NCBI RefSeq assembly: GCF_026723765.1
Contig: NZ_CP113524.1
Coordinates: forward strand, 2,341,001 to 2,405,000
Direction: 5' to 3'
Source of the DNA: Lacrimispora xylanolytica
GTDB lineage: Bacteria; Bacillota; Clostridia; Lachnospirales; Lachnospiraceae
DNA length: 64,000 nt
The notes beneath the pieces are model-generated. The model searched no databases. It was not told the origin of the DNA and saw only the letters and a list, made by a program, of their open reading frames with translations. This document shows, one piece after another, positions 1-64,000 of the stretch. Numbering within the stretch: position 1 is the first letter of the stretch; each line of letters opens with the position of its first letter. The translations under genes and the position numbers were made by a program.

Positions 1-1425
1 ATAACCAGTTAAGGAATAAGTCTTCCACAGCTTTGCGACCAAGGCTGTAATAATATAGTTTGCAACGCTGGAACCAAGAGAAACATTTCCTATCAACCTG
101 TCAGAATCATCATCATAATCAATCCATTCTGGAGTTGCCTTTACTATATTAAAAGTTCTGTCCAATAATATCATATTATAAATAGAAGTAATTCCGATAC
201 CTAAAACATTAGAAAAAGAAAATGGATAGCATTCCTTTGTCGTTTCAATATCCCGGGGAGCTATGATAATACAACCTTTTGATACCGCATAGTCACACGC
301 ATTCTGCAAATCATCTTTAAAATCCTGTGATAAGGTTGCACCGCCAATGGAAATAACATTTGCACCAGAATCAGCTGCTAAATATATGCCTTTAATCATA
401 TTTTCACATCTGCAGTCTCTGCCTGAGAGAGCTCTTACAATAAAAAATTCCGCATCAGGATATATGCTTTCTATGATTCTTACTGCCAGGTTTCCATGTT
501 CTTCATTGGAATAAAAATCATTATCTGTTTTTACACTCCCATTTTCATAAAAAACATGAACTCCACCTATAAGATTTACTTTTCTATTCTGACTTATTCC
601 AGTATCTATAATAGCCACTTTCGTTTGTTTATTTCTTCCCGGGCCATCCTTATTGACCTGATTCAGAAGAAGACAATTTTTTAAGAGTTCTGCTTTACTG
701 CAAACTTCTACTTCATGAAACCTTTTGATTTTATTGATCTGTTCCTTGGTAATTCGGCAGAATATTACACTGTATTCATCTAATGTAATATTTAATTTAC
801 CAAGACAGTCAAACTCGGAATAGATATCTGTATCCGCTGGTTCTACTCCTTTCAGACGAATGGTATGGGTATCCCCATTGTAATACATTCCCTGCAAATA
901 ATGTTCGACAAAGTCCTGATAAAATAAATGAATTAACTTATCACGATCTGTCTGGGAATCCCTATTAGATCCAGGCGCAGGCAATATAGTGAAAAATTTA
1001 TCAATATACTTATAAACAGAATTGTATCTAGTCTCCGCTATAAGTAAAATTTCTTGGTCTGGAGATTCAAAGCAGGAATTTAAATATAAAAAAGCCTGTT
1101 CAATAAAGAAAAACATCCTTTTGCTTCCCCGAAATTCATCTGAAATAATCAGAATATCAATATGTACCAGCCAGTCACCAGCCCGTTTCACTCTCTTCCA
1201 TGTAATCAGTCCTTCTATTTTGTCATCTATAAGCAATACTGCAAGTAAAGAGTTTTTACGAAATAATCTGCTGAATAAATTAAATGTCTGGTTATGATTG
1301 TCAAGATGCCGGCGCATGAAATAATAAATAGATTTGGTTTGCTCATTCCATAAGATAAATTCATCCCGATCAAACTCCATAATCTCCACACGCATATTTT
1401 CAGATTGCTTCGATATGGTTATCAT
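1..1425 (-). CDS. GNAT-like / subtilisin-like (S8) fusion, peptide maturation protease candidate (3' truncated by window)
   Basis: The frame is open from an ATG at 1425 to the window edge (475 residues, no stop). The ATG overlaps the stop of the radical SAM gene (ATGA), so the two are translationally coupled. Seen: residues about 55-135 look like a GNAT acetyltransferase fold, with a FRGSKRMFFFIEQAF stretch resembling acetyl-CoA motif A. From about 270 a subtilase pattern appears: catalytic Asp in AIIDTGIS (D274), His in NEEHGN (H310), and Ser in SLGSSVANY (S453). The usual AAGN stretch carrying the oxyanion Asn is replaced by IIIAPRD. Known: S8 proteases process several RiPP leader peptides. 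Inferred: it trims or modifies the two 52-residue peptides upstream. The GNAT assignment is by eye, and an inactive protease fold cannot be excluded because the oxyanion Asn is missing. Confidence 0.72.
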   Translation of the reverse strand, partial: MITISKQSENMRVEIMEFDRDEFILWNEQTKSIYYFMRRHLDNHNQTFNLFSRLFRKNSLLAVLLIDDKIEGLITWKRVKRAGDWLVHIDILIISDEFRGSKRMFFFIEQAFLYLNSCFESPDQEILLIAETRYNSVYKYIDKFFTILPAPGSNRDSQTDRDKLIHLFYQDFVEHYLQGMYYNGDTHTIRLKGVEPADTDIYSEFDCLGKLNITLDEYSVIFCRITKEQINKIKRFHEVEVCSKAELLKNCLLLNQVNKDGPGRNKQTKVAIIDTGISQNRKVNLIGGVHVFYENGSVKTDNDFYSNEEHGNLAVRIIESIYPDAEFFIVRALSGRDCRCENMIKGIYLAADSGANVISIGGATLSQDFKDDLQNACDYAVSKGCIIIAPRDIETTKECYPFSFSNVLGIGITSIYNMILLDRTFNIVKATPEWIDYDDDSDRLIGNVSLGSSVANYIITALVAKLWKTYSLTGY

Positions 1426-2759
1426 ATATTGACCATGCCTATTTCGTATTCTCTTATTAGCATCCGATATATGGATTCCTTATAATCATCGTTACAGGCA
1501 GGAGCACAATAATCCCCTTTTAATGTTTTGTTATAAACACGGCACCCTCCCATACATAGACCACTGACATCGCAGCCCTTACAGAATTCAAACTTGTCCA
1601 GGTGGTAGAGATTTCTGGTATTTAATGTCCGCTTTTTGATTACCTCATGCCCGTCTGTGAGAACATTTCCAAGAATTTCTGAGGTAGGTATTCCGCACAA
1701 ATAGCAGCTGCCATCAGGTGATACGGTTATCTGCTTTCCGATTCCGCATATTTCCCGGAAGGTAATAGGCATAGGCGCAGAATCACAGAGATGATTTTTA
1801 ATAAGCTGGGTATGTACGTCAAATAATAGTTTTTCAAAATCCGTGTAACTACAGATAAGGCCCTGTTCAGCCAGATCCTTTCCTCTGCCAACAGCTCTGG
1901 CGATGGAAAAAGAAAAATGATTTCTATTATTTATTAAGGAGCGGTTTTCGATTAAAAAGGGAATGAAGTTCTCCCTTATGTCTTTTTCATTAATCCTTGT
2001 AACTGTGGTATGCATATTAAGGCTGATTCCCTTTTTATTGAGATAATACAAAGTGTTCATAACCTTTTTAAAATTGCCCTTACCTCGAACTTTATCAAAA
2101 ATTTCTTCTGTAAAGCCATCAAGACTAATCTGAAAATCATTTACATTTTCCAATAAAAAGTTGATTTTAGCCTCATCTTTATCAATCCAGTCACTGAATA
2201 AAAATCCATTTGTTAAAAGAGTTATTCCTGCTGTATTAGGCTTAATATAACGGACAAAATCCGTTAATAATTCTGCATTTAACAGCGGTTCGCCACCGGA
2301 TATTGCCACCTTAGGCTTATGCGGGAAAATATTGAGAAGCTCATCAAAAACCCTGCAGAATGTATTGGTATCTGCGCTCGTCATATCAGGGAAATCAGTA
2401 GCAAAACAATGAACGCACTCTGCGTTGCATTTATATGTCATATCAAATTTAATATCAAGGATTTCATCAGCAGTGTCAAAGGGCTCAGTATGTTTATTAG
2501 CATGTACAATATCACCAAGAAGTTTTTGATATTTCTGACGAATTTCTTCTTCCGTACAATCAATGAATTGGCTGCTGTAATGTTCAAAGGCTTCACCAAT
2601 ACTCATACCGTCATATAGCTTTTGAAAGCAATCCATTCCTTCATCATCCGTAACAAAATAATTCTTGAATTCAGGAAAAAGAACCAAATTAAAATGATCA
2701 ATTTTTATAGAACTGTATCTACTGGTAAAATGAATTTGATTATTATATTCTAATAACAT
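1422..2759 (-). CDS. Radical SAM / SPASM peptide-modifying enzyme
   Basis: 445 residues. The ATG at 2759 is preferred over an upstream in-frame ATG at 2798 because AAGGAAA precedes it at good spacing. Seen: an N-terminal region of about 90 residues that could be a PqqD-like RiPP recognition element; a radical SAM CX3CX2C cluster in CNAECVHCFA; SISGGEP-type glycine motif (AISGGEPLLN); a C-terminal SPASM region with FCKGC, GLCMGGCR and a final CAPAC for auxiliary Fe-S clusters. Known: SPASM radical SAM proteins install thioether, C-C or related bonds in ribosomal peptides (ranthipeptides, cyclophanes, sactipeptides). Inferred: its substrates are the two 52-residue peptides encoded immediately upstream. 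The exact bond type cannot be read from the sequence. Confidence 0.88.
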   Translation of the reverse strand: MLLEYNNQIHFTSRYSSIKIDHFNLVLFPEFKNYFVTDDEGMDCFQKLYDGMSIGEAFEHYSSQFIDCTEEEIRQKYQKLLGDIVHANKHTEPFDTADEILDIKFDMTYKCNAECVHCFATDFPDMTSADTNTFCRVFDELLNIFPHKPKVAISGGEPLLNAELLTDFVRYIKPNTAGITLLTNGFLFSDWIDKDEAKINFLLENVNDFQISLDGFTEEIFDKVRGKGNFKKVMNTLYYLNKKGISLNMHTTVTRINEKDIRENFIPFLIENRSLINNRNHFSFSIARAVGRGKDLAEQGLICSYTDFEKLLFDVHTQLIKNHLCDSAPMPITFREICGIGKQITVSPDGSCYLCGIPTSEILGNVLTDGHEVIKKRTLNTRNLYHLDKFEFCKGCDVSGLCMGGCRVYNKTLKGDYCAPACNDDYKESIYRMLIREYEIGMVNI

Positions 2760-2835
2760 ATATAGTTTCCTTTCTACAGCAAGCTGCGGCCAATGCATTG
2801 AGTATCAAAACATAGCCGCAGCGATATAAGTAATC

Positions 2836-2863
2836 TAATTCCTGTTAAATGCCTCAGGAATTA
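2836..2863 (-). terminator. Stem-loop between precursor gene and maturase (leaky terminator or processing site)
   Basis: TAATTCCTG and CAGGAATTA form a perfect 9-bp stem around a 10-nt loop. It lies directly after the stop codon of the distal peptide gene and before the radical SAM gene. There is no long U tract on the minus strand, so it is more likely a 3'-end stabiliser or partial terminator that keeps peptide mRNA in excess over enzyme mRNA. Confidence 0.45.
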
Positions 2864-3022
2864 TTAACAGGTACAATTGCTTTTACCATTGGACCCCCAC
2901 AAGAAGCCGCCGGGACGGTTGCAATTGGTGCTGCTTTTACTGTTGACCTGAAGCTTAACACGGTTGTCCTCAGGAATGGTAAAACCTTGTTTTACATTAG
3001 ATTGCTCATGGTTTTTGTTCAT
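2864..3022 (-). CDS. 52-residue Cys-containing RiPP precursor candidate 1
   Basis: Read directly from the minus strand: ATG at 3022, TAA at 2864, 52 residues. An AAAGGGTGGTGTG ribosome binding site precedes it. The peptide starts MNKNHEQSNVKQGF, continues with IPEDNRVKLQVNSKSSTNC and NRPGGFLWG, and ends SNCTC. Cys are at 34, 50 and 52. It is about 80% identical to the peptide just upstream, and both end in CTC-stop. Known: duplicated short peptides next to a SPASM radical SAM protein are typical of RiPP loci. Inferred: a charged, polar N-terminal leader and a core from about residue 28 holding the Cys residues and the invariant PGGFLWG. I do not recognise a named family. Confidence 0.85.
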   Translation of the reverse strand: MNKNHEQSNVKQGFTIPEDNRVKLQVNSKSSTNCNRPGGFLWGSNGKSNCTC

Positions 3023-3210
3023 ATTCACACCACCCTTTCAAAGTTAAATAGTATGTATATATGTTCTCATTCAATCAGATTCACAGTTTTCTATATTCTG
3101 ATAACACATGTATCTTCCTTTGTACACAAGCTGAGATTATGCGTCAATTGCCATAGCAAAGTCACAGCTGACTTAACAATATCTTTCCTGTTGGGCCAAT
3201 CAAATAATAA

Positions 3211-3369
3211 TTAACAGGTACATTGGCTCTGACCATTACCTCCCCATAAGAATCCACCAGGACGGTTACAGTTGGTACTGCTTTTACTGTTGACCTGAAG
3301 ACGAACACGGCGATCCTCAGGAATGATAAAACCTTGCTTTACATTTGTTTGTACTTGATTTTTGTTCAT
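3211..3369 (-). CDS. 52-residue Cys-containing RiPP precursor candidate 2
   Basis: ATG at 3369, TAA at 3211, 52 residues, preceded by GAAAGGTGGTGG at good spacing. It shares NVKQGF, IPED, LQVNSKSSTNCNRPGGFLWG and the terminal CTC with the downstream copy. Substitutions are concentrated near residues 5-8, 15, 20-23 and 43-49. Cys 34, 50 and 52 and Trp 42 are invariant. It is the first peptide after the putative promoter. The mild divergence of the C-terminal third with fixed Cys and Trp suggests two related products of one maturation system. Confidence 0.85.
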   Translation of the reverse strand: MNKNQVQTNVKQGFIIPEDRRVRLQVNSKSSTNCNRPGGFLWGGNGQSQCTC

Positions 3370-3789
3370 ATTTCCACCACCTTTCAATAATAAATGTTGT
3401 TTATATTAAACATCTGAAATAAATGTTTAATATCAATATTTTGCAATCTAAATGGATAATAAGCTGAGTTTTGATTATGCTCTATCATATACTGTCGCGA
3501 AGCATTGACGAATTATTATCATTATATAATATAAAAGATATTTGAAATGCAATCAATATTTTGGGATATTTGATATATTTCCGGGATATTATGTAATGAC
3601 TACTTTAAATTAAAGTTAAAAAATAATGACATTAGAAATAAGCCCTTTATTTTAAAAGGCTTATTCCTATCATTTCTCATTTTTGTTTGTATACTAAGCA
3701 CAAAATGAATCTAATAAGAAAAATTCATAAAAGATACGTTAAATGAACTATAGAAATGTGATAGACGGGTAATAATTTAATTTCACTTT
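3370..3789. other. 420-bp AT-rich intergenic region
   Basis: There is no supportable gene. It holds the direct repeats and -10 described separately. A weak AGCCCTTTATTTTAAAAGGCTT hairpin near 3640-3662 could terminate the two-component operon on the minus strand, although no strong U tract follows it. Confidence 0.5.
3521..3591 (-). promoter_or_regulatory. Candidate activated promoter of the peptide operon with two 20-bp-phased direct repeats
   Basis: The octamer GGGATATT occurs at 3563-3570 and again at 3583-3590 (AATATCCC on the minus strand), exactly 20 bp apart. A minus-strand -10 (TATAAT) lies at 3526-3521 with no good -35 before it. Known: LytTR regulators of the AgrA type bind tandem 9-mers about one to two helical turns apart and activate promoters with poor -35 elements. 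The octamer does not match the usual LytTR half-site, so assignment to the adjacent regulator is inference. Confidence 0.5.
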
Positions 3790-5067
3790 TTATGAGGTAG
3801 GAATTAATATTTTAATGCAGAAGAAGCTTTCTAGTTCGTAGATATCAATATGTCCATGGTATTTATTGATAATATCATTTATCTGTTGATATCCATATCC
3901 ATGATCTTTCTTTTGATATTTAGTGGTAATGAGATCAGAATTCACTTCTAATATAGAGGTTTCAATTGTGTTTTTTATAAAATAGGTCTGATAGCCAGCA
4001 TGATTAAATATCTCAATATGAATCTGTTTTTTTTCTTGCCCTTCTACTGCTTCTATTGCGTTATCAAGAACATTACATAGTAATATACATAAATCAAATT
4101 CTTCTAAGCAAGGTTTCTTTAAATCTTCTATCTGAGCAAAAATCTTTATATTTTTTTTATACGCCTGATTGAGTTTATGATTAATGATAAAATTGAGAGA
4201 GTTATCGGTAAGCTTTATAAAATTAAAATTTAAACCCGCATTGTTTATTAATTCTACAATATACTCTTTTGCCTTATCATAATTTTTATTATCTAAATTA
4301 TAAGCAATATAAGTTAAATGGTTTTTAATATCATGATTAATTCGGGCCATTCTGTCAACTTGTTGATTATTTCCTATTAAGTACCGCTCATCTTCATATA
4401 TCTGCATAAGGAGATTTTTTACATGAGAGAGTCTGCTTTTACTGTTCATTTTAGCATACATATAAAAGAATATAACCTGACTGACCACAATTCCAATAAT
4501 AAGGAGTAAGAAACCATATGGTTCCTCTAAAATATTATTATTGATTGCATATAAGATAACAACTATAAAAGCAATATTATAAATCGAGTTACTTATCATT
4601 GGCTGAATGTTATCATTTTCAGACGTAATATTTCTCTCTTCTAAAAAAATATAAAATCTAATAATTCCCCATTGATAGCTTTTTAAGATCAGACATAGTA
4701 AAACAGCAAATACATGAGGAATCTTGAAAAAACCAAGACTTTTATTCATAAGTAACAGAAACAAAACGGAGACCATGGAGTTTGATAGCATTAATGTTCC
4801 ATAATAAAGAATGCAGGACCAAAGAAGACCAAATTTTGTTCTACCTTCAAATTTCAATATAATCATTAAAAGATAAGAAACAAAAATATTTCCTATGACA
4901 GCCAGAACATGAACATTTCTGTCAGAATACCAAATGTTCATGTTCAATATTGGAAACAACATTAAAAATTGAGGCTTGTCATTCCATTTATATCCATTAT
5001 ATCGCAGTAAAAAGAAAACCGCGAGTAAAGAATCAAATATAATAAGGCTGAATTGAAATATACTCAT
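3790..5067 (-). CDS. AgrC-like sensor histidine kinase (HPK10 / GHKL type)
   Basis: 425 residues. Seen: a hydrophobic N-terminal half with about six membrane segments (residues 1-205), then a dimerisation/phosphoacceptor region with the motif RINHDIKNHL near residue 245, then a GHKL ATPase with the N box LLCNVLDNAIEA and the G box KKDHGYGYQQIND. Known: this arrangement is that of AgrC, PlnB and similar peptide-pheromone receptors, which phosphorylate LytTR regulators. It follows the regulator by 8 nt, and the SD-like sequence lies within the regulator's 3' end, so translation is probably coupled. No agrB/agrD pair is next to it, so its ligand may be the modified peptide downstream or the signal made at the other end of the window. 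Confidence 0.9.
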   Translation of the reverse strand: MSIFQFSLIIFDSLLAVFFLLRYNGYKWNDKPQFLMLFPILNMNIWYSDRNVHVLAVIGNIFVSYLLMIILKFEGRTKFGLLWSCILYYGTLMLSNSMVSVLFLLLMNKSLGFFKIPHVFAVLLCLILKSYQWGIIRFYIFLEERNITSENDNIQPMISNSIYNIAFIVVILYAINNNILEEPYGFLLLIIGIVVSQVIFFYMYAKMNSKSRLSHVKNLLMQIYEDERYLIGNNQQVDRMARINHDIKNHLTYIAYNLDNKNYDKAKEYIVELINNAGLNFNFIKLTDNSLNFIINHKLNQAYKKNIKIFAQIEDLKKPCLEEFDLCILLCNVLDNAIEAVEGQEKKQIHIEIFNHAGYQTYFIKNTIETSILEVNSDLITTKYQKKDHGYGYQQINDIINKYHGHIDIYELESFFCIKILIPTS

Positions 5068-5075
5068 GATTGATT

Positions 5076-5786
5076 TTATCGTAAACTCCTTTTATATTCA
5101 GAAATTAAATTGTTTCTACGATTTCTGCTAAGCGGAAGAGAAATTATATTATCATTAAAACTAATTTCTACGGCAGACCCCCTGATAAGATAGATATATT
5201 TCAAATTAACCAAAAATCCGCTATGTATTCGAACGAATGTTTTGCCTTCCAATTGTTTTTCAATGAGTTTTAAAGTAGATCTAAATACAAATGAATCTCC
5301 ATTTAAGACTATTTTTACATTATTATGCAATGATTCGAAATAGATAATATCATGAATCTTCACTTCCTTGTGCGTAACCAGATTAATTGGCACGTTAAAA
5401 ATATCCAAATTATTCTTTATTATAGATACAGCGCTGCTCAATGCTTCATTTAATTCATTCATATGAGATTTTCTGATAAATCTGAATGGCTGGAGTTTAA
5501 ATGATTCATATACATACATGTCCATGTTTGTAATGAATAAGACCAGCAACTGATGATTATATATTCTTACTTCCTTAACTACATCTAACCCTTTTATATC
5601 AGGCATCTCAATGTCTATCAAAAGCAAATCAATAGGAGTATCCTTTGCCATACTAATAACATGTCTTGGGTCGGTAAATTCATAGCAAGTATATTGAATC
5701 AGTGGATCAAGAATGGTACATAACCTTTCTTTAATTAATTTAACAGCGCTTGCCTCATCATCACAAACAACGATATGTATTTTCAT
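5076..5786 (-). CDS. LytTR-family response regulator (AgrA-like)
   Basis: 236 residues from the ATG at 5786. An ATG 6 nt upstream sits directly against the AAAGGGG ribosome binding site, so the second ATG is better spaced. Seen: a CheY-like receiver with acidic pocket VCDDE, phosphoacceptor Asp in LLIDIEMPD, and a conserved Lys in FIRKSH. A C-terminal LytTR DNA-binding domain starts around residue 135, with FVRIHSGFLVNL typical of that fold. Known: LytTR regulators bind direct repeats and usually control bacteriocin, virulence or quorum genes. First gene of a two-gene operon with the sensor. Likely targets are the peptide genes downstream and its own promoter. Confidence 0.92.
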   Translation of the reverse strand: MKIHIVVCDDEASAVKLIKERLCTILDPLIQYTCYEFTDPRHVISMAKDTPIDLLLIDIEMPDIKGLDVVKEVRIYNHQLLVLFITNMDMYVYESFKLQPFRFIRKSHMNELNEALSSAVSIIKNNLDIFNVPINLVTHKEVKIHDIIYFESLHNNVKIVLNGDSFVFRSTLKLIEKQLEGKTFVRIHSGFLVNLKYIYLIRGSAVEISFNDNIISLPLSRNRRNNLISEYKRSLR

Positions 5787-5864
5787 ATTCATTCCCCTTT
5801 ATTATAATGAGTGTATATTATGATAATGCAATATTACTTTCATTTTGTATTTAACATTAAATAT

Positions 5865-5893
5865 ATTATAATACTATTTTTAATCAAAATAAA
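5865..5893 (-). promoter_or_regulatory. Putative promoter of the two-component operon
   Basis: On the minus strand, TTTATT (5893-5888), a 17-nt spacer and TATAAT (5870-5865) precede the regulator start by about 80 nt. The surroundings are extremely AT-rich, so chance matches are likely. The rest of 5800-6040 shows no gene. Confidence 0.35.
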
Positions 5894-6040
5894 GTTTTAT
5901 TGAGCTAATGACAGTTATATGCAAAATAATATTATTTTCAACATTCAATTCGATATATTCCAACATATTTCGCAATATTAACATAAAATCACTCCCTTGC
6001 TAACTTATAAGATTGATTCCACAAATAAATTCTATTTCTG

Positions 6041-6074
6041 AAAAAACAAAAAACCGTCAAGATAATCTTGACGG
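6041..6074 (-). terminator. Rho-independent terminator of the cobalamin ABC operon
   Basis: CCGTCAAG and CTTGACGG pair around ATAAT (6054-6074). On the minus strand they are followed by TTTTTTGTTTTTT. It lies about 70 nt past the stop of the ATPase gene. Confidence 0.85.
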
Positions 6075-6144
6075 CGATTTATATATTTCATATGCAAATA
6101 ATAGATTTATTAAAGCTTTATTTAATAAAATACTTGTAAAAGAG

Positions 6145-6897
6145 CTAATTCATCTTAAGGTGAAAGTCAAGAGCCCCATCCTCTAATTCTAATGCAAAGC
6201 CTTCTACTCCAAACACCTGGTGTACCCTTTTCTTTTGAAGGACCTCTGACGGCCTGCCTCCGCAAACAACGTTTCCCTGCTTCATTAAATACAGTGTATC
6301 GCAATAATGCGCAGCCAGCCTTAAATCGTGTAAGACAATAAGAATGGTCTTTTTACTCTGCTTTAAGATATCTAAAATATAAAGCTGATGTTTGATATCC
6401 AGGTGATTTGTTGGTTCATCAAGAATAATCGTATCCACACCCTGAGCAAATGCCCTTGCAATGAAGACCAATTTCCGCTCTCCACCAGATAAATTCTGAA
6501 TATTCCGGTCCCTTAGGTGTACAATGCCTAACTGCTCCAGTGCATTCATAACGAGAGCTCTTTCCGCCCGTTTATTCAATCTCCCACGGATAGGAACGGC
6601 CATGGATACGATTTCATATGCGGTAAAATCAAACATACAGCTGTTTTCCTGACCCACGTAAGCGAAACGCTGGGCCAGCTGCTTGTTGTTTAATCCTGTC
6701 AGGGAAGAACCCTCTAATAAAATATCTCCAGCTTTCATGGAATGAAGACCCAGAGTTGTTTTTATGAGAGTTGACTTCCCACAGCCATTTGGGCCTACAA
6801 TTCCCGTTATATTACCGCTTTCAGCAGTCAGATTTACTCCATATAATATCCTGGTCCTCCCTATAGACACATAAACATCTTGATATTCTATCTTCAT
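6145..6897 (-). CDS. btuD: Cobalamin-type ABC importer, ATP-binding subunit
   Basis: 250 residues, FepC/BtuD family. Seen: Walker A GPNGCGKST, Q-loop in AYVGQENS, signature NLSGGERKL, Walker B TIILDEPTNHLD, and the switch His in VLHDLRLA. It powers uptake by the adjacent permease at the cytoplasmic face. Family members import cobalamin, haem or ferric siderophores. The cobalamin riboswitch controlling the operon points to a corrinoid. Last gene of the operon, 18 nt after the permease. Confidence 0.85.
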   Translation of the reverse strand: MKIEYQDVYVSIGRTRILYGVNLTAESGNITGIVGPNGCGKSTLIKTTLGLHSMKAGDILLEGSSLTGLNNKQLAQRFAYVGQENSCMFDFTAYEIVSMAVPIRGRLNKRAERALVMNALEQLGIVHLRDRNIQNLSGGERKLVFIARAFAQGVDTIILDEPTNHLDIKHQLYILDILKQSKKTILIVLHDLRLAAHYCDTLYLMKQGNVVCGGRPSEVLQKKRVHQVFGVEGFALELEDGALDFHLKMN

Positions 6898-6915
6898 AAT
6901 ACTCCTTTTCTTCCT

Positions 6916-7986
6916 TTACGCTCTAACTCCGTAATGTTTCCGGATCATAAGAAAAAGGAAAAATGGCGCTCCAACAAAAGCAGTTATAATTCCTATCGGA
7001 AGTTCTGCCGCCCGGAATGCGCTGCGGGCCAGGCTGTCTGCCCACATCAGATAAATGGCTCCTGACAATGCACTGAGTGGAATCACAAGTTTATTATTGC
7101 TGGAGCGAATCATCAGACGAACCACATGTGGAACCACCAGACCCACAAAGCCAATGATGCCGGTAACAGAAACCAGGGATGCAACGATTACCGAGCAGAC
7201 AATAAACATACCAGCCCTAACATGCTTTACTGACAGACCAAGAGCTGCCGCATCCTCATCCCCCATCATCATCAGATTTAAATTCCCTGACTGAAGGATA
7301 CAAACGATGAGACCAAGAAAAACGCCAAGAGCTGGAATGGTCAGTGTAGACCACTGAGCAGCTGCCAGGCTTCCCATCTGCCAGTTATACACAGCTGCAA
7401 TGCTTTCAGAGCTTTTTGCAATAAATATCAAAAAACCTGTGACAGCACTCATTACTGCATTGATTGCAGTTCCGGAAAGCAATAAGGTAACCGGATGAAG
7501 CTTACCGCCTCCAGCAAATTTCGCCATGAAGTACACCAGAGCAGAGGATATCAGGGCGCCAGCCATAGCCATGATTGTAGTCTGATACTGGCCTCCGAAG
7601 AATGGAATCGGAAGAAGCAGCGCGCAGGCTGCCCCCGAAGATGCTCCTGAGGAGATGCCAAGAATATATGGGTCTGCAATGGGATTTAAAACCAGAGCCT
7701 GCATCACTGCACCGCATAATCCAAGACCGGCACCGCATAAGATACCAAACAATACTCTGGGAAGCCGGATATTCCAGATGATCTGATAATCCGCCCTCCC
7801 CCATAAGCCCTCTTTTAATTCCCGACCTCCATGTAAGACCTGGTCATTTAAGATTCCGTAGACCACAGACATGGAAATATCTGTGGAGCCTTTGGATATC
7901 ACAAACAGGAGAGAAAGCAGCAAGACTGCAATCAGTACAGGAAACAGTATGATTCCTCTTAAATTCTTACCGTTTTCCTGTCTCAT
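6916..7986 (-). CDS. btuC: Cobalamin-type ABC importer, FecCD/BtuC permease
   Basis: 356 residues and strongly hydrophobic, with 9-10 membrane segments, the normal length for the FecCD family. Seen: RLPRVLFGILCGAGLGLCGAV near residues 74-94 and the cytoplasmic loop MGDEDAAALGL that contacts the ATPase, followed by IGFVGLVVPHVVRL. It forms the dimeric translocation channel. Its start overlaps the stop of the binding-protein gene by 4 nt, so the two are coupled. Confidence 0.87.
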   Translation of the reverse strand: MRQENGKNLRGIILFPVLIAVLLLSLLFVISKGSTDISMSVVYGILNDQVLHGGRELKEGLWGRADYQIIWNIRLPRVLFGILCGAGLGLCGAVMQALVLNPIADPYILGISSGASSGAACALLLPIPFFGGQYQTTIMAMAGALISSALVYFMAKFAGGGKLHPVTLLLSGTAINAVMSAVTGFLIFIAKSSESIAAVYNWQMGSLAAAQWSTLTIPALGVFLGLIVCILQSGNLNLMMMGDEDAAALGLSVKHVRAGMFIVCSVIVASLVSVTGIIGFVGLVVPHVVRLMIRSSNNKLVIPLSALSGAIYLMWADSLARSAFRAAELPIGIITAFVGAPFFLFLMIRKHYGVRA

Positions 7987-9002
7987 TGTTTAAATTTCTC
8001 CGGATAGAAGAACTCTGCAAAGCTTTTGCACGCGCTGGCTGACCGGATATTCTGCATAACCGTTACCAGAGGAACCGTTAAGTAAGCCTTATTTTTAACA
8101 GCTGTAACATCAGCAAGTGCTGGATTATTATTCATAAAATCCATTTTTTCCTCCATGGTCTGCTGGCCGTAATCATTAAAGATAATAATATCAGGATTTG
8201 TTTTCACAAGCGTTTCCACGCTGGTGTTGAACCAACGGGAGTCAGCCATATTTCTGGTTGCGTTAATGCCACCTGCCAGTTCAATTAAGTTGCTTTGCAA
8301 GCCAGCTGATGTAGTATATATTTCATTTCCCTTAAAGCTGTCCATGACAAAGACCTTTACTTTGTCCGTTTCCTCAATATCAGAGACAGCGGACTGTATA
8401 TCGGTGATTTCCTTTTTCATCTTATCAATCAAAGCCGAAGCCCTGTCTTCTACCTTAAATATTTTACCAAGGTTTTCAATGTCGGTATAAACATCCTCTA
8501 TGGTTTCGTCTTTTACAAGGGTGCCGGTAATGGTATAGCAGTTCACGCCTTTGTTGCCGAACATATCGTAGGTTCCCCATTTGCTTTCCTGAAAGGAACT
8601 GATTTGTCCAATTACAAGGTCTGCTTCCAGAGCCACAGCGTTCTCATGTGAGACCTCTATTTCAGGTATGGGGGCAAACTCATCCGCCAGCTCCGGCAGA
8701 GGGGTTTCTGCCTTACTGGCTGGTACATTTCTTCCTGCTATATAATCTTTTAATCCAAGCATTACCATGTTTTCAGCACTGTATAAATTACAGCAAAGTA
8801 CTTTCTGGGGCATGGAGGTAAAGGTAATAGTCCTTTCACCATTTTGAATTACTACTACGCCATACGCTTCCTTTTGCTGACCAGCTGTTTCTGCTATGGA
8901 ACCTGATGTTTCGGCCTGTTTACTGCCTGATGGTGCTGCTGTAGAACACCCTGTCACAGAAAGGACTATGGCGGCTGCAAGTGCAATTAATCTTTTTTTC
9001 AT
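7983..9002 (-). CDS. btuF: Cobalamin-type ABC importer, substrate-binding lipoprotein
   Basis: 339 residues from the ATG at 9002, chosen because GAGGAGA lies 8 nt before it; a TTG 15 nt upstream overlaps that site. Seen: a lipoprotein signal peptide with lipobox SVTGC (Cys about 19), a Ser/Thr/Gln-rich linker, then a class III (BtuF/FhuD-like) binding domain with VLCCNLYSAENMVMLGL and DLVIGQ. Anchored outside the membrane, it delivers ligand to the permease. First gene behind the riboswitch. Confidence 0.87.
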   Translation of the reverse strand: MKKRLIALAAAIVLSVTGCSTAAPSGSKQAETSGSIAETAGQQKEAYGVVVIQNGERTITFTSMPQKVLCCNLYSAENMVMLGLKDYIAGRNVPASKAETPLPELADEFAPIPEIEVSHENAVALEADLVIGQISSFQESKWGTYDMFGNKGVNCYTITGTLVKDETIEDVYTDIENLGKIFKVEDRASALIDKMKKEITDIQSAVSDIEETDKVKVFVMDSFKGNEIYTTSAGLQSNLIELAGGINATRNMADSRWFNTSVETLVKTNPDIIIFNDYGQQTMEEKMDFMNNNPALADVTAVKNKAYLTVPLVTVMQNIRSASACKSFAEFFYPEKFKQ

Positions 9003-9089
9003 CTTTTGTCTCCTCAACCTCTGTTATTTTCTGATTTCATAATTTTCATAGAACTCCGCCTTGATGGTTCCTGCTAAGAACAAGGAGAT

Positions 9090-9137
9090 CACAAAAGAAA
9101 AACCCCTGATATCTGCCTTTACGCAAATACTAGGGGT
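9090..9137 (-). terminator. Riboswitch expression-platform terminator
   Basis: ACCCCT (complement of 9132-9137) through AGGGGT (complement of 9102-9107) form a long imperfect hairpin including GTATTTGC / GGCAGATAT. On the minus strand it is followed by TTTTTCTTTTG. It lies between the cobalamin aptamer and the binding-protein start, where a ligand-controlled terminator is expected. Confidence 0.8.
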
Positions 9138-9239
9138 ATTTTACCATGAACAACAAACCGCCATCAGGTACACCAATAATGTCCTGTCTGTAACTGACAC
9201 GATTTTTATAAAGCTGTTCCCATCGTCATCCGCGAGGAA

Positions 9240-9447
9240 ATCACAATAAAATACGGCAGTTCTTCTGACTTAAGCGTTCCGAATCTTTCTTCAGCGGTTT
9301 TTTTACCTTCCCAAGATTGCTCTCAGTGGTTGAATGATTCACAAAAAACCTACGCTATCACAGCAGCGGGACTATGCAGGAATCTCACCTGACTTCTCTA
9401 TTAATCGGCAGAGGGCCGAACCGTATTTCTTCCTATGTAATTTGAAA
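9240..9447 (-). ncRNA. Cobalamin (B12) riboswitch aptamer
   Basis: Read on the minus strand. Conserved blocks appear in the expected order: GGTGAGATTCCTGC, then CCCGCTGCTGTGATAGCG, then CCACTGAGAGC with TTGGGAAGG, and the B12 box AAGTCAGAAGAACTGCCG at about 9251-9270. A terminator hairpin follows. Known: this class represses corrinoid uptake or synthesis genes when adenosyl- or aqua-cobalamin is abundant. It is what identifies the downstream ABC system as a corrinoid importer. Confidence 0.92.
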
Positions 9448-9456
9448 CTCATAGGT

Positions 9457-9485
9457 ATAATATCTTACTTCTACCATAAAGTCAA
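9457..9485 (-). promoter_or_regulatory. Sigma-A promoter of the riboswitch-btu operon
   Basis: On the minus strand, TTGACT (9485-9480), a 17-nt spacer and TATTAT (9462-9457) place the transcript start near 9450, just ahead of the aptamer. It lies directly after the stop codon of the chemoreceptor gene. Confidence 0.8.
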
Positions 9486-9491
9486 GACAAT

Positions 9492-11291
9492 CTAATACTT
9501 TCCATATGCAGTATCACCGTCTTCATAGAGGTGGCTTTCCGGCTCATGGGTTTCACTCATTCCCTTATTGGTGTTTAAGGAAAGCTTAAATTTAGACAGC
9601 TCTCCCCGAAGAATCTGAGCCTGGGCAGTGAGCTCCTCGCTGGAAGCTGAGCTTTCTTCTGCCGTTGCAGCATTATTTTGAACCACAGAGGATACCTGAG
9701 ATAAGCCCTGATTGATTTGAACGATGGCATTGGTCTGATCCTGTGAATCTGCTTCAATTTCTTTGATTGCCTCATCCACCATAGCCGCTTTTTCCGCAAC
9801 ATCATTTAATAGCTCGAGGGTCTGACTTGCTATTTTTTCTCCCTCTGCAACCTTCCTATTAGACTGTTGAATCAGCTCTGCCGTCTGCTTTGCTGCTTCT
9901 GCAGACTTAGCTGCCAGATTTCTCACCTCGTCGGCAACCACTGCAAAGCCTTTTCCCGCTTCCCCTGCCCTTGCTGCTTCTACCGCTGCATTGAGAGCCA
10001 GAATGTTTGTCTGGAAGGCAATGTCTTCCACCAGCTTTGTTACCTTGGAAATTTCCTCGGAAGATTGGATGATCTCCTTCATTGCAGCATTCAAGTTCTT
10101 CATATGATCGTTGCTTTCATATACACCCTCTCCTGCCTGAGCCACATATTCCGTTGCTTTACGAACAGAGACTGTATTCTTTTCTGCTTTTTCTGTTACG
10201 CTCTGAATCGCCGCCGTTAATTCTTCCACAGTGGCAGCCTGCTCTGTAGCCCCGGATGCAAGTGCCTGGGAAGCATCTGCCACCTGACCGGCACCGGAAC
10301 TCACCTGATCCGCTGATGTTGATATAACCAGCATGGTAGAATTAAGTGCCTCTGTGGTTTTTAAAAGGGACTGCTTGATTACTGCAAAATCACCCATATA
10401 GTCGAGATCAATGGAAATACACATATCCCCTCTGGAAAGGCGGGACAATTTATCAATAATGTCCTCAATATATGTAGTGAGTCTGGCATTTGTCTCCCGA
10501 ATGTTCAACGCCATCCGGCCCAGCTCGTCGTCGCTTTCGTATTGAACCTGTTTATGAAGATTGCCTTTTGCCATTTCTTTGTAGACCTCTTGGATTTCAG
10601 TCACAGGAATCAGGATTGCACGGACCAGCACATATATAACACCAATGGTTGCTGCTATGGCGCTGAGTAAAACAATCGCAAGTATGATCCAGGCATTGGA
10701 TACAATGGTTTTAGCTGTCTTACTCTGAAGGGCTTCCTTCTGATCTCCTACTGCATTCATATCATCCATGATCTTTGCAATCTTATTAAACGTAGGTACA
10801 AATTCATTTTGGAACAGCTCATAGGCGGCTTTGGTATCTTTTTTTGAAGGATCCTTAATCATGTCAATGATCTTCATTCTTGCTGCCTCTGCCTCAGTTA
10901 CATACTGCGTGATCTGCGCAATATTCTCATCGTTGGCTTTGCTTCGCTGATGGGAGGCAAAATACTCCATATTGGTTTTAAACCCATCTACGCTCTCATT
11001 GGATAAGTCAAGGGAAGCCTGATAATCTTTCCCGGCAGACTTATCTAAAATCGCCATTAAAAGGTAACGCTGTACAGAGTACATATCAACCTGTGCTGAC
11101 AGATTGCGGCTGGTCAGGGGATAGGTGAATCTGGAGTACATCTCCACCTGCTTTCCGATGCTGGAAATACTTTTTGCTGAGGTGCCCAGAGATAAGAGCA
11201 GGATAACAAACAAAATACCAAATCCCACTGCAAGCTTCCATTTCACCGGCAATCGTTTCATATACACCTTAGCCGCCTTTTTTTCATTCAT
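9492..11291 (-). CDS. Methyl-accepting chemotaxis protein
   Basis: 599 residues. The ATG at 11291 follows GGGAGG by 7 nt; an ATG 15 nt upstream contains that site and is rejected. Seen: a membrane segment near residues 20-45, a helical extracellular four-helix-bundle sensor (about 45-200), a second membrane segment (about 205-230), a HAMP domain, and a long cytoplasmic signalling coiled coil. The hairpin tip has [20 protein letters not shown] and [13 protein letters not shown]. Gln/Glu-rich methylation helices flank it. It passes ligand signals to CheA/CheW. No chemotaxis genes neighbour it, so it is an orphan receptor with unknown ligand. Confidence 0.93.
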
Positions 11292-11440
11292 AATGATACC
11301 TCCCATTTGTAAATTATAATGAAACCGTCTCTTTCCTTCCGTAGTAACAACTGGGATCCTGCCATTTTATCAGGTTATTCCTGCTCATTGTCTTTAGTAA
11401 AAAAGTAAACGATTTACTTTCAGATTTCAAAAGTAAATGA

Positions 11441-11947
11441 TTATGATAATTCGCGGATCACCATTGGTGCCGCTGTTAAAAACCAGACCGTATACAGATG
11501 AGGGCTTGTCACAAGGCTTTTTGACAGCTCATCTACATCTACCCACGCCACATCCATAATTTCCTTTGGATCGGGGGATACCTTGCCTTCGTATTCCCCT
11601 AAGAATACATGATCATATTCGTATTCATAGAGATTCTGTTCAAACTGGTGATAATAAATAAACTGACCGATTTCCTTACAGGGACATACGGCTCCCACTT
11701 CCTCATTAAGACGCCTTCTAACAGCGTCATCAAGAGCTTCCCCATATCGGGGATGAGAGCAGCATGCATTGGTCCACAGCCCGCCGGAATGATACTTATT
11801 CCTGGCACGCTGCTGAAGAAGCAGCTTCCCATCCCGATATAAGAATACAGAAAATGCTCTGTGGAGGAGTCCTTCCTTATGACATATTTCCTTTGTAGCC
11901 TTACCAACCGGCTGATCCAGAACATCAACGCATATTAGCTCATCCAT
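11441..11947 (-). CDS. idi: Isopentenyl-diphosphate delta-isomerase, type 1 (NUDIX)
   Basis: 168 residues from the ATG at 11947 (TTGGAG precedes it). An upstream alternative would overlap the previous gene. Seen: HRAFSVFLY, the catalytic Cys in TNACCSHPR, and the NUDIX-type metal site RRRLNEEVG. It interconverts isopentenyl and dimethylallyl diphosphate. It sits 16 nt behind lpdD at the end of the decarboxylase operon. UbiX needs a dimethylallyl group to build prenyl-FMN, so a local supply of the prenyl donor is a natural role here (inference). Confidence 0.92.
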   Translation of the reverse strand: MDELICVDVLDQPVGKATKEICHKEGLLHRAFSVFLYRDGKLLLQQRARNKYHSGGLWTNACCSHPRYGEALDDAVRRRLNEEVGAVCPCKEIGQFIYYHQFEQNLYEYEYDHVFLGEYEGKVSPDPKEIMDVAWVDVDELSKSLVTSPHLYTVWFLTAAPMVIRELS

Positions 11948-11963
11948 ATTAACTCCAATCCAT

Positions 11964-12341
11964 TTATAGATATTTTTGAAGAAACACATCTACGCCTTCA
12001 TCCACATTGGTGCATATCAGCTCAATTTCCTCAGGAGTTGCATTTTCCACATGGATTCCCAGGCTGACAGATACCGGCTCCCCGGATGCGATGCAGATCT
12101 TTTTTGCGATTCTCTGAGCGAGCTCCGCATCCTTATGCCCTGGAACGGTAATGGTCCAGAGATCACATTTTGATAAGGTTCTGCCATGCATCTCAATTCC
12201 AGGGGAAGCCAGGGCGACCCCTCCCAGATGTGGTTTATCCCCACCTCTTACAAACACAGCAAGTCCGGCCCCATTGGTATCATGGACACTAATATTCACA
12301 ATGTATTTTCCATTTCCATAGGTTTCAGTTATCATAGTCAT
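11964..12341 (-). CDS. lpdD: LpdD-like prenylated-flavin chaperone
   Basis: 125 residues. Seen: an N-terminal beta-rich segment with FVRGGDKPHLGGVALASPG, a following TITVPGHKDAELAQRIAKKI, and SVSLGIHVENATPEEI. These match the small LpdD family found beside gallate and protocatechuate decarboxylases. Known: LpdD proteins are associated with prenyl-FMN handling for UbiD enzymes. It is located between ubiX and idi with short gaps, which supports a role in loading cofactor into the UbiD-type subunit. Confidence 0.78.
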   Translation of the reverse strand: MTMITETYGNGKYIVNISVHDTNGAGLAVFVRGGDKPHLGGVALASPGIEMHGRTLSKCDLWTITVPGHKDAELAQRIAKKICIASGEPVSVSLGIHVENATPEEIELICTNVDEGVDVFLQKYL

Positions 12342-12365
12342 ACTGCCTTTCTTTATACGATGGTC

Positions 12366-12929
12366 TTAATGTATTCCGTTCCAGGGAATAAAGCTTTTAT
12401 GATTGATACCAAACTGCATCAGCGTTTTTCCTATTACATGATTGATCTGGTCATCAAGGGATTGCGGGTTATTGTAAAATGTCAGCATTGGGGGCATAAT
12501 GGTACAGCCTAAATCAGCTGCTGACTGCATATTGCGAAGATGCAGCTTGCTTAAAGGCATTTCTCTGGTACAAAGTATAACCTTTCTGTTCTCCTTGATA
12601 CAAACATCCGCAGCACGAATCAGTAAATTGTCCGTATATCCGCTTACAATACCCGCCAGAGTTTTCATACTGCAGGGCATAACGATCATGCCGTCGGTTT
12701 GGTAGGAGCCGCTGGAAATGGCGGCTGCCAGATTATGTACATCATAATACTGATCTGCATTGTCTAGCAGAAGCTGAAATGGCAGATCTGTTTCCAGCTC
12801 CCAATTTAATTTTGCATAATCGGATACCACAAGGTGTGTTTCACAGCCCTCCACTTCCTTTAAGGCTTTTAGCAGATAATAACTCATGATAACACCGGTA
12901 GCACCAGATACTCCAATAATGATTCGCAT
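12366..12929 (-). CDS. ubiX: UbiX flavin prenyltransferase
   Basis: 187 residues. The ATG at 12929 has GAGG 9 nt before it, and the longer frame adds a non-conserved N terminus. Seen: the flavin-binding GVSGATG, the MPCSMKTLAGI loop and the REMPLS motif. It attaches a dimethylallyl group to reduced FMN, forming prenyl-FMN for UbiD-family decarboxylases. In subunit-type operons it is called subunit B. It lies 26 nt after the permease gene. Confidence 0.95.
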   Translation of the reverse strand: MRIIIGVSGATGVIMSYYLLKALKEVEGCETHLVVSDYAKLNWELETDLPFQLLLDNADQYYDVHNLAAAISSGSYQTDGMIVMPCSMKTLAGIVSGYTDNLLIRAADVCIKENRKVILCTREMPLSKLHLRNMQSAADLGCTIMPPMLTFYNNPQSLDDQINHVIGKTLMQFGINHKSFIPWNGIH

Positions 12930-12955
12930 GGATACAACCTCATTCCTATTTTTTC

Positions 12956-14338
12956 TTATACAAGGCCAAGTACGGTAAACCACATCACTGCAAAGATAAC
13001 TGTGAGAAATACGGGAATCAGCAACGGAATTCCCATTTTCATGACTTCCTTTTGGGTATACATTCCGTTTTCTTCCCCTTGTCCCACCAGGATATTAAGA
13101 TGATGGAACGGCATGATGTAGTGAGTATAGACTGCCAGGTAGATAATGGCCGCAATCACGAAAGGATCAATTCCCAGTGCATTGGTACATACGAGAATAG
13201 CCGGAACAGCCACCCCCATTGCCGCAATGACCGAGCCGATGAACATGTGAATTACAATTGCAATCCCACCAATCAATACTGCCAGTATAAAGATGTTCTC
13301 CGGCAGCTTGTCAGGCAGCAAGGTAACCGCCAGCCAGTCGTTAAGACCAGTCGCTGCCCCAACCTTTCCGATTGCCATTGCAGCTGTTAAGAATACAAGA
13401 ACATGAACTGGTACATCTCCCCATTCCTTTGGCGTGAGTACATTGCCAATGACAGGAAGGGAAAGACACATGGCAACAGCCAGAGTTACCCAGCCGATAT
13501 CCAGCCCAGTGATGCCGTTGGTAACCCATAAGGCAATGGCTATGAGAATCCACACCAATGTCCGTATCTCTTTCTCGCTGATCCTGCCAAGATCGGTCTT
13601 GGCTTTCCGTACTTCCTCAAAATCCATGGTGACTTCCCTGGTCGGTTTAAACAGAACAAGAATCAGAAAAAGATTCATTAAACTTAAAAAAACAGCAGGA
13701 GGACCAATGATCACAAGCCAGGTGATAAAATTAATATTGCTGGAGGTAGAATAGCTGACCACCAACGGATTTATAATGGAATCACCAGTCATAAAGATCA
13801 AAGATACTGGTACAGACGCCGCAAAAACAGTAAAGCCTACTTTAACAGCATCCTCCTTTGGCATCTTTGCAGCCTTTATAATTACTGTCATCACCGACAT
13901 AATCAGAAAGGCTCTGGACCATGGGTTTGGAATCAGGAGGGATAAAATAAGTGTGAGTACGAAGATTCCAATAATAATACTTCTCCATGATCTAACAAAT
14001 TTTAAGATGTACATATAAGAGATGCGCTCGCCCAAACCAGATTTTTTTACCGCATTGGCTATCATATAGGCACCGATTACCAGCCAAAGGGTCGAGCCGG
14101 TCCAGCTTGCAAAAATAACCTTTGTATCCGCCAGCTTTAAGAGGCATAAACAAACAACATAGAATCCCCCTACATATCCGGACTGGGCCACCTGCGTGGC
14201 CCACCAGACAACGGTCATAAGCGTTAATCCAAGAAAAATACGACCTTCCCTTGCCAGTCCCTCTAAAGGTAGAAATAAGACGATGGCAAGAACGAGGATA
14301 CCGCCGAAAAAACCAAGGATCTGTTTATTCCATTTCAT
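12956..14338 (-). CDS. SLC13/DASS-type anion permease of the decarboxylase operon
   Basis: 460 residues from the ATG at 14338 (AAGGAG 8 nt upstream). About 11-12 membrane segments are visible. Seen: FTVFAASVPVSLIFMTGDSIINPLVVSYS-like region (quoted in part: SVPVSLIFMTGDS), and the late IYLAVYTHYIMPFHHLNILVG stretch resembling the second substrate loop of divalent-anion/Na+ symporters. Inferred: import of an aromatic or hydroxy-acid that the UbiD-type enzyme decarboxylates, or exchange with product. The substrate cannot be read from sequence. Confidence 0.8.
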   Translation of the reverse strand: MKWNKQILGFFGGILVLAIVLFLPLEGLAREGRIFLGLTLMTVVWWATQVAQSGYVGGFYVVCLCLLKLADTKVIFASWTGSTLWLVIGAYMIANAVKKSGLGERISYMYILKFVRSWRSIIIGIFVLTLILSLLIPNPWSRAFLIMSVMTVIIKAAKMPKEDAVKVGFTVFAASVPVSLIFMTGDSIINPLVVSYSTSSNINFITWLVIIGPPAVFLSLMNLFLILVLFKPTREVTMDFEEVRKAKTDLGRISEKEIRTLVWILIAIALWVTNGITGLDIGWVTLAVAMCLSLPVIGNVLTPKEWGDVPVHVLVFLTAAMAIGKVGAATGLNDWLAVTLLPDKLPENIFILAVLIGGIAIVIHMFIGSVIAAMGVAVPAILVCTNALGIDPFVIAAIIYLAVYTHYIMPFHHLNILVGQGEENGMYTQKEVMKMGIPLLIPVFLTVIFAVMWFTVLGLV

Positions 14339-14391
14339 AGCAAACACTCCTTTCTATTCTAAGGCATTGCATAAAGATATTCCCTGTTCGT

Positions 14392-14598
14392 TTACTTATC
14401 CAGGGGCGGAATCGGTGGAATCATAGGCAGATGGTCAATCTGCTCTTTCGTCAATTTAAATTTTTCGTGTACAACCGGAGTCTCTGTGGACCGCCAGGAA
14501 TAAAAACAATCCATACATTCATAAACCTCCCACACATTCCCTACGGGTGAGGTTGCAATTATTTCGATTTTATTGCCGTCACAGCGTGGACATTTCAT
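14392..14598 (-). CDS. Hydroxyarylic acid decarboxylase, small zinc-ribbon subunit (subunit D type)
   Basis: 68 residues. Two CXXC pairs, CPRC at residues 3-6 and CMDC near 29-32, can bind one zinc, followed by FYSWRSTET and a proline-rich tail. Known: proteins of this size (BsdD/VdcD/YclD) accompany non-oxidative hydroxyarylic acid decarboxylases as a third subunit of unclear role. It sits 26 nt after the UbiD-type gene, exactly where subunit D usually lies. Confidence 0.85.
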   Translation of the reverse strand: MKCPRCDGNKIEIIATSPVGNVWEVYECMDCFYSWRSTETPVVHEKFKLTKEQIDHLPMIPPIPPLDK

Positions 14599-14624
14599 AG
14601 TTCTTTGCTCCTTCCATTATGGTC

Positions 14625-16064
14625 TTACATCTTTGCCATCAGTTCGCGAATCAAGGTCTCATATTTTTCATAACCCACAGGAGGCTCCAAAAGCTCTACT
14701 TCACGTGGATTGGGTTCCGGATCCTTTGGTGTGGTAGCATCGATAATCAGCTTGGAATGCATACCTGCCGGGAAGGAAGATGGATCAAGAGGCATTCCAG
14801 GACAGTTAGGTATGACTACCACATCCTTATCCGGACGTACTCTTGTTGTCATGGCCCACATTACCTGGGGCAGATTAAAGGGATCCACAAATTCATCTAC
14901 GATGATGATGATCTTACTGTAAGAGCCTCCATGGGGTGTAGAAAGCAGACGGAAGGCGACCTCCTTGCCAAAGCCTCCGAAACGTACCTTGGTAGAGATG
15001 ATACAGCCAATTCCATGGGTGTACATGGCGTTAACGGCCTGGACTTCTGGGAAATCCCGCTTGATCTGCTGGTATAGGGGAACCGATGTGTTAAGAGCCA
15101 TAAGGTAATCAATCTCCGTCCAGGGAATACCCAGATACAGATTTTCAAAAATGGGATTGGTCCGGTGAGTTACATGGGTAATGGTAATCACACACTGACG
15201 GCGGGAACCGGAATAAGAGCCTGGAAATTCACCAAAAGGTCCTTCGACTTCCCGAACTCGCGGTTCGATATAGCCTTCCAGTACCACCTCTGATCCGGCG
15301 GGAACGTATAGATTATCATAAAGATCTGATTTTACAATTTGAGTGGGAACCCCATCTTGAAGTGCGCCGACAAATTCATACTCATTTTGTGTATACATGA
15401 CTGGTGTTGAAGCCATATAGGTCACAAGAGGACTGTTGCCTACGGTAATACAGATAGGAACTCTCTCATTCTTTCGTTCGGCTGCCTCCAGCTGTATGGC
15501 AATATCATGAAAAGCAAGAGCCTGAATTCCCACACGGTTTTTTCCTTTGACCTGGATGCGGTAAGTACCTACGTTCAGTTTGTCAAAATTATCCGGCTCA
15601 TTGGGATCAGCAGTAATGATGGAAGCTTTTGAGAGGAAGAAACCGCTGTCCTGTTCATTGATCCGGTATAGGGGAAGTATTTCAAAAAGATTGATATCCT
15701 CTGGATTATCAATGGTATTCTCCTTGCAGGGCGCCTTATCCCGGTCCAGAATCTCAGGCTTTACAGGAAAGCTCTCCCATCTGCGGTTAATCTCATGAAA
15801 TTGTTCTTTTGTCGAAGCTGTTTTAGGCATACCAAGCATAAGGGCATGATTGGCCCAGGAACCATGTACATTGGTTACAACGCTGTAGGGATACCCTTTG
15901 ACTTTTTCAAATAGTACTGCCGGAGCATTCTCGATATTGGCCGCAGCTCTGCCAGCCGCTGCAATGTCAGGTTCTGGATTTACTTCTTCCTTAATACGAA
16001 CCAATTGACCGTTTTCTTCTAACGTGGAAAGAAAACTTCGCAAATCTTGATAAACGTTTGCCAT
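14625..16064 (-). CDS. UbiD-family prenyl-FMN decarboxylase, catalytic subunit (subunit C type)
   Basis: 479 residues, normal for the family, with GGAGG 7 nt before the ATG. Seen: GTYRIQVKGKNRVGIQ (prFMN/phosphate contact), HDIAIQLEAAE, the hallmark EGPFGEFPGSYSG carrying catalytic acidic residues, and a C-terminal CPGMPLDPS. Known: UbiD enzymes reversibly decarboxylate unsaturated and aromatic acids through a prenyl-FMN cycloaddition. With the zinc-ribbon subunit and UbiX this forms the three-part hydroxyarylic acid decarboxylase set (4-hydroxybenzoate, vanillate, protocatechuate or gallate type). First gene of the operon. Confidence 0.93.
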   Translation of the reverse strand: MANVYQDLRSFLSTLEENGQLVRIKEEVNPEPDIAAAGRAAANIENAPAVLFEKVKGYPYSVVTNVHGSWANHALMLGMPKTASTKEQFHEINRRWESFPVKPEILDRDKAPCKENTIDNPEDINLFEILPLYRINEQDSGFFLSKASIITADPNEPDNFDKLNVGTYRIQVKGKNRVGIQALAFHDIAIQLEAAERKNERVPICITVGNSPLVTYMASTPVMYTQNEYEFVGALQDGVPTQIVKSDLYDNLYVPAGSEVVLEGYIEPRVREVEGPFGEFPGSYSGSRRQCVITITHVTHRTNPIFENLYLGIPWTEIDYLMALNTSVPLYQQIKRDFPEVQAVNAMYTHGIGCIISTKVRFGGFGKEVAFRLLSTPHGGSYSKIIIIVDEFVDPFNLPQVMWAMTTRVRPDKDVVVIPNCPGMPLDPSSFPAGMHSKLIIDATTPKDPEPNPREVELLEPPVGYEKYETLIRELMAKM

Positions 16065-16498
16065 AACTCATCCTCCTGATCTTTTGTGACCTGTTTGCGG
16101 TTTCCAGGTGAAATACCACCAGTTTCTTCGATTATAGCATTTGAAGAAACCATGGCAATTCGAAAAGAAACGGGAGCATATTCCAAAACAGAAAGACGCA
16201 CTCCATATCGGCTCATTACATTTGGAGGAAATAACAAAAAAATAGGTTGAATTCAAAGAATAACAAATGAATTGTACTAAATTAGGTATAGTTGTATGTC
16301 ACTGTTTGTCGAATTTAATCACTTGGCCCTATTCTAAAATGTCAGCACAAATTAGTAAAATTGTATTTTCCTTCTGGTGATTCTGTATTATAATATGATC
16401 AATGACAAAATATCTTATAAAAAGACAATTTTTCATTATTTTATAACTACAAAAGATGCTTTATAGACCATATGAGGCAAAAGGGGGGGGCACCAATC
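16065..16498. promoter_or_regulatory. Divergent promoter region between the decarboxylase operon and its LysR regulator
   Basis: 434 bp without a supportable gene and strongly AT-rich. A TATAAT lies at 16388-16393 on the plus strand, and a TCGACA/TATACC pair (16-nt spacer) can be read on the minus strand near 16284-16312. An imperfect dyad TACTAAATTAGGTA at 16275-16288 could be a LysR site. None of these is strong enough to fix a start site. Confidence 0.45.
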
Positions 16499-17413
16499 AT
16501 GATCAGATGGATCGACGATTTTTTGGCATTGGCGGAGCACAAGAGTTTTTCTACAGCAGCTGATAGTATTTATATCTCACAATCAGCGTTATCAAAGCAT
16601 ATTAAAGCGATCGAAAATGAACTTGGTGTAGTATTGTTTGTAAGAAGCAACACAAAGGCAGAGCTAACGGAAGCGGGAAAAATATATTTAGAATACGCTC
16701 TTAACATACGGAATTTTTCCCATGAACTCCGGCTCAAACTAAATAAGTTTGGTATCTCTCCATGTATTTACCGCTTAAACATTGGGACAATCCCATGCTT
16801 GGCAGAAAGCGGAATCATGGAGCCGCTTCTGGATTTTCAAGAAACATACACCAACTATTCCGTTCAGATCTCGGAATCAGATCAAAGCTACCTGATGAAA
16901 CAGCTTACACAAAAGGAAATTGACGCTGCGATCTGCCGTACTGATTTATTGCCGGATAAAGGATATGACATCGTACCTCTTGTAACAGATGAGATGGTCC
17001 TCATTTGCAATAAGGATACATTTCCCTTTGAACAGGGAAGTGAAATCGATCTGGCTGGTTTTAAACCGGATCACGTATATACCATCTCTAAGAATTCAGA
17101 TATCTATAGATTAGCTAAAATGCAGTTAGATCAAATTGGATATAAAAAAGAAATATCAGGTACCGTTCCAAGACATATGATGATTTTTCCCATCCTGATT
17201 CAAAAGGGAGGCTGCGCCTTGCTGCCAAAGCAGTTGGCTAATCTCTATATGTTTCCCCAGCTTACATACTATCGGATCAGAGGTGCGGTCAAAACAGGCA
17301 TTGGACTTGTGAAGTTGTCTGCTAACGACGATAATCCCCAGTTATATGAAAAAACAAATGTATTACTGGATTTCTTTAAACAGATGAAAGAGAATAAGAA
17401 AGTAATGATGTGA
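16499..17413 (+). CDS. LysR-family transcriptional regulator
   Basis: 304 residues. The ATG at 16499 is preferred because a G-rich ribosome binding site (AAGGGGGGGG) lies 8 nt before it and inside the longer alternative. Seen: an N-terminal winged helix with ALAEHKSFSTAADSIYISQS and ALSKHIKAIENELGVVLFVR, and a C-terminal type-2 periplasmic-binding-like effector domain. Divergent from the decarboxylase operon, so it probably activates that operon in response to the aromatic substrate (inference from arrangement). Confidence 0.92.
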   Translation: MIRWIDDFLALAEHKSFSTAADSIYISQSALSKHIKAIENELGVVLFVRSNTKAELTEAGKIYLEYALNIRNFSHELRLKLNKFGISPCIYRLNIGTIPCLAESGIMEPLLDFQETYTNYSVQISESDQSYLMKQLTQKEIDAAICRTDLLPDKGYDIVPLVTDEMVLICNKDTFPFEQGSEIDLAGFKPDHVYTISKNSDIYRLAKMQLDQIGYKKEISGTVPRHMMIFPILIQKGGCALLPKQLANLYMFPQLTYYRIRGAVKTGIGLVKLSANDDNPQLYEKTNVLLDFFKQMKENKKVMM

Positions 17414-17416
17414 TAT

Positions 17417-17463
17417 CAAAAAAACCTTGATTTTCTTTCTATAAAGAAACCAAGGTTTTTTTG
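17417..17463. terminator. Bidirectional terminator between lysR and the phosphate genes
   Basis: AAAACCTTG ... TTCTTT pairs with AAAGAA ... CCAAGGTTTT around a CTAT loop. A-rich and T-rich flanks on both sides serve the convergent genes. Confidence 0.88.
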
Positions 17464-17464
17464 A

Positions 17465-18088
17465 TTAAGTATTTTTAACAATGACGCACTCAACAACATC
17501 TGCAGCGTGTTCACAAGTGTCGCAGCATTTTTCCAGCTGCTTGTAAACTTCTGACCAGGCGATAACTTCCAGAGGATCGCCGCCCTTTGTGTAAAGGTTA
17601 CGGAACGCTTTGATGTATAAATCATCGCCGAGCTCTTCTAAATGGTTGATCTCAACAATGTCCTTTAAGATAGTATCTGATTTACGGAAGTTTGAGAATT
17701 CTACCACTAAACTGTTCACTTTTTCACAACACTGTCCAACGACTTTAAGCATTTCCATCGCTTCTGGTGTAATGGATTTGATATTATACATGTAGATTTT
17801 AATCAGGATATCTTCTATATTATCTGTAATATCATCAAGCTCTCTTCCAAGGGCAATGATATCATCTCTCTCAATTGGAGTAACAAAATCCTTTGCAACT
17901 CTCTTCATAAGCTCATGGGTATGACGGTCTCCTTCTGATTCAAGCTCGTGAAGATTGTCAAGCTGTTCCGGCAGCTTGTCCAGATCAAAATTACTCAGTA
18001 TCTCTGTCAGCATCTTATGAGTCTTTAACGCAACCTCTGACATTTTGACAAACAGCGTAAAATACTCATTGTCACTTCTTTTTGCCAT
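17465..18088 (-). CDS. DUF47 / PhoU-like phosphate transport accessory protein
   Basis: 207 residues, nearly all helical. Seen: an ELESEGDRHTHELMKRV helix and ERDDIIALGRELDDITDNIED, the acidic metal-binding repeats of the PhoU/DUF47 fold, and HLEELGDDLYIKAFRNL in the second half. Known: DUF47 proteins pair with PiT transporters and modulate them. It lies 29 nt behind the transporter gene in the same operon. Confidence 0.9.
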   Translation of the reverse strand: MAKRSDNEYFTLFVKMSEVALKTHKMLTEILSNFDLDKLPEQLDNLHELESEGDRHTHELMKRVAKDFVTPIERDDIIALGRELDDITDNIEDILIKIYMYNIKSITPEAMEMLKVVGQCCEKVNSLVVEFSNFRKSDTILKDIVEINHLEELGDDLYIKAFRNLYTKGGDPLEVIAWSEVYKQLEKCCDTCEHAADVVECVIVKNT

Positions 18089-18117
18089 TCCTTTATCTCC
18101 CTTCAGAATAACTCACT

Positions 18118-19179
18118 TTAAAAAATACGCAAAAACAGATGGGTCATCAAAAATCCAACCAATCCACAACCCGGAAACGTAAGAATCCATGCAAGTGCCA
18201 TCTCTCTTGCAACTCCCCAGTTTACAGCACTGATACGCTTTGAAGCGCCTACTCCCATCATTGCTGTCGTTTTTGTATGGGTGGTACTAACCGGCATTCC
18301 GGTCAGAGTGGAAACCATCAAACAGGCAGCCGCCGCAATATCGGCAGAAAATCCCTGATATTTTTCCAATTTAACCATACTCATACCTACTGTTTTGATG
18401 ATGCGCATACCACCAATGGAGGTTCCAAGTCCCATAACTGCGGCACAAAGAACCATGAGCCAGAAAGGCACTGCAAAGGTACTTTCACCACCATTTCCTC
18501 TAGCAAGAAATGTACCCAGCAAAAATACACTCATGAACTTCTGTCCATCCTGTGCTCCGTGCATAAATGCCATGGCCGCAGCACCAGCAATCTGAGCCCC
18601 TTTAAAAAATGGCTGAGCAGCTCCTCTGTCTACGTTCCGGCATAAGCGTTCCGTCAGCTTTGTCATGATCCATCCAAGGCTAAAGCCTAATACTGCAGAT
18701 GCCACCAGTCCGTACAATACTTTCACCCATTCACTTCCGTTTACGCCGGAAAGGCTTCCGTGAAGAGCAATGGCTGAACCGCTAAGACCTGCAATCAGTG
18801 CATGACTTTCGCTTGTAGGAATACCAAACTTCCAGGCAAGAACTGCCCAAAGTACGATAGCTGCCAATGCTGCACAAAGTGCGGTCAGCGCATCACCGGC
18901 CTGGTTTGCTCCCTGCCCGAAATCTACCATATTATAAATGGTCATGGCAACGGTAGCATTAAAAGAGGTCATAATCAAAATCCCGGCAAAATTCATTATT
19001 GCCGCCATTAAAATCGCCGTTCTTGGCCTCATAGAACGGGTGGATATGCATGTCGCTATCGCGTTCGGTGCATCAGTCCAGCCATTAACAAGTATAACAC
19101 CTAATGTCAGAACAGATACGATAAGGAGTGGCAGATTTTTTGTCAGCTCCACTAAAAACTCACCTAAGGTAACACCCAA
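18118..19179 (-). CDS. pit: PiT-family inorganic phosphate transporter
   Basis: 353 residues with about 10 membrane segments. Seen: the duplicated PiT signature, first as GWTDAPNAIAT (residues about 32-42) and again near VSTTHTKTTAMMGVG, with FMHGAQDGQKF in the middle. It is a cation-coupled low-affinity phosphate symporter. The start is a TTG at 19179, supported by GGAGGT six nt upstream; no ATG fits. Confidence 0.92.
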   Translation of the reverse strand: MGVTLGEFLVELTKNLPLLIVSVLTLGVILVNGWTDAPNAIATCISTRSMRPRTAILMAAIMNFAGILIMTSFNATVAMTIYNMVDFGQGANQAGDALTALCAALAAIVLWAVLAWKFGIPTSESHALIAGLSGSAIALHGSLSGVNGSEWVKVLYGLVASAVLGFSLGWIMTKLTERLCRNVDRGAAQPFFKGAQIAGAAAMAFMHGAQDGQKFMSVFLLGTFLARGNGGESTFAVPFWLMVLCAAVMGLGTSIGGMRIIKTVGMSMVKLEKYQGFSADIAAAACLMVSTLTGMPVSTTHTKTTAMMGVGASKRISAVNWGVAREMALAWILTFPGCGLVGFLMTHLFLRIF

Positions 19180-19241
19180 GCAATCACCTCCAAATTTTTT
19201 GCCGCAAAAGTAAATACTAAATAATCAGCGGTCAACAATAT

Positions 19242-19359
19242 TCTTTGTGGCGTGCCATTTTAACACAAAATTAGCATTCATTTTACAAAAAAATGACAAA
19301 CCTTAGTAAGTATAGCATAAACCTTAAAACAACACAATCCTTTTTCCGCGCCACAAAGA
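19242..19359. repeat. 11-bp inverted repeat flanking the phosphate-transporter upstream region
   Basis: TCTTTGTGGCG (19242-19252) and its exact complement CGCCACAAAGA (19349-19359) are 96 bp apart in the 458-bp gap between the divergent pit and DUF1858 genes. The gap is otherwise AT-rich with no gene. A paired operator for a looping regulator is possible; a remnant of a small inserted element is another reading. Confidence 0.45.
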
Positions 19360-19637
19360 CAGATATTTTTAAGGTTTTTAATGAGAAATATTTAGAATTC
19401 CAGATTTTTCGAGGCTTTCACTTAAAAAAATAATAAGAAAATCTACAATAATTTTATCAAAGTATGGTATCATTTTAGTTACATGCCTCCAATGAGGTCT
19501 CATAATAATTTATATCAATAATGTTTTGGTACTTGGTTGTATCTACAACAAACAAAGAGGAAATGTTATGGTATGATAGTACCTACGAAAGATAGTTTGA
19601 AAAACATTTACTTATTACCATCAGAAAGGAAGAAACT

Positions 19638-20891
19638 ATGTCAAATCATTTAAAAGTAACTGATACTATATATGATATAACAGAAAAATACCCGGAGACA
19701 ATCAACTTCTTTGTGGCTAACGGCTTTGATAAAATGAGCAATCCCATCATGCGAAACACCATTGGTAAGACAGTCACACTGGAAATGGCTCTTTCCATGA
19801 GAAAGATGAATGCGGAGGCATTCCTTGCAAAACTTGACGAAGTCATCCATCAGGCACTTCCGGATGCGGGCACAGGACTTGCTCCTATGGTAAAGGAAGA
19901 TGGCGGTGATATCAGAATTGAAGGAGTCCTTCCCTGTCCCATCCGCCTTCCGCTGATGGAAAAATTCGAATCCTGGCTCAGTGAGCAGTCCGATAAGCTT
20001 GGCTATAAAGTGGATTATAATTTGAAATCTGCCAATTTAGGCCTGGATGATGTAAAAGAACGTGTGATTGCTGCAAATGGCAATGCAGATGCACTTTCTG
20101 ATCTGTATTTATCCGCAGGCTTTGATCTTTTCTTTGATAAGGAAATGATGGGCCGTTACCGGGAAGCTGGAGAATTTGAAGATATCTCCGGTCTGGATCA
20201 TATTAATCCTGATTTTGATAACGAAAAGATATCCTTAAAGGACCCAAAGGGCCAGTACGCGATTATTGGCGTGGTTCCAGCTATCTTCATGGTAAATACC
20301 AATGTTCTTGGAGATCGTCCTATGCCTGAAAGCTGGGCGGATTTAATGAAGCCTGAATTTGAAAACAGCATCAGCCTTCCCATGAAGGATCTTGATATGT
20401 TCAATGCATTCTTACTCCATATCTACCGCTACTACGGAGAAGAAGGCGTAGAAAAAATGGGAAAGGCACTTCTGCGCAGCATGCATCCTGCTCAGATGGT
20501 GAAAGCACATCTTGCAAAGGGAGAGGGTAAAGTTCCAACCATTACGGTTACCCCTTACTTTTTTGCCAGCATGGCTGATGGAAAAGGACCAATGCGTCCT
20601 GTATGGCCAAAAGACGGCGCTATTTTAAGCCCAATCTTCCTTCTGGCGAGAGCTAAGAATAAGGATAAGGTGAAGCCTTTCGTAGACCTTCTTTATTCTA
20701 AAGAGATCGGCGAGATCCTTTCCTCCAACGGAAAATTCCCATCTACCAATCCTCTGGTTGAAAATAATCTAAAAGAAGACCAGAATTTCATGTGGCTTGG
20801 CTGGGACTTTATCCACAATCATGATATCGGCGAACTGATAAAGAACATAGAGCAGAAATTTTATCAGGCGGCAGAAAAGGAGATTTTATGA
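19638..20891 (+). CDS. DUF1858 domain fused to an ABC-type substrate-binding domain, apparently cytoplasmic
   Basis: 417 residues, with GAAAGGAAG before the ATG. Residues 1-68 read as a DUF1858 domain (TIYDITEKYPETINFFVANGF ... TLEMALSMRKM); the Cys often found there is replaced. Residues about 85-417 resemble iron/thiamine-type (SBP_bac_6) binding proteins, with YAIIGVVPAIFMVNTNVLG and FVDLLYSKEIGEILSSNGKFP. There is no signal peptide, lipobox or membrane segment, which is unusual for a binding protein. Its stop overlaps the next start by 4 nt. I do not know the function. The company of a HypB-like GTPase and a soluble ABC ATPase suggests intracellular handling of a metal or cofactor (inference). 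Confidence 0.72.
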   Translation: MSNHLKVTDTIYDITEKYPETINFFVANGFDKMSNPIMRNTIGKTVTLEMALSMRKMNAEAFLAKLDEVIHQALPDAGTGLAPMVKEDGGDIRIEGVLPCPIRLPLMEKFESWLSEQSDKLGYKVDYNLKSANLGLDDVKERVIAANGNADALSDLYLSAGFDLFFDKEMMGRYREAGEFEDISGLDHINPDFDNEKISLKDPKGQYAIIGVVPAIFMVNTNVLGDRPMPESWADLMKPEFENSISLPMKDLDMFNAFLLHIYRYYGEEGVEKMGKALLRSMHPAQMVKAHLAKGEGKVPTITVTPYFFASMADGKGPMRPVWPKDGAILSPIFLLARAKNKDKVKPFVDLLYSKEIGEILSSNGKFPSTNPLVENNLKEDQNFMWLGWDFIHNHDIGELIKNIEQKFYQAAEKEIL

Positions 20892-21589
20892 ATCTGATTA
20901 TATTTTCAGGTCCCCCTTCTTCCGGGAAGACCTCCATTATATTAAAGGTCATTGCTTCTTATAATAGAAGAAACATTAAAGTCGGTGTGGTGAAATTCGA
21001 CTGTTTGTATACCGATGACGATGCTGCCTATGAAAAAGCAGGCATCCCCGTAAAAAAGGGATTATCCGGCGCTTTATGTCCCGATCATTTCTTTGCCTCT
21101 AACATTGAAGAAGTGGTCAGCTGGGGCAATCAGGAGAAACTAGATCTCCTGATTACAGAATCAGCAGGGCTGTGCAACCGCTGTTCTCCTTACTTAAAGG
21201 ACATTAAGGGCGTTTGCGTCATCGATAACCTATCCGGTATCAATACTCCGAAAAAAATTGGCCCCATGTTAAAGTCCGCAGATTTTGTAGTCATCACCAA
21301 GGGAGATATTGTATCCCAGGCAGAACGCGAAGTTTTTGCTTCCTGTGTAAGCTCCGTCAATCCCCGTGCTGTTACCATGCATGTAAATGGCCTGACCGGA
21401 CAGGGTGCTTATGAACTTGGCAGCTTATTATACGATGAAGACCAGGATATAAAATCGGTTCAGGGAATGAAGCTTCGGTTTCCTATGCCATCTGCGCTCT
21501 GCTCCTACTGTCTTGGCGAGACCAGGATCGGAGAAGCTTATCAGATGGGTAATATTAAAAAAATGGATTTGGGGGCTGATAAGAAATGA
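20888..21589 (+). CDS. HypB/CobW-like P-loop GTPase with two CXXC motifs
   Basis: 233 residues. Seen: Walker A SGPPSSGKTS at residues 6-15, a switch region with ITESAGLCNRCSPY, a VVITKGD stretch at the guanine-specificity position (in place of NKXD), and a C-terminal CSYC. The architecture resembles HypB, a nickel-inserting GTPase of hydrogenase maturation. The CNRC and CSYC pairs could bind a metal or Fe-S cluster. Start and stop both overlap the neighbouring genes (ATGA junctions), so all three are made together. Its target enzyme is unknown. Confidence 0.75.
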   Translation: MNLIIFSGPPSSGKTSIILKVIASYNRRNIKVGVVKFDCLYTDDDAAYEKAGIPVKKGLSGALCPDHFFASNIEEVVSWGNQEKLDLLITESAGLCNRCSPYLKDIKGVCVIDNLSGINTPKKIGPMLKSADFVVITKGDIVSQAEREVFASCVSSVNPRAVTMHVNGLTGQGAYELGSLLYDEDQDIKSVQGMKLRFPMPSALCSYCLGETRIGEAYQMGNIKKMDLGADKK

Positions 21590-22590
21590 CAAACTGGACA
21601 ATTTCAAGGATATTAGAAGAATACCCATACTCTATGTCTTACTTTGAGCAGAATAAATTAGATATCACAGGTTTTGAGAATCAGACACTGGAAGAATATT
21701 TGGATCATTTTTCCGAAGTGGAATTAGAAGATCAGGCCATTGATAAAGAAAAGGTCTTATCCGATCTTCCGGTATATATCGAACAGATGCAGGCGTTTCT
21801 TGGTATTGAAAAGAAGAACCAGGTACTCTCTCTGACCATTCTTGCGGGACATGATAAGTCAGGAGTGACAGAAGGCTTTGAGGAGCTGACCATTCACACC
21901 TCTCAGATTATCTCTATTGTAGGCCCTACCGGTTCCGGGAAAAGCCGCCTTCTTGCAGATATCGAGTGGGCAGCGCAAAATGATACACCTACCGGCCGGA
22001 GCATCCGCATCAACGGAGATGTACCGGATAATAAGTGGCGTTTTTCCTCCAACAACCGATTGGTCGCTCAGCTCTCTCAGAACATGAATTTTGTTATGGA
22101 TTTAACGGTTCAAGATTTCTTAAATATGCATGCAGTCAGCCGTCTGGTGGAGGATCCACAGTCAGTGATCAATGAAATTATAAAAGCGGCCAATAATCTG
22201 GCTGGCGAGAAGTTTGATCTGACCACGCCCGTAACCAGCTTAAGCGGAGGTCAGTCAAGAGCTCTTATGATTGCAGATACTGCTATTTTAAGCTCCTCTC
22301 CCATTGTCCTGATTGATGAAATTGAAAATGCAGGAATTGACCGAAAAAAAGCCCTGGAGCTGTTGGTCACTTCAGACAAAATCGTCTTGATGGCGACCCA
22401 CGACCCATTGCTTGCACTTATGGCAGATAAGAGAATTGTCATTAAAAACGGTGGAATCAGCAAAGTCATTCATACCAGTGACGAAGAAAAAGAGCTGTTA
22501 AAGGAACTGGAAAAGATGGATACCCTCATTCAGCATGCAAGACAGGAACTTAGAAAAGGAAGCAATTTAACTTCTGATCTATTAGGATAA
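21586..22590 (+). CDS. Soluble ABC-type ATPase with an N-terminal DUF1858-like extension
   Basis: 334 residues. The N-terminal 90 residues (RILEEYPYSMSYFEQNKLDI ... TLEEYLDHF) resemble the DUF1858/ScdA N-terminal fold, echoing the first gene of the trio. An ABC ATPase follows: Walker A GPTGSGKSRL near residue 125, signature SLSGGQSRAL, Walker B IVLIDEIENAG, and the switch His in MATHDP. The acidic residue after Walker B is followed by ENAG instead of PT, which is unusual for transporters. No permease gene is nearby, so it is probably not a transporter but a machine acting on a protein or cofactor (inference). Confidence 0.75.
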   Translation: MTNWTISRILEEYPYSMSYFEQNKLDITGFENQTLEEYLDHFSEVELEDQAIDKEKVLSDLPVYIEQMQAFLGIEKKNQVLSLTILAGHDKSGVTEGFEELTIHTSQIISIVGPTGSGKSRLLADIEWAAQNDTPTGRSIRINGDVPDNKWRFSSNNRLVAQLSQNMNFVMDLTVQDFLNMHAVSRLVEDPQSVINEIIKAANNLAGEKFDLTTPVTSLSGGQSRALMIADTAILSSSPIVLIDEIENAGIDRKKALELLVTSDKIVLMATHDPLLALMADKRIVIKNGGISKVIHTSDEEKELLKELEKMDTLIQHARQELRKGSNLTSDLLG

Positions 22591-22600
22591 TCGAAGAAAT

Positions 22601-22661
22601 AAAAAAGAGCTGTTGGTAAGGCAAAGAAACTATTCTTTTAGCCGTCCAACAGCTCTTTTAT
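22601..22661. terminator. Bidirectional terminator between the DUF1858 trio and pepT
   Basis: AAAAGAGCTGTTGG pairs with CCAACAGCTCTTTT, with an inner GGCAAAGAA / TTCTTTTAGCC stem. A and T tracts flank both sides, fitting the convergent genes. Confidence 0.9.
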
Positions 22662-22678
22662 TTGAAACAGTAAAAAGC

Positions 22679-23905
22679 TTACCGCTCTGTAAATTTCTCA
22701 ACAATCTTTAACAATAACTCTACTACCTTCTCCATGGACTGAACCGGAATAAATTCAAATTTACCATGATAGTTGTAACCACCAGTACAGATATTAGGAC
22801 AAGGAAGTCCTTCATAAGAAAGACGGGCCCCATCGGTTCCTCCTCTGATTGGTGTTACCAAAGGTTCAATTTCCAGTTCCTCCATGGCTGCTTTCGCAAT
22901 GTCGATGAGGTACATATGTGGCTCGATTTTTTCTTTCATGTTAAAATAACTGTCTCTTAACAACACCTCGACAGTGCCTGCTCCATAGCGGCTGTTCAAA
23001 TACTCCTCCACTCTGCGGATGAACTGTTTTTTCTCTTCGAACTTTTCTTTGCTGTGGTCACGGATAATATAATCCATGGCTGCTTCCTCAACGCTTCCCT
23101 CCATGGAATCCAGGTGGAAAAAGCCTTCGTAGCCATCTGTATACATAGGATTGTCAAAGGCAGGAAGCATGTTATGGAATTCCATAGCCATTAATAGCGC
23201 ATTCTTCATCTTTCCTTTGGAAGAGCCTGGATGAATGCTTGTACCATGAATCTTCACCTTAGCAGAGGCTGCATTGAAATTCTCATATTCCAATTCTCCC
23301 AGACCACCGCCGTCAACGGTATAGGCAACCTCCGCACCAAATCCCTTGACATCAAAGAAATCAGCTCCTCTTCCAACCTCTTCATCTGGAGTAAAGCCAA
23401 TACGGATTTTTCCGTGAGGAATTTCAGGATGAGATAACAGGAATTCTGCCATCGTCATAATCTCTGCTACTCCGGCTTTATCATCAGCTCCTAAAAGGGT
23501 GGTGCCATCCGTTGTAACAATATCCTGACCTTTATATTTTAATAAATATGGAAAATCACTTACCTTCATGGTGAGTCCTGTTTCCTGATTCAGCAAAATA
23601 TCATTTCCGTCGTAATTTTTTACAATCTGTGGTTTTACTCCTGCTCCTGAAAATGCCGGAGAGGTATCCATATGAGAAACAAATCCCAGAACTGGTACGG
23701 GCTTATCTGTGGTTGCAGGAATCGTTGCGTAAACATAGCCATGATCATCCACGATCACATCTTCTGCCTTCATGGCCCGAAGTTCTAAGGCCAGTTCCTG
23801 TGCCAGCACCTTTTGTTTTTCTGTACTTGGAACCGCCTCCACTCCATCTTTTGACTGGGTATCATAGGATATATACTTTAAAAAATGATTTAGTACTTCT
23901 GACAT
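22679..23905 (-). CDS. pepT: Peptidase T (tripeptide aminopeptidase)
   Basis: 408 residues, normal length. Seen: M20-family zinc ligands in FVSHMDTSP and [10 protein letters not shown], the catalytic acid in [23 protein letters not shown], and [12 protein letters not shown]. It removes N-terminal residues from tripeptides in the cytoplasm. A single-gene unit with its own promoter and terminator. Confidence 0.96.
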
Positions 23906-23965
23906 AATAATCGCCTCTTTTTCATGATTTTAGTTTTAATAGCTTTCCCTTATCCCAATTGGTTT

Positions 23966-23994
23966 ATTATACCATAGTGATATTATACTGTCTA
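23966..23994 (-). promoter_or_regulatory. Sigma-A promoter of pepT
   Basis: Minus strand TAGACA (23994-23989), 17-nt spacer, TATAAT (23971-23966), about 60 nt before the start codon. Confidence 0.7.
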
Positions 23995-24021
23995 CGCTGT
24001 GGTATCCACAAAATTTCAAGT

Positions 24022-24073
24022 ACACAAAAAGGGCATCTAACATAAGCTTTAAAAGCTATGTATAAGATACCCT
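24022..24073 (-). terminator. Terminator of the histidine operon
   Basis: AAGGGTATCTTATACATAGC and GCTTATGTTAGATGCCCTT pair with a few mismatches. On the minus strand they are followed by TTTTTGTG, just after the hisIE stop. Confidence 0.82.
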
Positions 24074-24080
24074 TAATTAT

Positions 24081-25364
24081 CTAACGATTAGCCAGTTCCC
24101 TGGTTATGTCTTCCCAGGTAACACCTTTTTGAGCCATTAGAACCATCATATGATAAAGAAAATCTGAAATTTCGTATTTTACCTCTTCCGGGTTAGGGTT
24201 TTTAGCAGCAATGATAATTTCTGTCGACTCTTCTCCCAGCTTTTTCAGTATTTTATCCAGTCCCTTATCAAAGAGGTAATTGGTATAGGAGCCTTCTTTG
24301 GGGTTGATTTTTCTATCGAGAATCACCTGAAAGACGTCTTCGAATACTTTAAGTGGATTGGAGTCCTTGAATTCTTTTTTAATCAGGCTCTGGTGGAAAC
24401 AGCTTTGCTCTCCTGTATGGCAGGCAGCCCCGATCTGATTGACTTTTGCAAGCAGCGTATCATTATCACAATCAAGAGATAAAGCCTTTACATATTGGAA
24501 ATGGCCGGAAGTCTCTCCTTTTTTCCAGAGACTTTGACGGCTGCGGCTATAATATGTCATACAGCCGGATTTTAATGTTTCCTTAAAGGCTTCCTCATTC
24601 ATATATGCCAGCATGAGAACTTCTCCTGTGCGGTATTCCTGAACTACCACCGGAATCAGGCCATCGGAATTTAACTTAAACTGGGAAAAATCCACGCTGC
24701 TTTCAAAGGTATCTACTCCAATGCCCTGGGACTTTAATTCCTGTTTTAAATCCATGAATACGGAATCTTCTAACAGACAGGCGATAAAGCCATCCACCAG
24801 ATCCAGCTTTAAGGAATCTGAAAGCATATTTTCATCAGAACCAGTCAGCAGAAAATGTTCCTCACAAGAGGAAATTGCGAAAAGAATCTCTTCTGTAATG
24901 TCTGGATTACCAAGTATCATGACCGAGGCTCCAAGCTGAGCATATTCCCTGGTTCGGTTAAGATAGGAGGAATCTGGTAAATAAGCATAGATTTTATCGT
25001 CTCCAAACCGGTCGGCGGCTTCTTTCATAAGATCCACATTATCATCATCCCCAGCATCCAGAAATGCTGCTTTTGATCCTGCATAAAGATATTTTTTTAC
25101 ATCTTCCAGCCGCCTTACTCTGCCTCCGGCAATGACAGGGATATCCGAAAGCCTGACGATCTCTTTGATAAGACCAATGGTTTTTTCATGGTCTTCTTCC
25201 GTATCCGATAAATCATAAATAAATAGTTCATCTGCCCCGCTGTCTCCAAAATAACGGGCCAAAGAAAGCAGGTCTTCCTTATAACAGACCTGTAAATCAT
25301 CAAGCCTGCACGCCTTGCCCTGCCGTATGCCAAAACCTGCAATCAGTTTTTTGCATTCCATCAA
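24081..25364 (-). CDS. hisIE: Degenerate HisF-like domain fused to HisIE
   Basis: 427 residues, about twice a normal HisIE. Residues 1-215 resemble the HisA/HisF barrel ([35 protein letters not shown]). The catalytic Asp positions appear lost: the first strand reads IAGFGIRQG where HisF has CLDV, and the later strand reads YAYLPDSS. Residues about 225-325 are HisI ([38 protein letters not shown]), and 330-427 are HisE ([31 protein letters not shown]). It carries steps 2 and 3 of histidine synthesis. The barrel may be structural or regulatory. It overlaps hisA by 4 nt. Confidence 0.9.
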
Positions 25365-26104
25365 CTTTTCCTCCCCTGATGGTCCTGTCCTTCAAAAGCA
25401 ACAATAGCTTCTTTTAAATCAATTCTGTTCTCATACAGAGCTTTTCCGATAATTGCACCACATATGCCTGCATGGTATAGTTCCTCTAAATCTTCCATGG
25501 AAGACATTCCACCGGAAGCGATAATGTCAAGACCTGTTTCTTCCGTCAATTTCCTGGTGTATTCCACATTAGGACCTGACAGCATTCCATCTCTGGCGAT
25601 ATCTGTATACACCACATGACGAATTCCGTATTCTTTCATTTGGTTTGCAAGCTGGGATGCGGAAAGATTGCTGATTTTCTCCCAGCCTTCTACAGCAACC
25701 ATGCCATTTTTTGCATCGATTCCTGCTACAATACGCTCCTGTCCAAATTTATTCACCATTTGCCGAATAAATTCCGGATTTTCTGCAGCTTTTGTTCCGA
25801 TAATGACACGGCTTACCCCAAGAGACAGAATAAACTCAATATCTTCTTCCTTTCGGATGCCGCCGCCCATCTGAACAGGGATAGAAACTTCCGCCGCAAT
25901 CTTCTTCACAACCTCTTTGTTCACTGAATGACCAGCCAGAGCACCGTCTAAGTCCACCAGATGGAGAAAGGTAGCTCCCTTTGACTGCCATTTCGCAGCA
26001 ATCTCTTCTGGTCTGTCAGAATATACTGTTATATCCTTAAATTCGCCCTGTCTTAAGCGGACGCACTGCCCGTTTTTTAAATCAATCGCTGGATAAAGCT
26101 GCAT
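25361..26104 (-). CDS. hisA: ProFAR isomerase HisA
   Basis: 247 residues. Seen: [17 protein letters not shown] with the catalytic Asp, HLVDLDGA, the phosphate loop [36 protein letters not shown] with the second catalytic Asp, and IASGGMSS. It isomerises the aminoaldose ProFAR to PRFAR. It is the fifth gene of the his operon. The next step needs HisF and HisH, which are not found in this window. Confidence 0.96.
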
Positions 26105-26116
26105 ACGAATTCTCCT

Positions 26117-26704
26117 TTATAATGTCCCTTTCGTAGATAACACTCCACGAATCCTGTCATCTATCATGGTAGCCTCATCAAGTGCCTTTGCAAATGCTTT
26201 AAAGATTCCTTCGATGATATGGTGATTGTTTTCTCCTGCCAGTTTTCTGATATGCAGATTCATCTCGCTGGCATAGGAAACCGCATAGAAGAACTCTTTT
26301 ACCATCTCAGTCTCAAAATCTCCTACCCGTTCTGATGTAAATGGAACGTCAAAGCTGAAATAAGGTCTTCCGGATAAATCAATGGCACAAAGAATCAGGG
26401 TCTCGTCCATGGGAAGAATCATGCTTCCGTAGCGTTTGATGGACTTTTTATCACCAAGGGCTTTTTTAATTGCATTTCCCAGTACAATTCCAGTATCTTC
26501 TACCGTATGATGAGTATCTACTTCCAGATCTCCATCTACAGAAAGATTTAAATCAAAAAAACCATGACGGGTAAAACTGTTCAGCATATGATTAAAAAAG
26601 CCTATGCCTGTGTTTATCACTGCCTCTCCCTGTCCATCCAGATTAAGACACATGTGAATGTTTGTTTCCGCTGTCACTCGTTCAATCTCACAACTTCGTC
26701 CCAC
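26117..26704 (-). CDS. hisB: Imidazoleglycerol-phosphate dehydratase HisB
   Basis: 195 residues, the monofunctional dehydratase. Seen: duplicated manganese-binding motifs FFNHMLNSFTRHGFFDL with DTHHTVEDTGIVLG, and later SEMNLHIRKLAGENNHHIIEG. It converts imidazole glycerol phosphate to imidazole acetol phosphate. 12 nt ahead of hisA. The length and absence of a HAD phosphatase domain exclude the enteric bifunctional form. Confidence 0.97.
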   Translation of the reverse strand: MGRSCEIERVTAETNIHMCLNLDGQGEAVINTGIGFFNHMLNSFTRHGFFDLNLSVDGDLEVDTHHTVEDTGIVLGNAIKKALGDKKSIKRYGSMILPMDETLILCAIDLSGRPYFSFDVPFTSERVGDFETEMVKEFFYAVSYASEMNLHIRKLAGENNHHIIEGIFKAFAKALDEATMIDDRIRGVLSTKGTL

Positions 26705-26725
26705 GTTCCTGATTCCTCCCCTGCG

Positions 26726-28027
26726 TTATGATTCCTCTTCCTCAAACCGGACCTTCACCGAATTGGCATGAGCGGTTAAATATTCTGCATTTGCAAAAGC
26801 CTCAATATCCTGGTGAACCTCATATAAGGCTTCTTTGGAATAATAAACAATGCTTGACTTTTTCACAAAATCATCCACGCTTAAAGCAGAGAAGAAACGG
26901 GCAGTCCCATTGGTGGGAAGCACGTGGTTAGGACCTGCAAAATAATCACCCAGGGGCTCTGAACTGTATTCTCCGATGAAGATAGCTCCTGCATGTCGGA
27001 TCTTTGTCATATCCTCAAACGGATTCTTTGTCACGATTTCCAAATGCTCCGGTGCAATTTCATTGACGGTCTCAATGGCTTCCTTCATAGAATCTGCTAC
27101 CAGAATATAGCCGTATTGATCCAGGGATTTACGAATAATTTCAGTTCGGGAAAGCTGGTTTGTAAACCGCTCTGCCTCCTCTGATACCTTTTGGGCCAGT
27201 TCCATGCTGGTGGTTACTAAAATAGAAGAAGCCAGCTCATCATGCTCTGCCTGAGAAAGAAGATCCGCTGCAACAAAACGGGGATTGGCACTCTCGTCTG
27301 CAAGGACCAGAATCTCACTTGGTCCTGCAATGCTGTCAATGCTCACATGACCGTAGACTGCCTTTTTTGCCAGGGCAACAAAGATATTGCCAGGGCCTAC
27401 AATTTTATCCACCCGTGGAATGGATTCTGTACCAAATGCCAGGGCTGCGATTGCCTGGGCCCCTCCCACTTTATATACTTCAGTGACTCCTGAAAGACGG
27501 GCAGCGGTCAAGGTAACTGGATTGACCTTTCCATCCCTTCCCGGAGGAGTCACCATGACGATGCGATCCACTCCAGCCACTTTTGCAGGAATGATGTTCA
27601 TTAAAACAGAAGAAGGATAAGCGGCCTTCCCGCCTGGAACGTATACACCGGCACTTTCCAGCGCAGTGACCTTTTGACCCAGAATGGTACCGTTTGGCTT
27701 GCTGTCAAACCAACTGTATTGTTTCTGTTTTTCGTGAAATTCCTGAATGTTTTTCAGGGATTTCTTCATTACCTCCAAAAGCTCTGGTTTTACTTCCTTT
27801 AGCGCTTCCTCCATCTCCTCTTCTGTTACTCTGATGTTGGAAAGATCGATATCCGCATGATCAAATTCTCTGGTATATGCGAAAACGGCCTTGTCCCGGT
27901 CCCTTTTTACCGTATCAATGATGTTCTGGACTGCATCTGCATACGTACCATATTGATTGGGATCCCGTTTTAAGAGATCTGCGAGAATGTTTTTTCTGGA
28001 TGTTTCATCTAATCTTACGATTCTCAT
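26726..28027 (-). CDS. hisD: Histidinol dehydrogenase HisD
   Basis: 433 residues. Seen: [49 protein letters not shown], the zinc/substrate site [16 protein letters not shown] and the late GPNHVLPT. It performs the last two oxidations to histidine using NAD and zinc. It overlaps hisG by 4 nt. Confidence 0.97.
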
Positions 28028-28674
28028 TGGTTTTCCTCCTGCAGTAAGGTGCGAAGATCACGGATCAGCTTTGTGATCCTGTCATTTTCCCGTTTTAAGC
28101 TTACCTGATTTACCACCATTCGGGCTGATAGGGGACAAATTTCCTCTAATACTGTAAGACCATTTTCCTTTAAGGTTGCTCCTGTTTCCACAATATCTAC
28201 AATGACCTCGGAAAGTCCAACAATAGGAGCCAGCTCAATGGAACCATTCAACTTAATGATTTCCACCGTCTGGTGCTTCTTGTTGTAAAAATAGTCCTTG
28301 GCAATGGCTGGATATTTGGTTGCTACCCGGATTCTTTCGTGATGCTTTAAAAGCTCTCTGGCTGACTCGGGACCACAGACGCACATGCGGCAGCTTCCCA
28401 TGCCAAGATCCATCACTTCGTAAAGCTTACGACCTTCTTCCAATATGGTATCCTTGCCCACCACGCCGATATCCGCCGCACCGTATTCCACATAGGTGGG
28501 AACATCGCTGGCTTTTGCAAGGAAGAATCTGATGCCTAATTCCTCATTCACAAAGATCAATTTTCTGGAGTCTTTATCCTTCATCTCTTCACAGGTAATA
28601 CCTATTTTTTCAAACATGGAGAGGGATTTGCTGGCCAGACGCCCTTTTGCCAGGGCAAAGGTTAGATATCTCAT
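28024..28674 (-). CDS. hisG: ATP phosphoribosyltransferase catalytic subunit HisG (short form)
   Basis: 216 residues, the short form that needs HisZ and lacks the regulatory C-terminal domain. Seen: [25 protein letters not shown], and the PRPP loop in [13 protein letters not shown]. It starts histidine synthesis from ATP and PRPP. The presence of hisZ directly upstream agrees with the short form. Confidence 0.96.
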
Positions 28675-28687
28675 ACATTCCCTCCCG

Positions 28688-29950
28688 TCATTTTAAATAT
28701 TCTGAAAGCGGTATTTCATCTTCTCTTCCAAGAGACAGATTTTTAATGGTAACAGCAATTCCCCGGGAATCCAGATACAAGAGATTGGTAAGCTCTCTGC
28801 GAAGGGCATAGGCTTCATAATCTTCCATGGAGCGTTTTCCAACCCTTGACTGAAGCTGGACCGACAAACCAGTGCTTCTAAAATGATCTGCCAACAAAAT
28901 GGCCTGTTCCCTGGATTCCTGTTCATAAAGGATCATGGTATTGGTCACAGGAATCTCTGTTTTGATCTTTTGTCTGGATAAAGCTAAAAGCAGCTCATCC
29001 ACAGAGATTCCAAATCCCACGGCAGGAGAATCTTTGCCAAACTGCTCTAAAAGCTTATCATATCTTCCGCCATTTACGATATAATCGCCGGTTCCATAGG
29101 AGTATGCCTTAAAGATAATCCCTGTATAATACTGATACTGGCTCAGCATTCCAAGATCATAGGAAACGTAATCAGAAAGCCCGTAAAAGGAAAGGATTTC
29201 ATTTACCTCTTCCAGACGTTCAATGGCTTTTAAAGCTCTTTTATTACTCGTTAGTTCTTTGGCTGCCTTAATCTGATCCAGGGAGCCAAAAAGCTCCGGA
29301 AGCTTTAAGAACACCTGTTTTAATTCATTGGATATAGGCTGAGAGTTAACAAGCTCCTCCACACCAAAGTAATTTTTATTTTCAATCAGCTCTCTTAGAC
29401 GCTCTTCCTGCTCCTCATCCATGCCTGCTTCTTCTAAAAGCCCTTTAAAGAAATCCACTTCTCCTAATTCCACCTGGATTTCCGTAAGTCCCGCACTCAT
29501 CAGTGCCCAGATTACCATAGCGAGAATCTCGCCGTCAGAGTCCGCGGAATCATCTCCGATGAGCTCTACGCCAGTCTGACTGGCTTCCTTTAGTCTGCCT
29601 TGATAGCTGGAATGATTGATAAAGGTCCGTTCCATATAACAAAGGCGGATGGGCATATCCTCATGAAGGAAATACTTTGCCGCACATCTTGCAATTGCAG
29701 GCGTCTCATCGGGCCGAAGTACAAGGGTATGATTGTCACGGTCAAAGAACTTGAACATTTCCTTGGCCTTTACACTGCCTCTTGATTCATTAAAGATGTC
29801 AAAGAATTCAAAGGTAGGAGTCTCTATATCCTGATACCCGCACAAATGAAATACCTTTAACATCTTTTCCTGTATGACTGCCTTTCTGGTACACTCTGCT
29901 CCGTATATATCCCGGACACCATCCGGAGTATGTAACAGTTTATTTGCCAT
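28688..29950 (-). CDS. hisZ: ATP phosphoribosyltransferase regulatory subunit HisZ
   Basis: 420 residues, homologous to histidyl-tRNA synthetase. Seen: class II motif-2-like [29 protein letters not shown] (in part [11 protein letters not shown]), RLCYMERTF, and [20 protein letters not shown] with [12 protein letters not shown]. There is no C-terminal anticodon-binding domain, so it is HisZ and not HisS. It binds HisG and makes it sensitive to histidine. First gene of the his operon. Confidence 0.93.
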
Positions 29951-30010
29951 ATAAACCTCCTGACTGCTGAAATCAGTGAAGAAATTCTATTTCATGCATT
30001 ATCCTTCGAA

Positions 30011-30034
30011 ATCACTTTATTGTAGTAAAGTGAT
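30011..30034. promoter_or_regulatory. 9-bp palindrome in the his operon leader (candidate operator)
   Basis: ATCACTTTA, six nt, TAAAGTGAT: perfect arms at 30011-30019 and 30026-30034, about 14-37 nt past the predicted transcript start. The short leader shows no T-box features. A TrpR-family (YerC-like) or other histidine-responsive repressor is a plausible partner, but this is inference. Confidence 0.55.
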
Positions 30035-30054
30035 AATTCAATGATGTGCTGTTT

Positions 30055-30083
30055 ATTATAGGTTACAAATCCTGACTTGTCAA
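30055..30083 (-). promoter_or_regulatory. Full-consensus sigma-A promoter of the his operon
   Basis: Minus strand TTGACA (30083-30078), exactly 17 nt, TATAAT (30060-30055): both hexamers match consensus. The -35 hexamer contains the stop codon of recU. Confidence 0.88.
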
Positions 30084-30613
30084 TCTCTTCCTGTCAAATC
30101 TTTTTGAATCATCTCCAAATAGTGGACAAGAATATCACGGCAGCTTCCAATCTTCCATGCCTTATCCACCTCTTCGTAGGTGAAGCTTTTTCTGCCGCCT
30201 TCCTCCATTCTCTTCCAGTATTCTTTTAACCGGGCAAATGGAAGATAATAAATCTCGTTTTTCTGGGTGTAGGATAAGATAATAAAGGCAATTCCTCCCT
30301 GTTGCTCAAAGGCTTCCATAAAAGCGACCTGGTGAGGATGGATATTCTGTAAGGGAAAGGTATTAGCTCCGCACTCTTTTGCATCAAAACAGATAGGAAT
30401 TCCCTGTACCGCACCAATATAATCCACCGTACTTTTCTGGTCAAAATACGCCAGTGTAATATGCCGGCTTTCCTTATCGATGGAGATTGGTGTGATTGGA
30501 GTCGGTATTTTCTGAATCAATGCAAGTCCCTTTTCCCGATATCCTTCATTGCTTCTGTTAATCAGTTCTTCCAGGGTAGATCCCCTTAACCCCCTAGTTT
30601 TCCAGGTTCCCAT
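30080..30613 (-). CDS. recU: Holliday junction resolvase RecU
   Basis: 177 residues. Seen: GTWKTRGLRGSTLEELINRS at the N terminus, the nuclease core DYIGAVQGIPICFDAKEC with catalytic Asp and Lys, and HPHQVAFMEAFEQQGGIAFI. It cleaves four-way junctions during recombination and chromosome segregation in Firmicutes. Downstream of a pseudouridine synthase gene by 9 nt. Confidence 0.94.
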   Translation of the reverse strand: MGTWKTRGLRGSTLEELINRSNEGYREKGLALIQKIPTPITPISIDKESRHITLAYFDQKSTVDYIGAVQGIPICFDAKECGANTFPLQNIHPHQVAFMEAFEQQGGIAFIILSYTQKNEIYYLPFARLKEYWKRMEEGGRKSFTYEEVDKAWKIGSCRDILVHYLEMIQKDLTGRD

Positions 30614-30622
30614 ATCTCCCTC

Positions 30623-31585
30623 CTATCTCCAGTCCCTGCATATCTTTGAAAATGTTTTGGGAAGAGAGGCTTTATATGATTTACCTGATAAATACTCCAA
30701 AGGCTCTCTTAGTTCAGGAAATATCACCTGATAAGAATGGAGCATCTGGGAACTAATATGGTAAAGCTTTTTTGCCTCTTCATTGACCCGGCTGTCCCCA
30801 TATTTATAATCCCCCACAATGGGGTGTCCAATGGAAGACAGATGAGCCCTGATTTGATGGGTTCGCCCTGTAATCAAGGTGACCTTTAAAAGAGTATATC
30901 CTCCGAAATACTGCACCGGCTCATATTCTGTGGTTATCGGCAGACTTCCAGGTATTGATGTTTTATGAATGGTTACCTGATTGGTCTTTTCATCCTTAAT
31001 TAAGAAGCCATTAATAGTCTGACGTCCGGATACCTCTCCCTTCACCACACATTGATAAAACTTGTGTATGCTTCTGTCCTTAAAGACTTCTGACATAATT
31101 TGAAGCCCGGCAAGAGATTTTCCTCCTACCACAAGACCGCTTGTATTCCGGTCAAGGCGGTTGCAGATGGAAGGGCGGAAGCTTTTTAACTGTTCTGTAG
31201 ATAACTGGTCACTGGATAATAAATAATCAATGAAGTATTCCACCAGAGACTCATCTGTGTCCTTTGCTTTTTGGGAAAGCATCCCTGCAGGCTTATTTAC
31301 CAGCGCAATATTATCATCTTCGTAAATAATATCTAATTTGACTTTTTTAACATCCGGTATTTTTACTTCGGAAAATTTTAAGATAGTCTCTTCCGACAGA
31401 AACAGCTTGATTTCATCTCCTGATAATAATTTTTCCGAACCGTCACATTTTTTGCCGTTTAATGTGATGTTCTTTTTTCTCATCATCTTATAAAGAAATC
31501 CTTTTCCGGCCAGATTTAGATATTTGGTCAGTAGCTTGTCAAGACGCTGGCCTGCTTCATTACTCGATACAATCAAAGACTGCAT
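30623..31585 (-). CDS. RluA-family pseudouridine synthase with S4 domain
   Basis: 320 residues. An S4 RNA-binding domain (residues 1-70, AGQRLDKLLTKYLNLAG) precedes a RluA catalytic domain with the key Asp in CNRLDRNTSGLVV, YEDDNIALVNKPAGML and RTHQIRAHLSSIGHPIVGD. It isomerises uridines in rRNA (RluC/RluD class). The exact target position is not deducible. Confidence 0.93.
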   Translation of the reverse strand: MQSLIVSSNEAGQRLDKLLTKYLNLAGKGFLYKMMRKKNITLNGKKCDGSEKLLSGDEIKLFLSEETILKFSEVKIPDVKKVKLDIIYEDDNIALVNKPAGMLSQKAKDTDESLVEYFIDYLLSSDQLSTEQLKSFRPSICNRLDRNTSGLVVGGKSLAGLQIMSEVFKDRSIHKFYQCVVKGEVSGRQTINGFLIKDEKTNQVTIHKTSIPGSLPITTEYEPVQYFGGYTLLKVTLITGRTHQIRAHLSSIGHPIVGDYKYGDSRVNEEAKKLYHISSQMLHSYQVIFPELREPLEYLSGKSYKASLPKTFSKICRDWR

Positions 31586-31609
31586 GTGATATCCTTTCTG
31601 TAATCCTCA

Positions 31610-32398
31610 TTAGAGTCTTTCATTTTTTACCTTCATTACACCAATTGCTCGAAAAAGGCGTAATATAAAGCTGTGAGGCATTACCTTTGCAGCCAGACGG
31701 AGAGTCTTCATCGTTCCTCCGTAAACGGAAACAGGACGGCCCATCATACTTTCCCGAAGTGCCTGGCGAACCACTTTTTTAGGATCGGCCATGACTACCT
31801 TTTTGTAAGCAGGAATACGCCCTGTTGTTTCAGCAATATCAAAAAATTCTGTTCTTACAGGCCCAGGGCATACTGCCGTAACGAATATACCCCTATGATT
31901 TAATTCTTCATTCAATGCCCGGCTGTAGCTTAAAACAAATGATTTTGTAGCAGCATAAATAGCAAAGCCTGGCTGGGGTAAAAAGGAAGCAGAAGAAGAA
32001 AATTGTATGATCCGGCTGTTGGATGAAAGATATGGAATCACCATATGAGTAACAGCAATAAGTCCTCTGCAGTTTAAATCAACCATTCCCATCTCGTCGG
32101 AAAGACTCACGCTGCCCACGGTACCGATTTTACCGTAACCGGCTGCGTTGATGAGCATTTTTACCTCTGGTTTCTCTCGTTCAAGAATTTCCTGAAGTTC
32201 TCTTAAGGAGCTTTCATCTGTTAGATCTATCGAAAAGGTCCGGAGCTTTACAGGCACCAGGGGAGATAATTCCTCCATGAGCTCCTGCCTTCTGGCAATG
32301 GCCCATATTTCACCGATTCCGTTAAAACGATCGGCAATCTGCATGACAAATTCTTTACCCATACCGGAAGATGCACCGGTTACAATTGCAATCTTCAT
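31610..32398 (-). CDS. Short-chain dehydrogenase/reductase
   Basis: 262 residues. Seen: the cofactor loop TGASSGMGKEF, NAAGYG, catalytic Ser in IIQFSSSASF and the YAATKSF (YXXXK) pair. An Arg-rich second strand (AIARRQE) hints at NADPH. The C-terminal tail is basic and hydrophobic, like the DltE/YqjQ type. The substrate is unknown. Confidence 0.9.
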   Translation of the reverse strand: MKIAIVTGASSGMGKEFVMQIADRFNGIGEIWAIARRQELMEELSPLVPVKLRTFSIDLTDESSLRELQEILEREKPEVKMLINAAGYGKIGTVGSVSLSDEMGMVDLNCRGLIAVTHMVIPYLSSNSRIIQFSSSASFLPQPGFAIYAATKSFVLSYSRALNEELNHRGIFVTAVCPGPVRTEFFDIAETTGRIPAYKKVVMADPKKVVRQALRESMMGRPVSVYGGTMKTLRLAAKVMPHSFILRLFRAIGVMKVKNERL

Positions 32399-32432
32399 AT
32401 TAATCCCTTCTTTTCCTGAACTTCTATTCCTA

Positions 32433-34370
32433 TTATTTGACAGCTTTTTTATGAACGTTACGTATGGTCTTTTTCTTGCGGTTCTTTTGTCCTTCCTGGG
32501 ACGAAGCTTCCGCTTTTCTCATATTACCATTATATTTCCCGTTTTTCCCATCCATATTACTTTTAGGACCACCTGTTTTAGGGCGAATGAGGCATTTTTT
32601 ATCAAAACCGATGAGATCGGTTCTTCCTGCCTGCTTTAACGCTTCTACCACCAGGTCGTAGTTCTTAGGGTTGCGGTACTGTATGAGAGCTCTCTGCATG
32701 GCTTTTTCGTGAGGATTGGTCGGCACGTAGACCTTTTCCATGGTACGGGGATCATGCCCGGTATAATACATACACGTAGAAATGGTGGAAGGAGTTGGAT
32801 AAAAGTCCTGCACCTGCTCCGGCATATATCCCAGATCTCTTAAATATTCTGCCAGCTCTATGGCCTCATGAAGACCAGAGCCTGGATGAGAAGACATGAG
32901 ATAGGGAACCAGAAACTGTTTCTTGCCTATTCTCACATTCATCTCGTTATACTCTTTTACGAACTGACGGTATACCTGATTTTGGGGCTTGCCCATCTTG
33001 GAAAGCACTTTATCTGCTACGTGCTCCGGTGCGACCTTTAACTGACCGCTGACATGGTGCTCACAAAGCTCCTTTAAGAACTTTTTGCCCGGATCTGCCA
33101 GAACATAATCAAATCGGATCCCTGAACGGATAAATACCTTTTTCACCTTAGGCAGATTCCTTAGTTTCCTTAAAAGCTCGATATAATCTGAGTGGTCTGC
33201 TCTTAAATTCTTACAAGGTTCCGGAAACAGGCACTGACGGTTGGAACAGGCTCCCTTTGTGGTCTGCTTTTCGCAGGCTGGATACCTGAAATCTGCGGTA
33301 GGGCCGCCAACATCGTGAATATAACCTTTAAAATCCGGTTCCTCTGTCAGTTTTTTTGCCTCATCAATGAGGGAATTATGGCTTCTTGCCTGAATGATCC
33401 TTCCCTGATGAAAGGTAAGAGCACAGAAACTGCAGGCTCCAAAGCAGCCCCTATTATTAATAAGGCTGAATTTTACCTCCCTGACTGCCGGAATTCCTCC
33501 CTGTTCCTCGTAGGAGGGATGGTAGTTGCGCATATAGGGAAGGTCATACGTGAAATCCATCTCTTCCTCAGACAATGGCTTTGACGGAGGATTCTGAACC
33601 ACAAATAAATTATCCTTATACGGCTCTACCAGGCGTTTTCCGAGAAATGGATCGGTATTGGAATACTGAACATAATAGCTTTTTGCATATTCCAGCTTAT
33701 CAGCCTTCATGCTGTCATAGGATGGGAGTAATTTATAATCATAAACGGATTCCAGGCTGCTTGCCTTATAAACCGTTCCTTCAATAAATGTAATATCTTT
33801 AATATCAATTCCGCTGTTTAAGGCATCTGCAATCTCTACAATTGATTTTTCGCCCATTCCATAGGAAATCAAATCTGCCTGGGAATCAATTAAAATGGAG
33901 TGTTTTAACCGGTCAGACCAGTAATCATAATGAGCAAACCGACGCAAGCTGGCTTCAATGCCTCCGATGATAACAGGAGTATTCTTATAGACGGAACGGA
34001 TTAAATTGCAGTAAACTGTGGTTGCATAATCCGGCCGCTTCCCCATGACTCCGCCAGGGGTATAGGCATCCTGCTGTCTCCGTTTCTTTGAAACAGAGTA
34101 ATGATTTACCATAGAGTCCATATTTCCGCCGGAAACTAAAAATCCAAGTCTTGGCTCCCCGAGGACCTGAATGCTCTTTTTATCCTTCCAGTCTGGCTGT
34201 GCGATAATTCCAACTTTATATCCATGGGCCTCCAAAAGACGGCTGATAATGGCATGTCCAAAAGAAGGGTGGTCTACATAGGCATCTCCGACGACGTAAA
34301 CAAAATCGCATTGTTTCCAGCCTCTGATATTCATATCAGTCCTGCTGATAGGAAGATAATCGTGTATCAT
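32433..34370 (-). CDS. YgiQ-family radical SAM protein
   Basis: 645 residues. Seen: an N-terminal domain with FVYVGDAYVDHPSFG-like motif (VVGDAYVDHPSFGHA), a radical SAM cluster in NRGCFGACSFCAL, and a second Cys cluster in CEKQTTKGACSNRQCLFPEPC. The tail is strongly basic (KNRKKKTIRN). Known: the YgiQ/UPF0313 family is widespread and its reaction is still not settled. The start overlaps the HAD gene stop by 4 nt, so the two are coupled. Confidence 0.92.
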   Translation of the reverse strand: MIHDYLPISRTDMNIRGWKQCDFVYVVGDAYVDHPSFGHAIISRLLEAHGYKVGIIAQPDWKDKKSIQVLGEPRLGFLVSGGNMDSMVNHYSVSKKRRQQDAYTPGGVMGKRPDYATTVYCNLIRSVYKNTPVIIGGIEASLRRFAHYDYWSDRLKHSILIDSQADLISYGMGEKSIVEIADALNSGIDIKDITFIEGTVYKASSLESVYDYKLLPSYDSMKADKLEYAKSYYVQYSNTDPFLGKRLVEPYKDNLFVVQNPPSKPLSEEEMDFTYDLPYMRNYHPSYEEQGGIPAVREVKFSLINNRGCFGACSFCALTFHQGRIIQARSHNSLIDEAKKLTEEPDFKGYIHDVGGPTADFRYPACEKQTTKGACSNRQCLFPEPCKNLRADHSDYIELLRKLRNLPKVKKVFIRSGIRFDYVLADPGKKFLKELCEHHVSGQLKVAPEHVADKVLSKMGKPQNQVYRQFVKEYNEMNVRIGKKQFLVPYLMSSHPGSGLHEAIELAEYLRDLGYMPEQVQDFYPTPSTISTCMYYTGHDPRTMEKVYVPTNPHEKAMQRALIQYRNPKNYDLVVEALKQAGRTDLIGFDKKCLIRPKTGGPKSNMDGKNGKYNGNMRKAEASSQEGQKNRKKKTIRNVHKKAVK

Positions 34371-35032
34371 TCGTTTGCTCCATTTCTATTAAATATCTGA
34401 TGATAGTCATGTATAAAATAATCTGCCAGTCTTCTCTTTTCTTCTTCCATATCCTTGGAAAAATCATCGTCTACTGCACAAACTGTCATGCCGGCTCTCT
34501 TTCCTGCAAGAATGCCCGCAGGGACGTCTTCAAAGACGAGACAGTGAGCAGGGTCTACAGAAAGCTCACTGGCCACTTTTAAGTAAATATCCGGAGCAGG
34601 CTTTCCAGCCGCCACCTCACAGGAGGTCGCCACTACCTGAAAATATTGCCCGATATGAAGGGATTCAAGCACTGCCTCTACCATTTGCCGGCCATTGCTG
34701 GTAGCGATACCCGCTTTTAGCCCATTTTCTGCTATATATTTTAGCAGTTTATCTGCACCGGGCTTTAAGGGCACTTCATTTCTATACTTTTCAATGGACA
34801 TTCCTACCCAGATACCCTTGATCTCATCGAGAGACTCTTCCAGCTTAAACCTCTCCTTAAAGTAAAAGGCAGTTTCTGAAAAACTCATACCTTCTATATC
34901 CTTTTGGAGATCGTCTGGGCATTCAATCCCTCTGTCTCCTAAAAAATCTATATCAATAGACTTCCACATCCACATGGAATCCACCAGGGTTCCATCCAGA
35001 TCAAAAATCACAGCTTTTTTCTCATTTAACAT
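34367..35032 (-). CDS. HAD-superfamily hydrolase, phosphoglucomutase/phosphatase type
   Basis: 221 residues from ATG 35032; a start at 35056 is also possible, since the SD is weak for both. Seen: nucleophile motif IFDLDGTLVDS, a helical cap (residues 20-85), motif II ATSNGR, the Lys in AAGKPAPDIYL and VFEDVPAGILAGKRAGM. The DXDGT form fits phosphatases and beta-phosphoglucomutase-like enzymes. Substrate unknown. Confidence 0.85.
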   Translation of the reverse strand: MLNEKKAVIFDLDGTLVDSMWMWKSIDIDFLGDRGIECPDDLQKDIEGMSFSETAFYFKERFKLEESLDEIKGIWVGMSIEKYRNEVPLKPGADKLLKYIAENGLKAGIATSNGRQMVEAVLESLHIGQYFQVVATSCEVAAGKPAPDIYLKVASELSVDPAHCLVFEDVPAGILAGKRAGMTVCAVDDDFSKDMEEEKRRLADYFIHDYHQIFNRNGANE

Positions 35033-35768
35033 GGTCTGTTCTCTTTTCCTTTCCATGACGCTTCAGTTCTTCTAATTCCTCATTGGTCAGAGGACGGTAA
35101 TCTCCTGGTTTCAATGTTTCATCCAGTGTAAGGCTTCCCATGGATAGCCTTTTTAAGTATACCACAGGAGTGCCAAATGTTTCAAACATACGTTTTACCT
35201 GATGGAATTTTCCTTCTCGTATAGTAAGGAGTATTTCAGATATCTCTCCTTCTTTCAAAATCTCAAGCCTGGCCGGAAGAGTAGGCGTTCCATCGGAAAG
35301 CAGAATTCCTTCCTCCATCTGCTTTGCCGCATCAGAAGGCAGCACTCCCTCTATCTTAGCATAGTAAACCTTGTCCACATGTTTTTTTGGAGAAAGAAGC
35401 TGGTGGGCCAGATCTCCGTCGTTAGTAATCAGAAGGAGTCCTTCGGTATCTATATCAAGTCTTCCCACAGGAAATAAGTCATCCCTCATTCGGTCTCCGA
35501 TAAGACCGATCACGGTCTCATATCGCTTATCCTCCGTTGCAGAAACAACTCCCTGCGGTTTATTCAGCATATAGTATTCAAAGGCCGCATAGGCAATTCT
35601 ATGACCGTCTACCGCCACCTTAGTCAGCTCCGGGTCTATTTTTCGTTCTGTCTTTTTCTCCGGGGTGCCGTCTACCGTGATCCTGCCTTTTTTTGCCATT
35701 TCCTTAATCTGGCTCCTGGTTCCGATTCCCATTTCACCTAAATATTTATCTAATCTGATTTCTTTCAT
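35022..35768 (-). CDS. RsuA/RluB-family pseudouridine synthase
   Basis: 248 residues from the ATG at 35768, which overlaps the stop of the upstream methyltransferase gene (TAATG); the longer frame lies inside that gene. Seen: S4 domain at the N terminus (RLDKYLGEMGIGTRSQI), then YYMLNKPQGVVSA, the catalytic Asp in VGRLDIDTEGLLL, and REGKFHQVKRMF. It makes a pseudouridine in 16S or 23S rRNA. Confidence 0.92.
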   Translation of the reverse strand: MKEIRLDKYLGEMGIGTRSQIKEMAKKGRITVDGTPEKKTERKIDPELTKVAVDGHRIAYAAFEYYMLNKPQGVVSATEDKRYETVIGLIGDRMRDDLFPVGRLDIDTEGLLLITNDGDLAHQLLSPKKHVDKVYYAKIEGVLPSDAAKQMEEGILLSDGTPTLPARLEILKEGEISEILLTIREGKFHQVKRMFETFGTPVVYLKRLSMGSLTLDETLKPGDYRPLTNEELEELKRHGKEKRTDHVK

Positions 35769-37132
35769 TACTGCCACCGCCATCCAGGATAGTATTTGTT
35801 TTTCAGTGTGTTTCCGCTCCCCTTGGCAAAACCTAATGGATGCCCATCCACACAAATGAGACACCAGCCTTTTTTTTGCCCTTCCTCTTCCGTTAAGAAA
35901 ATAGTCTCTCCCTTTAAATAGCGGATTACCCTTTCATCCGATTTGTTCCAGGAGATTGTCTGTTTAAATTCCCCCTGCTTTAAAGCCATAGCCAGAGGCT
36001 GAGCTGGCTCAAATCTTCCTTTTTTCAATTCTCCTAGCAGTAAGCCAGTTCGCAGATAACGAAGCTTTTTCCCCTGTTTCGGGAAACACTCCGGCAAATA
36101 ATAGACACAGTCTTCTTTCATATAGATTCTTCTGGTGTCAAATTGTCTTGAAATCAGGGAAAGAAATTCTTTCAATTCCTCGGGAAGCGGTTTTTCCTTC
36201 TCTGTCTCTTTACTAATAATATCTTCTCTTTCATGACTTTGTTTTTTTCTTAACAATGCCATAAAATGACCTTCTCCCTTTACCTTGTGCGGAAAAAGTC
36301 TAAGGCAGCCGGAAAGACCGATTCCATCCGATGCTCCCTCAAACAGGGGAAGAGGCAAAAGTTCCATTTCCTCATATTCTTCTAACATCCAACGGATAAT
36401 ATCCTCATCCTCACATGGGGAAAAGGTACAGGTGGAGTAAAGCATCAGCCCGCCGGGAACCAGCATGTCCACAGCCTGAGCTACGATTTCTTTTTGAATG
36501 ACAGCATAATACTCCGGTCCATGCTCCTCATAGCTTTTGACCATGTCCGCATCCTTTCGGAACATCCCTTCGCCAGAACATGGTGCATCAATTAAAATCT
36601 TATTGAAAAATGGTCCAAAGGTATCTTTTAGCTTTCCTGGCTCCTCACTGGTAACACAGATGTTTTCAATGCCCCAAAGCTCTAAGTTCTTAAGAAGTGC
36701 TTTTGCTCTTGAGTTACTGATATCATTGGATACCAGCATCCCTTTTCCTTGCAGCCTGGCTCCAAGCTCGGTGCTTTTTCCTCCAGGGGCTGCACAAAGA
36801 TCAAGAACCCTATCCCCCGGTGCCACAGGAAGAAGGTCCGCCGGAGTCATGGCACTTGGCTCCTGCAAATAATAGAGGCCAGCATAATAATAGGGATCCT
36901 TAGCCGGACGTTCGTCCCCATTGTAGTAAAAACCATTCCTGATCCATGGAACTGGTTTTAGGCTTAAATCCGTTATATTTATAAACTCCTCTGGAGAAAT
37001 TTTAAGAGTATTAACCCTCAGGCCATACAGCCTTTCCTCTTCAAAACTTCTTACGTAAGCCTCGAATTCTTCTTCTCCAAGTAAGTCTTTCATTCTGTTT
37101 AAAAAATCTTTTGAAATTTTCATTTCTTTCAC
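35768..37132 (-). CDS. RsmF/NSUN-type rRNA cytosine-5 methyltransferase
   Basis: 454 residues from a GTG at 37132 with AGGAG 8 nt upstream. Seen: SAM loop DLCAAPGGKSTELG, VSNDISNSRAKALLKNLELWG, the catalytic Cys pair in DAPCSGEGMFRKD and LMLYSTCTFSPCEDE, and a C-terminal PUA-like extension with WSLGFAK-like end (HPLGFAKGSGNTLKNKYYPG). It methylates cytosine C5 in rRNA or tRNA. Confidence 0.92.
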   Translation of the reverse strand: MKEMKISKDFLNRMKDLLGEEEFEAYVRSFEEERLYGLRVNTLKISPEEFINITDLSLKPVPWIRNGFYYNGDERPAKDPYYYAGLYYLQEPSAMTPADLLPVAPGDRVLDLCAAPGGKSTELGARLQGKGMLVSNDISNSRAKALLKNLELWGIENICVTSEEPGKLKDTFGPFFNKILIDAPCSGEGMFRKDADMVKSYEEHGPEYYAVIQKEIVAQAVDMLVPGGLMLYSTCTFSPCEDEDIIRWMLEEYEEMELLPLPLFEGASDGIGLSGCLRLFPHKVKGEGHFMALLRKKQSHEREDIISKETEKEKPLPEELKEFLSLISRQFDTRRIYMKEDCVYYLPECFPKQGKKLRYLRTGLLLGELKKGRFEPAQPLAMALKQGEFKQTISWNKSDERVIRYLKGETIFLTEEEGQKKGWCLICVDGHPLGFAKGSGNTLKNKYYPGWRWQ

Positions 37133-37176
37133 GCGTTTTGCTCCTGTTTCCTGTCTATGTAAGCAATCTTAATATA

Positions 37177-37986
37177 CTAATAGGAATATTTCAACCGGTA
37201 TTTTTCCAGATATTTAAGAGCCCAGTATGGATTGACGCTCATCTCCTCATTATGGTCTGTTTTTAAATAAATTCCCACATGAAGATGAACATCAAAATTC
37301 CCTGTCGTCCCCTCAATCTCACTATATCCTGTGTCTCCCATAAATCCTAACAGTTCTCCCGCCTTCACAGGATCCCCTGCTTTCCATTCTTTGCTGTATC
37401 CATACAGATGGGCATAATATATATACGCCCCTCCTGGCGCCCGGATTCCAATCCGCCAGCCGCCCTTATTGAGCCAGCCTACCTTTTCCACCACGCCATC
37501 ACTCATACTTACCACCGGATAGTAACCCCTGGGCTTCTTATTTCCCATAATGTCACACCCTTCGTGTCCTCTGTCACCGCCATAGGTCCTTGGCTGCATC
37601 CAACCATTTTCAAAGGTTATTTCAGGAGCATCCCCTTTTGTATTCAGTGGTACCGGAAAAAACTTAAGATCCCCCAGCAAAGTGACATAAGCATTTTTAA
37701 GCTTTCGGTACTCCTGAGGCTTTATTTTCCGCAGCTGGTTTCCATGGTTGTCCTTGTCCTTCACCTTTGTCAGGTCATACTGATGCTCTACCATAAGAGA
37801 GGTCAGCACATCGTAATCAATGGTATCCCAGTCAGCAACCATATTTCCAAGCTTTAAGCTCCTGAAATCCTCGCTTTCCCAAGTATATGCATTTAGCTGA
37901 TAAAAGGTTGGATTGTTATATAAATAATCGATCATGGTCACATGGAATACGGACAGGATCAGAATCAAAAAAAGAATCACCATCAT
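37177..37986 (-). CDS. Membrane-anchored M23-family metallopeptidase
   Basis: About 269 residues. The first ATG after the GAGGGGG site (37986) is preferred to an adjoining GTG. Seen: an N-terminal membrane segment (MMVILFLILILSVFHVTMI), then a helical stretch, then a lysostaphin-like zinc domain with GHEGCDIMG (first His and Asp) and HLHVGIYL (HXH). Such proteins cleave peptidoglycan cross-bridges. Being next to ylbJ and in a spore-former, a sporulation role is possible, but the sequence does not prove it. Confidence 0.85.
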   Translation of the reverse strand: MMVILFLILILSVFHVTMIDYLYNNPTFYQLNAYTWESEDFRSLKLGNMVADWDTIDYDVLTSLMVEHQYDLTKVKDKDNHGNQLRKIKPQEYRKLKNAYVTLLGDLKFFPVPLNTKGDAPEITFENGWMQPRTYGGDRGHEGCDIMGNKKPRGYYPVVSMSDGVVEKVGWLNKGGWRIGIRAPGGAYIYYAHLYGYSKEWKAGDPVKAGELLGFMGDTGYSEIEGTTGNFDVHLHVGIYLKTDHNEEMSVNPYWALKYLEKYRLKYSY

Positions 37987-38037
37987 ATCGGTCACGCCCC
38001 CTCATATAAATATATAAAACAATTTATTCAGGTGCAC

Positions 38038-38964
38038 ATGAAAAAATCCTTTTTCCGTCTGCTTTCCGTAGCGGCCCTGCTTTTTCTCTTATTCCGGCCG
38101 GCCATTGCTTACGAAGGAGCAAAAAATGGGCTTATTTTGTGGGGCTCAGTGGTGGTACCCACACTTTTGCCTTTTATGATCTGTTCTAATGTAATTGTGA
38201 CCTTAAATGCAATTCATATCCTGATATTTCCGGTAAAAAAACTTTTGCACCGGTTTTTCTGCCTGTCTGATGCCGGAAGCTATGCCCTGGTATCCGGACT
38301 CCTGTGCGGTTATCCCATGGGAGCAAGGACCTGCAGCGACTTTATGGACAGCGGCCGTATTTCAAATAAGGAAGGGAAATACCTTCTTGCCATCTGCAAT
38401 CACCCAAGCCCCATGTTTTTACTTGGCTATGCCGCTTCCGCTCTGCCCGCCCAGGTTCCGGTTTCACTACTACTTCTTTCCATTTACCTTCCCATATTCC
38501 CGGTCTCACTGGCTGCAAAGGCACTTTACCAGGTGACAGAACCAGAACGCTCCCAGCCTGTAAGCAAAAAGGCCCAGCGTTCTTTTGATGACAGTCTGAT
38601 GGATTCCTGCGAGGTCATGGTAAAAATAGGCGGCTACATCATGCTGTTTTCCATTTTAGCTCTTTACATAACAAAGTTTCCCATGGATGCACCAAAGTAC
38701 AAGGCAGTGATGCTTGGCCTTGTGGAAATCACCACGGGAATCAAAGCCATTTCAGAAGCATTTCCCGGCGCCTTATGCGGATTATGGATTGCAGCCGCTT
38801 CTGCTTTCGGGGGATTTTCCGGTATCTTTCAGACAAAGAGTGTCATAAAAAATGCCGGATTATCCATCCGGCACTATGTAGCATGGAAGGCTTTTCACAG
38901 CCTCCTAACCATTATCCTGTTTATTCTGCTGTCCCGGGTTCCGGCACTTGTTCCGTTCCCATAA
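38038..38964 (+). CDS. ylbJ: YlbJ-like sporulation integral membrane protein
   Basis: About 308 residues with 7-8 membrane segments. The ATG at 38038 begins a hydrophobic N terminus, although only a weak AGGTG precedes it. Seen: the gate-domain motif SGLLCGYPMGARTCSDFMDSG and CNHPSPMFLLGY, characteristic of YlbJ/SpoIIM-like nucleoside-recognition proteins. Known: YlbJ is needed for spore cortex formation in Bacillus. Its last 44 nt overlap the convergent coiled-coil gene. Confidence 0.87.
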   Translation: MKKSFFRLLSVAALLFLLFRPAIAYEGAKNGLILWGSVVVPTLLPFMICSNVIVTLNAIHILIFPVKKLLHRFFCLSDAGSYALVSGLLCGYPMGARTCSDFMDSGRISNKEGKYLLAICNHPSPMFLLGYAASALPAQVPVSLLLLSIYLPIFPVSLAAKALYQVTEPERSQPVSKKAQRSFDDSLMDSCEVMVKIGGYIMLFSILALYITKFPMDAPKYKAVMLGLVEITTGIKAISEAFPGALCGLWIAAASAFGGFSGIFQTKSVIKNAGLSIRHYVAWKAFHSLLTIILFILLSRVPALVPFP

Positions 38965-39502
38965 CAGCTCCGGTCAGTTCCTGACGGTTTGAGGAAACGA
39001 TATCATAGCTTGACTGCATGGATGTCATAAAGGCATCAAAACGGCCTTGTGCACCTTCCATGGAGTGGCTGATAATCGTCTGCAGGCTTTTAAGCATATC
39101 ATCGGTATACTGGACAGAGCTCTGTCTGATTCCGTTTGCATCTGCCACTGCCTTCTCTACGATCTGCTGTCCCTGCAGGCTGGCCTGTTCAATTATTTCA
39201 TTGGCCTGGGCGTAGGCTTTCTGCATAATTTCGTGTTCATTGACCAGTTCATTGGTCTGAGCATTGGCCTGGGCCAATATGGAATCCGCCTGCTGGCGTG
39301 CTTCGTTCATAATTGCATCCCGGTTGCTGATGATTTTTTGATACTGCTTGATCTCATCCGGAATACGAAGACGAAGTTCCACTAAAAGCTCCTCCAGCTC
39401 GTCCCGGTTCACCACGATCTTACTGTTAGACAGGGGCTGATACTTGCAGCTATCAATATATTCTTCAATTTCACCAATTAACTGCTCAATTCTACTCATC
39501 AT
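38921..39502 (-). CDS. Coiled-coil protein of the coaD operon
   Basis: About 193 residues from ATG 39502 (AAGGAG upstream). Seen: an N-terminal MSRIEQLIGEIEEYI with a DELEELLVELRLRIPDEI helix, then a long Ala/Gln-rich coiled coil (residues 70-150; ARQQADSILAQANAQ) similar to DivIVA or ATPase-b-type helices, and a charged tail. No membrane segment. It follows coaD by 21 nt, an arrangement I recall as common in Lachnospiraceae. Function unknown; a cell-division or scaffold role is a guess. Confidence 0.75.
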   Translation of the reverse strand: MMSRIEQLIGEIEEYIDSCKYQPLSNSKIVVNRDELEELLVELRLRIPDEIKQYQKIISNRDAIMNEARQQADSILAQANAQTNELVNEHEIMQKAYAQANEIIEQASLQGQQIVEKAVADANGIRQSSVQYTDDMLKSLQTIISHSMEGAQGRFDAFMTSMQSSYDIVSSNRQELTGAVMGTEQVPEPGTAE

Positions 39503-39523
39503 AAATTCGAACACTCCTTACTT

Positions 39524-40012
39524 TTATTTCATTCTATCTTCCATTTTCTTCATTACACGTTTCGCTACTTCTTCCGGCACAAACGCGTTTATCTCTCCGC
39601 CAAAAGCGGCAATCTCCTTCACAATGCTGGAACTCAAGTAAGAATATTTAAGATTCGTCGTCAAAAACACAGTATCCACTTCCGGTGCTATGACACGGTT
39701 GGTCTGTGCAATCTGCAATTCATATTCAAAATCTGTTACAGCGCGAAGCCCGCGGACAACCGCATCCGCCTGATTGGCTCGTACAAAATCAACTAAAAGT
39801 CCTCCAAACGCTGTTACTTCCACGTTCTTTAAATCCCTGGTTAGACTCTTTAACATATTAACACGTTCTTCTACAGAAAACAACGGCGTTTTTGAATTAT
39901 TATTTAAAACTCCTATAATTAAATGATCGGACATTCTGGCTGAACGTTCTATGATGTCCAGATGTCCAAAGGTTACCGGATCAAAGCTTCCCGGATACAC
40001 TGCTTTTCTCAT
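39524..40012 (-). CDS. coaD: Phosphopantetheine adenylyltransferase CoaD
   Basis: 162 residues. Seen: [19 protein letters not shown] with the nucleotidyltransferase HXGH-type motif, [15 protein letters not shown], and [17 protein letters not shown]. It transfers AMP to 4'-phosphopantetheine in coenzyme A synthesis. 19 nt behind rsmD, the usual pairing. Confidence 0.97.
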
Positions 40013-40031
40013 AAGCTTCTCTTTTCCCCTA

Positions 40032-40586
40032 TTACTTTTTCTCTATAAAAATATGCTTGTTGGTTTTATAAGTTTTATCCTTTACCATCTGATATCCCAT
40101 GTCTTCCAGATAATCAAACGAAGTCTCCAAAGATGCCTCTGTAATAATGACGGTATGCTCATCTATCATCGCTGAATTTACTAGTGCTTCCAAAACCCTT
40201 TTTTCCCATTCCATGTTATAAGGGGGATCCATGAAAACGTAGTCAAAAACATATCCCTTTCCTTCCATTCTGGAGATGCCTGTTAAAACATCACAGTTCA
40301 TGACAATTGCATCGTCTTCCAGTTTAGTTGTTTTCAAATTTTCCCGGATACACTCCGCTGCTTTTGGGTTTTGCTCTATCATAACTGCAAATCTTGCTCC
40401 GCGGCTTAATGCTTCAATTCCAATGGCACCGCTTCCAGAAAATAAATCCAGAAAACAACAATCAGCCATATCTGTATTTATCATATTAAAAAGAGTTTCT
40501 TTGATTCTGTCTGTGGTAGGTCTGGTATCCTGACCTTCTATTGTTTTTAATAAAAGCCTTCTGGCTTTTCCTGCAATCACTCTCAT
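40032..40586 (-). CDS. rsmD: 16S rRNA (guanine-966-N2) methyltransferase RsmD
   Basis: 184 residues. Seen: [15 protein letters not shown] and [16 protein letters not shown] at the N terminus, SAM motif [20 protein letters not shown] and the catalytic DPPYN. It methylates G966 of 16S rRNA. Conserved neighbour of coaD. Confidence 0.96.
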
Positions 40587-40701
40587 TACGATTCCTCACT
40601 TTATTTATCCAAACTATTATAGTATGAAACTTAAAAGTATACAACAAGATTTTGTCCCGAGATTCTTAAATTTATCAGTTACTCTGTCTTAATTATTTAC
40701 A

Positions 40702-40757
40702 AAGAAAAGGAGCCGCAGCCCCTGTAAATAAAATCTTATTTACCAGGCTGCGGCTCC
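40702..40757 (-). terminator. Terminator of the SASP gene
   Basis: GGAGCCGCAGCC (40746-40757 complement) and GGCTGCGGCTCC (40709-40720 complement) form a 12-bp GC-rich stem around an internal GTAAATAA / TTATTTAC stem. On the minus strand TTTTCTTTG follows. Confidence 0.93.
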
Positions 40758-40780
40758 ACTTTTCTTTTTTCTTTTACAGA

Positions 40781-40984
40781 TTATTTACCTGCAAGCTGTC
40801 TCTCATAGGATTCGATCATTTTCTTAACCATATAGCCGCCTACAGAACCATTCTGTGCGGAAGTTAAGTTACCGTTGTATCCATTTGTTAACGGAACACC
40901 TAATTCGTTAGCTACTTCCATTTTGAAACGATCCATTGCTTCTCTTGCCTCTGGTACATTTGTAGTGTTAGATTTTCCTGACAT
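40781..40984 (-). CDS. Small acid-soluble spore protein, alpha/beta type
   Basis: 67 residues. The ATG at 40984 follows AGGAGG by 9 nt; a longer frame overlaps this site. Seen: EAREAMDRFKMEVANELGV, which includes the region cut by the germination protease, and NGSVGGYMVKKMIESYERQ at the C terminus. It saturates spore DNA and protects it from UV and heat. A CATAATA at 41069-41063 (minus) resembles a sigma-G -10, but I found no matching -35 at the expected spacing. Confidence 0.95.
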   Translation of the reverse strand: MSGKSNTTNVPEAREAMDRFKMEVANELGVPLTNGYNGNLTSAQNGSVGGYMVKKMIESYERQLAGK

Positions 40985-41146
40985 AATAAAATGCCTCCTT
41001 TTCATCTATTTCACCATGTGTTCGTTTGTTTTTTTTACATGGTGTGTTTTGTGCTACACTCCTATTATGGCTGAAACAGAATGAAATACACTAGAAAATT
41101 TTAGGAAATTTTTTAACCCTCATAAACATTCTTACGCAATGGATTT

Positions 41147-41764
41147 TTATGATTCAGATGACAGCATTTTTTCAATGTTTGTGCGCATAAGCTGAAATGC
41201 CACTTCATTCATCCCGCTGTTAATAATCACGTCAGCAAGCGGCTTTGTGGGCTCAACATAAAGATAATGCATGGGCTTTACCGTTGTAAGATACTGCTCT
41301 ACAACTCCTTCGATATCTCTGCCCCGGTCTTTGACATCCCGGATTACACGGCGTAGAATACGCTCATCTGCATCTGCCTCTACAAATATTTTAATATCAA
41401 ACATATTTCTTAATCGCTCATCCGCAAAGACTAAAATTCCTTCTACTAAAATAACTTTTTTGGGCTCCACTCTTACGACTTCATCGGAGCGGTTATGCAT
41501 GGAATAATCATAGACCGGACACTCCACAGCTTCTCCTGCCCGCAGCATGGTTAACTGATTCAGTAAAAGCTCTGTTTCAAATGCCTCCGGATGATCATAA
41601 TTCATCTTTTTTCTTTCCTCAAAGGGAACTCCATCTTGCTTTTTATAATAATTATCATGATAAAGGACTGCTATGTTGTCACAAAATGCCTCCTTTAACC
41701 GATTCGTAAAGGTTGACTTTCCTGAACCGGTTCCTCCGGCAATACCTATTAATACACTTTTCAT
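41147..41764 (-). CDS. udk: Uridine kinase
   Basis: 205 residues from the ATG at 41764 (AAGGAG 8 nt upstream; an upstream GTG overlaps it). Seen: P-loop GIAGGTGSGKSTF, YHDNYYK, YDHPEAF and PKKVILVEGILVFAD. It phosphorylates uridine and cytidine with ATP or GTP in pyrimidine salvage. Confidence 0.94.
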   Translation of the reverse strand: MKSVLIGIAGGTGSGKSTFTNRLKEAFCDNIAVLYHDNYYKKQDGVPFEERKKMNYDHPEAFETELLLNQLTMLRAGEAVECPVYDYSMHNRSDEVVRVEPKKVILVEGILVFADERLRNMFDIKIFVEADADERILRRVIRDVKDRGRDIEGVVEQYLTTVKPMHYLYVEPTKPLADVIINSGMNEVAFQLMRTNIEKMLSSES

Positions 41765-41805
41765 CTTCCGCACTCCTTTAAACTCTTTTGGATCGTATTC
41801 ATTTT

Positions 41806-43656
41806 TTATCTTACTATGGTAACGTTATCACTTAATACCCGGTCATTCCCAATGGGATTATCTGTACATACGACCTTTTTTAATTGATTTAAATTTTGTA
41901 ATGGTTTTAAATCAGATACATAATTTCCACTGATGTTAAGTTCTTCCAGCAACGAAAGAGAAGAAGCAAATTCAATCCCTGTAAGAGTATTATCTGCCAA
42001 ACTCAGTTTCTTAAGTCCTGGAAATTTCGTAAAAAAATCTTTGTGTTCGTCAAGAACTACCTTATCATAATCTACAGAATAGATTCCGTTACCGCCGGCT
42101 ACTTTTACGTTCTTATATAACTTTACACCGTCCATTTCCAAAACCTTCAAAGTTTCTGTGGGCTGAATTTTATCAAAATTAAGTTCGCATTCTACTCCGT
42201 TTAAATAAAGTTCCTGTATCGATGGAACCTGGAATATATTAGAAATATCTTCATACGTCGACATTCCGCTTACATTGAGATATTCAAGAGACGGTATGGC
42301 TGATACAAAATTTAAATTTTGAAAACTACCGGATAACCATCCACAGGTCAGTTTTTTCAAATTTGTAAGGCTGGCAAAAACATCCGGATTATTCACCTTA
42401 CAACGATCCAGATTCAGTTCTTCCAATGAAGTCATAGAACTTAAAAAGCCTACATCAGAGGCCCGAACCAAATTAAGCTTAGTGATTCCAGGAAAATGTG
42501 TCATATCTGGCTGCGGACTAGTGCTTGGTATTTCCAGAAAAAGTTCCTTAAGCCCAGAAAGTCCCTCGATTCCGCTCAAATCCTTTATCTCATCGCAATC
42601 TGCAATGGTCAGATTCGTCAGACCAGAATGATTTCTAAGTTCGTTAACATCTAAAATCTTAGCATCTTTTAATGAAAAGTTTTTTAAGTTTGTAATGCCT
42701 GATAAAAAGCTTAAATCCCGGATCATTTCTGATTCAAGGGAAAGCGTTTCAAGATTAGGAAGTACGGAAAGTACGGAAAAATCGTTGATACTGTCTCCGT
42801 TTGTAATCGTTAAGCTCTTTATGGACTTGGCTGTGACCAGCGATTTAATTTCATTTATATTTATACCATTGATAGTAAGACTTTCAAGATTTTTAAATTG
42901 ATCCAACCCTTCCAGATTGTAAAGACCTGATACAAATTGGACCTCTTTTAAATTAGATACATCAGGATATATTTCTGCCAGTTTTAAGGGAGAATCCATA
43001 TTACAGCTGATTCCTTCCAAAGTAAGACCCTTTAAAGATTCTTCACTTACATATCCGCCCATCTCCAGCTTTTTAAGACCAGTAAATCGTGGCACCAGAT
43101 CATAATCAAATATTCCACTTCCTTTTGGATATGAAAGCCATGTAAGCTGCGCATTTGTATCTTCATAAGGATTATCAAGGCTGTATCCTATTTGAAGATC
43201 GTCTATTGTGTATGTAATGTTGAGCCATTTAATCTTAGACAGCTCTTCTTTTGTCAGCTCCTGGGCAGGACGGCCAAGTGCAGCCTCTGCCATCATCCCA
43301 AGAGGCCCTGATAAGGGTTTTACAGAGGTCTGACTGCTATCAACAGTAGCTTGAACTTCTCTTTCCCCTTTGTTTGCCCCAGATTTGAAAAAGGTACCTC
43401 TGACTACCACATTAATTATAAATAATACAAGTACCAACAACAATATCCTGGGTAGTATTCCAGCTCCTGAGTTTACTCTCTCTGCCTGGCCCAATGATCC
43501 TGCGTCCTTTTCATGAGAAAAGTGAACATTGTCATCGTGGTCTGATTCTATCGCATACGTTGTATTGCAATACTCGCAGACTGCTATATGAGGGTTTTTT
43601 TCATCAATTCTTAATGTACCATTACAGGACTTACATTTTAATTCTGTTATTTTCAT
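41806..43656 (-). CDS. Zinc-ribbon, membrane-anchored leucine-rich-repeat protein
   Basis: 616 residues from ATG 43656 (GGGAG 6 nt before). Residues 1-35 hold two CXXC pairs (CKSC, CEYC) of a zinc ribbon. A single membrane segment follows (ILPRILLLVLVLFIINVVV, about 68-86), then about 16 leucine-rich repeats of the LXXLXL N/D type (e.g. LETLSLESEMIRDLSFLSG). The orientation implied is zinc ribbon inside, repeats outside. No LPXTG signal. Known: similar internalin-like repeats bind proteins. The partner is unknown. Confidence 0.82.
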   Translation of the reverse strand: MKITELKCKSCNGTLRIDEKNPHIAVCEYCNTTYAIESDHDDNVHFSHEKDAGSLGQAERVNSGAGILPRILLLVLVLFIINVVVRGTFFKSGANKGEREVQATVDSSQTSVKPLSGPLGMMAEAALGRPAQELTKEELSKIKWLNITYTIDDLQIGYSLDNPYEDTNAQLTWLSYPKGSGIFDYDLVPRFTGLKKLEMGGYVSEESLKGLTLEGISCNMDSPLKLAEIYPDVSNLKEVQFVSGLYNLEGLDQFKNLESLTINGININEIKSLVTAKSIKSLTITNGDSINDFSVLSVLPNLETLSLESEMIRDLSFLSGITNLKNFSLKDAKILDVNELRNHSGLTNLTIADCDEIKDLSGIEGLSGLKELFLEIPSTSPQPDMTHFPGITKLNLVRASDVGFLSSMTSLEELNLDRCKVNNPDVFASLTNLKKLTCGWLSGSFQNLNFVSAIPSLEYLNVSGMSTYEDISNIFQVPSIQELYLNGVECELNFDKIQPTETLKVLEMDGVKLYKNVKVAGGNGIYSVDYDKVVLDEHKDFFTKFPGLKKLSLADNTLTGIEFASSLSLLEELNISGNYVSDLKPLQNLNQLKKVVCTDNPIGNDRVLSDNVTIVR

Positions 43657-43753
43657 CTCAAGCTCCCTAAATGCTGATTTCAAATATTTACCATACATAT
43701 TCTAGCAGAATCAATGGTTATATTCAATTCTTTTTCCAGACTAATTTGTCACC

Positions 43754-43791
43754 AAAGAAAGGTTCAATTCCTGAAAGCAAGAACTGAACCT
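43754..43791 (-). terminator. Terminator of the DUF975 gene
   Basis: AGGTTCAGTTC and GAATTGAACCT (minus strand) pair with one mismatch around a 10-nt loop. TTTCTTTGG follows. Confidence 0.75.
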
Positions 43792-43800
43792 CTCATCATT

Positions 43801-44496
43801 CTATGTAAACGCAGTATATTCATAGTCTGCAGCTGCTTTGGGTTTTAAGGCATTATAATAATTAGCTTTGGTTACTGTTACATACGGATTAACATAAATA
43901 GATGCCAGGCCAAATGTAGCAAATAACAACAGGAACCACAAAATGAACGACAGTTCAAGAACAAAATATTCAAATTTATGACCGATCATCATTTCCTTAC
44001 TCTCCCTGATACACTGCAGAATTCCTTTTTCCGGATTCTCTGCCAATATAAATACAGCCTGGGAGTAGCGGTAAGTTGCAATAATACCTGGTACAATAAA
44101 CACAAAAAGCCACAATACGGTAAAAATAAACATCATTAGATATAAACCAAGGACTTTAAACAGATACCGAATTCCAATGAAAAGATCACTATAGGACATA
44201 GAAGAATCCCTGTTGGAAAATTTCAGACAAAGCAGCTGGTATCCAAAATCAAGAATTGAGGAAAACAAAAAATAAATGATAAAAAATCCAAGGCTGATAA
44301 GTACATACGATGATAATTGGGATAGATCTTCATATTCTCCCGTCTGAAATAATATCATTCCCCAATCATCGAGAGCCTTTTGAACACCAGATATGATGAA
44401 CATGATAATACCATAGATAATAGTTACGCCATATGGGCTGATTGCCGCAACTCTCATGGCTTCCTTTGCTCCCATCTTTAACTCTCTTCTATCCAT
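43801..44496 (-). CDS. DUF975-family integral membrane protein
   Basis: 231 residues with five to six membrane segments. Seen: RELKMGAKEAM at the N terminus, a central IRYLFKVLGLYLMMFIFTVLW segment, and IPGIIATYRYSQAVFILAENP with GILQCIRESKEMMIGHKFEYF, the DUF975 signature. It ends YNALKP. Function unknown. It stands between recG and the repeat protein. Confidence 0.85.
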   Translation of the reverse strand: MDRRELKMGAKEAMRVAAISPYGVTIIYGIIMFIISGVQKALDDWGMILFQTGEYEDLSQLSSYVLISLGFFIIYFLFSSILDFGYQLLCLKFSNRDSSMSYSDLFIGIRYLFKVLGLYLMMFIFTVLWLFVFIVPGIIATYRYSQAVFILAENPEKGILQCIRESKEMMIGHKFEYFVLELSFILWFLLLFATFGLASIYVNPYVTVTKANYYNALKPKAAADYEYTAFT

Positions 44497-44529
44497 TACA
44501 CTCCTCCTTTCTCACTATAAATAATTCTA

Positions 44530-46581
44530 TTATAGATTCAGCTTATCATAGCTCTTAGCCAGATACTCTTCCAATCGAATCTTAAGTTCATGATGCTCTT
44601 CTTTATGAAGCTCTGGATCACCTTGAAATAGCAGCTTTACTTCCTCAGATACCGTTTTTAAGATATTGGCATCCGTAAAAATATCACCCAGCTTAAATTC
44701 CAGATCACCGCTTTGCCGAATACCAAAAATATCACCAGGTCCACGAAGCTTTAAATCTTCAGAAGCAATAAAAAAGCCATCATTTGATTTGTTTAGAATG
44801 TCAAGCCGCTCCTTTATTCCGTCCTGATCAGAACTATTCACCATGATACAATAGGACTGGTGTTTTCCACGGCCAACTCTACCTCTTAGCTGATGAAGCT
44901 GAGCCAGACCAAACCGTTCTGCATTTTCAATCATCATTACGGTAGCATTCGGTACATTAACTCCTACTTCAATTACAGTAGTGGATACTAAGACTTTTAT
45001 CTCCCCGCTGGCAAATCTCTCCATAATCTTATTTTTTTCTTTTGGTTTCATCTTCCCATGGAGATATTCTACTGCAATGCCTGGAAGTTCTCCTTTAAGA
45101 ACCTTTGTATAATCCACTACATTTTCGGCATCTATCATCTCACTCTCTTCCACCATAGGGCAGATGACATAGGCCTGACGGCCAGCAGCAACTTCCTGGC
45201 GAATAAATTCATAGGCTTTCTTCCGATATCCTGTATCTACCACACAGTTTTTAATTGGAAGACGGTTTGCTGGCAATTCATCAATGACTGAAATATCCAG
45301 ATCCCCATAAATAATAATGGCAAGGGTCCGTGGAATAGGAGTTGCACTCATGACCAGCACGTGAGGCTCTTCTCCTTTTTTTCCAAGCAGCTCTCTTTGC
45401 CCGACTCCAAACCGATGCTGTTCGTCCGTAATTACAAGGGCGAGCTTATCATATACCACCTTTTCCTGAATGAGAGCGTGGGTGCCTACAATGATATCGG
45501 CTTCGTGAGAAGCGATCTTTTCATAAGCAATCCTCTTTTCCTTTGCGGTCATAGATCCGGTAACAAGGATTGGTACCTTCTCGATTCCATGAGCCTCAAA
45601 AAGCTCTGTCATGGATTCAAAATGCTGTTTTGCCAATACCTCAGTTGGTACCATAAGAGCTCCCTGATATCCGTTATAAGCAGCTTGCAGAAGTGCCAGA
45701 ATGGCTATAATGGTTTTACCGGATCCAACATCACCCTGTACCAGACGATTCATTACCTGGCCTCCGGAAATATCTTTATAAACTTCTTTCAGCACATTTT
45801 CCTGGGCCTTTGTCAGCGAATAAGGAAGGCGTTCCTTTATCTCTTCCACAGTAGGAGAAAGCTGGAAAGAAAACTTACTTTTTTTATCTTCTCTCTGCTC
45901 CTTTAGTCTCCTGACTGCCATTAAAAATAAAAAGAATTCATCAAATACCAGTCTTTTTCTGGCAAACAGCAGTTCTTTCCGGTCTTCCGGAAAATGTATA
46001 TGTTCAATGGCAAAATTATATTCCGCCAGTTCATGCTTCTTTCTTAAATCGGCAGGCATATAATCCCGAACCATCATACGATTCTCCAAGGCCTGTTTTA
46101 CAGCTCTGACCACCGTTTTATTGCTGAGTCCCTTGGTTTGTCCATAAATCGGCTGCATGGAGTGAACGACCTGCTCATAAGCCTCTGGAGTAAATACCTC
46201 CGGCTGCTCCATGGTAAGGCGGCCGCTTTTCTTTACGATTCTTCCACGGAAAATTGCCCTCATACCAGCCTTTAGAGTGGAATGTAGATAAGGCATATTA
46301 TACCAGGTCAAGGCAAGGGTCCCCGTAGCATCCTTTAAAGTCGTTGTAATTACCTGAATATGACTGTAACGTTTTACATCCGGAGTTTTATAAAGCATTC
46401 CTGCCACAGTCATGACACGGTCCGGCTTTAAATCTCCAATCAATGACGGCTCCTCATAGGCATCGTAAGCTCTTGGATAATATTCCAGGAGATCTTCCAC
46501 CGTTTCCACTCCCACTTTATGAAACAATTTTCCGGTTTTATCTCCAATTCCCTTTAAGGTATCAATGGGTTCACGGTTCAT
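44530..46581 (-). CDS. recG: ATP-dependent DNA helicase RecG
   Basis: 683 residues. Seen: an N-terminal wedge/OB domain (residues 1-240, VMTVAGMLYKTPDVKR), Walker A GDVGSGKTI, DEQH box in ITDEQHRFGV, motif III VMSATPIPRTLA, motif V VSTTVIEVGVNVPNA and motif VI QLHQLRGRVGRG. It remodels stalled forks and Holliday junctions. Confidence 0.97.
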   Translation of the reverse strand: MNREPIDTLKGIGDKTGKLFHKVGVETVEDLLEYYPRAYDAYEEPSLIGDLKPDRVMTVAGMLYKTPDVKRYSHIQVITTTLKDATGTLALTWYNMPYLHSTLKAGMRAIFRGRIVKKSGRLTMEQPEVFTPEAYEQVVHSMQPIYGQTKGLSNKTVVRAVKQALENRMMVRDYMPADLRKKHELAEYNFAIEHIHFPEDRKELLFARKRLVFDEFFLFLMAVRRLKEQREDKKSKFSFQLSPTVEEIKERLPYSLTKAQENVLKEVYKDISGGQVMNRLVQGDVGSGKTIIAILALLQAAYNGYQGALMVPTEVLAKQHFESMTELFEAHGIEKVPILVTGSMTAKEKRIAYEKIASHEADIIVGTHALIQEKVVYDKLALVITDEQHRFGVGQRELLGKKGEEPHVLVMSATPIPRTLAIIIYGDLDISVIDELPANRLPIKNCVVDTGYRKKAYEFIRQEVAAGRQAYVICPMVEESEMIDAENVVDYTKVLKGELPGIAVEYLHGKMKPKEKNKIMERFASGEIKVLVSTTVIEVGVNVPNATVMMIENAERFGLAQLHQLRGRVGRGKHQSYCIMVNSSDQDGIKERLDILNKSNDGFFIASEDLKLRGPGDIFGIRQSGDLEFKLGDIFTDANILKTVSEEVKLLFQGDPELHKEEHHELKIRLEEYLAKSYDKLNL

Positions 46582-46610
46582 GGAACATACACCTCCAGGT
46601 TCATTTTAAA

Positions 46611-46648
46611 TAGCAAAAATCCGGGCAGACGAAATCCCGTCTGCCCGG
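46611..46648 (-). terminator. Terminator between fakA-like gene and recG
   Basis: An 11-bp GC stem, CCGGGCAGACG with CGTCTGCCCGG, and a minus-strand ATTTTTGC tail. It separates the DAK2 gene from recG. Confidence 0.87.
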
Positions 46649-46661
46649 GAAATAATATACC

Positions 46662-48332
46662 TTATTCCACTGAAATCAGATAATAATAGATGGGCTGCCC
46701 ACCCGCGTGAAGCTCTACTTCACAGGCAGAGAAAATCTCCTCTGCTTTCTCTTTTAAAACATTGGCATCGTCCTGGTTTACATCTTTTCCATAGTAAATA
46801 GTCACAAGCTCAGATTCTTCTTCTACCATTGACTTAAGGGAATGTAGCACAGTAGATTCTATGTCTTTTCCAACTGCCAGAATACCGTCATCACCCAAAG
46901 CCATGATATCGCCTTCCTGGATCTCTATGTCGTCAATCACAGTATTGCGCACTGCATAAGTAATCTGTCCGGTTTTTACTCTGGACATTTCTTCAATCAT
47001 ATTTCTTTCATTGTCTTCCGGAGAAAGATCTGCCGCAAAATTGATAATTGCAGTAATTCCCTGAGGAATGGTCTTTGACGGAATCACAACTACCTTTTTA
47101 TCTTCTACCAGTCCCTTTGCCTGCTCAGCTGCCAGGATGATATTCTTATTGTTAGGAAGAATATAGACCGTATCGGCATTTACACGGTCAATGGCATTTA
47201 ACATATCTTCGGTACTTGGATTCATGGTCTGGCCGCCTTCGATCAGATAATCGGCTCCAATACCACGGAAAATCTCATCAAGCCCTTCACCTGCAGAAAC
47301 AGAAATAAATCCATAAGGCTTTCTTGGTTCCGCCTTTTTCTCTCTTTCTGCTTTTTGCTGCTCCGCCAGTTTTTCTGACTCTTTAATTAACTTCTCCTGA
47401 TGCTCTTCTCTCATGTTATCAATCTTCATACGGGATAAAGAGCCGTAAGTAAGAGCCCGTTGAATGGCAAGCCCAGGATCATTGGTATGAACATGAACCT
47501 TTACCATATCATCATCAGAAACGACTACCAGAGAATCGCCAATAGATTCTAAATAGTCTTTGAATTGCAGTTCAGTCTTTTCGTCGTATGGTTTTTCCAG
47601 ATTAACAATAAACTCGGTACAATAGCCGAATTTAATATCAATATCTCCCAGGTGAGCGGTTTCCGTTCTGGTCTGGAACAGCTGGCTGCTTCCTTCTACT
47701 GAAAGGTCAACCTCTTTCCCCATAAGGCAGTCAAAGGCTCCCTTTACCACCTGCATGAGGCCCTGTCCGCCGGAATCCACAACGCCTGCCTGCTTTAATA
47801 CAGGGAGCATCTCAGGAGTCTGACTTAAAACGTAATCTCCGTGTTCAATCACCTTCTGGCAAAATTCGATTACATCTTCTGTCTCAGTCACCAGTTCTGC
47901 CGCTTTATCCGCCATACCCTTTGCTACGGTAAGAATGGTACCTTCCTTCGGCTTCATTACTGCTTTGTAAGCAGTCTCCGTAGCTCTTACAAAAGAGTTG
48001 GCTAAAACTGTTGTGGTCACCTGCTCTGTTCCGGATATCTCTTTTGTAAAGCCACGGAACAACTGGGATAAAATTACGCCTGAGTTTCCTCTGGCTCCTC
48101 TTAAAGAACCGGAAGAAATTGCTTTTGCCAAAGTTTCCATGGTTGGATTTTCAATGGCGGCAACTTCCTTGGCCGCTGACATAATTGTCATGGTCATATT
48201 CGTTCCGGTATCTCCATCCGGTACTGGAAACACATTTAATTCATTAATCCATTCTTTCTTGGCTTCCAGCCCTTTTGCACCTGCCAGAAATGCCTTCTGC
48301 AGCATTTTGGCGTCTATATACTTCATACCCAC
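46662..48332 (-). CDS. fakA: DAK2/DegV-type kinase (FakA/YloV-like)
   Basis: 556 residues from a GTG at 48332 with GGAGG 9 nt upstream. Residues 1-200 are the DhaL/DAK2 domain with NVFPVPDGDTGTNMTMTI and GARGNSGVILSQLFRG (Mg-ATP binding). The middle is an insert with conserved FGYCTEFIVNL, and the C-terminal domain resembles DegV/EDD. Known: FakA phosphorylates exogenous fatty acids bound by FakB. It follows the Asp23 gene by 14 nt, as in many Firmicutes. Confidence 0.92.
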   Translation of the reverse strand: MGMKYIDAKMLQKAFLAGAKGLEAKKEWINELNVFPVPDGDTGTNMTMTIMSAAKEVAAIENPTMETLAKAISSGSLRGARGNSGVILSQLFRGFTKEISGTEQVTTTVLANSFVRATETAYKAVMKPKEGTILTVAKGMADKAAELVTETEDVIEFCQKVIEHGDYVLSQTPEMLPVLKQAGVVDSGGQGLMQVVKGAFDCLMGKEVDLSVEGSSQLFQTRTETAHLGDIDIKFGYCTEFIVNLEKPYDEKTELQFKDYLESIGDSLVVVSDDDMVKVHVHTNDPGLAIQRALTYGSLSRMKIDNMREEHQEKLIKESEKLAEQQKAEREKKAEPRKPYGFISVSAGEGLDEIFRGIGADYLIEGGQTMNPSTEDMLNAIDRVNADTVYILPNNKNIILAAEQAKGLVEDKKVVVIPSKTIPQGITAIINFAADLSPEDNERNMIEEMSRVKTGQITYAVRNTVIDDIEIQEGDIMALGDDGILAVGKDIESTVLHSLKSMVEEESELVTIYYGKDVNQDDANVLKEKAEEIFSACEVELHAGGQPIYYYLISVE

Positions 48333-48346
48333 AGGTAGTTTCCTCC

Positions 48347-48703
48347 TTAATCGATCACTCTTACGCCTTCAACGTAGATGTTAATTTTATCTACCGTCAT
48401 TCCGGTGAATTCTTCTACTTTGTATTTTACATTTTCAATCAGATTATCAGCTACTGCAGAAATACTGATTCCATATGCAACAATTACATGGAAATCAATG
48501 ATAATATGGTTGTCCTGAATATTCACATTGATTCCGTGAGTCAGGCCCTCCCGCTTTAAAAGCTTTACGAGTCCATCCTTCATGCTGACAGCCGCCATAC
48601 CGACAATACCGAAGCATTCTACCGCAGTAGTTCCGGCATACATAGCGATAACATCAGGGCTTACCTGGATTTCGCCCAGTTTATTATTGATATAACCCTT
48701 CAT
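48347..48703 (-). CDS. Asp23/Gls24-family protein
   Basis: 118 residues, with CGGAGGTAG before the ATG. Seen: LGEIQVSPDVIAMYAGTTAVECFGIVGM-like start (in part VIAMYAGTTAVECFGIVGM), IDFHVIVAYGISI and TVDKINIYVEGVRV. Known: Asp23 proteins respond to alkaline or envelope stress, and the gene pairs with the DAK2 kinase. A TATAAT -10 lies at 48741-48736. Confidence 0.92.
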   Translation of the reverse strand: MKGYINNKLGEIQVSPDVIAMYAGTTAVECFGIVGMAAVSMKDGLVKLLKREGLTHGINVNIQDNHIIIDFHVIVAYGISISAVADNLIENVKYKVEEFTGMTVDKINIYVEGVRVID

Positions 48704-48782
48704 AGTCTCTACCTCCGTTCTTTCTGTCTGTTTTGATTATACATGATTTTTCCAAAAAAAGAAACAAATTTTTATTTTTCAC

Positions 48783-48811
48783 TTGCAAATCATGGTGTTT
48801 TCTGTTATCAT
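48783..48811 (+). promoter_or_regulatory. Sigma-A promoter of rpmB
   Basis: TTGCAA (48783-48788), 17 nt, TATCAT (48806-48811), about 60 nt before the L28 start. It is back to back with the Asp23 operon promoter. Confidence 0.75.
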
Positions 48812-48871
48812 ACACTTGTTGTGGATTTTTCAACCATAAAAAATCCAAGTAGCTTTTAAGGAGGTGCAATC

Positions 48872-49057
48872 ATGGCTAAATGTACAATTTGTGAAAAAGC
48901 TGCTCACTTTGGTAACGCAGTGAGCCATTCCCATAGAAGATCCAATAAGATGTGGAAAGCAAATGTAAAGTCCGTTAAGGTGAAGGTTACAGGCGGCTCT
49001 AAGAAGATGTACGTATGTACTTCCTGCTTAAGATCCGGATTAGTTGAAAGAGCTTAA
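48872..49057 (+). CDS. rpmB: 50S ribosomal protein L28
   Basis: 61 residues, AAGGAGG before the ATG. Seen: KCTICEKAAHFGNAVSHSHRRSN with a CXXC and a late CTSC, i.e. the zinc-binding (C+) form. Basic throughout. Confidence 0.97.
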   Translation: MAKCTICEKAAHFGNAVSHSHRRSNKMWKANVKSVKVKVTGGSKKMYVCTSCLRSGLVERA

Positions 49058-49066
49058 TCGAAGGAA

Positions 49067-49100
49067 ACTCCTGGCTGGTTACAGTCAGGGGTATTTTTTT
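49067..49100 (+). terminator. rpmB terminator
   Basis: ACTCCTGGCTG and CAGTCAGGGGT pair around GTTA, followed by ATTTTTTTA. Confidence 0.85.
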
Positions 49101-49139
49101 ATTATATAGGAAAGTTCTACGAACTCCCCTATATAATAA
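49099..49139. repeat. AT-rich 12-bp hairpin
   Basis: TTATTATATAGG and CCTATATAATAA are perfect complements around a 17-nt spacer that itself contains GTTC/GAAC. It begins inside the T tract of the rpmB terminator. Confidence 0.6.
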
Positions 49140-49145
49140 ATTTTT

Positions 49146-49180
49146 AAAGGGGGACGGTTTCTCATGACCAGTCCCCCTTT
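49146..49180 (-). terminator. Terminator of the 45-residue membrane protein gene
   Basis: AAAGGGGGAC and GTCCCCCTTT form a perfect 10-bp stem. On the minus strand AAAAATTTATT follows, giving only a short U run. It lies about 20 nt past the small gene's stop. Confidence 0.65.
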
Positions 49181-49202
49181 TATGATTTATGGCAATGCTC
49201 TC

Positions 49203-49340
49203 TCAACAGCAGAACAGATTATATCCCAATACCAGACATCCAATAATGAACAAGATCGTAACGATTGTCGCCGGGATAAATAGCAGGATCGCCATACCTG
49301 CTCCGAAACAGAACAGCATAAGCCCGCATACTCTTCTCAT
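49203..49340 (-). CDS. 45-residue membrane protein
   Basis: ATG at 49340, TGA at 49203, with GAGGG before the start. It begins MRRVCGLMLFCFG, continues through a long hydrophobic stretch rich in Ile, Leu and Val, and ends GYNLFCC. One or two membrane segments; four Cys in all beyond the first helix start. I do not recognise a named family. It is placed just after gerW and could belong to the same sporulation-expressed unit. Confidence 0.6.
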   Translation of the reverse strand: MRRVCGLMLFCFGAGMAILLFIPATIVTILFIIGCLVLGYNLFCC

Positions 49341-49393
49341 ATCATCCCTCAATTCATTCAGCTATATGATATCCTATGCGGCTTATCCCCTGC

Positions 49394-49804
49394 TTATTCC
49401 TCTCCTTTTTCCTTCTCCTGTGCGGCAGCCATTTCTTCTGCTACTTTTAGCGCATCGGAAGAGACCTCTTTTGAGCCTCCGGCAAACTTATTCACAAAAT
49501 CAGGAACCATGTCAAGAATCTTAGTAACTGCATCCTGCTGTTTGATGTTTACCAGCTTTGTTACTCCATTCTGAATAATCAGAACGGCACTGGGGCTCAT
49601 CTTCGCGTGCATTCCGCCTGCTCCCCGCTGTTTTGCGTTTTCTGCAAAAGAACCGGCAGCCATGCCACAGGTCACATCAACCAGGGGTAGAATGATTGCA
49701 TCATCAACCTTAACTGCATCTCCCACTACTGTTTTCGTCGCTACAAAGGCATCCATCCCTTTAAACAGGGCCTCTACCGTAGATGTAAAATTATTCTCTG
49801 CCAT
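49394..49804 (-). CDS. gerW: GerW/YtfJ-family sporulation protein
   Basis: 136 residues from ATG 49804 (AGGAGG 11 nt upstream). Seen: VDDAIILPLVDVTCGMAAGSF, GGMHAKMSPSAVLIIQNG and KILDMVPDFVNKF. Known: GerW is needed for normal germination through the L-alanine receptor in Bacillus. Followed by the 45-residue membrane protein and preceded closely by a DUF2953 gene, a pairing commonly seen in clostridia. Confidence 0.93.
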   Translation of the reverse strand: MAENNFTSTVEALFKGMDAFVATKTVVGDAVKVDDAIILPLVDVTCGMAAGSFAENAKQRGAGGMHAKMSPSAVLIIQNGVTKLVNIKQQDAVTKILDMVPDFVNKFAGGSKEVSSDALKVAEEMAAAQEKEKGEE

Positions 49805-49821
49805 CGAAAGCAATTCCTCCT

Positions 49822-50715
49822 TTATCGAAGCCATTTCCTCAACAGAATTCTGAAGTTTTTATCCATCAGCATACGCAGTCCTATCATCAGCACTGTACCC
49901 AGCCGAATCCTTCCGCGAAATGTTCCTTCTGCCTGAAACACCGCACTGTCAAAGACCGGATATAAATCCAGATGCTTATGACAAAACGGGTAGACCACAC
50001 TTGCATACATCAACACCTGACCTGTCAGATAAGGGTCATCAAATCCAAATGTAATACTTCCTTTTCCCCTTAAGGGGAGAACGTGACGGATGAGTTTTTT
50101 CCCTTGCCTTAAAAGCAGCTTTACTGTTTTTTTGTTATTCTCATTGTTAATCCAGGAAAAAATTTCATCTTTTTTATCTTTTACTGTCTTCAGTGTATCA
50201 TATACTCTGTGAAAAAAAAACTTAAGTTTTGCGAAAAACCTAAGGACTCTTCGCTTCACATTCTCCCACCATGTTTTATAAAAGGGAGTTTTTTTTGTTT
50301 TCACTTCTTTTTTGGCTGGTGGAATGTGTTCAGGACGTTCCTGTATTTCCTCCTGAACTTCCTCCTTCATCTCTTTGGCATCCTTTACGGGCTCCGGCTC
50401 GATTCTTTCCATGGCATGAACCATAATATCTTCTGCTTCTTCCAGTTCTCTGTCCAGTTTTTTTTGCTTTAAAATTCGAAATCCGAATAAACGAACCGTT
50501 ACCGTCAGGCTCTTATCGTAACGCAGCCGTATGGAAAGGATATGTAGCAACCAGGATATACCGACACTTCCCTTTCCTTCCTCATAATAGGAACCAGAAC
50601 CACGATACCTGACAGGTACAAAAAGCACGGCCAGAAGAACCGCCAAAACAAGTCCCAGAATGACCAGCAAAAGAAGTCCTAAGATTTTTAATATCATTAA
50701 AATTATATGAAGCAT
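49822..50715 (-). CDS. DUF2953 membrane-associated protein
   Basis: 297 residues from ATG 50715. Seen: an N-terminal membrane segment (ILKILGLLLLVILGLVLAV), VPVRYRGSGSYYEE, a Lys/Glu-rich middle, and RGKGSITFGFDDPYLTGQVLM near the C terminus, the DUF2953 signature. Function unknown. Its pairing with gerW suggests a sporulation link. Confidence 0.85.
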   Translation of the reverse strand: MLHIILMILKILGLLLLVILGLVLAVLLAVLFVPVRYRGSGSYYEEGKGSVGISWLLHILSIRLRYDKSLTVTVRLFGFRILKQKKLDRELEEAEDIMVHAMERIEPEPVKDAKEMKEEVQEEIQERPEHIPPAKKEVKTKKTPFYKTWWENVKRRVLRFFAKLKFFFHRVYDTLKTVKDKKDEIFSWINNENNKKTVKLLLRQGKKLIRHVLPLRGKGSITFGFDDPYLTGQVLMYASVVYPFCHKHLDLYPVFDSAVFQAEGTFRGRIRLGTVLMIGLRMLMDKNFRILLRKWLR

Positions 50716-50722
50716 GGACACC

Positions 50723-51055
50723 TCACACCTTACCGGCTTCCTCTTCCAAAAAGGCGGATAGATCGAAGCCACCTGTTATCCGGTACATGTCGTAAACCAT
50801 TCGCCCGGCCACCTCCAATGCTTCCCAGTAATCGGCTGCAATGCCTAATATAAGAACATCATCCAGCTTAAAAAATGGGGCAAACAGCTCCGCAGTGGGG
50901 TAGATATCAAGTATATTATTCCCATTTGAAGCGGGCATAATCACATAAATATCAGGTCTTGGCTTTGATTTACGAATTCCCTGTATAATTTTGTACCGTT
51001 TCTTCTTGGCCTTTTCGCCTACGTACAGACGGTCAAACCAGCTTATTTTCATCAT
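50723..51055 (-). CDS. Conserved hypothetical protein, 110 residues
   Basis: Starts MMKISWFDRLYVGEKAKKKR. It has a basic N terminus and then a PDIYVIMPASNGNNILDIYP stretch that looks like an alpha/beta core, ending EEEAGKV. Soluble. The start lies 23 nt inside the preceding unknown gene, so the two are coupled. Not recognised. Confidence 0.7.
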   Translation of the reverse strand: MMKISWFDRLYVGEKAKKKRYKIIQGIRKSKPRPDIYVIMPASNGNNILDIYPTAELFAPFFKLDDVLILGIAADYWEALEVAGRMVYDMYRITGGFDLSAFLEEEAGKV

Positions 51056-52373
51056 CCATCAGCTCTTCCAATAATTCCTTGCAGGTTTCTTTTTCCGCTT
51101 CGTCAAGACAGCTTGTAAGACTTCCTGTGATATACGACTGAATTTCATCCATCGAACCAAAGTACACAGGAAGGTCTGATAAAACCTTCGCCATTATGGC
51201 ACGCACCACTTGTTTGGAAGACCCGGCAAAAACTTCTTCCAGTTCTTTAAAATACGCACCTGCTTCTTTTTCCAGAAGAATACGGTCTACCAATTCCCCT
51301 TCCTCTGTCTTTTCGGATTCTTCCTGAGAAGATAAGTACTTTAATTCTGCAAAACTGCTTCCGGACAGCAGTCGATCTACATTAACTGCTCTTATATAAT
51401 CCGGATCCCTGTTCCATTCTTCACTCTCCTGGGGAAGCTCAGTCTTTAAATACCGTTCAAAGAACGCTTCCTGTCGGCCTTCCATCTGAGTGAGCTTATG
51501 AAAAAGCTCATCGGATCCAAAAGAACCTTCCTCCTTATGAGATTGTTCCAGAACTTCTTTTACAATGGAGGAGTAAAGCTCCTCTTCCTTCACATCCACA
51601 ACAGCATCTCTTCCAGCCATTAAAAGAACACAAAAATCATTCACAATTTCCTGAATCATCACATAAAAACCAGATTCCTTTGTAAGCCCTTCGGATGCAT
51701 CTAAAAGCTTATCCATAGCACCCTCAAAGCCTTCTGCTGTCATATTCTTATAATCGGTTTTTTGAAGCTGCTCCAGAAGCTGAAAGAACTCCTCATATCC
51801 CAGGCCCATATCTTTTGGAAGCTGTACCATGGATTCCGTGCGGAGCGTATACATCATATCTTTAAGGCTTTCCATGGAAGAACCGATATATACCGATAAC
51901 CCCTCCATAACCAGACTGAAAAATTTCTGTTTTGTCAACCGGACTGGTAACTGACCAATTACCTCTTTGATTCTTCCATTCATCACAGCTGTTTCGCTGG
52001 ACCCAGTAATGTACTCCATCAAATGCTTTGCAAATTCATCATCAGAAAGAGAGCTTTCTGGCATAGAATTAAACTTTCTCTCCATGCGGTTTAATACGTA
52101 TTCATAGATCTGAAAGCAATCTGCATAGGAAGTCATTACCTCAACCTTACCAGTAATATCTTCTCTAAGCTTCAAAACTTCCTCAAGTACATCCTCACCG
52201 GAATAATAATGAGAAAGAAGCTGATTCAGACGTATTCTGCAATCAGAAATTTGGGGAGAAACAAGAAGCTCTTCTTCTAAAGCTTCAAATAGAGTATAGT
52301 AATTCAGTGCAAGCCTTACATAGGAATACTGGTAAGCTGCTGTCATCTGTTTTTTCAGTAATCGGGTATCCAA
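51033..52373 (-). CDS. Uncharacterised helical protein, 446 residues
   Basis: A TTG at 52373 is chosen as the start because AAAGGAGA lies 6 nt before it; the longer GTG frame contains this site. Acidic (many Glu, Asp), entirely helical by eye, with no membrane segment, signal peptide or catalytic motif that I can identify. Repeated Leu/Tyr patterns (DLPVYFGSMDEIQSYITGSL and QLPVRLTKQKFFSLVMEGLS-like, with VYIGSSMESLKDMM) suggest an internal duplication. Sits between cinA and the 110-residue gene. Confidence 0.65.
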   Translation of the reverse strand: MDTRLLKKQMTAAYQYSYVRLALNYYTLFEALEEELLVSPQISDCRIRLNQLLSHYYSGEDVLEEVLKLREDITGKVEVMTSYADCFQIYEYVLNRMERKFNSMPESSLSDDEFAKHLMEYITGSSETAVMNGRIKEVIGQLPVRLTKQKFFSLVMEGLSVYIGSSMESLKDMMYTLRTESMVQLPKDMGLGYEEFFQLLEQLQKTDYKNMTAEGFEGAMDKLLDASEGLTKESGFYVMIQEIVNDFCVLLMAGRDAVVDVKEEELYSSIVKEVLEQSHKEEGSFGSDELFHKLTQMEGRQEAFFERYLKTELPQESEEWNRDPDYIRAVNVDRLLSGSSFAELKYLSSQEESEKTEEGELVDRILLEKEAGAYFKELEEVFAGSSKQVVRAIMAKVLSDLPVYFGSMDEIQSYITGSLTSCLDEAEKETCKELLEELMDDENKLV

Positions 52374-52396
52374 ATTATATCTCCTTTCGGAATCTG

Positions 52397-53644
52397 TCAC
52401 GTATTGTAATTGGTAAGAATCGACCGCCTTAATAAATCCAGAGCCTTCACAACTGACTGCTCTCTGATTTTCTCACGATTTCCTTTAAAGTGGTATTCTT
52501 CCACCTTCACCTTATCTTTCAGATAGCAGGCAATATACACCAGTCCCACAGGCTTCTCTCCTTCGGATACTGGTCCTGCAATTCCTGTCACGGCAATACA
52601 AACATCCGCACCTGTAGCAAAGACACCGCCTAACGCCATCTCTTTTGCCGTCTGCTTGCTAACGGCACCGTATTTTTTCAGAGTGCTTTTATTTACATTG
52701 AGATGCTTTCTCTTTGCCTTATTGGAGTAAGTGACAAACCCTTCCCGAAACACCTGGGAAGCTCCCGACACATTGACGATACGGCCTGAAATCAGACCGC
52801 CTGTACAGGATTCTGCCGTTGTCACTGTTAATTCATGTTTTTTCAGAAGACGGACCACTGCCATTTCTAAGGTCTCTTCTTCCTTTGTGGTATAGACATC
52901 ATTGCCGAAACGACTCTTAATCTCTTTTACAACAGGCTTTAAAAGCTCCTTTGCCTCTTCTTCACTGGAAGCTTTGGCCGTGACCCGTAAATGCACCTCA
53001 GCTGTCTTAGCATAGGTAGCAATGGTAGGATTTGACTGGCAACTAATTAAATCAAGCAGCTTGTCTTCCACCTGGCTCTCTCCCTGACCACAAATTTTAA
53101 TCATCTGGGAACGAATCACTTCCGGCTGATGCTTCTGTAAATAAGGAAATACCTGTTCCTCAAACAAAGGCTTTAATTCACCTGGAGGTCCGGGCAGTAA
53201 AATTGCTGTTTTCCCGTCCTTTTCCATAATCAGACCAGGAGCCGTACCATTATGGTTGTCGAGAACCATGGCCCCCTGAGGAGTCATGGCTTGTTTCCAA
53301 TTGTTGTCCGGTATCTCTTTATAAATACTGTTTTTAAAATACTCGCTGATCCGATCTCTGGTATGGGTATCTTCCGCTAATGAAAATCCCATAACTTCAG
53401 CGCAGACCTCTTTTGTCAGATCATCCTCCGTTGGTCCAAGACCACCGGTTAAAATCACTACATCTGCACGATTTAAGGCAGTCTCCACCACCTGGGACAA
53501 ACGTTCCCGGTTGTCACCCACCGTTACCTGATGATACATGGATAATCCCAAAAGAGCACACTTTTGTGCAAGGTACTGAGTGTTCGTATTTACAATATTT
53601 CCGAGCAATAGCTCCGTTCCAACTGAAACAAGTTCGACAACCAT
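52397..53644 (-). CDS. cinA: CinA-family protein
   Basis: 415 residues. N-terminal molybdopterin-binding-like domain (VSVGTELLLGNIVNTNTQYLA, ILTGGLGPTEDDLTKE, LLPGPPGEL), then a CinA C-terminal amidohydrolase domain (TTAESCTGGLISGRIVNVSG, SNKAKRKHL, GPVSEGEKPVGLVYIA). Known: CinA acts as NMN deamidase and/or ADP-ribose pyrophosphatase and is competence-linked in some species. Downstream of pgsA. Confidence 0.95.
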   Translation of the reverse strand: MVVELVSVGTELLLGNIVNTNTQYLAQKCALLGLSMYHQVTVGDNRERLSQVVETALNRADVVILTGGLGPTEDDLTKEVCAEVMGFSLAEDTHTRDRISEYFKNSIYKEIPDNNWKQAMTPQGAMVLDNHNGTAPGLIMEKDGKTAILLPGPPGELKPLFEEQVFPYLQKHQPEVIRSQMIKICGQGESQVEDKLLDLISCQSNPTIATYAKTAEVHLRVTAKASSEEEAKELLKPVVKEIKSRFGNDVYTTKEEETLEMAVVRLLKKHELTVTTAESCTGGLISGRIVNVSGASQVFREGFVTYSNKAKRKHLNVNKSTLKKYGAVSKQTAKEMALGGVFATGADVCIAVTGIAGPVSEGEKPVGLVYIACYLKDKVKVEEYHFKGNREKIREQSVVKALDLLRRSILTNYNT

Positions 53645-53649
53645 AATGA

Positions 53650-54192
53650 TTACATGCTCCCTTCTGTAAGAACCTTATAATTTTTTACAATATAATCAAC
53701 CAGCGATACGATCGTAAGTATGGTTGCAAGCCAGATAAACACGGCTGTAACCGGTGATAGCAGCGGTATATTTACAATAAGAAGAACAGACATGACCATC
53801 TGGGAGACTGTTTTAAATTTCCCCCATTGGCTTGCCGCAATCACTACGCCGTTGTCAGAAGCCACCAGACGGAAACCGCTGATAATAAATTCACGGCTTA
53901 TAATAACGATAACGATCCAGGCTGAAAGCTGATTCAATGCGGTAAAACAAATCAGGCCAGAACAGACCAAAAGCTTATCTGCCAACGGGTCCATAAACTT
54001 TCCGAAATTTGTTACCAGTCCATATTTTCTCGCAATCATTCCATCTAACATATCCGTAAAGCTTGCAATCACAAATATGGCCGCCGCAATCCAGCGGTAA
54101 GTAACATTCGTGCCACCCTCTAACAGAAGAAATAAAACAAAAAACGGAATCATGATAACCCTTAAAATCGTAAGCTTATTCGGTAAATTCAT
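53650..54192 (-). CDS. pgsA: CDP-diacylglycerol--glycerol-3-phosphate 3-phosphatidyltransferase
   Basis: 180 residues with four to five membrane segments. The CDP-alcohol phosphotransferase motif is seen as DMLDGMIARKYGLVTNFGKFMDPLADK across residues 47-73 (quoted as DMLDGMIARK and GKFMDPLADK). It makes phosphatidylglycerol phosphate. It overlaps rimO by 17 nt. Confidence 0.96.
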   Translation of the reverse strand: MNLPNKLTILRVIMIPFFVLFLLLEGGTNVTYRWIAAAIFVIASFTDMLDGMIARKYGLVTNFGKFMDPLADKLLVCSGLICFTALNQLSAWIVIVIISREFIISGFRLVASDNGVVIAASQWGKFKTVSQMVMSVLLIVNIPLLSPVTAVFIWLATILTIVSLVDYIVKNYKVLTEGSM

Positions 54193-55516
54193 CTTCCAAC
54201 TCTCCCATCAAATCATATTCCATAGCTCCGGTAACCCGAACCCTGGCAAAATCACCTGACATCAGTTCTACACCGGTCTGGACAAATATCATACCATCCA
54301 CACCAGGTCCATCCATATAAGTACGTCCCACATAAGCATTTTCATCTGCCACTTTACCCTCGATCATAACTTCAACGGTCTTTCCAATCATAGACTCTGA
54401 ATGCTCTAATGAAATTTCCTGCTGAAGCTCCATAATTTCATCACGGCGGTCTTCTTTCACTTCCTGATCTACGTGATCCGGGAAACCAGCCGCTGGTGTA
54501 TCTTCTTCTGCAGAATATGCAAATACTCCAAGACGTTCAAACTCCATCTCATCTACAAATCCCATGAGTTCTTCATGGTCTTCTTCTGTTTCACCAGGGA
54601 AACCAGAAATAAGTGTGGTTCGAAGGGCAATGTCCGGGATTTCTTTTCTAAGCTTTTCCACAATTCCACGAAGCTGATCCTGAGTCGTTCTTCGTCCCAT
54701 GCGCTTTAAAATACGATCACTGGCATGCTGAATCGGCAGGTCAAGATAATGGCAGATCTTCGCTTCTTCCTTCATGGTCTGAATCAGCTCATCTGTAATT
54801 TCCTCTGGATAGCAATACTGAATTCTGATCCACTGAATGCCTGAGATACGGCAAAGTTTCTTCAGCAGTTCAGGAAGAGACTTTTTGCCATAGAGGTCCA
54901 CGCCGTAAAGTGTGGTTTCCTGTGCAACTAAAATAAGCTCTTTTACTCCTTTTTCAGCCAGTTCTTGAGCTTCCTTTAAAAGTCTCTCCATAGGAACGCT
55001 GCGGTAGTTTCCACGAAGGGTAGGGATAATACAGTAAGTACAGTGCTTATCACAGCCTTCCGCAATTTTAAGGAATGCATAATGACCTCCGGTGGTAAGA
55101 ACTCGTCCAGTCTCCACCTCTGGAATTCCGTCTAAATCGTGGAAACGCTGCACGTGTTCTACGCCGCTTAAAGCTTCCCTTAACACATTGGAAATTTCGT
55201 CATAGGTGGAGGTTCCAAGAATTCCATCTACTTCCGGAATCTCATCAATGATCTCCTGCTTATATCGCTGAGCAAGACAACCTGTTACAATAAGTGCCTT
55301 GCATTTTGCGTCTACCTTTCTTTGAGCCATCTCCAGTATGGTATTGATGCTTTCCTCCTTTGCATCTCCGATAAAACAGCAGGTGTTAACTACAATAACA
55401 TCTGCCTCATATTCATCATCCGTAAAGGTATATCCGTCTTTATTTAAAAGGCCCAGCATCATCTCCGTATCAACCAGATTCTTGTCACAGCCCAGTGAAA
55501 CACATAATAATTTCAT
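54176..55516 (-). CDS. rimO: Ribosomal protein S12 methylthiotransferase RimO
   Basis: 446 residues. Seen: N-terminal MTTase Fe-S ligands in VSLGCDKNLVDTE, VNTCCFIG and VTGCLAQRY, a radical SAM cluster EGCDKHCTYCIIP, and a C-terminal TRAM domain (VMIEGKVADENAYVGRTY). It adds a methylthio group to Asp89 of S12. The opening KLLCVSLGCDKN favours RimO over MiaB. Confidence 0.96.
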   Translation of the reverse strand: MKLLCVSLGCDKNLVDTEMMLGLLNKDGYTFTDDEYEADVIVVNTCCFIGDAKEESINTILEMAQRKVDAKCKALIVTGCLAQRYKQEIIDEIPEVDGILGTSTYDEISNVLREALSGVEHVQRFHDLDGIPEVETGRVLTTGGHYAFLKIAEGCDKHCTYCIIPTLRGNYRSVPMERLLKEAQELAEKGVKELILVAQETTLYGVDLYGKKSLPELLKKLCRISGIQWIRIQYCYPEEITDELIQTMKEEAKICHYLDLPIQHASDRILKRMGRRTTQDQLRGIVEKLRKEIPDIALRTTLISGFPGETEEDHEELMGFVDEMEFERLGVFAYSAEEDTPAAGFPDHVDQEVKEDRRDEIMELQQEISLEHSESMIGKTVEVMIEGKVADENAYVGRTYMDGPGVDGMIFVQTGVELMSGDFARVRVTGAMEYDLMGELEDEFTE

Positions 55517-55546
55517 CCTAAAACTCCTGTCGTAAATATTCGTATA

Positions 55547-55578
55547 TGAGAAAAGCCATCTACCAAAAGGGAGACGGC
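55547..55578 (-). terminator. Terminator between rpoZ and rimO
   Basis: Minus strand GCCGTCTCC and GGTAGATGGC pair imperfectly around CTTTT, then TTTTCTCAT. Confidence 0.6.
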
Positions 55579-55585
55579 CTTCTTC

Positions 55586-55840
55586 TTAATTATCGTCTTC
55601 TTCTGTTGCGTCCGCTTCGCTCAAAATCTTCACTTGGCCTTCATACAGCTCTTCTACGGCAACAGAAAGCGGTTTTTTACCGTATCCCGGTACAGAAGGT
55701 TCAGAACCTCCAATGATCTGTCTTGCTCTTTTCGCAGCTGCAATCACGATAGAATAACGGCTCTGGACAACAGGAGCATCTCCTGGTTCAACCTCACTGT
55801 TTACTACATTAATCAAATCTGAATAAGATGGATGTAACAT
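55586..55840 (-). CDS. rpoZ: RNA polymerase omega subunit
   Basis: 84 residues. Seen: MLHPSYSDLINVVN, SRYSIVIAAAKRARQI (the conserved omega helix) and KPLSVAVEELYEG. It stabilises RNA polymerase assembly. Follows gmk, the usual order yicC-gmk-rpoZ. Confidence 0.95.
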   Translation of the reverse strand: MLHPSYSDLINVVNSEVEPGDAPVVQSRYSIVIAAAKRARQIIGGSEPSVPGYGKKPLSVAVEELYEGQVKILSEADATEEDDN

Positions 55841-55863
55841 CTTTGTTCCCCTTTCTAAGTCAA

Positions 55864-56484
55864 CTATATATTCTTTAATTCTTCCCGAATGTGGGATAAA
55901 AATGCCGTATTATTGGATGCCCGGTTATGCTGGACCTGTATCATCTGGTGCATTGCTTCCACGCAGGTTTCAATTTTGTCATTGATGAGGATATAGTCAT
56001 ACGCTTCCATTCCCTCTGCTTCTTCTGCAGCCCGTTTCAGCCTGGCGTTGATTACTTCCATGCTCTCCGTGCCCCTTCCAATCAGCCTGCGCTTTAATTC
56101 CTCTGCGTTTGGCGGCATAACAAAAATCAAAATAGTCTCAGGAAAACGTTCTTTGATTTTAAGTGCTCCCTGGATTTCAATTTCCAGAATAACATCCTTG
56201 CCCTGTTTCATCTGATTTAAAACATATTCCTTGGGAGTTCCGTAAAAATGTTTTACATACTGGGCATATTCAATCAGGGCATCTTTCTCAATCATGTCCC
56301 GAAAGGATTCTTCTGTTACAAAAAAATATTCTCTCCCATCAGCTTCCCCTTCTCTCGGGCTTCTGGTGGTAGCAGATATGGACAGCGCATAATTATCGTA
56401 TCGTTTCAGGAGTTCCTTCATAAGAGTTCCTTTTCCAGCCCCTGAAAAACCGGATACTACTGCCAACATGCCTTGCTCATTCAT
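55864..56484 (-). CDS. gmk: Guanylate kinase
   Basis: 206 residues from the ATG at 56484; the longer frame runs into yicC. Seen: P-loop SGFSGAGKGTLMK, SATTRSPREGEADGREYFFV and YAQYVKHFYGTPKEYV. It converts GMP to GDP. Confidence 0.96.
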   Translation of the reverse strand: MNEQGMLAVVSGFSGAGKGTLMKELLKRYDNYALSISATTRSPREGEADGREYFFVTEESFRDMIEKDALIEYAQYVKHFYGTPKEYVLNQMKQGKDVILEIEIQGALKIKERFPETILIFVMPPNAEELKRRLIGRGTESMEVINARLKRAAEEAEGMEAYDYILINDKIETCVEAMHQMIQVQHNRASNNTAFLSHIREELKNI

Positions 56485-56500
56485 GAATCTGTTACACTCC

Positions 56501-57379
56501 CTATTCAATATTCTGGATCTGCTCTCTAACCTTTTCAATCTCGGTCTTTAACGTAATCGCTTTGTCAGAGATCTCCAGATCATTGGCCTTGGAAAGAATG
56601 GTGTTGGCTTCCCGGTTCATCTCCTGTGCGATGAAATCCAGTTTCCTTCCTACACTTCCCCCAGCTTCCAGTTCTGTCCGGGTATTATCAATGTGGCTTC
56701 TTAACCGAACGGTTTCTTCATCCACACAAATTTTATCAGCAAATATCGTAACTTCTGTGGCAATCCTTCCTTCATCAATGGAAGCACCAGCCAGCAGTTC
56801 TTTTACCTTGTCCTCAAGCTTAGCACGGTATTCCATAAGAATCCTTGGAGAGCGTTCCTCGATAAAGTTAAGAAGGTCGTTCATCAGTCCAAGCTTTTTA
56901 AGAAGGTCATTCTTCAAGGTCTCGCCTTCGGTGATTCTGGTTTCCACAAAACGCTTTGCAGCCTCTTCAATGGTTTCAGAAAGGAGCTTCCACATCTGGT
57001 CCTCATCTTCAGGAACCTCATCCATGGTAAGAACCTCCGGGCATTTTGCCAGGGCAGATACCTTAATATCGTTCTGGATTCCGAACTCTGCCTCCATCTT
57101 TGCGAAATAATCCATATATTCAGCGGCCAGAGCGCTGTTATACTTTAAACACAGCTTATTCTCTGTATAATCCTCGTAGCTGATAAAAACATCAACCTTA
57201 CCCCGCTGTATATAATTCTTTAACAGATTTCTGATTCCTGCTTCAAAGAAATTAAACTTTTTCGGCATCTTTACGCTTAAATCCAAATACCTGTGATTTA
57301 CAGCTTTCATCTCGACGGAAATCTTATATTCATCCGTGACGGTCTCGTACCTGCCGAAACCTGTCATGCTCTTAATCAT
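56501..57379 (-). CDS. yicC: YicC-family endoribonuclease-type protein
   Basis: 292 residues from the ATG at 57379 (GAGAGG 8 nt upstream). Seen: MIKSMTGFGRYE, AVNHRYLDLSVKMP, and the C-terminal GRKLDFIAQEMNREANTILSKAN. Known: YicC proteins are reported ribonucleases in E. coli and Bacillus. First gene of yicC-gmk-rpoZ. Confidence 0.95.
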   Translation of the reverse strand: MIKSMTGFGRYETVTDEYKISVEMKAVNHRYLDLSVKMPKKFNFFEAGIRNLLKNYIQRGKVDVFISYEDYTENKLCLKYNSALAAEYMDYFAKMEAEFGIQNDIKVSALAKCPEVLTMDEVPEDEDQMWKLLSETIEEAAKRFVETRITEGETLKNDLLKKLGLMNDLLNFIEERSPRILMEYRAKLEDKVKELLAGASIDEGRIATEVTIFADKICVDEETVRLRSHIDNTRTELEAGGSVGRKLDFIAQEMNREANTILSKANDLEISDKAITLKTEIEKVREQIQNIE

Positions 57380-57413
57380 TGCAAATGCCTCTCTTTCGCC
57401 ATAGATATTAACC

Positions 57414-57442
57414 ATTATAAGTCATAATAAAAAACAAGTCAA
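57414..57442 (-). promoter_or_regulatory. Sigma-A promoter of yicC-gmk-rpoZ
   Basis: Minus strand TTGACT (57442-57437), 17 nt, TATAAT (57419-57414). Confidence 0.85.
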
Positions 57443-57454
57443 TTGGTTTTAAAT

Positions 57455-57483
57455 TTTACACAACCGCGTTTTTGTGGTATACT
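57455..57483 (+). promoter_or_regulatory. Sigma-A promoter of rqcH
   Basis: TTTACA (57455-57460), 17 nt, TATACT (57478-57483). Its -35 is only 12 bp from the -35 of the divergent yicC promoter. Confidence 0.82.
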
Positions 57484-57524
57484 ATCCTTATTTTAATCAG
57501 ACTTTTACCGGAGGAAATAATACA

Positions 57525-59267
57525 ATGGCTTTAGACGGAATTGTTATGGCTAATCTCGCAGCAGAAATGAAAAACCGGCTGGAAGGTGGAAAAATCGCAA
57601 AAATCGCCCAGCCCGAAAAAGACGAACTGCTGTTTACGATTAAAAATCAGAAAAATACATGGAGGCTTTTAATCTCCGCCAGCGCCAGTCTTCCACTGGT
57701 CTACTTTACAGAATCCAACAAGCAAAGTCCCTTGACCGCGCCTAATTTCTGTATGCTTTTGCGAAAACACATCGGAAATGGCCGTATTTTAAAGATAAGT
57801 CAGCCTGGACTGGAACGTATTCTATGTCTGGAGATTGAACATTTAGACGAATTAGGGGACAAGCGTGTAAAAAAACTTATCATTGAAATCATGGGCAAGC
57901 ACAGCAATATCATCTTCTGCAATGAGGAAGATATGATCTTAGACAGCATCAAGCATATATCCGCCCAGGTAAGCTCTGTACGGGAGGTACTTCCTGGCAG
58001 AACCTACTTTATCCCCCAGACCACTGAGAAAAGAGATCCTCTCACCATCACCCAGGAGGAGTTTATTAAGACCATTGGCACAACGCCAGCCCCTATACAA
58101 AAAGCCTTGTATTTAAAGCTCACTGGCTTTAGCCCTATTATGGGCCACGAGCTCTGCCACCTGGCGTCTATTGACGGTGACCATTCAGCTAACGAGCTGT
58201 CTGAAATGGAGATGATTCATCTATACCGGACCTTCTCTCATCTTATGGAAGATATCAGGCAGGAGAAATTTTCGCCTAATATCATTTACCGCCAGGATGA
58301 GCCTGTGGAATTTTCTGCACTTCCTATGACCTGTTATGAAGGTGACGGCTACGAGGCAGTTTCTTTTACATCCATCAGCTCATTGTTAGAAAGCTATTAT
58401 GCTTCTAAAAATACCATTACAAGAATTCGTCAAAAGTCCGTGGACCTTCGTAAAATTGTTCAGACGGCACTGGAGAGAAACTATAAAAAGTTTGACCTAC
58501 AGGAAAAACAGCTTAAGGATACAGAGAAAAAAGACAAATACAAGGTATATGGAGAGCTTTTAAACACTTATGGATATGAGCTGTCCGGCGGGGAGAAAAA
58601 ATTCACCTGTTTAAACTACTATACCAACGAAGAGATTACCATTCCTCTTGACGACCAGCTATCCGCAAAGGAAAATGCACAAAAGTTTTTTGATAAATAT
58701 AATAAGCTGAAGCGTACCTTTGAGGCTGTTACAGAACAGATCAAGGAAACCAGACAGGAAATTGATCATCTGGAATCCGTGAGCGCAGCTTTGGATATTG
58801 CTCTGAAAGAAGAAGATTTGGTTCAGATTAAAGAAGAGCTGATGGAGTACGGTTATGTCAAGCATCGCCGTGCTGGTGATAAAAAGCCGAAGGTGACCAG
58901 TAAACCATTTCATTACATCTCATCCGACGGCTTCCATATCTATGTAGGAAAAAACAATTATCAGAACGAAGAACTGACATTCAAGGTGGCAACCGGCAAT
59001 GACTGGTGGTTTCATGCAAAGGGAATCCCAGGCTCCCATGTTATTGTAAAATCGGAAGGTAAGGATTTGCCGGACCGGGTATACGAAGAAGCTGGAGCTC
59101 TGGCCGCTTACTATTCTAAAGGCAGGGACAGCGACAAAGTTGAAGTGGATTATATCCAGAAAAAACAGATTAAAAAGGTGACTGGTGCCGCTCCCGGCTT
59201 TGTCATTTACCATACTAATTACTCCATGGTGGCAGAACCAAAGCTTTACTTGGAGGAAATTCAATAA
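57525..59267 (+). CDS. rqcH: RqcH / NFACT-family ribosome quality-control protein
   Basis: 580 residues from ATG 57525 (CGGAGG upstream). Seen: NFACT-N (GIVMANLAAEMKNRLEGGKI, EIMGKHSNIIFCN), helix-hairpin-helix and long coiled coil (residues 350-460), and the NFACT-R domain with VGKNNYQNEELTFKVATGND and WWFHAKGIPGSHVI. It binds split 60S/50S-peptidyl-tRNA complexes and directs Ala-tail addition. Older names call it fibronectin-binding protein. Confidence 0.95.
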   Translation: MALDGIVMANLAAEMKNRLEGGKIAKIAQPEKDELLFTIKNQKNTWRLLISASASLPLVYFTESNKQSPLTAPNFCMLLRKHIGNGRILKISQPGLERILCLEIEHLDELGDKRVKKLIIEIMGKHSNIIFCNEEDMILDSIKHISAQVSSVREVLPGRTYFIPQTTEKRDPLTITQEEFIKTIGTTPAPIQKALYLKLTGFSPIMGHELCHLASIDGDHSANELSEMEMIHLYRTFSHLMEDIRQEKFSPNIIYRQDEPVEFSALPMTCYEGDGYEAVSFTSISSLLESYYASKNTITRIRQKSVDLRKIVQTALERNYKKFDLQEKQLKDTEKKDKYKVYGELLNTYGYELSGGEKKFTCLNYYTNEEITIPLDDQLSAKENAQKFFDKYNKLKRTFEAVTEQIKETRQEIDHLESVSAALDIALKEEDLVQIKEELMEYGYVKHRRAGDKKPKVTSKPFHYISSDGFHIYVGKNNYQNEELTFKVATGNDWWFHAKGIPGSHVIVKSEGKDLPDRVYEEAGALAAYYSKGRDSDKVEVDYIQKKQIKKVTGAAPGFVIYHTNYSMVAEPKLYLEEIQ

Positions 59268-59276
59268 AGAAAGATG

Positions 59277-59329
59277 AAAAGGGTACCGCTCTCACAGTTG
59301 TTTCATAGCCATGAAAGCGGCACCCTTTT
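59277..59329. terminator. Bidirectional terminator between rqcH and the PL11 lyase
   Basis: AAAAGGGTACCGCT pairs with AGCGGCACCCTTTT (one mismatch). Both convergent genes end here. Confidence 0.87.
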
Positions 59330-59387
59330 CCTTTCGATACGCTCTTTGCAAACTACCTAGCAAACTACTTTGCTACATTTAATAATA

Positions 59388-61652
59388 CTACTGTGTTTTT
59401 CCTGTAACCGGAAATGATCGGAAGGAGGAAACGCCATCTACAATAGCAGCTACTTGATAGCGGTACTCCACTCCCTGTGTCAATCCAGAATCCCGGTAAG
59501 ACCGGGTGCCTTCTCCTACCGTACCAATCTGTCTGAAATCCTGTCCTGGCTCGGCGCGAAATACTGCATAGCCAGTGATCTGGTGCCCGTATTTCCCATC
59601 ACTTCCTTCAGTCCAGTTTAATTCCAAGGATTGTGAATTAAGTTGTTTTGCAGTCATCTCCGGCACTTTGATTCCGCTGGATAATAAATAGCTTAAATTG
59701 GCAGGCTGATTATACGCCGTATTCTGCCAAGCCACACCTTCCCTGTAAGCCCGGTCCGTTAAAAGACAGGGAACCCGATAAGAGGTTTCAATGGGAGTAC
59801 TGTAAATCCTGATTTTATTCTTGTCCTGCGCGTCACGGACAATCACTTCTTCTCTCCAGTCTCCTATGATATCTGCTACAAGACAAGCGTTTGATTTTGT
59901 TCCATTATTCGTAAGAGTACCATTCATCTGGATGAGTACATCTGTTTTCTTGTTTTCATAATCCCACTTTTGAACCTGAGGAATCAACTGTGTGGAATTA
60001 TTGGAATCAAATAATTCCATAAGCAGATCTCCATCCCAGAATATGGAGAAATTCTGGCTTGGCTTGATTCCTTCCTCATATATCCGTTCTCCTTTGGCAT
60101 TGTAGGTAATTGCATTAACAGCTGCCCACATTTCCGCACCAGGATATCTTGGATCTATATCAGCAGCTACGCCACGTCCCGTATCCTTGCCATACTGATA
60201 TCCCCATAGTATCTTTCCTGTTTGGGCATCGTGAAGTTCCACATGATACTGGGCATTTTTCTCTTCATGTACCTGGAACACTTCCAGTCTTCCGTCATCA
60301 TTCCAGTCACTGACATGCATGGCATCCCCATGACCGAGGCCAGTGGTATATTTGGGTTTTCCATCATGGTCAAGCGTCAGAGATCCGTAGATGATTTCAT
60401 CCTTTCCATCACCATCCACATCATTGATAGAAAGATTGTGATTTCCCTGACCTGCATATTTGTCACCTGTAGGCACATCAAACAGCCATTTTCTCGTCAG
60501 CTTCCCATTCTTTAGATCCCATGCAGCAATTGCTGTTCTTCCATAATAGCCACGGCAGAATACAGCACTTGGATTCGTTCCATCCAGATATGCCGTAGCC
60601 GCCAGAAAACGATCCACCCGGTTTGCATATCCCTGAGGTTCTTTATTTCCCTTGCTGTCCAGCCCCCACATGGAGGTATCCCAGATTCCTGTTTGTGCAT
60701 TGTAGATTCCTCTGGAAGGAAGATAAGCTGTGGTATCAATGATTTTTCCTGTCCTGCCGTCAAATGCAGTTAAGTACTCGTCGCCCTTTACAATCCTTCC
60801 GATTCTTCCGCTGGAGCTGCGAAAATCATATTTTTCGCTGATTTTATTCGTTGGAAGCGCTTTCGCACTGACAGCACCCACGTGCCCGGTTTCCTTTAAA
60901 CTTCCATTTACATTCTGGTAGGTGGTTGAACCATCGGCAGTCTTTACCATCACCTCTGCACAACCATCGCCGTCATAATCCCAAACCTGGAACTGGGTAT
61001 AATGAGCTCCAGAACGAATATTAACTCCTAAATCAATTCTCCACATCAGATTAGCGGCGCCTGTGCCCGTATCAATATCATAGGCATCCAAAAAGGTGGT
61101 TCCCGTATACCCGTCAATGGAATTGTCCTGAGCGTTATCAGGATACCATTTGACAATAAGCTCCAACCGTCCGTCTCCATTTAAATCTCCCACAGACATA
61201 TCATTGGCCGTATAATCTGTGACAGAGCCGTCCGGCATGGTCTGAGAATCGGGTGCTTTAAGAGTCAGCTCCAAATATTCCTGCTTCCACGCTAAAGTTG
61301 TTAAACCAATACGATTCCTGCCCGAGTTATCTTCTAAACTATATCTGTCTCCTGCCCTTCCCTGCCGGTCAAAATAATTAGTATTGCTCCCACGATACAC
61401 TTCCAGTCCGTTACGCTTTAGCGTAAATTCCGTTCCACTTCCATCTTCCGGATAATACCGCCAGCTTACCAATACTCCCTGATTGGTCGTAACGGCTGTC
61501 AGTGCCCTGTCAGACGTATTTTCCAGTCCTCCATAAGATTGTTTGGAAAACATATTTTCTGCATTGGCAGTCATCCCTGGCGATCCGCTGATTATAATTA
61601 AAATACCTGTCAATGCAACAAAGCTTTTTCTTATTCTTCTCTTCAAATACAT
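59388..61652 (-). CDS. Secreted rhamnogalacturonan lyase, PL11 family, with C-terminal FN3-like domain
   Basis: 754 residues. Seen: signal peptide (RRIRKSFVALTGILIIISG, cleavage near ANA-EN), a beta domain, then the eight-bladed propeller of YesW/YesX-type lyases with repeated Ca-binding DXDGDG loops (DLNGDGRLELIVKWYPDN, DYDGDGCAEVMVKTADG, DVDGDGKDEIIYG, DWNDDGRLEVFQVHE). A fibronectin-III-like module occupies about residues 670-754. It cleaves the rhamnogalacturonan I backbone of pectin by elimination. No transporter or other pectin gene adjoins it, so it is an isolated exoenzyme gene. Confidence 0.93.
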   Translation of the reverse strand: MYLKRRIRKSFVALTGILIIISGSPGMTANAENMFSKQSYGGLENTSDRALTAVTTNQGVLVSWRYYPEDGSGTEFTLKRNGLEVYRGSNTNYFDRQGRAGDRYSLEDNSGRNRIGLTTLAWKQEYLELTLKAPDSQTMPDGSVTDYTANDMSVGDLNGDGRLELIVKWYPDNAQDNSIDGYTGTTFLDAYDIDTGTGAANLMWRIDLGVNIRSGAHYTQFQVWDYDGDGCAEVMVKTADGSTTYQNVNGSLKETGHVGAVSAKALPTNKISEKYDFRSSSGRIGRIVKGDEYLTAFDGRTGKIIDTTAYLPSRGIYNAQTGIWDTSMWGLDSKGNKEPQGYANRVDRFLAATAYLDGTNPSAVFCRGYYGRTAIAAWDLKNGKLTRKWLFDVPTGDKYAGQGNHNLSINDVDGDGKDEIIYGSLTLDHDGKPKYTTGLGHGDAMHVSDWNDDGRLEVFQVHEEKNAQYHVELHDAQTGKILWGYQYGKDTGRGVAADIDPRYPGAEMWAAVNAITYNAKGERIYEEGIKPSQNFSIFWDGDLLMELFDSNNSTQLIPQVQKWDYENKKTDVLIQMNGTLTNNGTKSNACLVADIIGDWREEVIVRDAQDKNKIRIYSTPIETSYRVPCLLTDRAYREGVAWQNTAYNQPANLSYLLSSGIKVPEMTAKQLNSQSLELNWTEGSDGKYGHQITGYAVFRAEPGQDFRQIGTVGEGTRSYRDSGLTQGVEYRYQVAAIVDGVSSFRSFPVTGKTQ

Positions 61653-61752
61653 TCCTTCTCCTCCATCTTCATAATAATCCCCTTACTGTTAATTGAAACA
61701 GGAGTATCCCCCCATGATCTGTTCAGCCCTCCTTCCGATATTGTTAATAAAA

Positions 61753-61802
61753 TTCAGGAATCTCCTGAAATAATTCTAACATCAGCATATAATATCTGTA
61801 AA
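61753..61802 (-). promoter_or_regulatory. Promoter of the PL11 lyase with palindrome at the start site
   Basis: Minus strand TTTACA (61802-61797), 18 nt, TAGAAT (61778-61773). The palindrome TTCAGG-5-CCTGAA (61753-61769) covers the predicted transcript start, the position of a repressor site. The remaining gap 61803-61953 holds no visible gene. Confidence 0.62.
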
Positions 61803-61953
61803 TAATCATGTTATGACCCAATATTGCCCCCTAAACATCAGGGAATAAATTGCTTGTTATCATAATAAATACCAGCATAACCTCCCTTAAGAAAGAGAGT
61901 CAGTTATTCCAGACCATATGATGTGTGACTATTCTTTTGTTAATATACAAAAA

Positions 61954-61994
61954 GCAGGTCCAAGAAAGAATATTTCATTCTTTCTTGGACCTGC
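61954..61994 (-). terminator. Strong terminator of the agr-associated unit
   Basis: A perfect 18-bp stem with a 5-nt loop (ATTTC on the plus strand), arms 61954-61971 and 61977-61994. On the minus strand TTTTTGT follows. It lies 33 nt past the stop of the 59-residue gene. Confidence 0.92.
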
Positions 61995-62026
61995 CATATA
62001 TCGTCCCACACTGTAAGATTTTCTTT

Positions 62027-62206
62027 TTAATTATCAGAAAGCTCTACTACAGCCTTTCTCCCGGGAACGTTGGTTATCACCTCAATATAATATTTCTCTG
62101 GAATCAAAATTTTTCTTCTGCGCTTAGAGAGTACCCTTTTCTCCGCAGAGGCAGCTGACTTTTTTTCATCCAAATTGAGAAACTTCTGAAACAAAGACCT
62201 TCTCAT
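62027..62206 (-). CDS. 59-residue basic protein in the agr locus
   Basis: ATG at 62206, TAA at 62027, with AGGAGA 8 nt upstream and a strong terminator after. It begins MRRSLFQKFLNLDEKK, has a very basic centre (SKRRRKILIPEKYY) and a beta-like IEVITNVPGRKAVVE end. No Cys and no membrane segment. Lies 350 nt after the AgrD-like gene. Not recognised; nucleic-acid binding is a guess from charge. Confidence 0.68.
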   Translation of the reverse strand: MRRSLFQKFLNLDEKKSAASAEKRVLSKRRRKILIPEKYYIEVITNVPGRKAVVELSDN

Positions 62207-62330
62207 GAATACGTTCTCCTAATTCCTTTTACCACATGTACACAAAGCAATTATTCCGTTTATCCAATTCTTTATTAACTCATTCACCCTATTGTCATAT
62301 CCATTTATAAAATCACGGACTATAACTACT

Positions 62331-62416
62331 ATTGCACTGAACAACTTATAAAACAATGATTGTATTGACGCCTTGTCAATCAAATCATTATTTCCCCCTT
62401 AGTTATTCAGTGCAAT
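62331..62416. repeat. Nested inverted repeat (86 bp) in the agr locus
   Basis: Outer arms ATTGCACTGAACAACT (62331-62346) and AGTTATTCAGTGCAAT (62401-62416) match at 15 of 16. Inner arms AATGATTGTATTGAC (62355-62369) and GTCAATCAAATCATT (62375-62389) match at 13 of 15 around GCCTT. The transcript would fold into one long hairpin. It lies in the 353-bp gap between the AgrD-like and 59-residue genes. A further 8-bp hairpin, TCAAACAG/CTGTTTGA, sits at 62429-62453. Confidence 0.65.
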
Positions 62417-62559
62417 TTAATTAATTCATCAAACAGCTACTCACACTGTTTGAAGTAATCTAGCTTTTTCATTATCCCTGGCCTTAGCCTTTTTACATAC
62501 TCATACCGGACATCTTGCTTATAGTTGCTTTTACCGCTTTTCTAATCTGTCTAAAATCA

Positions 62560-62697
62560 TTATTTTGCATCGCGAGCTTTTAATACTTCTACCGGGATTT
62601 TTCTTTCATAAATTCCAGCAGGTATACTTCTCCCCACCGAATTTAAGGACACCTTTACTAAAGCCTTCTGAACTCTTTCAATCAATGTTTTCTTCAT
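62560..62697 (-). CDS. agrD: AgrD-like autoinducer precursor without cysteine
   Basis: ATG at 62697, TAA at 62560, 45 residues; AAAGGAGAG precedes it and it follows agrB by 17 nt. The N-terminal half is amphipathic (MKKTLIERVQKALVKVSL). Next come NSVGRSIPAGIY and the tail ERKIPVEVLKARD. Known: AgrD has an amphipathic leader, a 7-9 residue signal with a Cys (sometimes Ser) that forms a thiolactone or lactone, and a conserved acidic E-P-K-X-P-type tail. The tail ERKIPVEVL aligns with that tail. There is no Cys, so Ser24 or Ser20 would have to make a lactone (inference). Confidence 0.72.
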   Translation of the reverse strand: MKKTLIERVQKALVKVSLNSVGRSIPAGIYERKIPVEVLKARDAK

Positions 62698-62714
62698 CCC
62701 TTGTACTCTCCTTT

Positions 62715-63269
62715 TTATATTTTTTTATTTTGGGGAAGTAATGTCAATACTTCCAAAATAACAGGTACCATAATCAGCTCTCTGATTGACGGAAAGATTG
62801 AGGCTAACGCCATCAAAACAATCAATACTACAAAGGAAAATATCTTCTTTTGTAATTTGTCCTGAGAACTGAAATACTCAATATTGATGGTGCGGGGAAC
62901 ACAAAGCAGAATCACCAATGTGGACGCAGCAAATATCAGAGGCAGTACGGAAATATGTATATTAAACCAATTGTCTGCCAACAGAGAAACTGCCCATACC
63001 AGGACCATGCTGATTCCACAGCCCAAGCCGGTTTTGGCATGAATGCCTCCAGCCTGAAGCCTTAGACCGCAAAAGGATGATAATATAATAAAAGTTTCAA
63101 AGCCCTTTCCAATAAAAATACCAATTAATTGAATTAAGGCGAACTTTATCATATTATCCAGCAATAATTCCATTCCATATTGAATCACTTTGTTTTCGTC
63201 TTGACTTTTTGGACTTATCTTATTCATCCAATTACAAAATCCGACAGCAATCCCAGATATATTCATCAT
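62715..63269 (-). CDS. agrB: AgrB-family autoinducer-processing peptidase
   Basis: 184 residues from ATG 63269 (GGTGG upstream; GTG codons further up are possible). Four to six membrane segments. Seen: RLQAGGIHAKTGLGCGISMV, with His and Cys seven residues apart, which matches the catalytic pair of AgrB cysteine peptidases. It cuts AgrD and forms the ring. Divergent from the sensor gene. Confidence 0.92.
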   Translation of the reverse strand: MMNISGIAVGFCNWMNKISPKSQDENKVIQYGMELLLDNMIKFALIQLIGIFIGKGFETFIILSSFCGLRLQAGGIHAKTGLGCGISMVLVWAVSLLADNWFNIHISVLPLIFAASTLVILLCVPRTINIEYFSSQDKLQKKIFSFVVLIVLMALASIFPSIRELIMVPVILEVLTLLPQNKKI

Positions 63270-63329
63270 TATCACCACCACATATTGCTATATTAGCACA
63301 AAATTTTACATATGAATGTTTTTGCAATT

Positions 63330-63413
63330 TTCGTTGAATTTTTCTTCTTAAACGTTAGATGTTTATTTTAAGGAAACAATTCTCTTTACTTTCCTTATGC
63401 AACAGGGTAAAAT
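63330..63413 (+). promoter_or_regulatory. LytTR-type direct repeats and promoter of the agrC-like gene
   Basis: TTCGTTGAA (63331-63339 region) and AACGTTAGA (63351-63359) place their CGTT cores exactly 21 bp apart, the spacing typical of tandem AgrA/LytTR half-sites. Downstream, TTTACT (63385-63390), 17 nt, TAAAAT (63408-63413) forms a good promoter 30 nt before the start codon. The repeats are also suitably placed to serve agrBD on the other strand. Confidence 0.6.
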
Positions 63414-63442
63414 GGATATACTTACCAACGAGAGGAAACATC

Positions 63443-64000
63443 ATGACTTACTTAATTTACACCTTGACCGGCGGCATATGTATATATTTTTCAAGCATTC
63501 ATCTGTTGCCGAATAAAATGACGAACGTCAGAAAACTTTGTATCTTTATGTACGCGTTTGGCAGTCTTTTTTTATTTAACAGAATTTACGGACAAGCCAG
63601 TACATACATTACCTTTGTAGGGATCTTATTGCTTATTTTTATTTTTGCAAAGGAACCTTATTTTAATATGTCGTGTTATTTATTTGGATACCTTTATACC
63701 ATCGCTTTTAATTACCTTTTCATGTGGATTGCCGGCTTTCTGCTTCAAATGGATATGCAGGATTTGCTGACACATAACAGGCTGAATATTATATTTTCTA
63801 TCACTTACAGTGTATACTGCGGAATTACTACGAAACTGCTGGGTTGGTATATCCATAAAAAGCTGAATATATCCCAATACTTAACAAATTCTCATTTATT
63901 AAAGGCTATATTTATTGACCTTTTTATTTTGGTATTCTTTTATATCTTTAACTTCTCCTATGGGGAGTATCTGGGGTATAATTATGGGGTGATAGCGTTA
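63443..64000 (+). CDS. agrC: AgrC-like sensor kinase, N-terminal membrane domain (3' truncated by window)
   Basis: GAGAGGAAACATC precedes the ATG. The frame is open to the window end (186 residues). About six membrane segments alternate with short loops (e.g. YITFVGILLLIFIFAKE, YIFNFSYGEYLGYNYG), and no periplasmic domain is seen. This matches the receptor half of AgrC. The kinase half would lie to the right. Divergent from agrB. Confidence 0.75.
   Translation, partial: MTYLIYTLTGGICIYFSSIHLLPNKMTNVRKLCIFMYAFGSLFLFNRIYGQASTYITFVGILLLIFIFAKEPYFNMSCYLFGYLYTIAFNYLFMWIAGFLLQMDMQDLLTHNRLNIIFSITYSVYCGITTKLLGWYIHKKLNISQYLTNSHLLKAIFIDLFILVFFYIFNFSYGEYLGYNYGVIAL

Follow-up and report, generated by a model that had tools for sequence, protein, structure and literature searches.

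Among described systems, the qhp genes resemble the locus studied here in their set of radical SAM, S8 and ABC proteins. In PMC7876137, the radical SAM enzyme QhpD cross-links the substrate QhpC, the S8 protease QhpE cuts off its leader in the cytosol, and the ABC protein QhpF exports the product, in that order; the substrate described there is a dehydrogenase subunit, unlike the peptides of our locus. The QhpE model NF049966 scored 53.5 bits on the S8 protein of our locus, which is below the cut-off of 165 and does not make it a member. Below the cut-off this model is unspecific, because it also matches in 185 of 319 genomes of the family and in 4 of the 14 controls, and it was dropped as a marker of such loci.

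Two further systems are encoded in the same genome. In a lachnocin locus (L144), NF038169 and NF038170 exceed their cut-offs, as do TIGR04065 and TIGR04068 in a CLI_3235/CcpM locus (L145). Both loci have an S8 gene close to the one for the radical SAM enzyme. The lachnocin locus shares with ours a small Cys/Trp precursor, a radical SAM maturase, an S8 protein and an ABC gene, and its kinase and its regulator are related to ours (28% and 31% identity). Its precursor, in contrast, shows no similarity to our peptides, pepA and pepB, and its maturase aligns with ours at 25% identity over 129 residues only. It also contains an agrB-like gene (below cut-off) and agrD (over cut-off), neither of which was recognized among the ORFs of our cassette, and its S8 domain is N-terminal and followed by a TIGR04066-like part (below cut-off), whereas ours is C-terminal. 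The CLI_3235/CcpM locus likewise combines a Cys-rich precursor, a radical SAM maturase, an S8 protease and an ABC exporter, but its precursor carries a dense CxC run unlike pepA and pepB, its maturase is 27% identical to ours over 192 residues, and it has additional genes for a TIGR04066 protein (201.2 bits, cut-off 200) and an acyl-carrier-like protein (below cut-off).

Our peptides gave no NCBIfam match at E ≤ 1. Among the 25 of 71 NCBIfam matches listed for our maturase, none was over its cut-off, and neither the lachnocin models NF038169 and NF038170 nor the CLI_3235/CcpM models TIGR04065 and TIGR04068 appeared. The best listed neighbors include the StsB-type sactipeptide maturase NF045574 (77.5 bits, cut-off 625) and MftC TIGR03962 (89.2 bits, cut-off 265), and the maturase is a member of neither. 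A search of the open-access literature by titles and the beginnings of abstracts found no description of the locus. The original prediction, that the locus is of an undescribed class, thus stands for the peptides, which belong to no NCBIfam family, but not for the kind of system, which is known because the same genome holds the lachnocin and CLI_3235/CcpM loci. No such peptide family is present in the reference libraries that were searched: the peptide and the enzymes are new, within an overall plan that is known.

The window, that is, the whole stretch of 64,000 nucleotides that was analyzed, contains most of a seven-gene cassette that extends past its edge (Table 1). The gene set first proposed is enlarged by the kinase and regulator pair before pepA and by the ABC exporter after the S8 gene. 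The S8 gene (full gene L009:15926-17425) continues for 75 nt outside the window, past position 1, and overlaps the radical SAM gene by 4 nt. The description of the genes as following one another without break was inexact, as pepA and pepB are separated by 188 nt, and pepB and the radical SAM gene by 104 nt containing two hairpins.

Table 1. Features of the cassette; positions refer to the window unless a locus is named.
Feature	Position	Strand	Evidence or remark
LytTR response regulator, 238 aa, cassette gene 1	5076..5792	-	PF04397 59.2 bits, PF00072 48.3 bits, both above cut-off
GHKL sensor histidine kinase, 425 aa, AgrC-like build	3790..5067	-	PF14501 76.7 bits
Candidate promoter TTGATT-17-TATATT; direct repeat AATATCCC, 20-nt period, just upstream	3528..3591	-	candidate regulator site
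Precursor peptide pepA, 52 aa	3211..3369	-	ORF with ribosome site
Precursor peptide pepB, 52 aa	2864..3022	-	ORF with ribosome site; 83% identity with pepA
Hairpin right after the pepB stop	2836..2863	-	-9.0 kcal/mol, z -4.05; sequence kept in L012
Strong hairpin between precursor and enzyme genes, no U-run	2783..2822	-	-24.4 kcal/mol, z -4.63; identical in L012
Radical SAM/SPASM peptide maturase, 445 aa	1422..2759	-	PF04055 above cut-off; SPASM cysteine pattern
S8 protease, 499 aa in total, N-terminal extension of about 260 residues	1..1425	-	PF00082 above cut-off; catalytic triad
ABC exporter after the S8 gene, outside the window	L009:14126-15886		no C39 peptidase domain

To investigate the occurrence of the cassette, 25 genomes of the genus were searched. 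The peptides and close homologs of the enzyme were present together in three of them, from two species, and neither was present alone; peptides without the enzyme, which would have spoken against their being its substrates, were thus not seen among these genomes. As only two species hold the cassette, this co-occurrence is weakly independent. Of 12 relatives examined, three lack the cassette and have its flanking genes 126-167 nt apart; in the stretches compared from the other nine, none of the cassette genes was matched at E ≤ 1e-15. The G+C content (33.7% versus 41.1%) was counted in favor of horizontal gain. A scan of genome contigs returned three loci, in Clostridium sp. 12(A), in [Clostridium] aerotolerans, and in a 3-kb MAG contig, where the radical SAM match is partial and neither a peptide nor S8 was matched.

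More distant matches were also inspected. The enzyme was matched in 9 of the 25 genus genomes at E ≤ 1e-10, six of them at 25-30% identity only. Three of these six neighborhoods were examined (L044, L047 and L048, the last by tblastn only): L044 combines radical SAM and ABC genes with no S8 or peptide match, and L047 is another S8 locus. A family sample of 397 genomes, with at most four candidates scored per genome, contained one distant radical SAM protein besides those of the species itself, in a neighborhood (L043) with no S8 or peptide match. The protease was matched in eight of these genomes, two of the same species; three of the other six were examined, and comprise a radical SAM locus (L057) and two large S8 proteins with no recognized radical SAM gene alongside (L058, L059). 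A peptide profile matched 7 of 391 genomes of a class sample at E ≤ 0.01 (about four expected by chance), two of the same species. Among the remainder, the matches in L062 and L063 carry stops, and that in L060, core-like by eye, has a stop nearby and lies in another frame of an apparent oxidoreductase (by eye), leaving L061 and L064. Viral contigs yielded no relative of the enzyme, phages no peptide match, and plasmids 11 records with distant radical SAM proteins and no peptide match.

The best explanation, to which we assign a probability of roughly 80%, is a horizontally gained RiPP cassette with a regulated, cross-linked, trimmed and exported peptide. What the sequences establish is the set and order of the genes, their co-occurrence and conservation, and their presence as one block; the product and its chemistry are predicted. 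The GHKL kinase and LytTR regulator would switch on a transcript beginning upstream of pepA, and two near-identical precursors would be produced in excess of the enzyme because of the hairpins between them. The enzyme would bind the leader, which spans residues 1 to about 30, and would cross-link the core, at about residues 31-52 (STNCNRPGGFLWGGNGQSQCTC in pepA, for example), by oxidation. By analogy with QhpE acting on QhpC, the S8 protease would then cut off the leader in the cytosol, and the ABC protein would export what is probably a bacteriocin or a signaling peptide. The gene block seems equipped for the whole path of a small peptide with cysteines, from synthesis through chemical cross-linking and trimming to export.

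Regulatory elements were sought around these genes. The candidate promoter is one of 45 promoter-like matches, against 35.1 (sd 6.1) expected. The repeat upstream of it lies at the same place in both species; two such repeats were found against a shuffle mean of 1.4, so they are no commoner than in shuffles, and a search for regulator sites did not rise above shuffles. The hairpin at 2783..2822 may hold expression of the enzyme below that of the precursors. No Rfam family matched positions 1-6500 at gathering scores.

A kinase and regulator inside a block that is missing from relatives are also what one would expect if the mature peptide were a signal sensed by the adjacent kinase, and not a bacteriocin. 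Between the two species, the sensor half of the kinase (residues 1-200) diverges by 18.5% and the remainder by 10.6%, and the agr-like genes in the lachnocin locus of the same genome point the same way. The peptide cores, however, are nearly unchanged while the sensor changes, contrary to the co-variation of signal and receptor, and we regard a signaling role as possible but the less probable function.

Turning to the peptides of the proposed RiPP cassette, pepA and pepB have ATG starts with the upstream sequences GAAAGGTGGTGG and GAAAGGGTGGTG. The twin 52-residue peptides are real: the four copies compared, two in the window and two in [Clostridium] aerotolerans, agree fully in Cys34, Cys50, Cys52 and PGGFLWG. 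Across the two species the core is kept and the leader varied. Between pepA and its counterpart there are six nonsynonymous changes and one synonymous change, all in codons 1-33, with zero in codons 34-52; these counts are insufficient to interpret, yet give no indication of purifying selection. For pepB and its ortholog, dN is 0.016 and dS 0.287. A single Pfam match to pepA (E 0.29) was taken as noise. The original proposal that the enzyme acts on these peptides as its substrates finds indirect support in the absence of the block from relatives, in the co-occurrence, albeit in two species only, and in the conserved core side.

The radical SAM gene is equally real (PF04055, 67.8 bits, cut-off 29.5), and is better started at the ATG at 2759, which is preceded by a ribosome site and gives 445 aa. 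Its SPASM assignment holds for the cysteine spacing, which follows the full pattern (CX11GX4C and CX2CX5CX3C), but not for the Pfam score (PF13186, 15.6 bits, cut-off 21.5). The locus thus shows two general marks of a radical SAM/SPASM RiPP system: an enzyme with CX3CX2C and SPASM cysteines, and next to its gene that of a short precursor which stays with it, here in two species. The enzyme matches SkfB, a named RiPP maturase, in the PDB by both sequence and fold, which was counted for the best explanation; its best PDB matches are viperin-like proteins, cover the radical SAM core only, and were counted against the best explanation. The AlphaFold models of enzyme and protease are poor (mean pLDDT 38.2 and 33.3), their fold matches are weak hints only, and toxin and effector entries among these were taken as chance. 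Residues 1-100 of the enzyme, modeled with low confidence as strands followed by three helices, may form an RRE; a Pfam search of this segment for PqqD/RRE gave no match at E ≤ 10.

The cross-link most likely consists of one or more Cys thioethers, at close to even odds. In sactipeptides such a thioether joins Cys to an alpha carbon, and in ranthipeptides to a beta or gamma carbon. Asp and Glu are the usual acceptors in many ranthipeptides, and residues 28-52 of the peptides contain neither. A carbon-carbon or ether link at Trp42 or Phe40, of a cyclophane, streptide or darobactin-like type that leaves the cysteines free or in disulfides, would fit the identity of PGGFLWG in all four peptides, the appearance of WgkB among the listed sub-cut-off NCBIfam matches (52.1 bits of 650), and a fold match of the low-confidence model to SuiB. 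Cyclophanes have a constant three-residue motif, whereas the two residues after Trp42 are Gly-Gly in pepA but Gly-Ser in pepB, and the full conservation of the three cysteines likewise argues against such a link, which we consider unlikely. More doubtful still is the modification of a single residue, by epimerization or otherwise, with a cysteine disulfide formed after export: the epimerase YydG/EpeE occurs among the PDB sequence matches (E 4e-6) and fold matches, but the former is limited to the radical SAM core, the latter come from the low-confidence model, and the enzyme has the full SPASM cysteine set.

The cassette contains one recognizable protease, the S8 protein, which was first described as a GNAT-subtilase fusion. 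The S8 assignment holds by a small margin, the 475 residues encoded within the window scoring 23.0 bits against the PF00082 cut-off of 21.8; the domain starts at residue 266 and has the Asp, His and Ser of the triad. Where subtilisins have the oxyanion-hole Asn motif it reads APRDI, which, like the near-cut-off Pfam score, was counted against the best explanation. The GNAT half was not confirmed. Residues 1-172 had no Pfam match and the extension no PDB sequence match, each at E ≤ 10, and the extension is not among the 54 PF00583 places found in the genome at that threshold. A profile-profile comparison of the extension with 17 of these 54 places (those left from 30 loci after 20 had been recovered in frame and three of these dropped for length) scored 15.9, barely above 10 shuffles (10.3-15.3). 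In the low-confidence model, made from the Clostridium sp. 12(A) copy, the order of elements (strands, helix, three strands, helix) is GNAT-like, and acetyltransferases recur among the fold matches, none reaching E 0.001. In the class sample, residues 1-265 were found in the species itself only (2 of 391 genomes). An S8 partner is not unusual, because the lachnocin and CLI_3235/CcpM loci each have an S8 gene near a radical SAM gene; what is unusual is the extension of about 260 residues, whose GNAT label is unproven.

That the extension is an active GNAT, acetylating the N-terminus that cleavage by the S8 half exposes on the peptide, is improbable: the element order, the fold matches and a score just above all 10 shuffles speak for it, but that score is within reach of the shuffles, the Pfam, PF00583 and PDB sequence searches gave nothing, and where GNATs have the CoA-binding motif R/QxxGxG/A the protein reads RGSKRM. 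We give equally little credence to a new RiPP class with an unprecedented linkage of Cys34, Trp42 and the C-terminal CTC, in which one protein cuts the leader and caps the N-terminus via an acyltransferase-like half.

The best reading of the sequence is a putative two-component-controlled radical SAM RiPP locus, new in its precursor family and protease build and known in kind. The precursor family and the maturase are claimed by no listed NCBIfam model, and they occur in a culturable anaerobe, in a complete and compact cassette with its own regulators. The extended S8 protein raises the question of coupled leader removal and capping. As an S8 gene stands beside a radical SAM RiPP gene at three separate loci in this genome, S8 genes are a possible handle for finding such peptides.

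Bases 2341001-2405000, which make up the window, belong to a 4.5 Mb genome in a single contig. The original prediction placed a RiPP locus, with two Cys/Trp peptides, a SPASM radical SAM enzyme and a GNAT-S8 fusion, at bases 1..3369. The peptide, radical SAM and S8 genes are present, but the span was too short, and the cassette exceeds it at both ends. Contig records show the same locus in Clostridium sp. 12(A), with a 100% identical maturase (the cassette's radical SAM/SPASM enzyme), and in [Clostridium] aerotolerans DSM 5434, with a 97% identical one. Right after fhuC, a 10-pair hairpin followed by a T-run (6053-6075, minus strand) is likely a terminator parting fhu from the cassette. Two further radical SAM matches occur in the window at 32853-33452 and 54557-55066 (-), with PF04055 scores of 32 and 100.8 bits.

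Genes of the cassette and related loci in the same genome (G000). Unprefixed positions are window coordinates; L009 is a stretch of the locus that reaches beyond the window start.
Feature	Position	Strand
LytTR regulator	5792-5076	minus
GHKL kinase	5067-3790	minus
pepA	3369-3211	minus
pepB	3022-2864	minus
Radical SAM/SPASM gene	2759-1422	minus
Extended S8 gene	1425-1, plus 75 nt outside window	minus
ABC permease-ATPase	L009:14126-15886, outside window	
Lachnocin locus	L144:3341-11604 (G000:C1:1506341-1514604)	
CLI_3235/CcpM bacteriocin-type locus	L145:8372-14499 (G000:C1:4296372-4302499)	

The putative precursors PepA and PepB are 52 aa each. Cys34, Cys50, Cys52, RPGGFLWG and a C-terminal CTC are common to all four copies (two in each of two species), and PepA has 81-90% identity with the other three. 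Most of the differences fall on the leader side. Of the changes in pepB between the species, 7 are synonymous and 2 nonsynonymous (dS 0.287, dN 0.016), and comparison of pepA with pepB within the window gave dS 0.867 and dN 0.116; these values suggest that pepB, and pepA/pepB as a paralogue pair, are coding genes under constraint. pepA by itself has too few changes for judging constraint (1 synonymous and 6 nonsynonymous changes, all within codons 1-33, and 0 in codons 34-52). No NCBIfam model matched either peptide at E<=1, and the one Pfam model that did so matched PepA, at E 0.29. A 23-residue stretch resembling the PepA core was found in one of 391 genomes (L060, match 1501-1569, E 6.4e-4); it lies in a different frame of an apparent oxidoreductase gene, and is therefore most likely a chance match.

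The 445-aa maturase contains the CX3CX2C motif (C111, C115, C118) and a complete set of SPASM cysteines (C338-X11-G350-X4-C355; C393-X2-C396-X5-C402-X3-C406; C418/C422), both read off the sequence. Its gene differs between the species by 46 synonymous and 14 nonsynonymous changes. The top NCBIfam scores were MftC 89.2 (cut-off 265), ScmE 84 (400) and StsB 77.5 (625), and the 25 matches listed, out of 71, include no named equivalog to which the maturase belongs. A PDB sequence search returned viperin-like proteins first (E 7e-9), followed by SkfB and YydG (E 2e-6 to 4e-6), all matches being confined to the radical SAM core. By its NCBIfam scores, the enzyme is related to peptide maturases.

The cassette adjoins a conserved radical SAM gene, which we take to be of the TIGR03960 type, present in all 25 genomes of the genus sample. 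The stretch upstream of this gene was compared in 12 of the 22 genomes without the cassette, and none contained a cassette gene at E<=1e-15. The iron-transport genes that flank the cassette in the window lie directly beside that radical SAM gene in three (G002, G010 and G012; gaps of 167, 167 and 126 nt); the remaining nine gave no match at E<=1e-15 to fhu, the cassette-flanking genes named fhuDBC by eye. On the near side of the cassette the first 100 bases (the fhuC end) align, and on the far side part of the sequence upstream of the TIGR03960-type gene can be recognised (78% over 42 nt against G002, E 0.006). These alignments place the block between the fhuC stop and this upstream region. 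The block measures 7,667 bp. Its G+C content is 33.7%, with lower values in the kinase (27.6%) and regulator (30.1%) genes; the whole window has 41.1% and fhu 44.1%. Acquisition of the cassette by this lineage is the simpler explanation, and loss elsewhere the less simple one. Close homologues of the peptides and maturase co-occur in 3 of the 25 genomes, with neither found alone; peptide-only matches in eight others (E 0.03-0.92) were counted as chance. Since the three genomes represent two species, co-occurrence taken alone is thin evidence of linkage.

The gap between pepB and the maturase gene contains two hairpins that do not differ between the species, one of -9.0 kcal/mol (z -4.05) and one of -24.4 kcal/mol (z -4.63). 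Because neither has a U-run, we can only infer that they may hold the enzyme below its precursor through partial termination or RNA processing. A promoter-like site is immediately preceded by a direct repeat, a candidate site for the regulator, but shuffled sequence contains repeats of this sort just as often. Residues 1-200 of the kinase differ by 18.5% between the species, and the remainder by 10.6%.

The exporter contains ABC_membrane and ABC_tran domains, both over the Pfam cut-off, and no C39 peptidase match at E<=10; the S8 protein is therefore the sole candidate seen in the sequence for leader removal. Its S8 domain starts at residue 266, with Asp, His and Ser common to the S8 proteins of two other radical SAM loci, L047 and L057. 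Sequence tests of the proposed GNAT half (residues 1-260) were negative or, in one case, barely above shuffles; fold matches of the poor predicted model were sub-threshold. Judged by eye and by the order of elements in this model, this half may be a GNAT.

S8 and kinase searches turned up two loci of similar plan in the same genome. In L144, a lachnocin precursor (99.2 bits, cut-off 40) and its maturase (838.5, cut-off 550) are accompanied by agr-like genes: agrD (31.5, cut-off 19), a regulator, a kinase and an agrB-like gene that scores below cut-off. The locus also has an ABC gene and an S8 protein of 560 aa, the second half of which matches TIGR04066 below cut-off, a fusion that seems to merit study. 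L145 combines CcpM (563, cut-off 500) and a CLI_3235 precursor (33, cut-off 26) with an ABC gene and an S8 protein of 407 aa; it also encodes a TIGR04066 protein (201.2, cut-off 200) and an acyl-carrier-like protein, the latter below cut-off. L047, from a relative in the genus, and L057, from one in the family, each combine a different cysteine peptide with an S8 gene and a pair of radical SAM genes. At L057:6649-12129, another unnamed RiPP-like locus, the peptide has 57 aa and carries CDNDCPKGYWSG; the radical SAM genes come closest to StsB and PapB, below cut-off in both cases, and the S8 protease is joined by an ABC exporter. L047:7864-13634 contains a 50-aa peptide with CDGSDCLHDCPP, a thioredoxin-like protein (by eye), the two radical SAM genes, the S8 protease and ABC genes. 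Neither peptide had an NCBIfam match at E<=1e-5.

The window maturase shares 24-29% identity, over parts only, with the maturases of these loci, and the S8 part shares 22-27% with their S8 proteins, with no S8 match to L145; the window proteins are only distantly related to their counterparts. The arrangement is thus of a known, recurrent kind, of which the cassette is a separate and unnamed representative whose protease is built differently.

In the qhp operon (PMC7876137), QhpD cross-links, the S8 protease QhpE cuts a 28-residue leader and QhpF exports. By analogy, cross-linking in the cassette would be followed by S8 leader removal and export. We predict, with a probability of about one half, that the conserved cysteines form thioethers; a Trp or Phe cross-link is an unlikely alternative prediction for the same step. 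The product of the cassette may be a bacteriocin or a signal.
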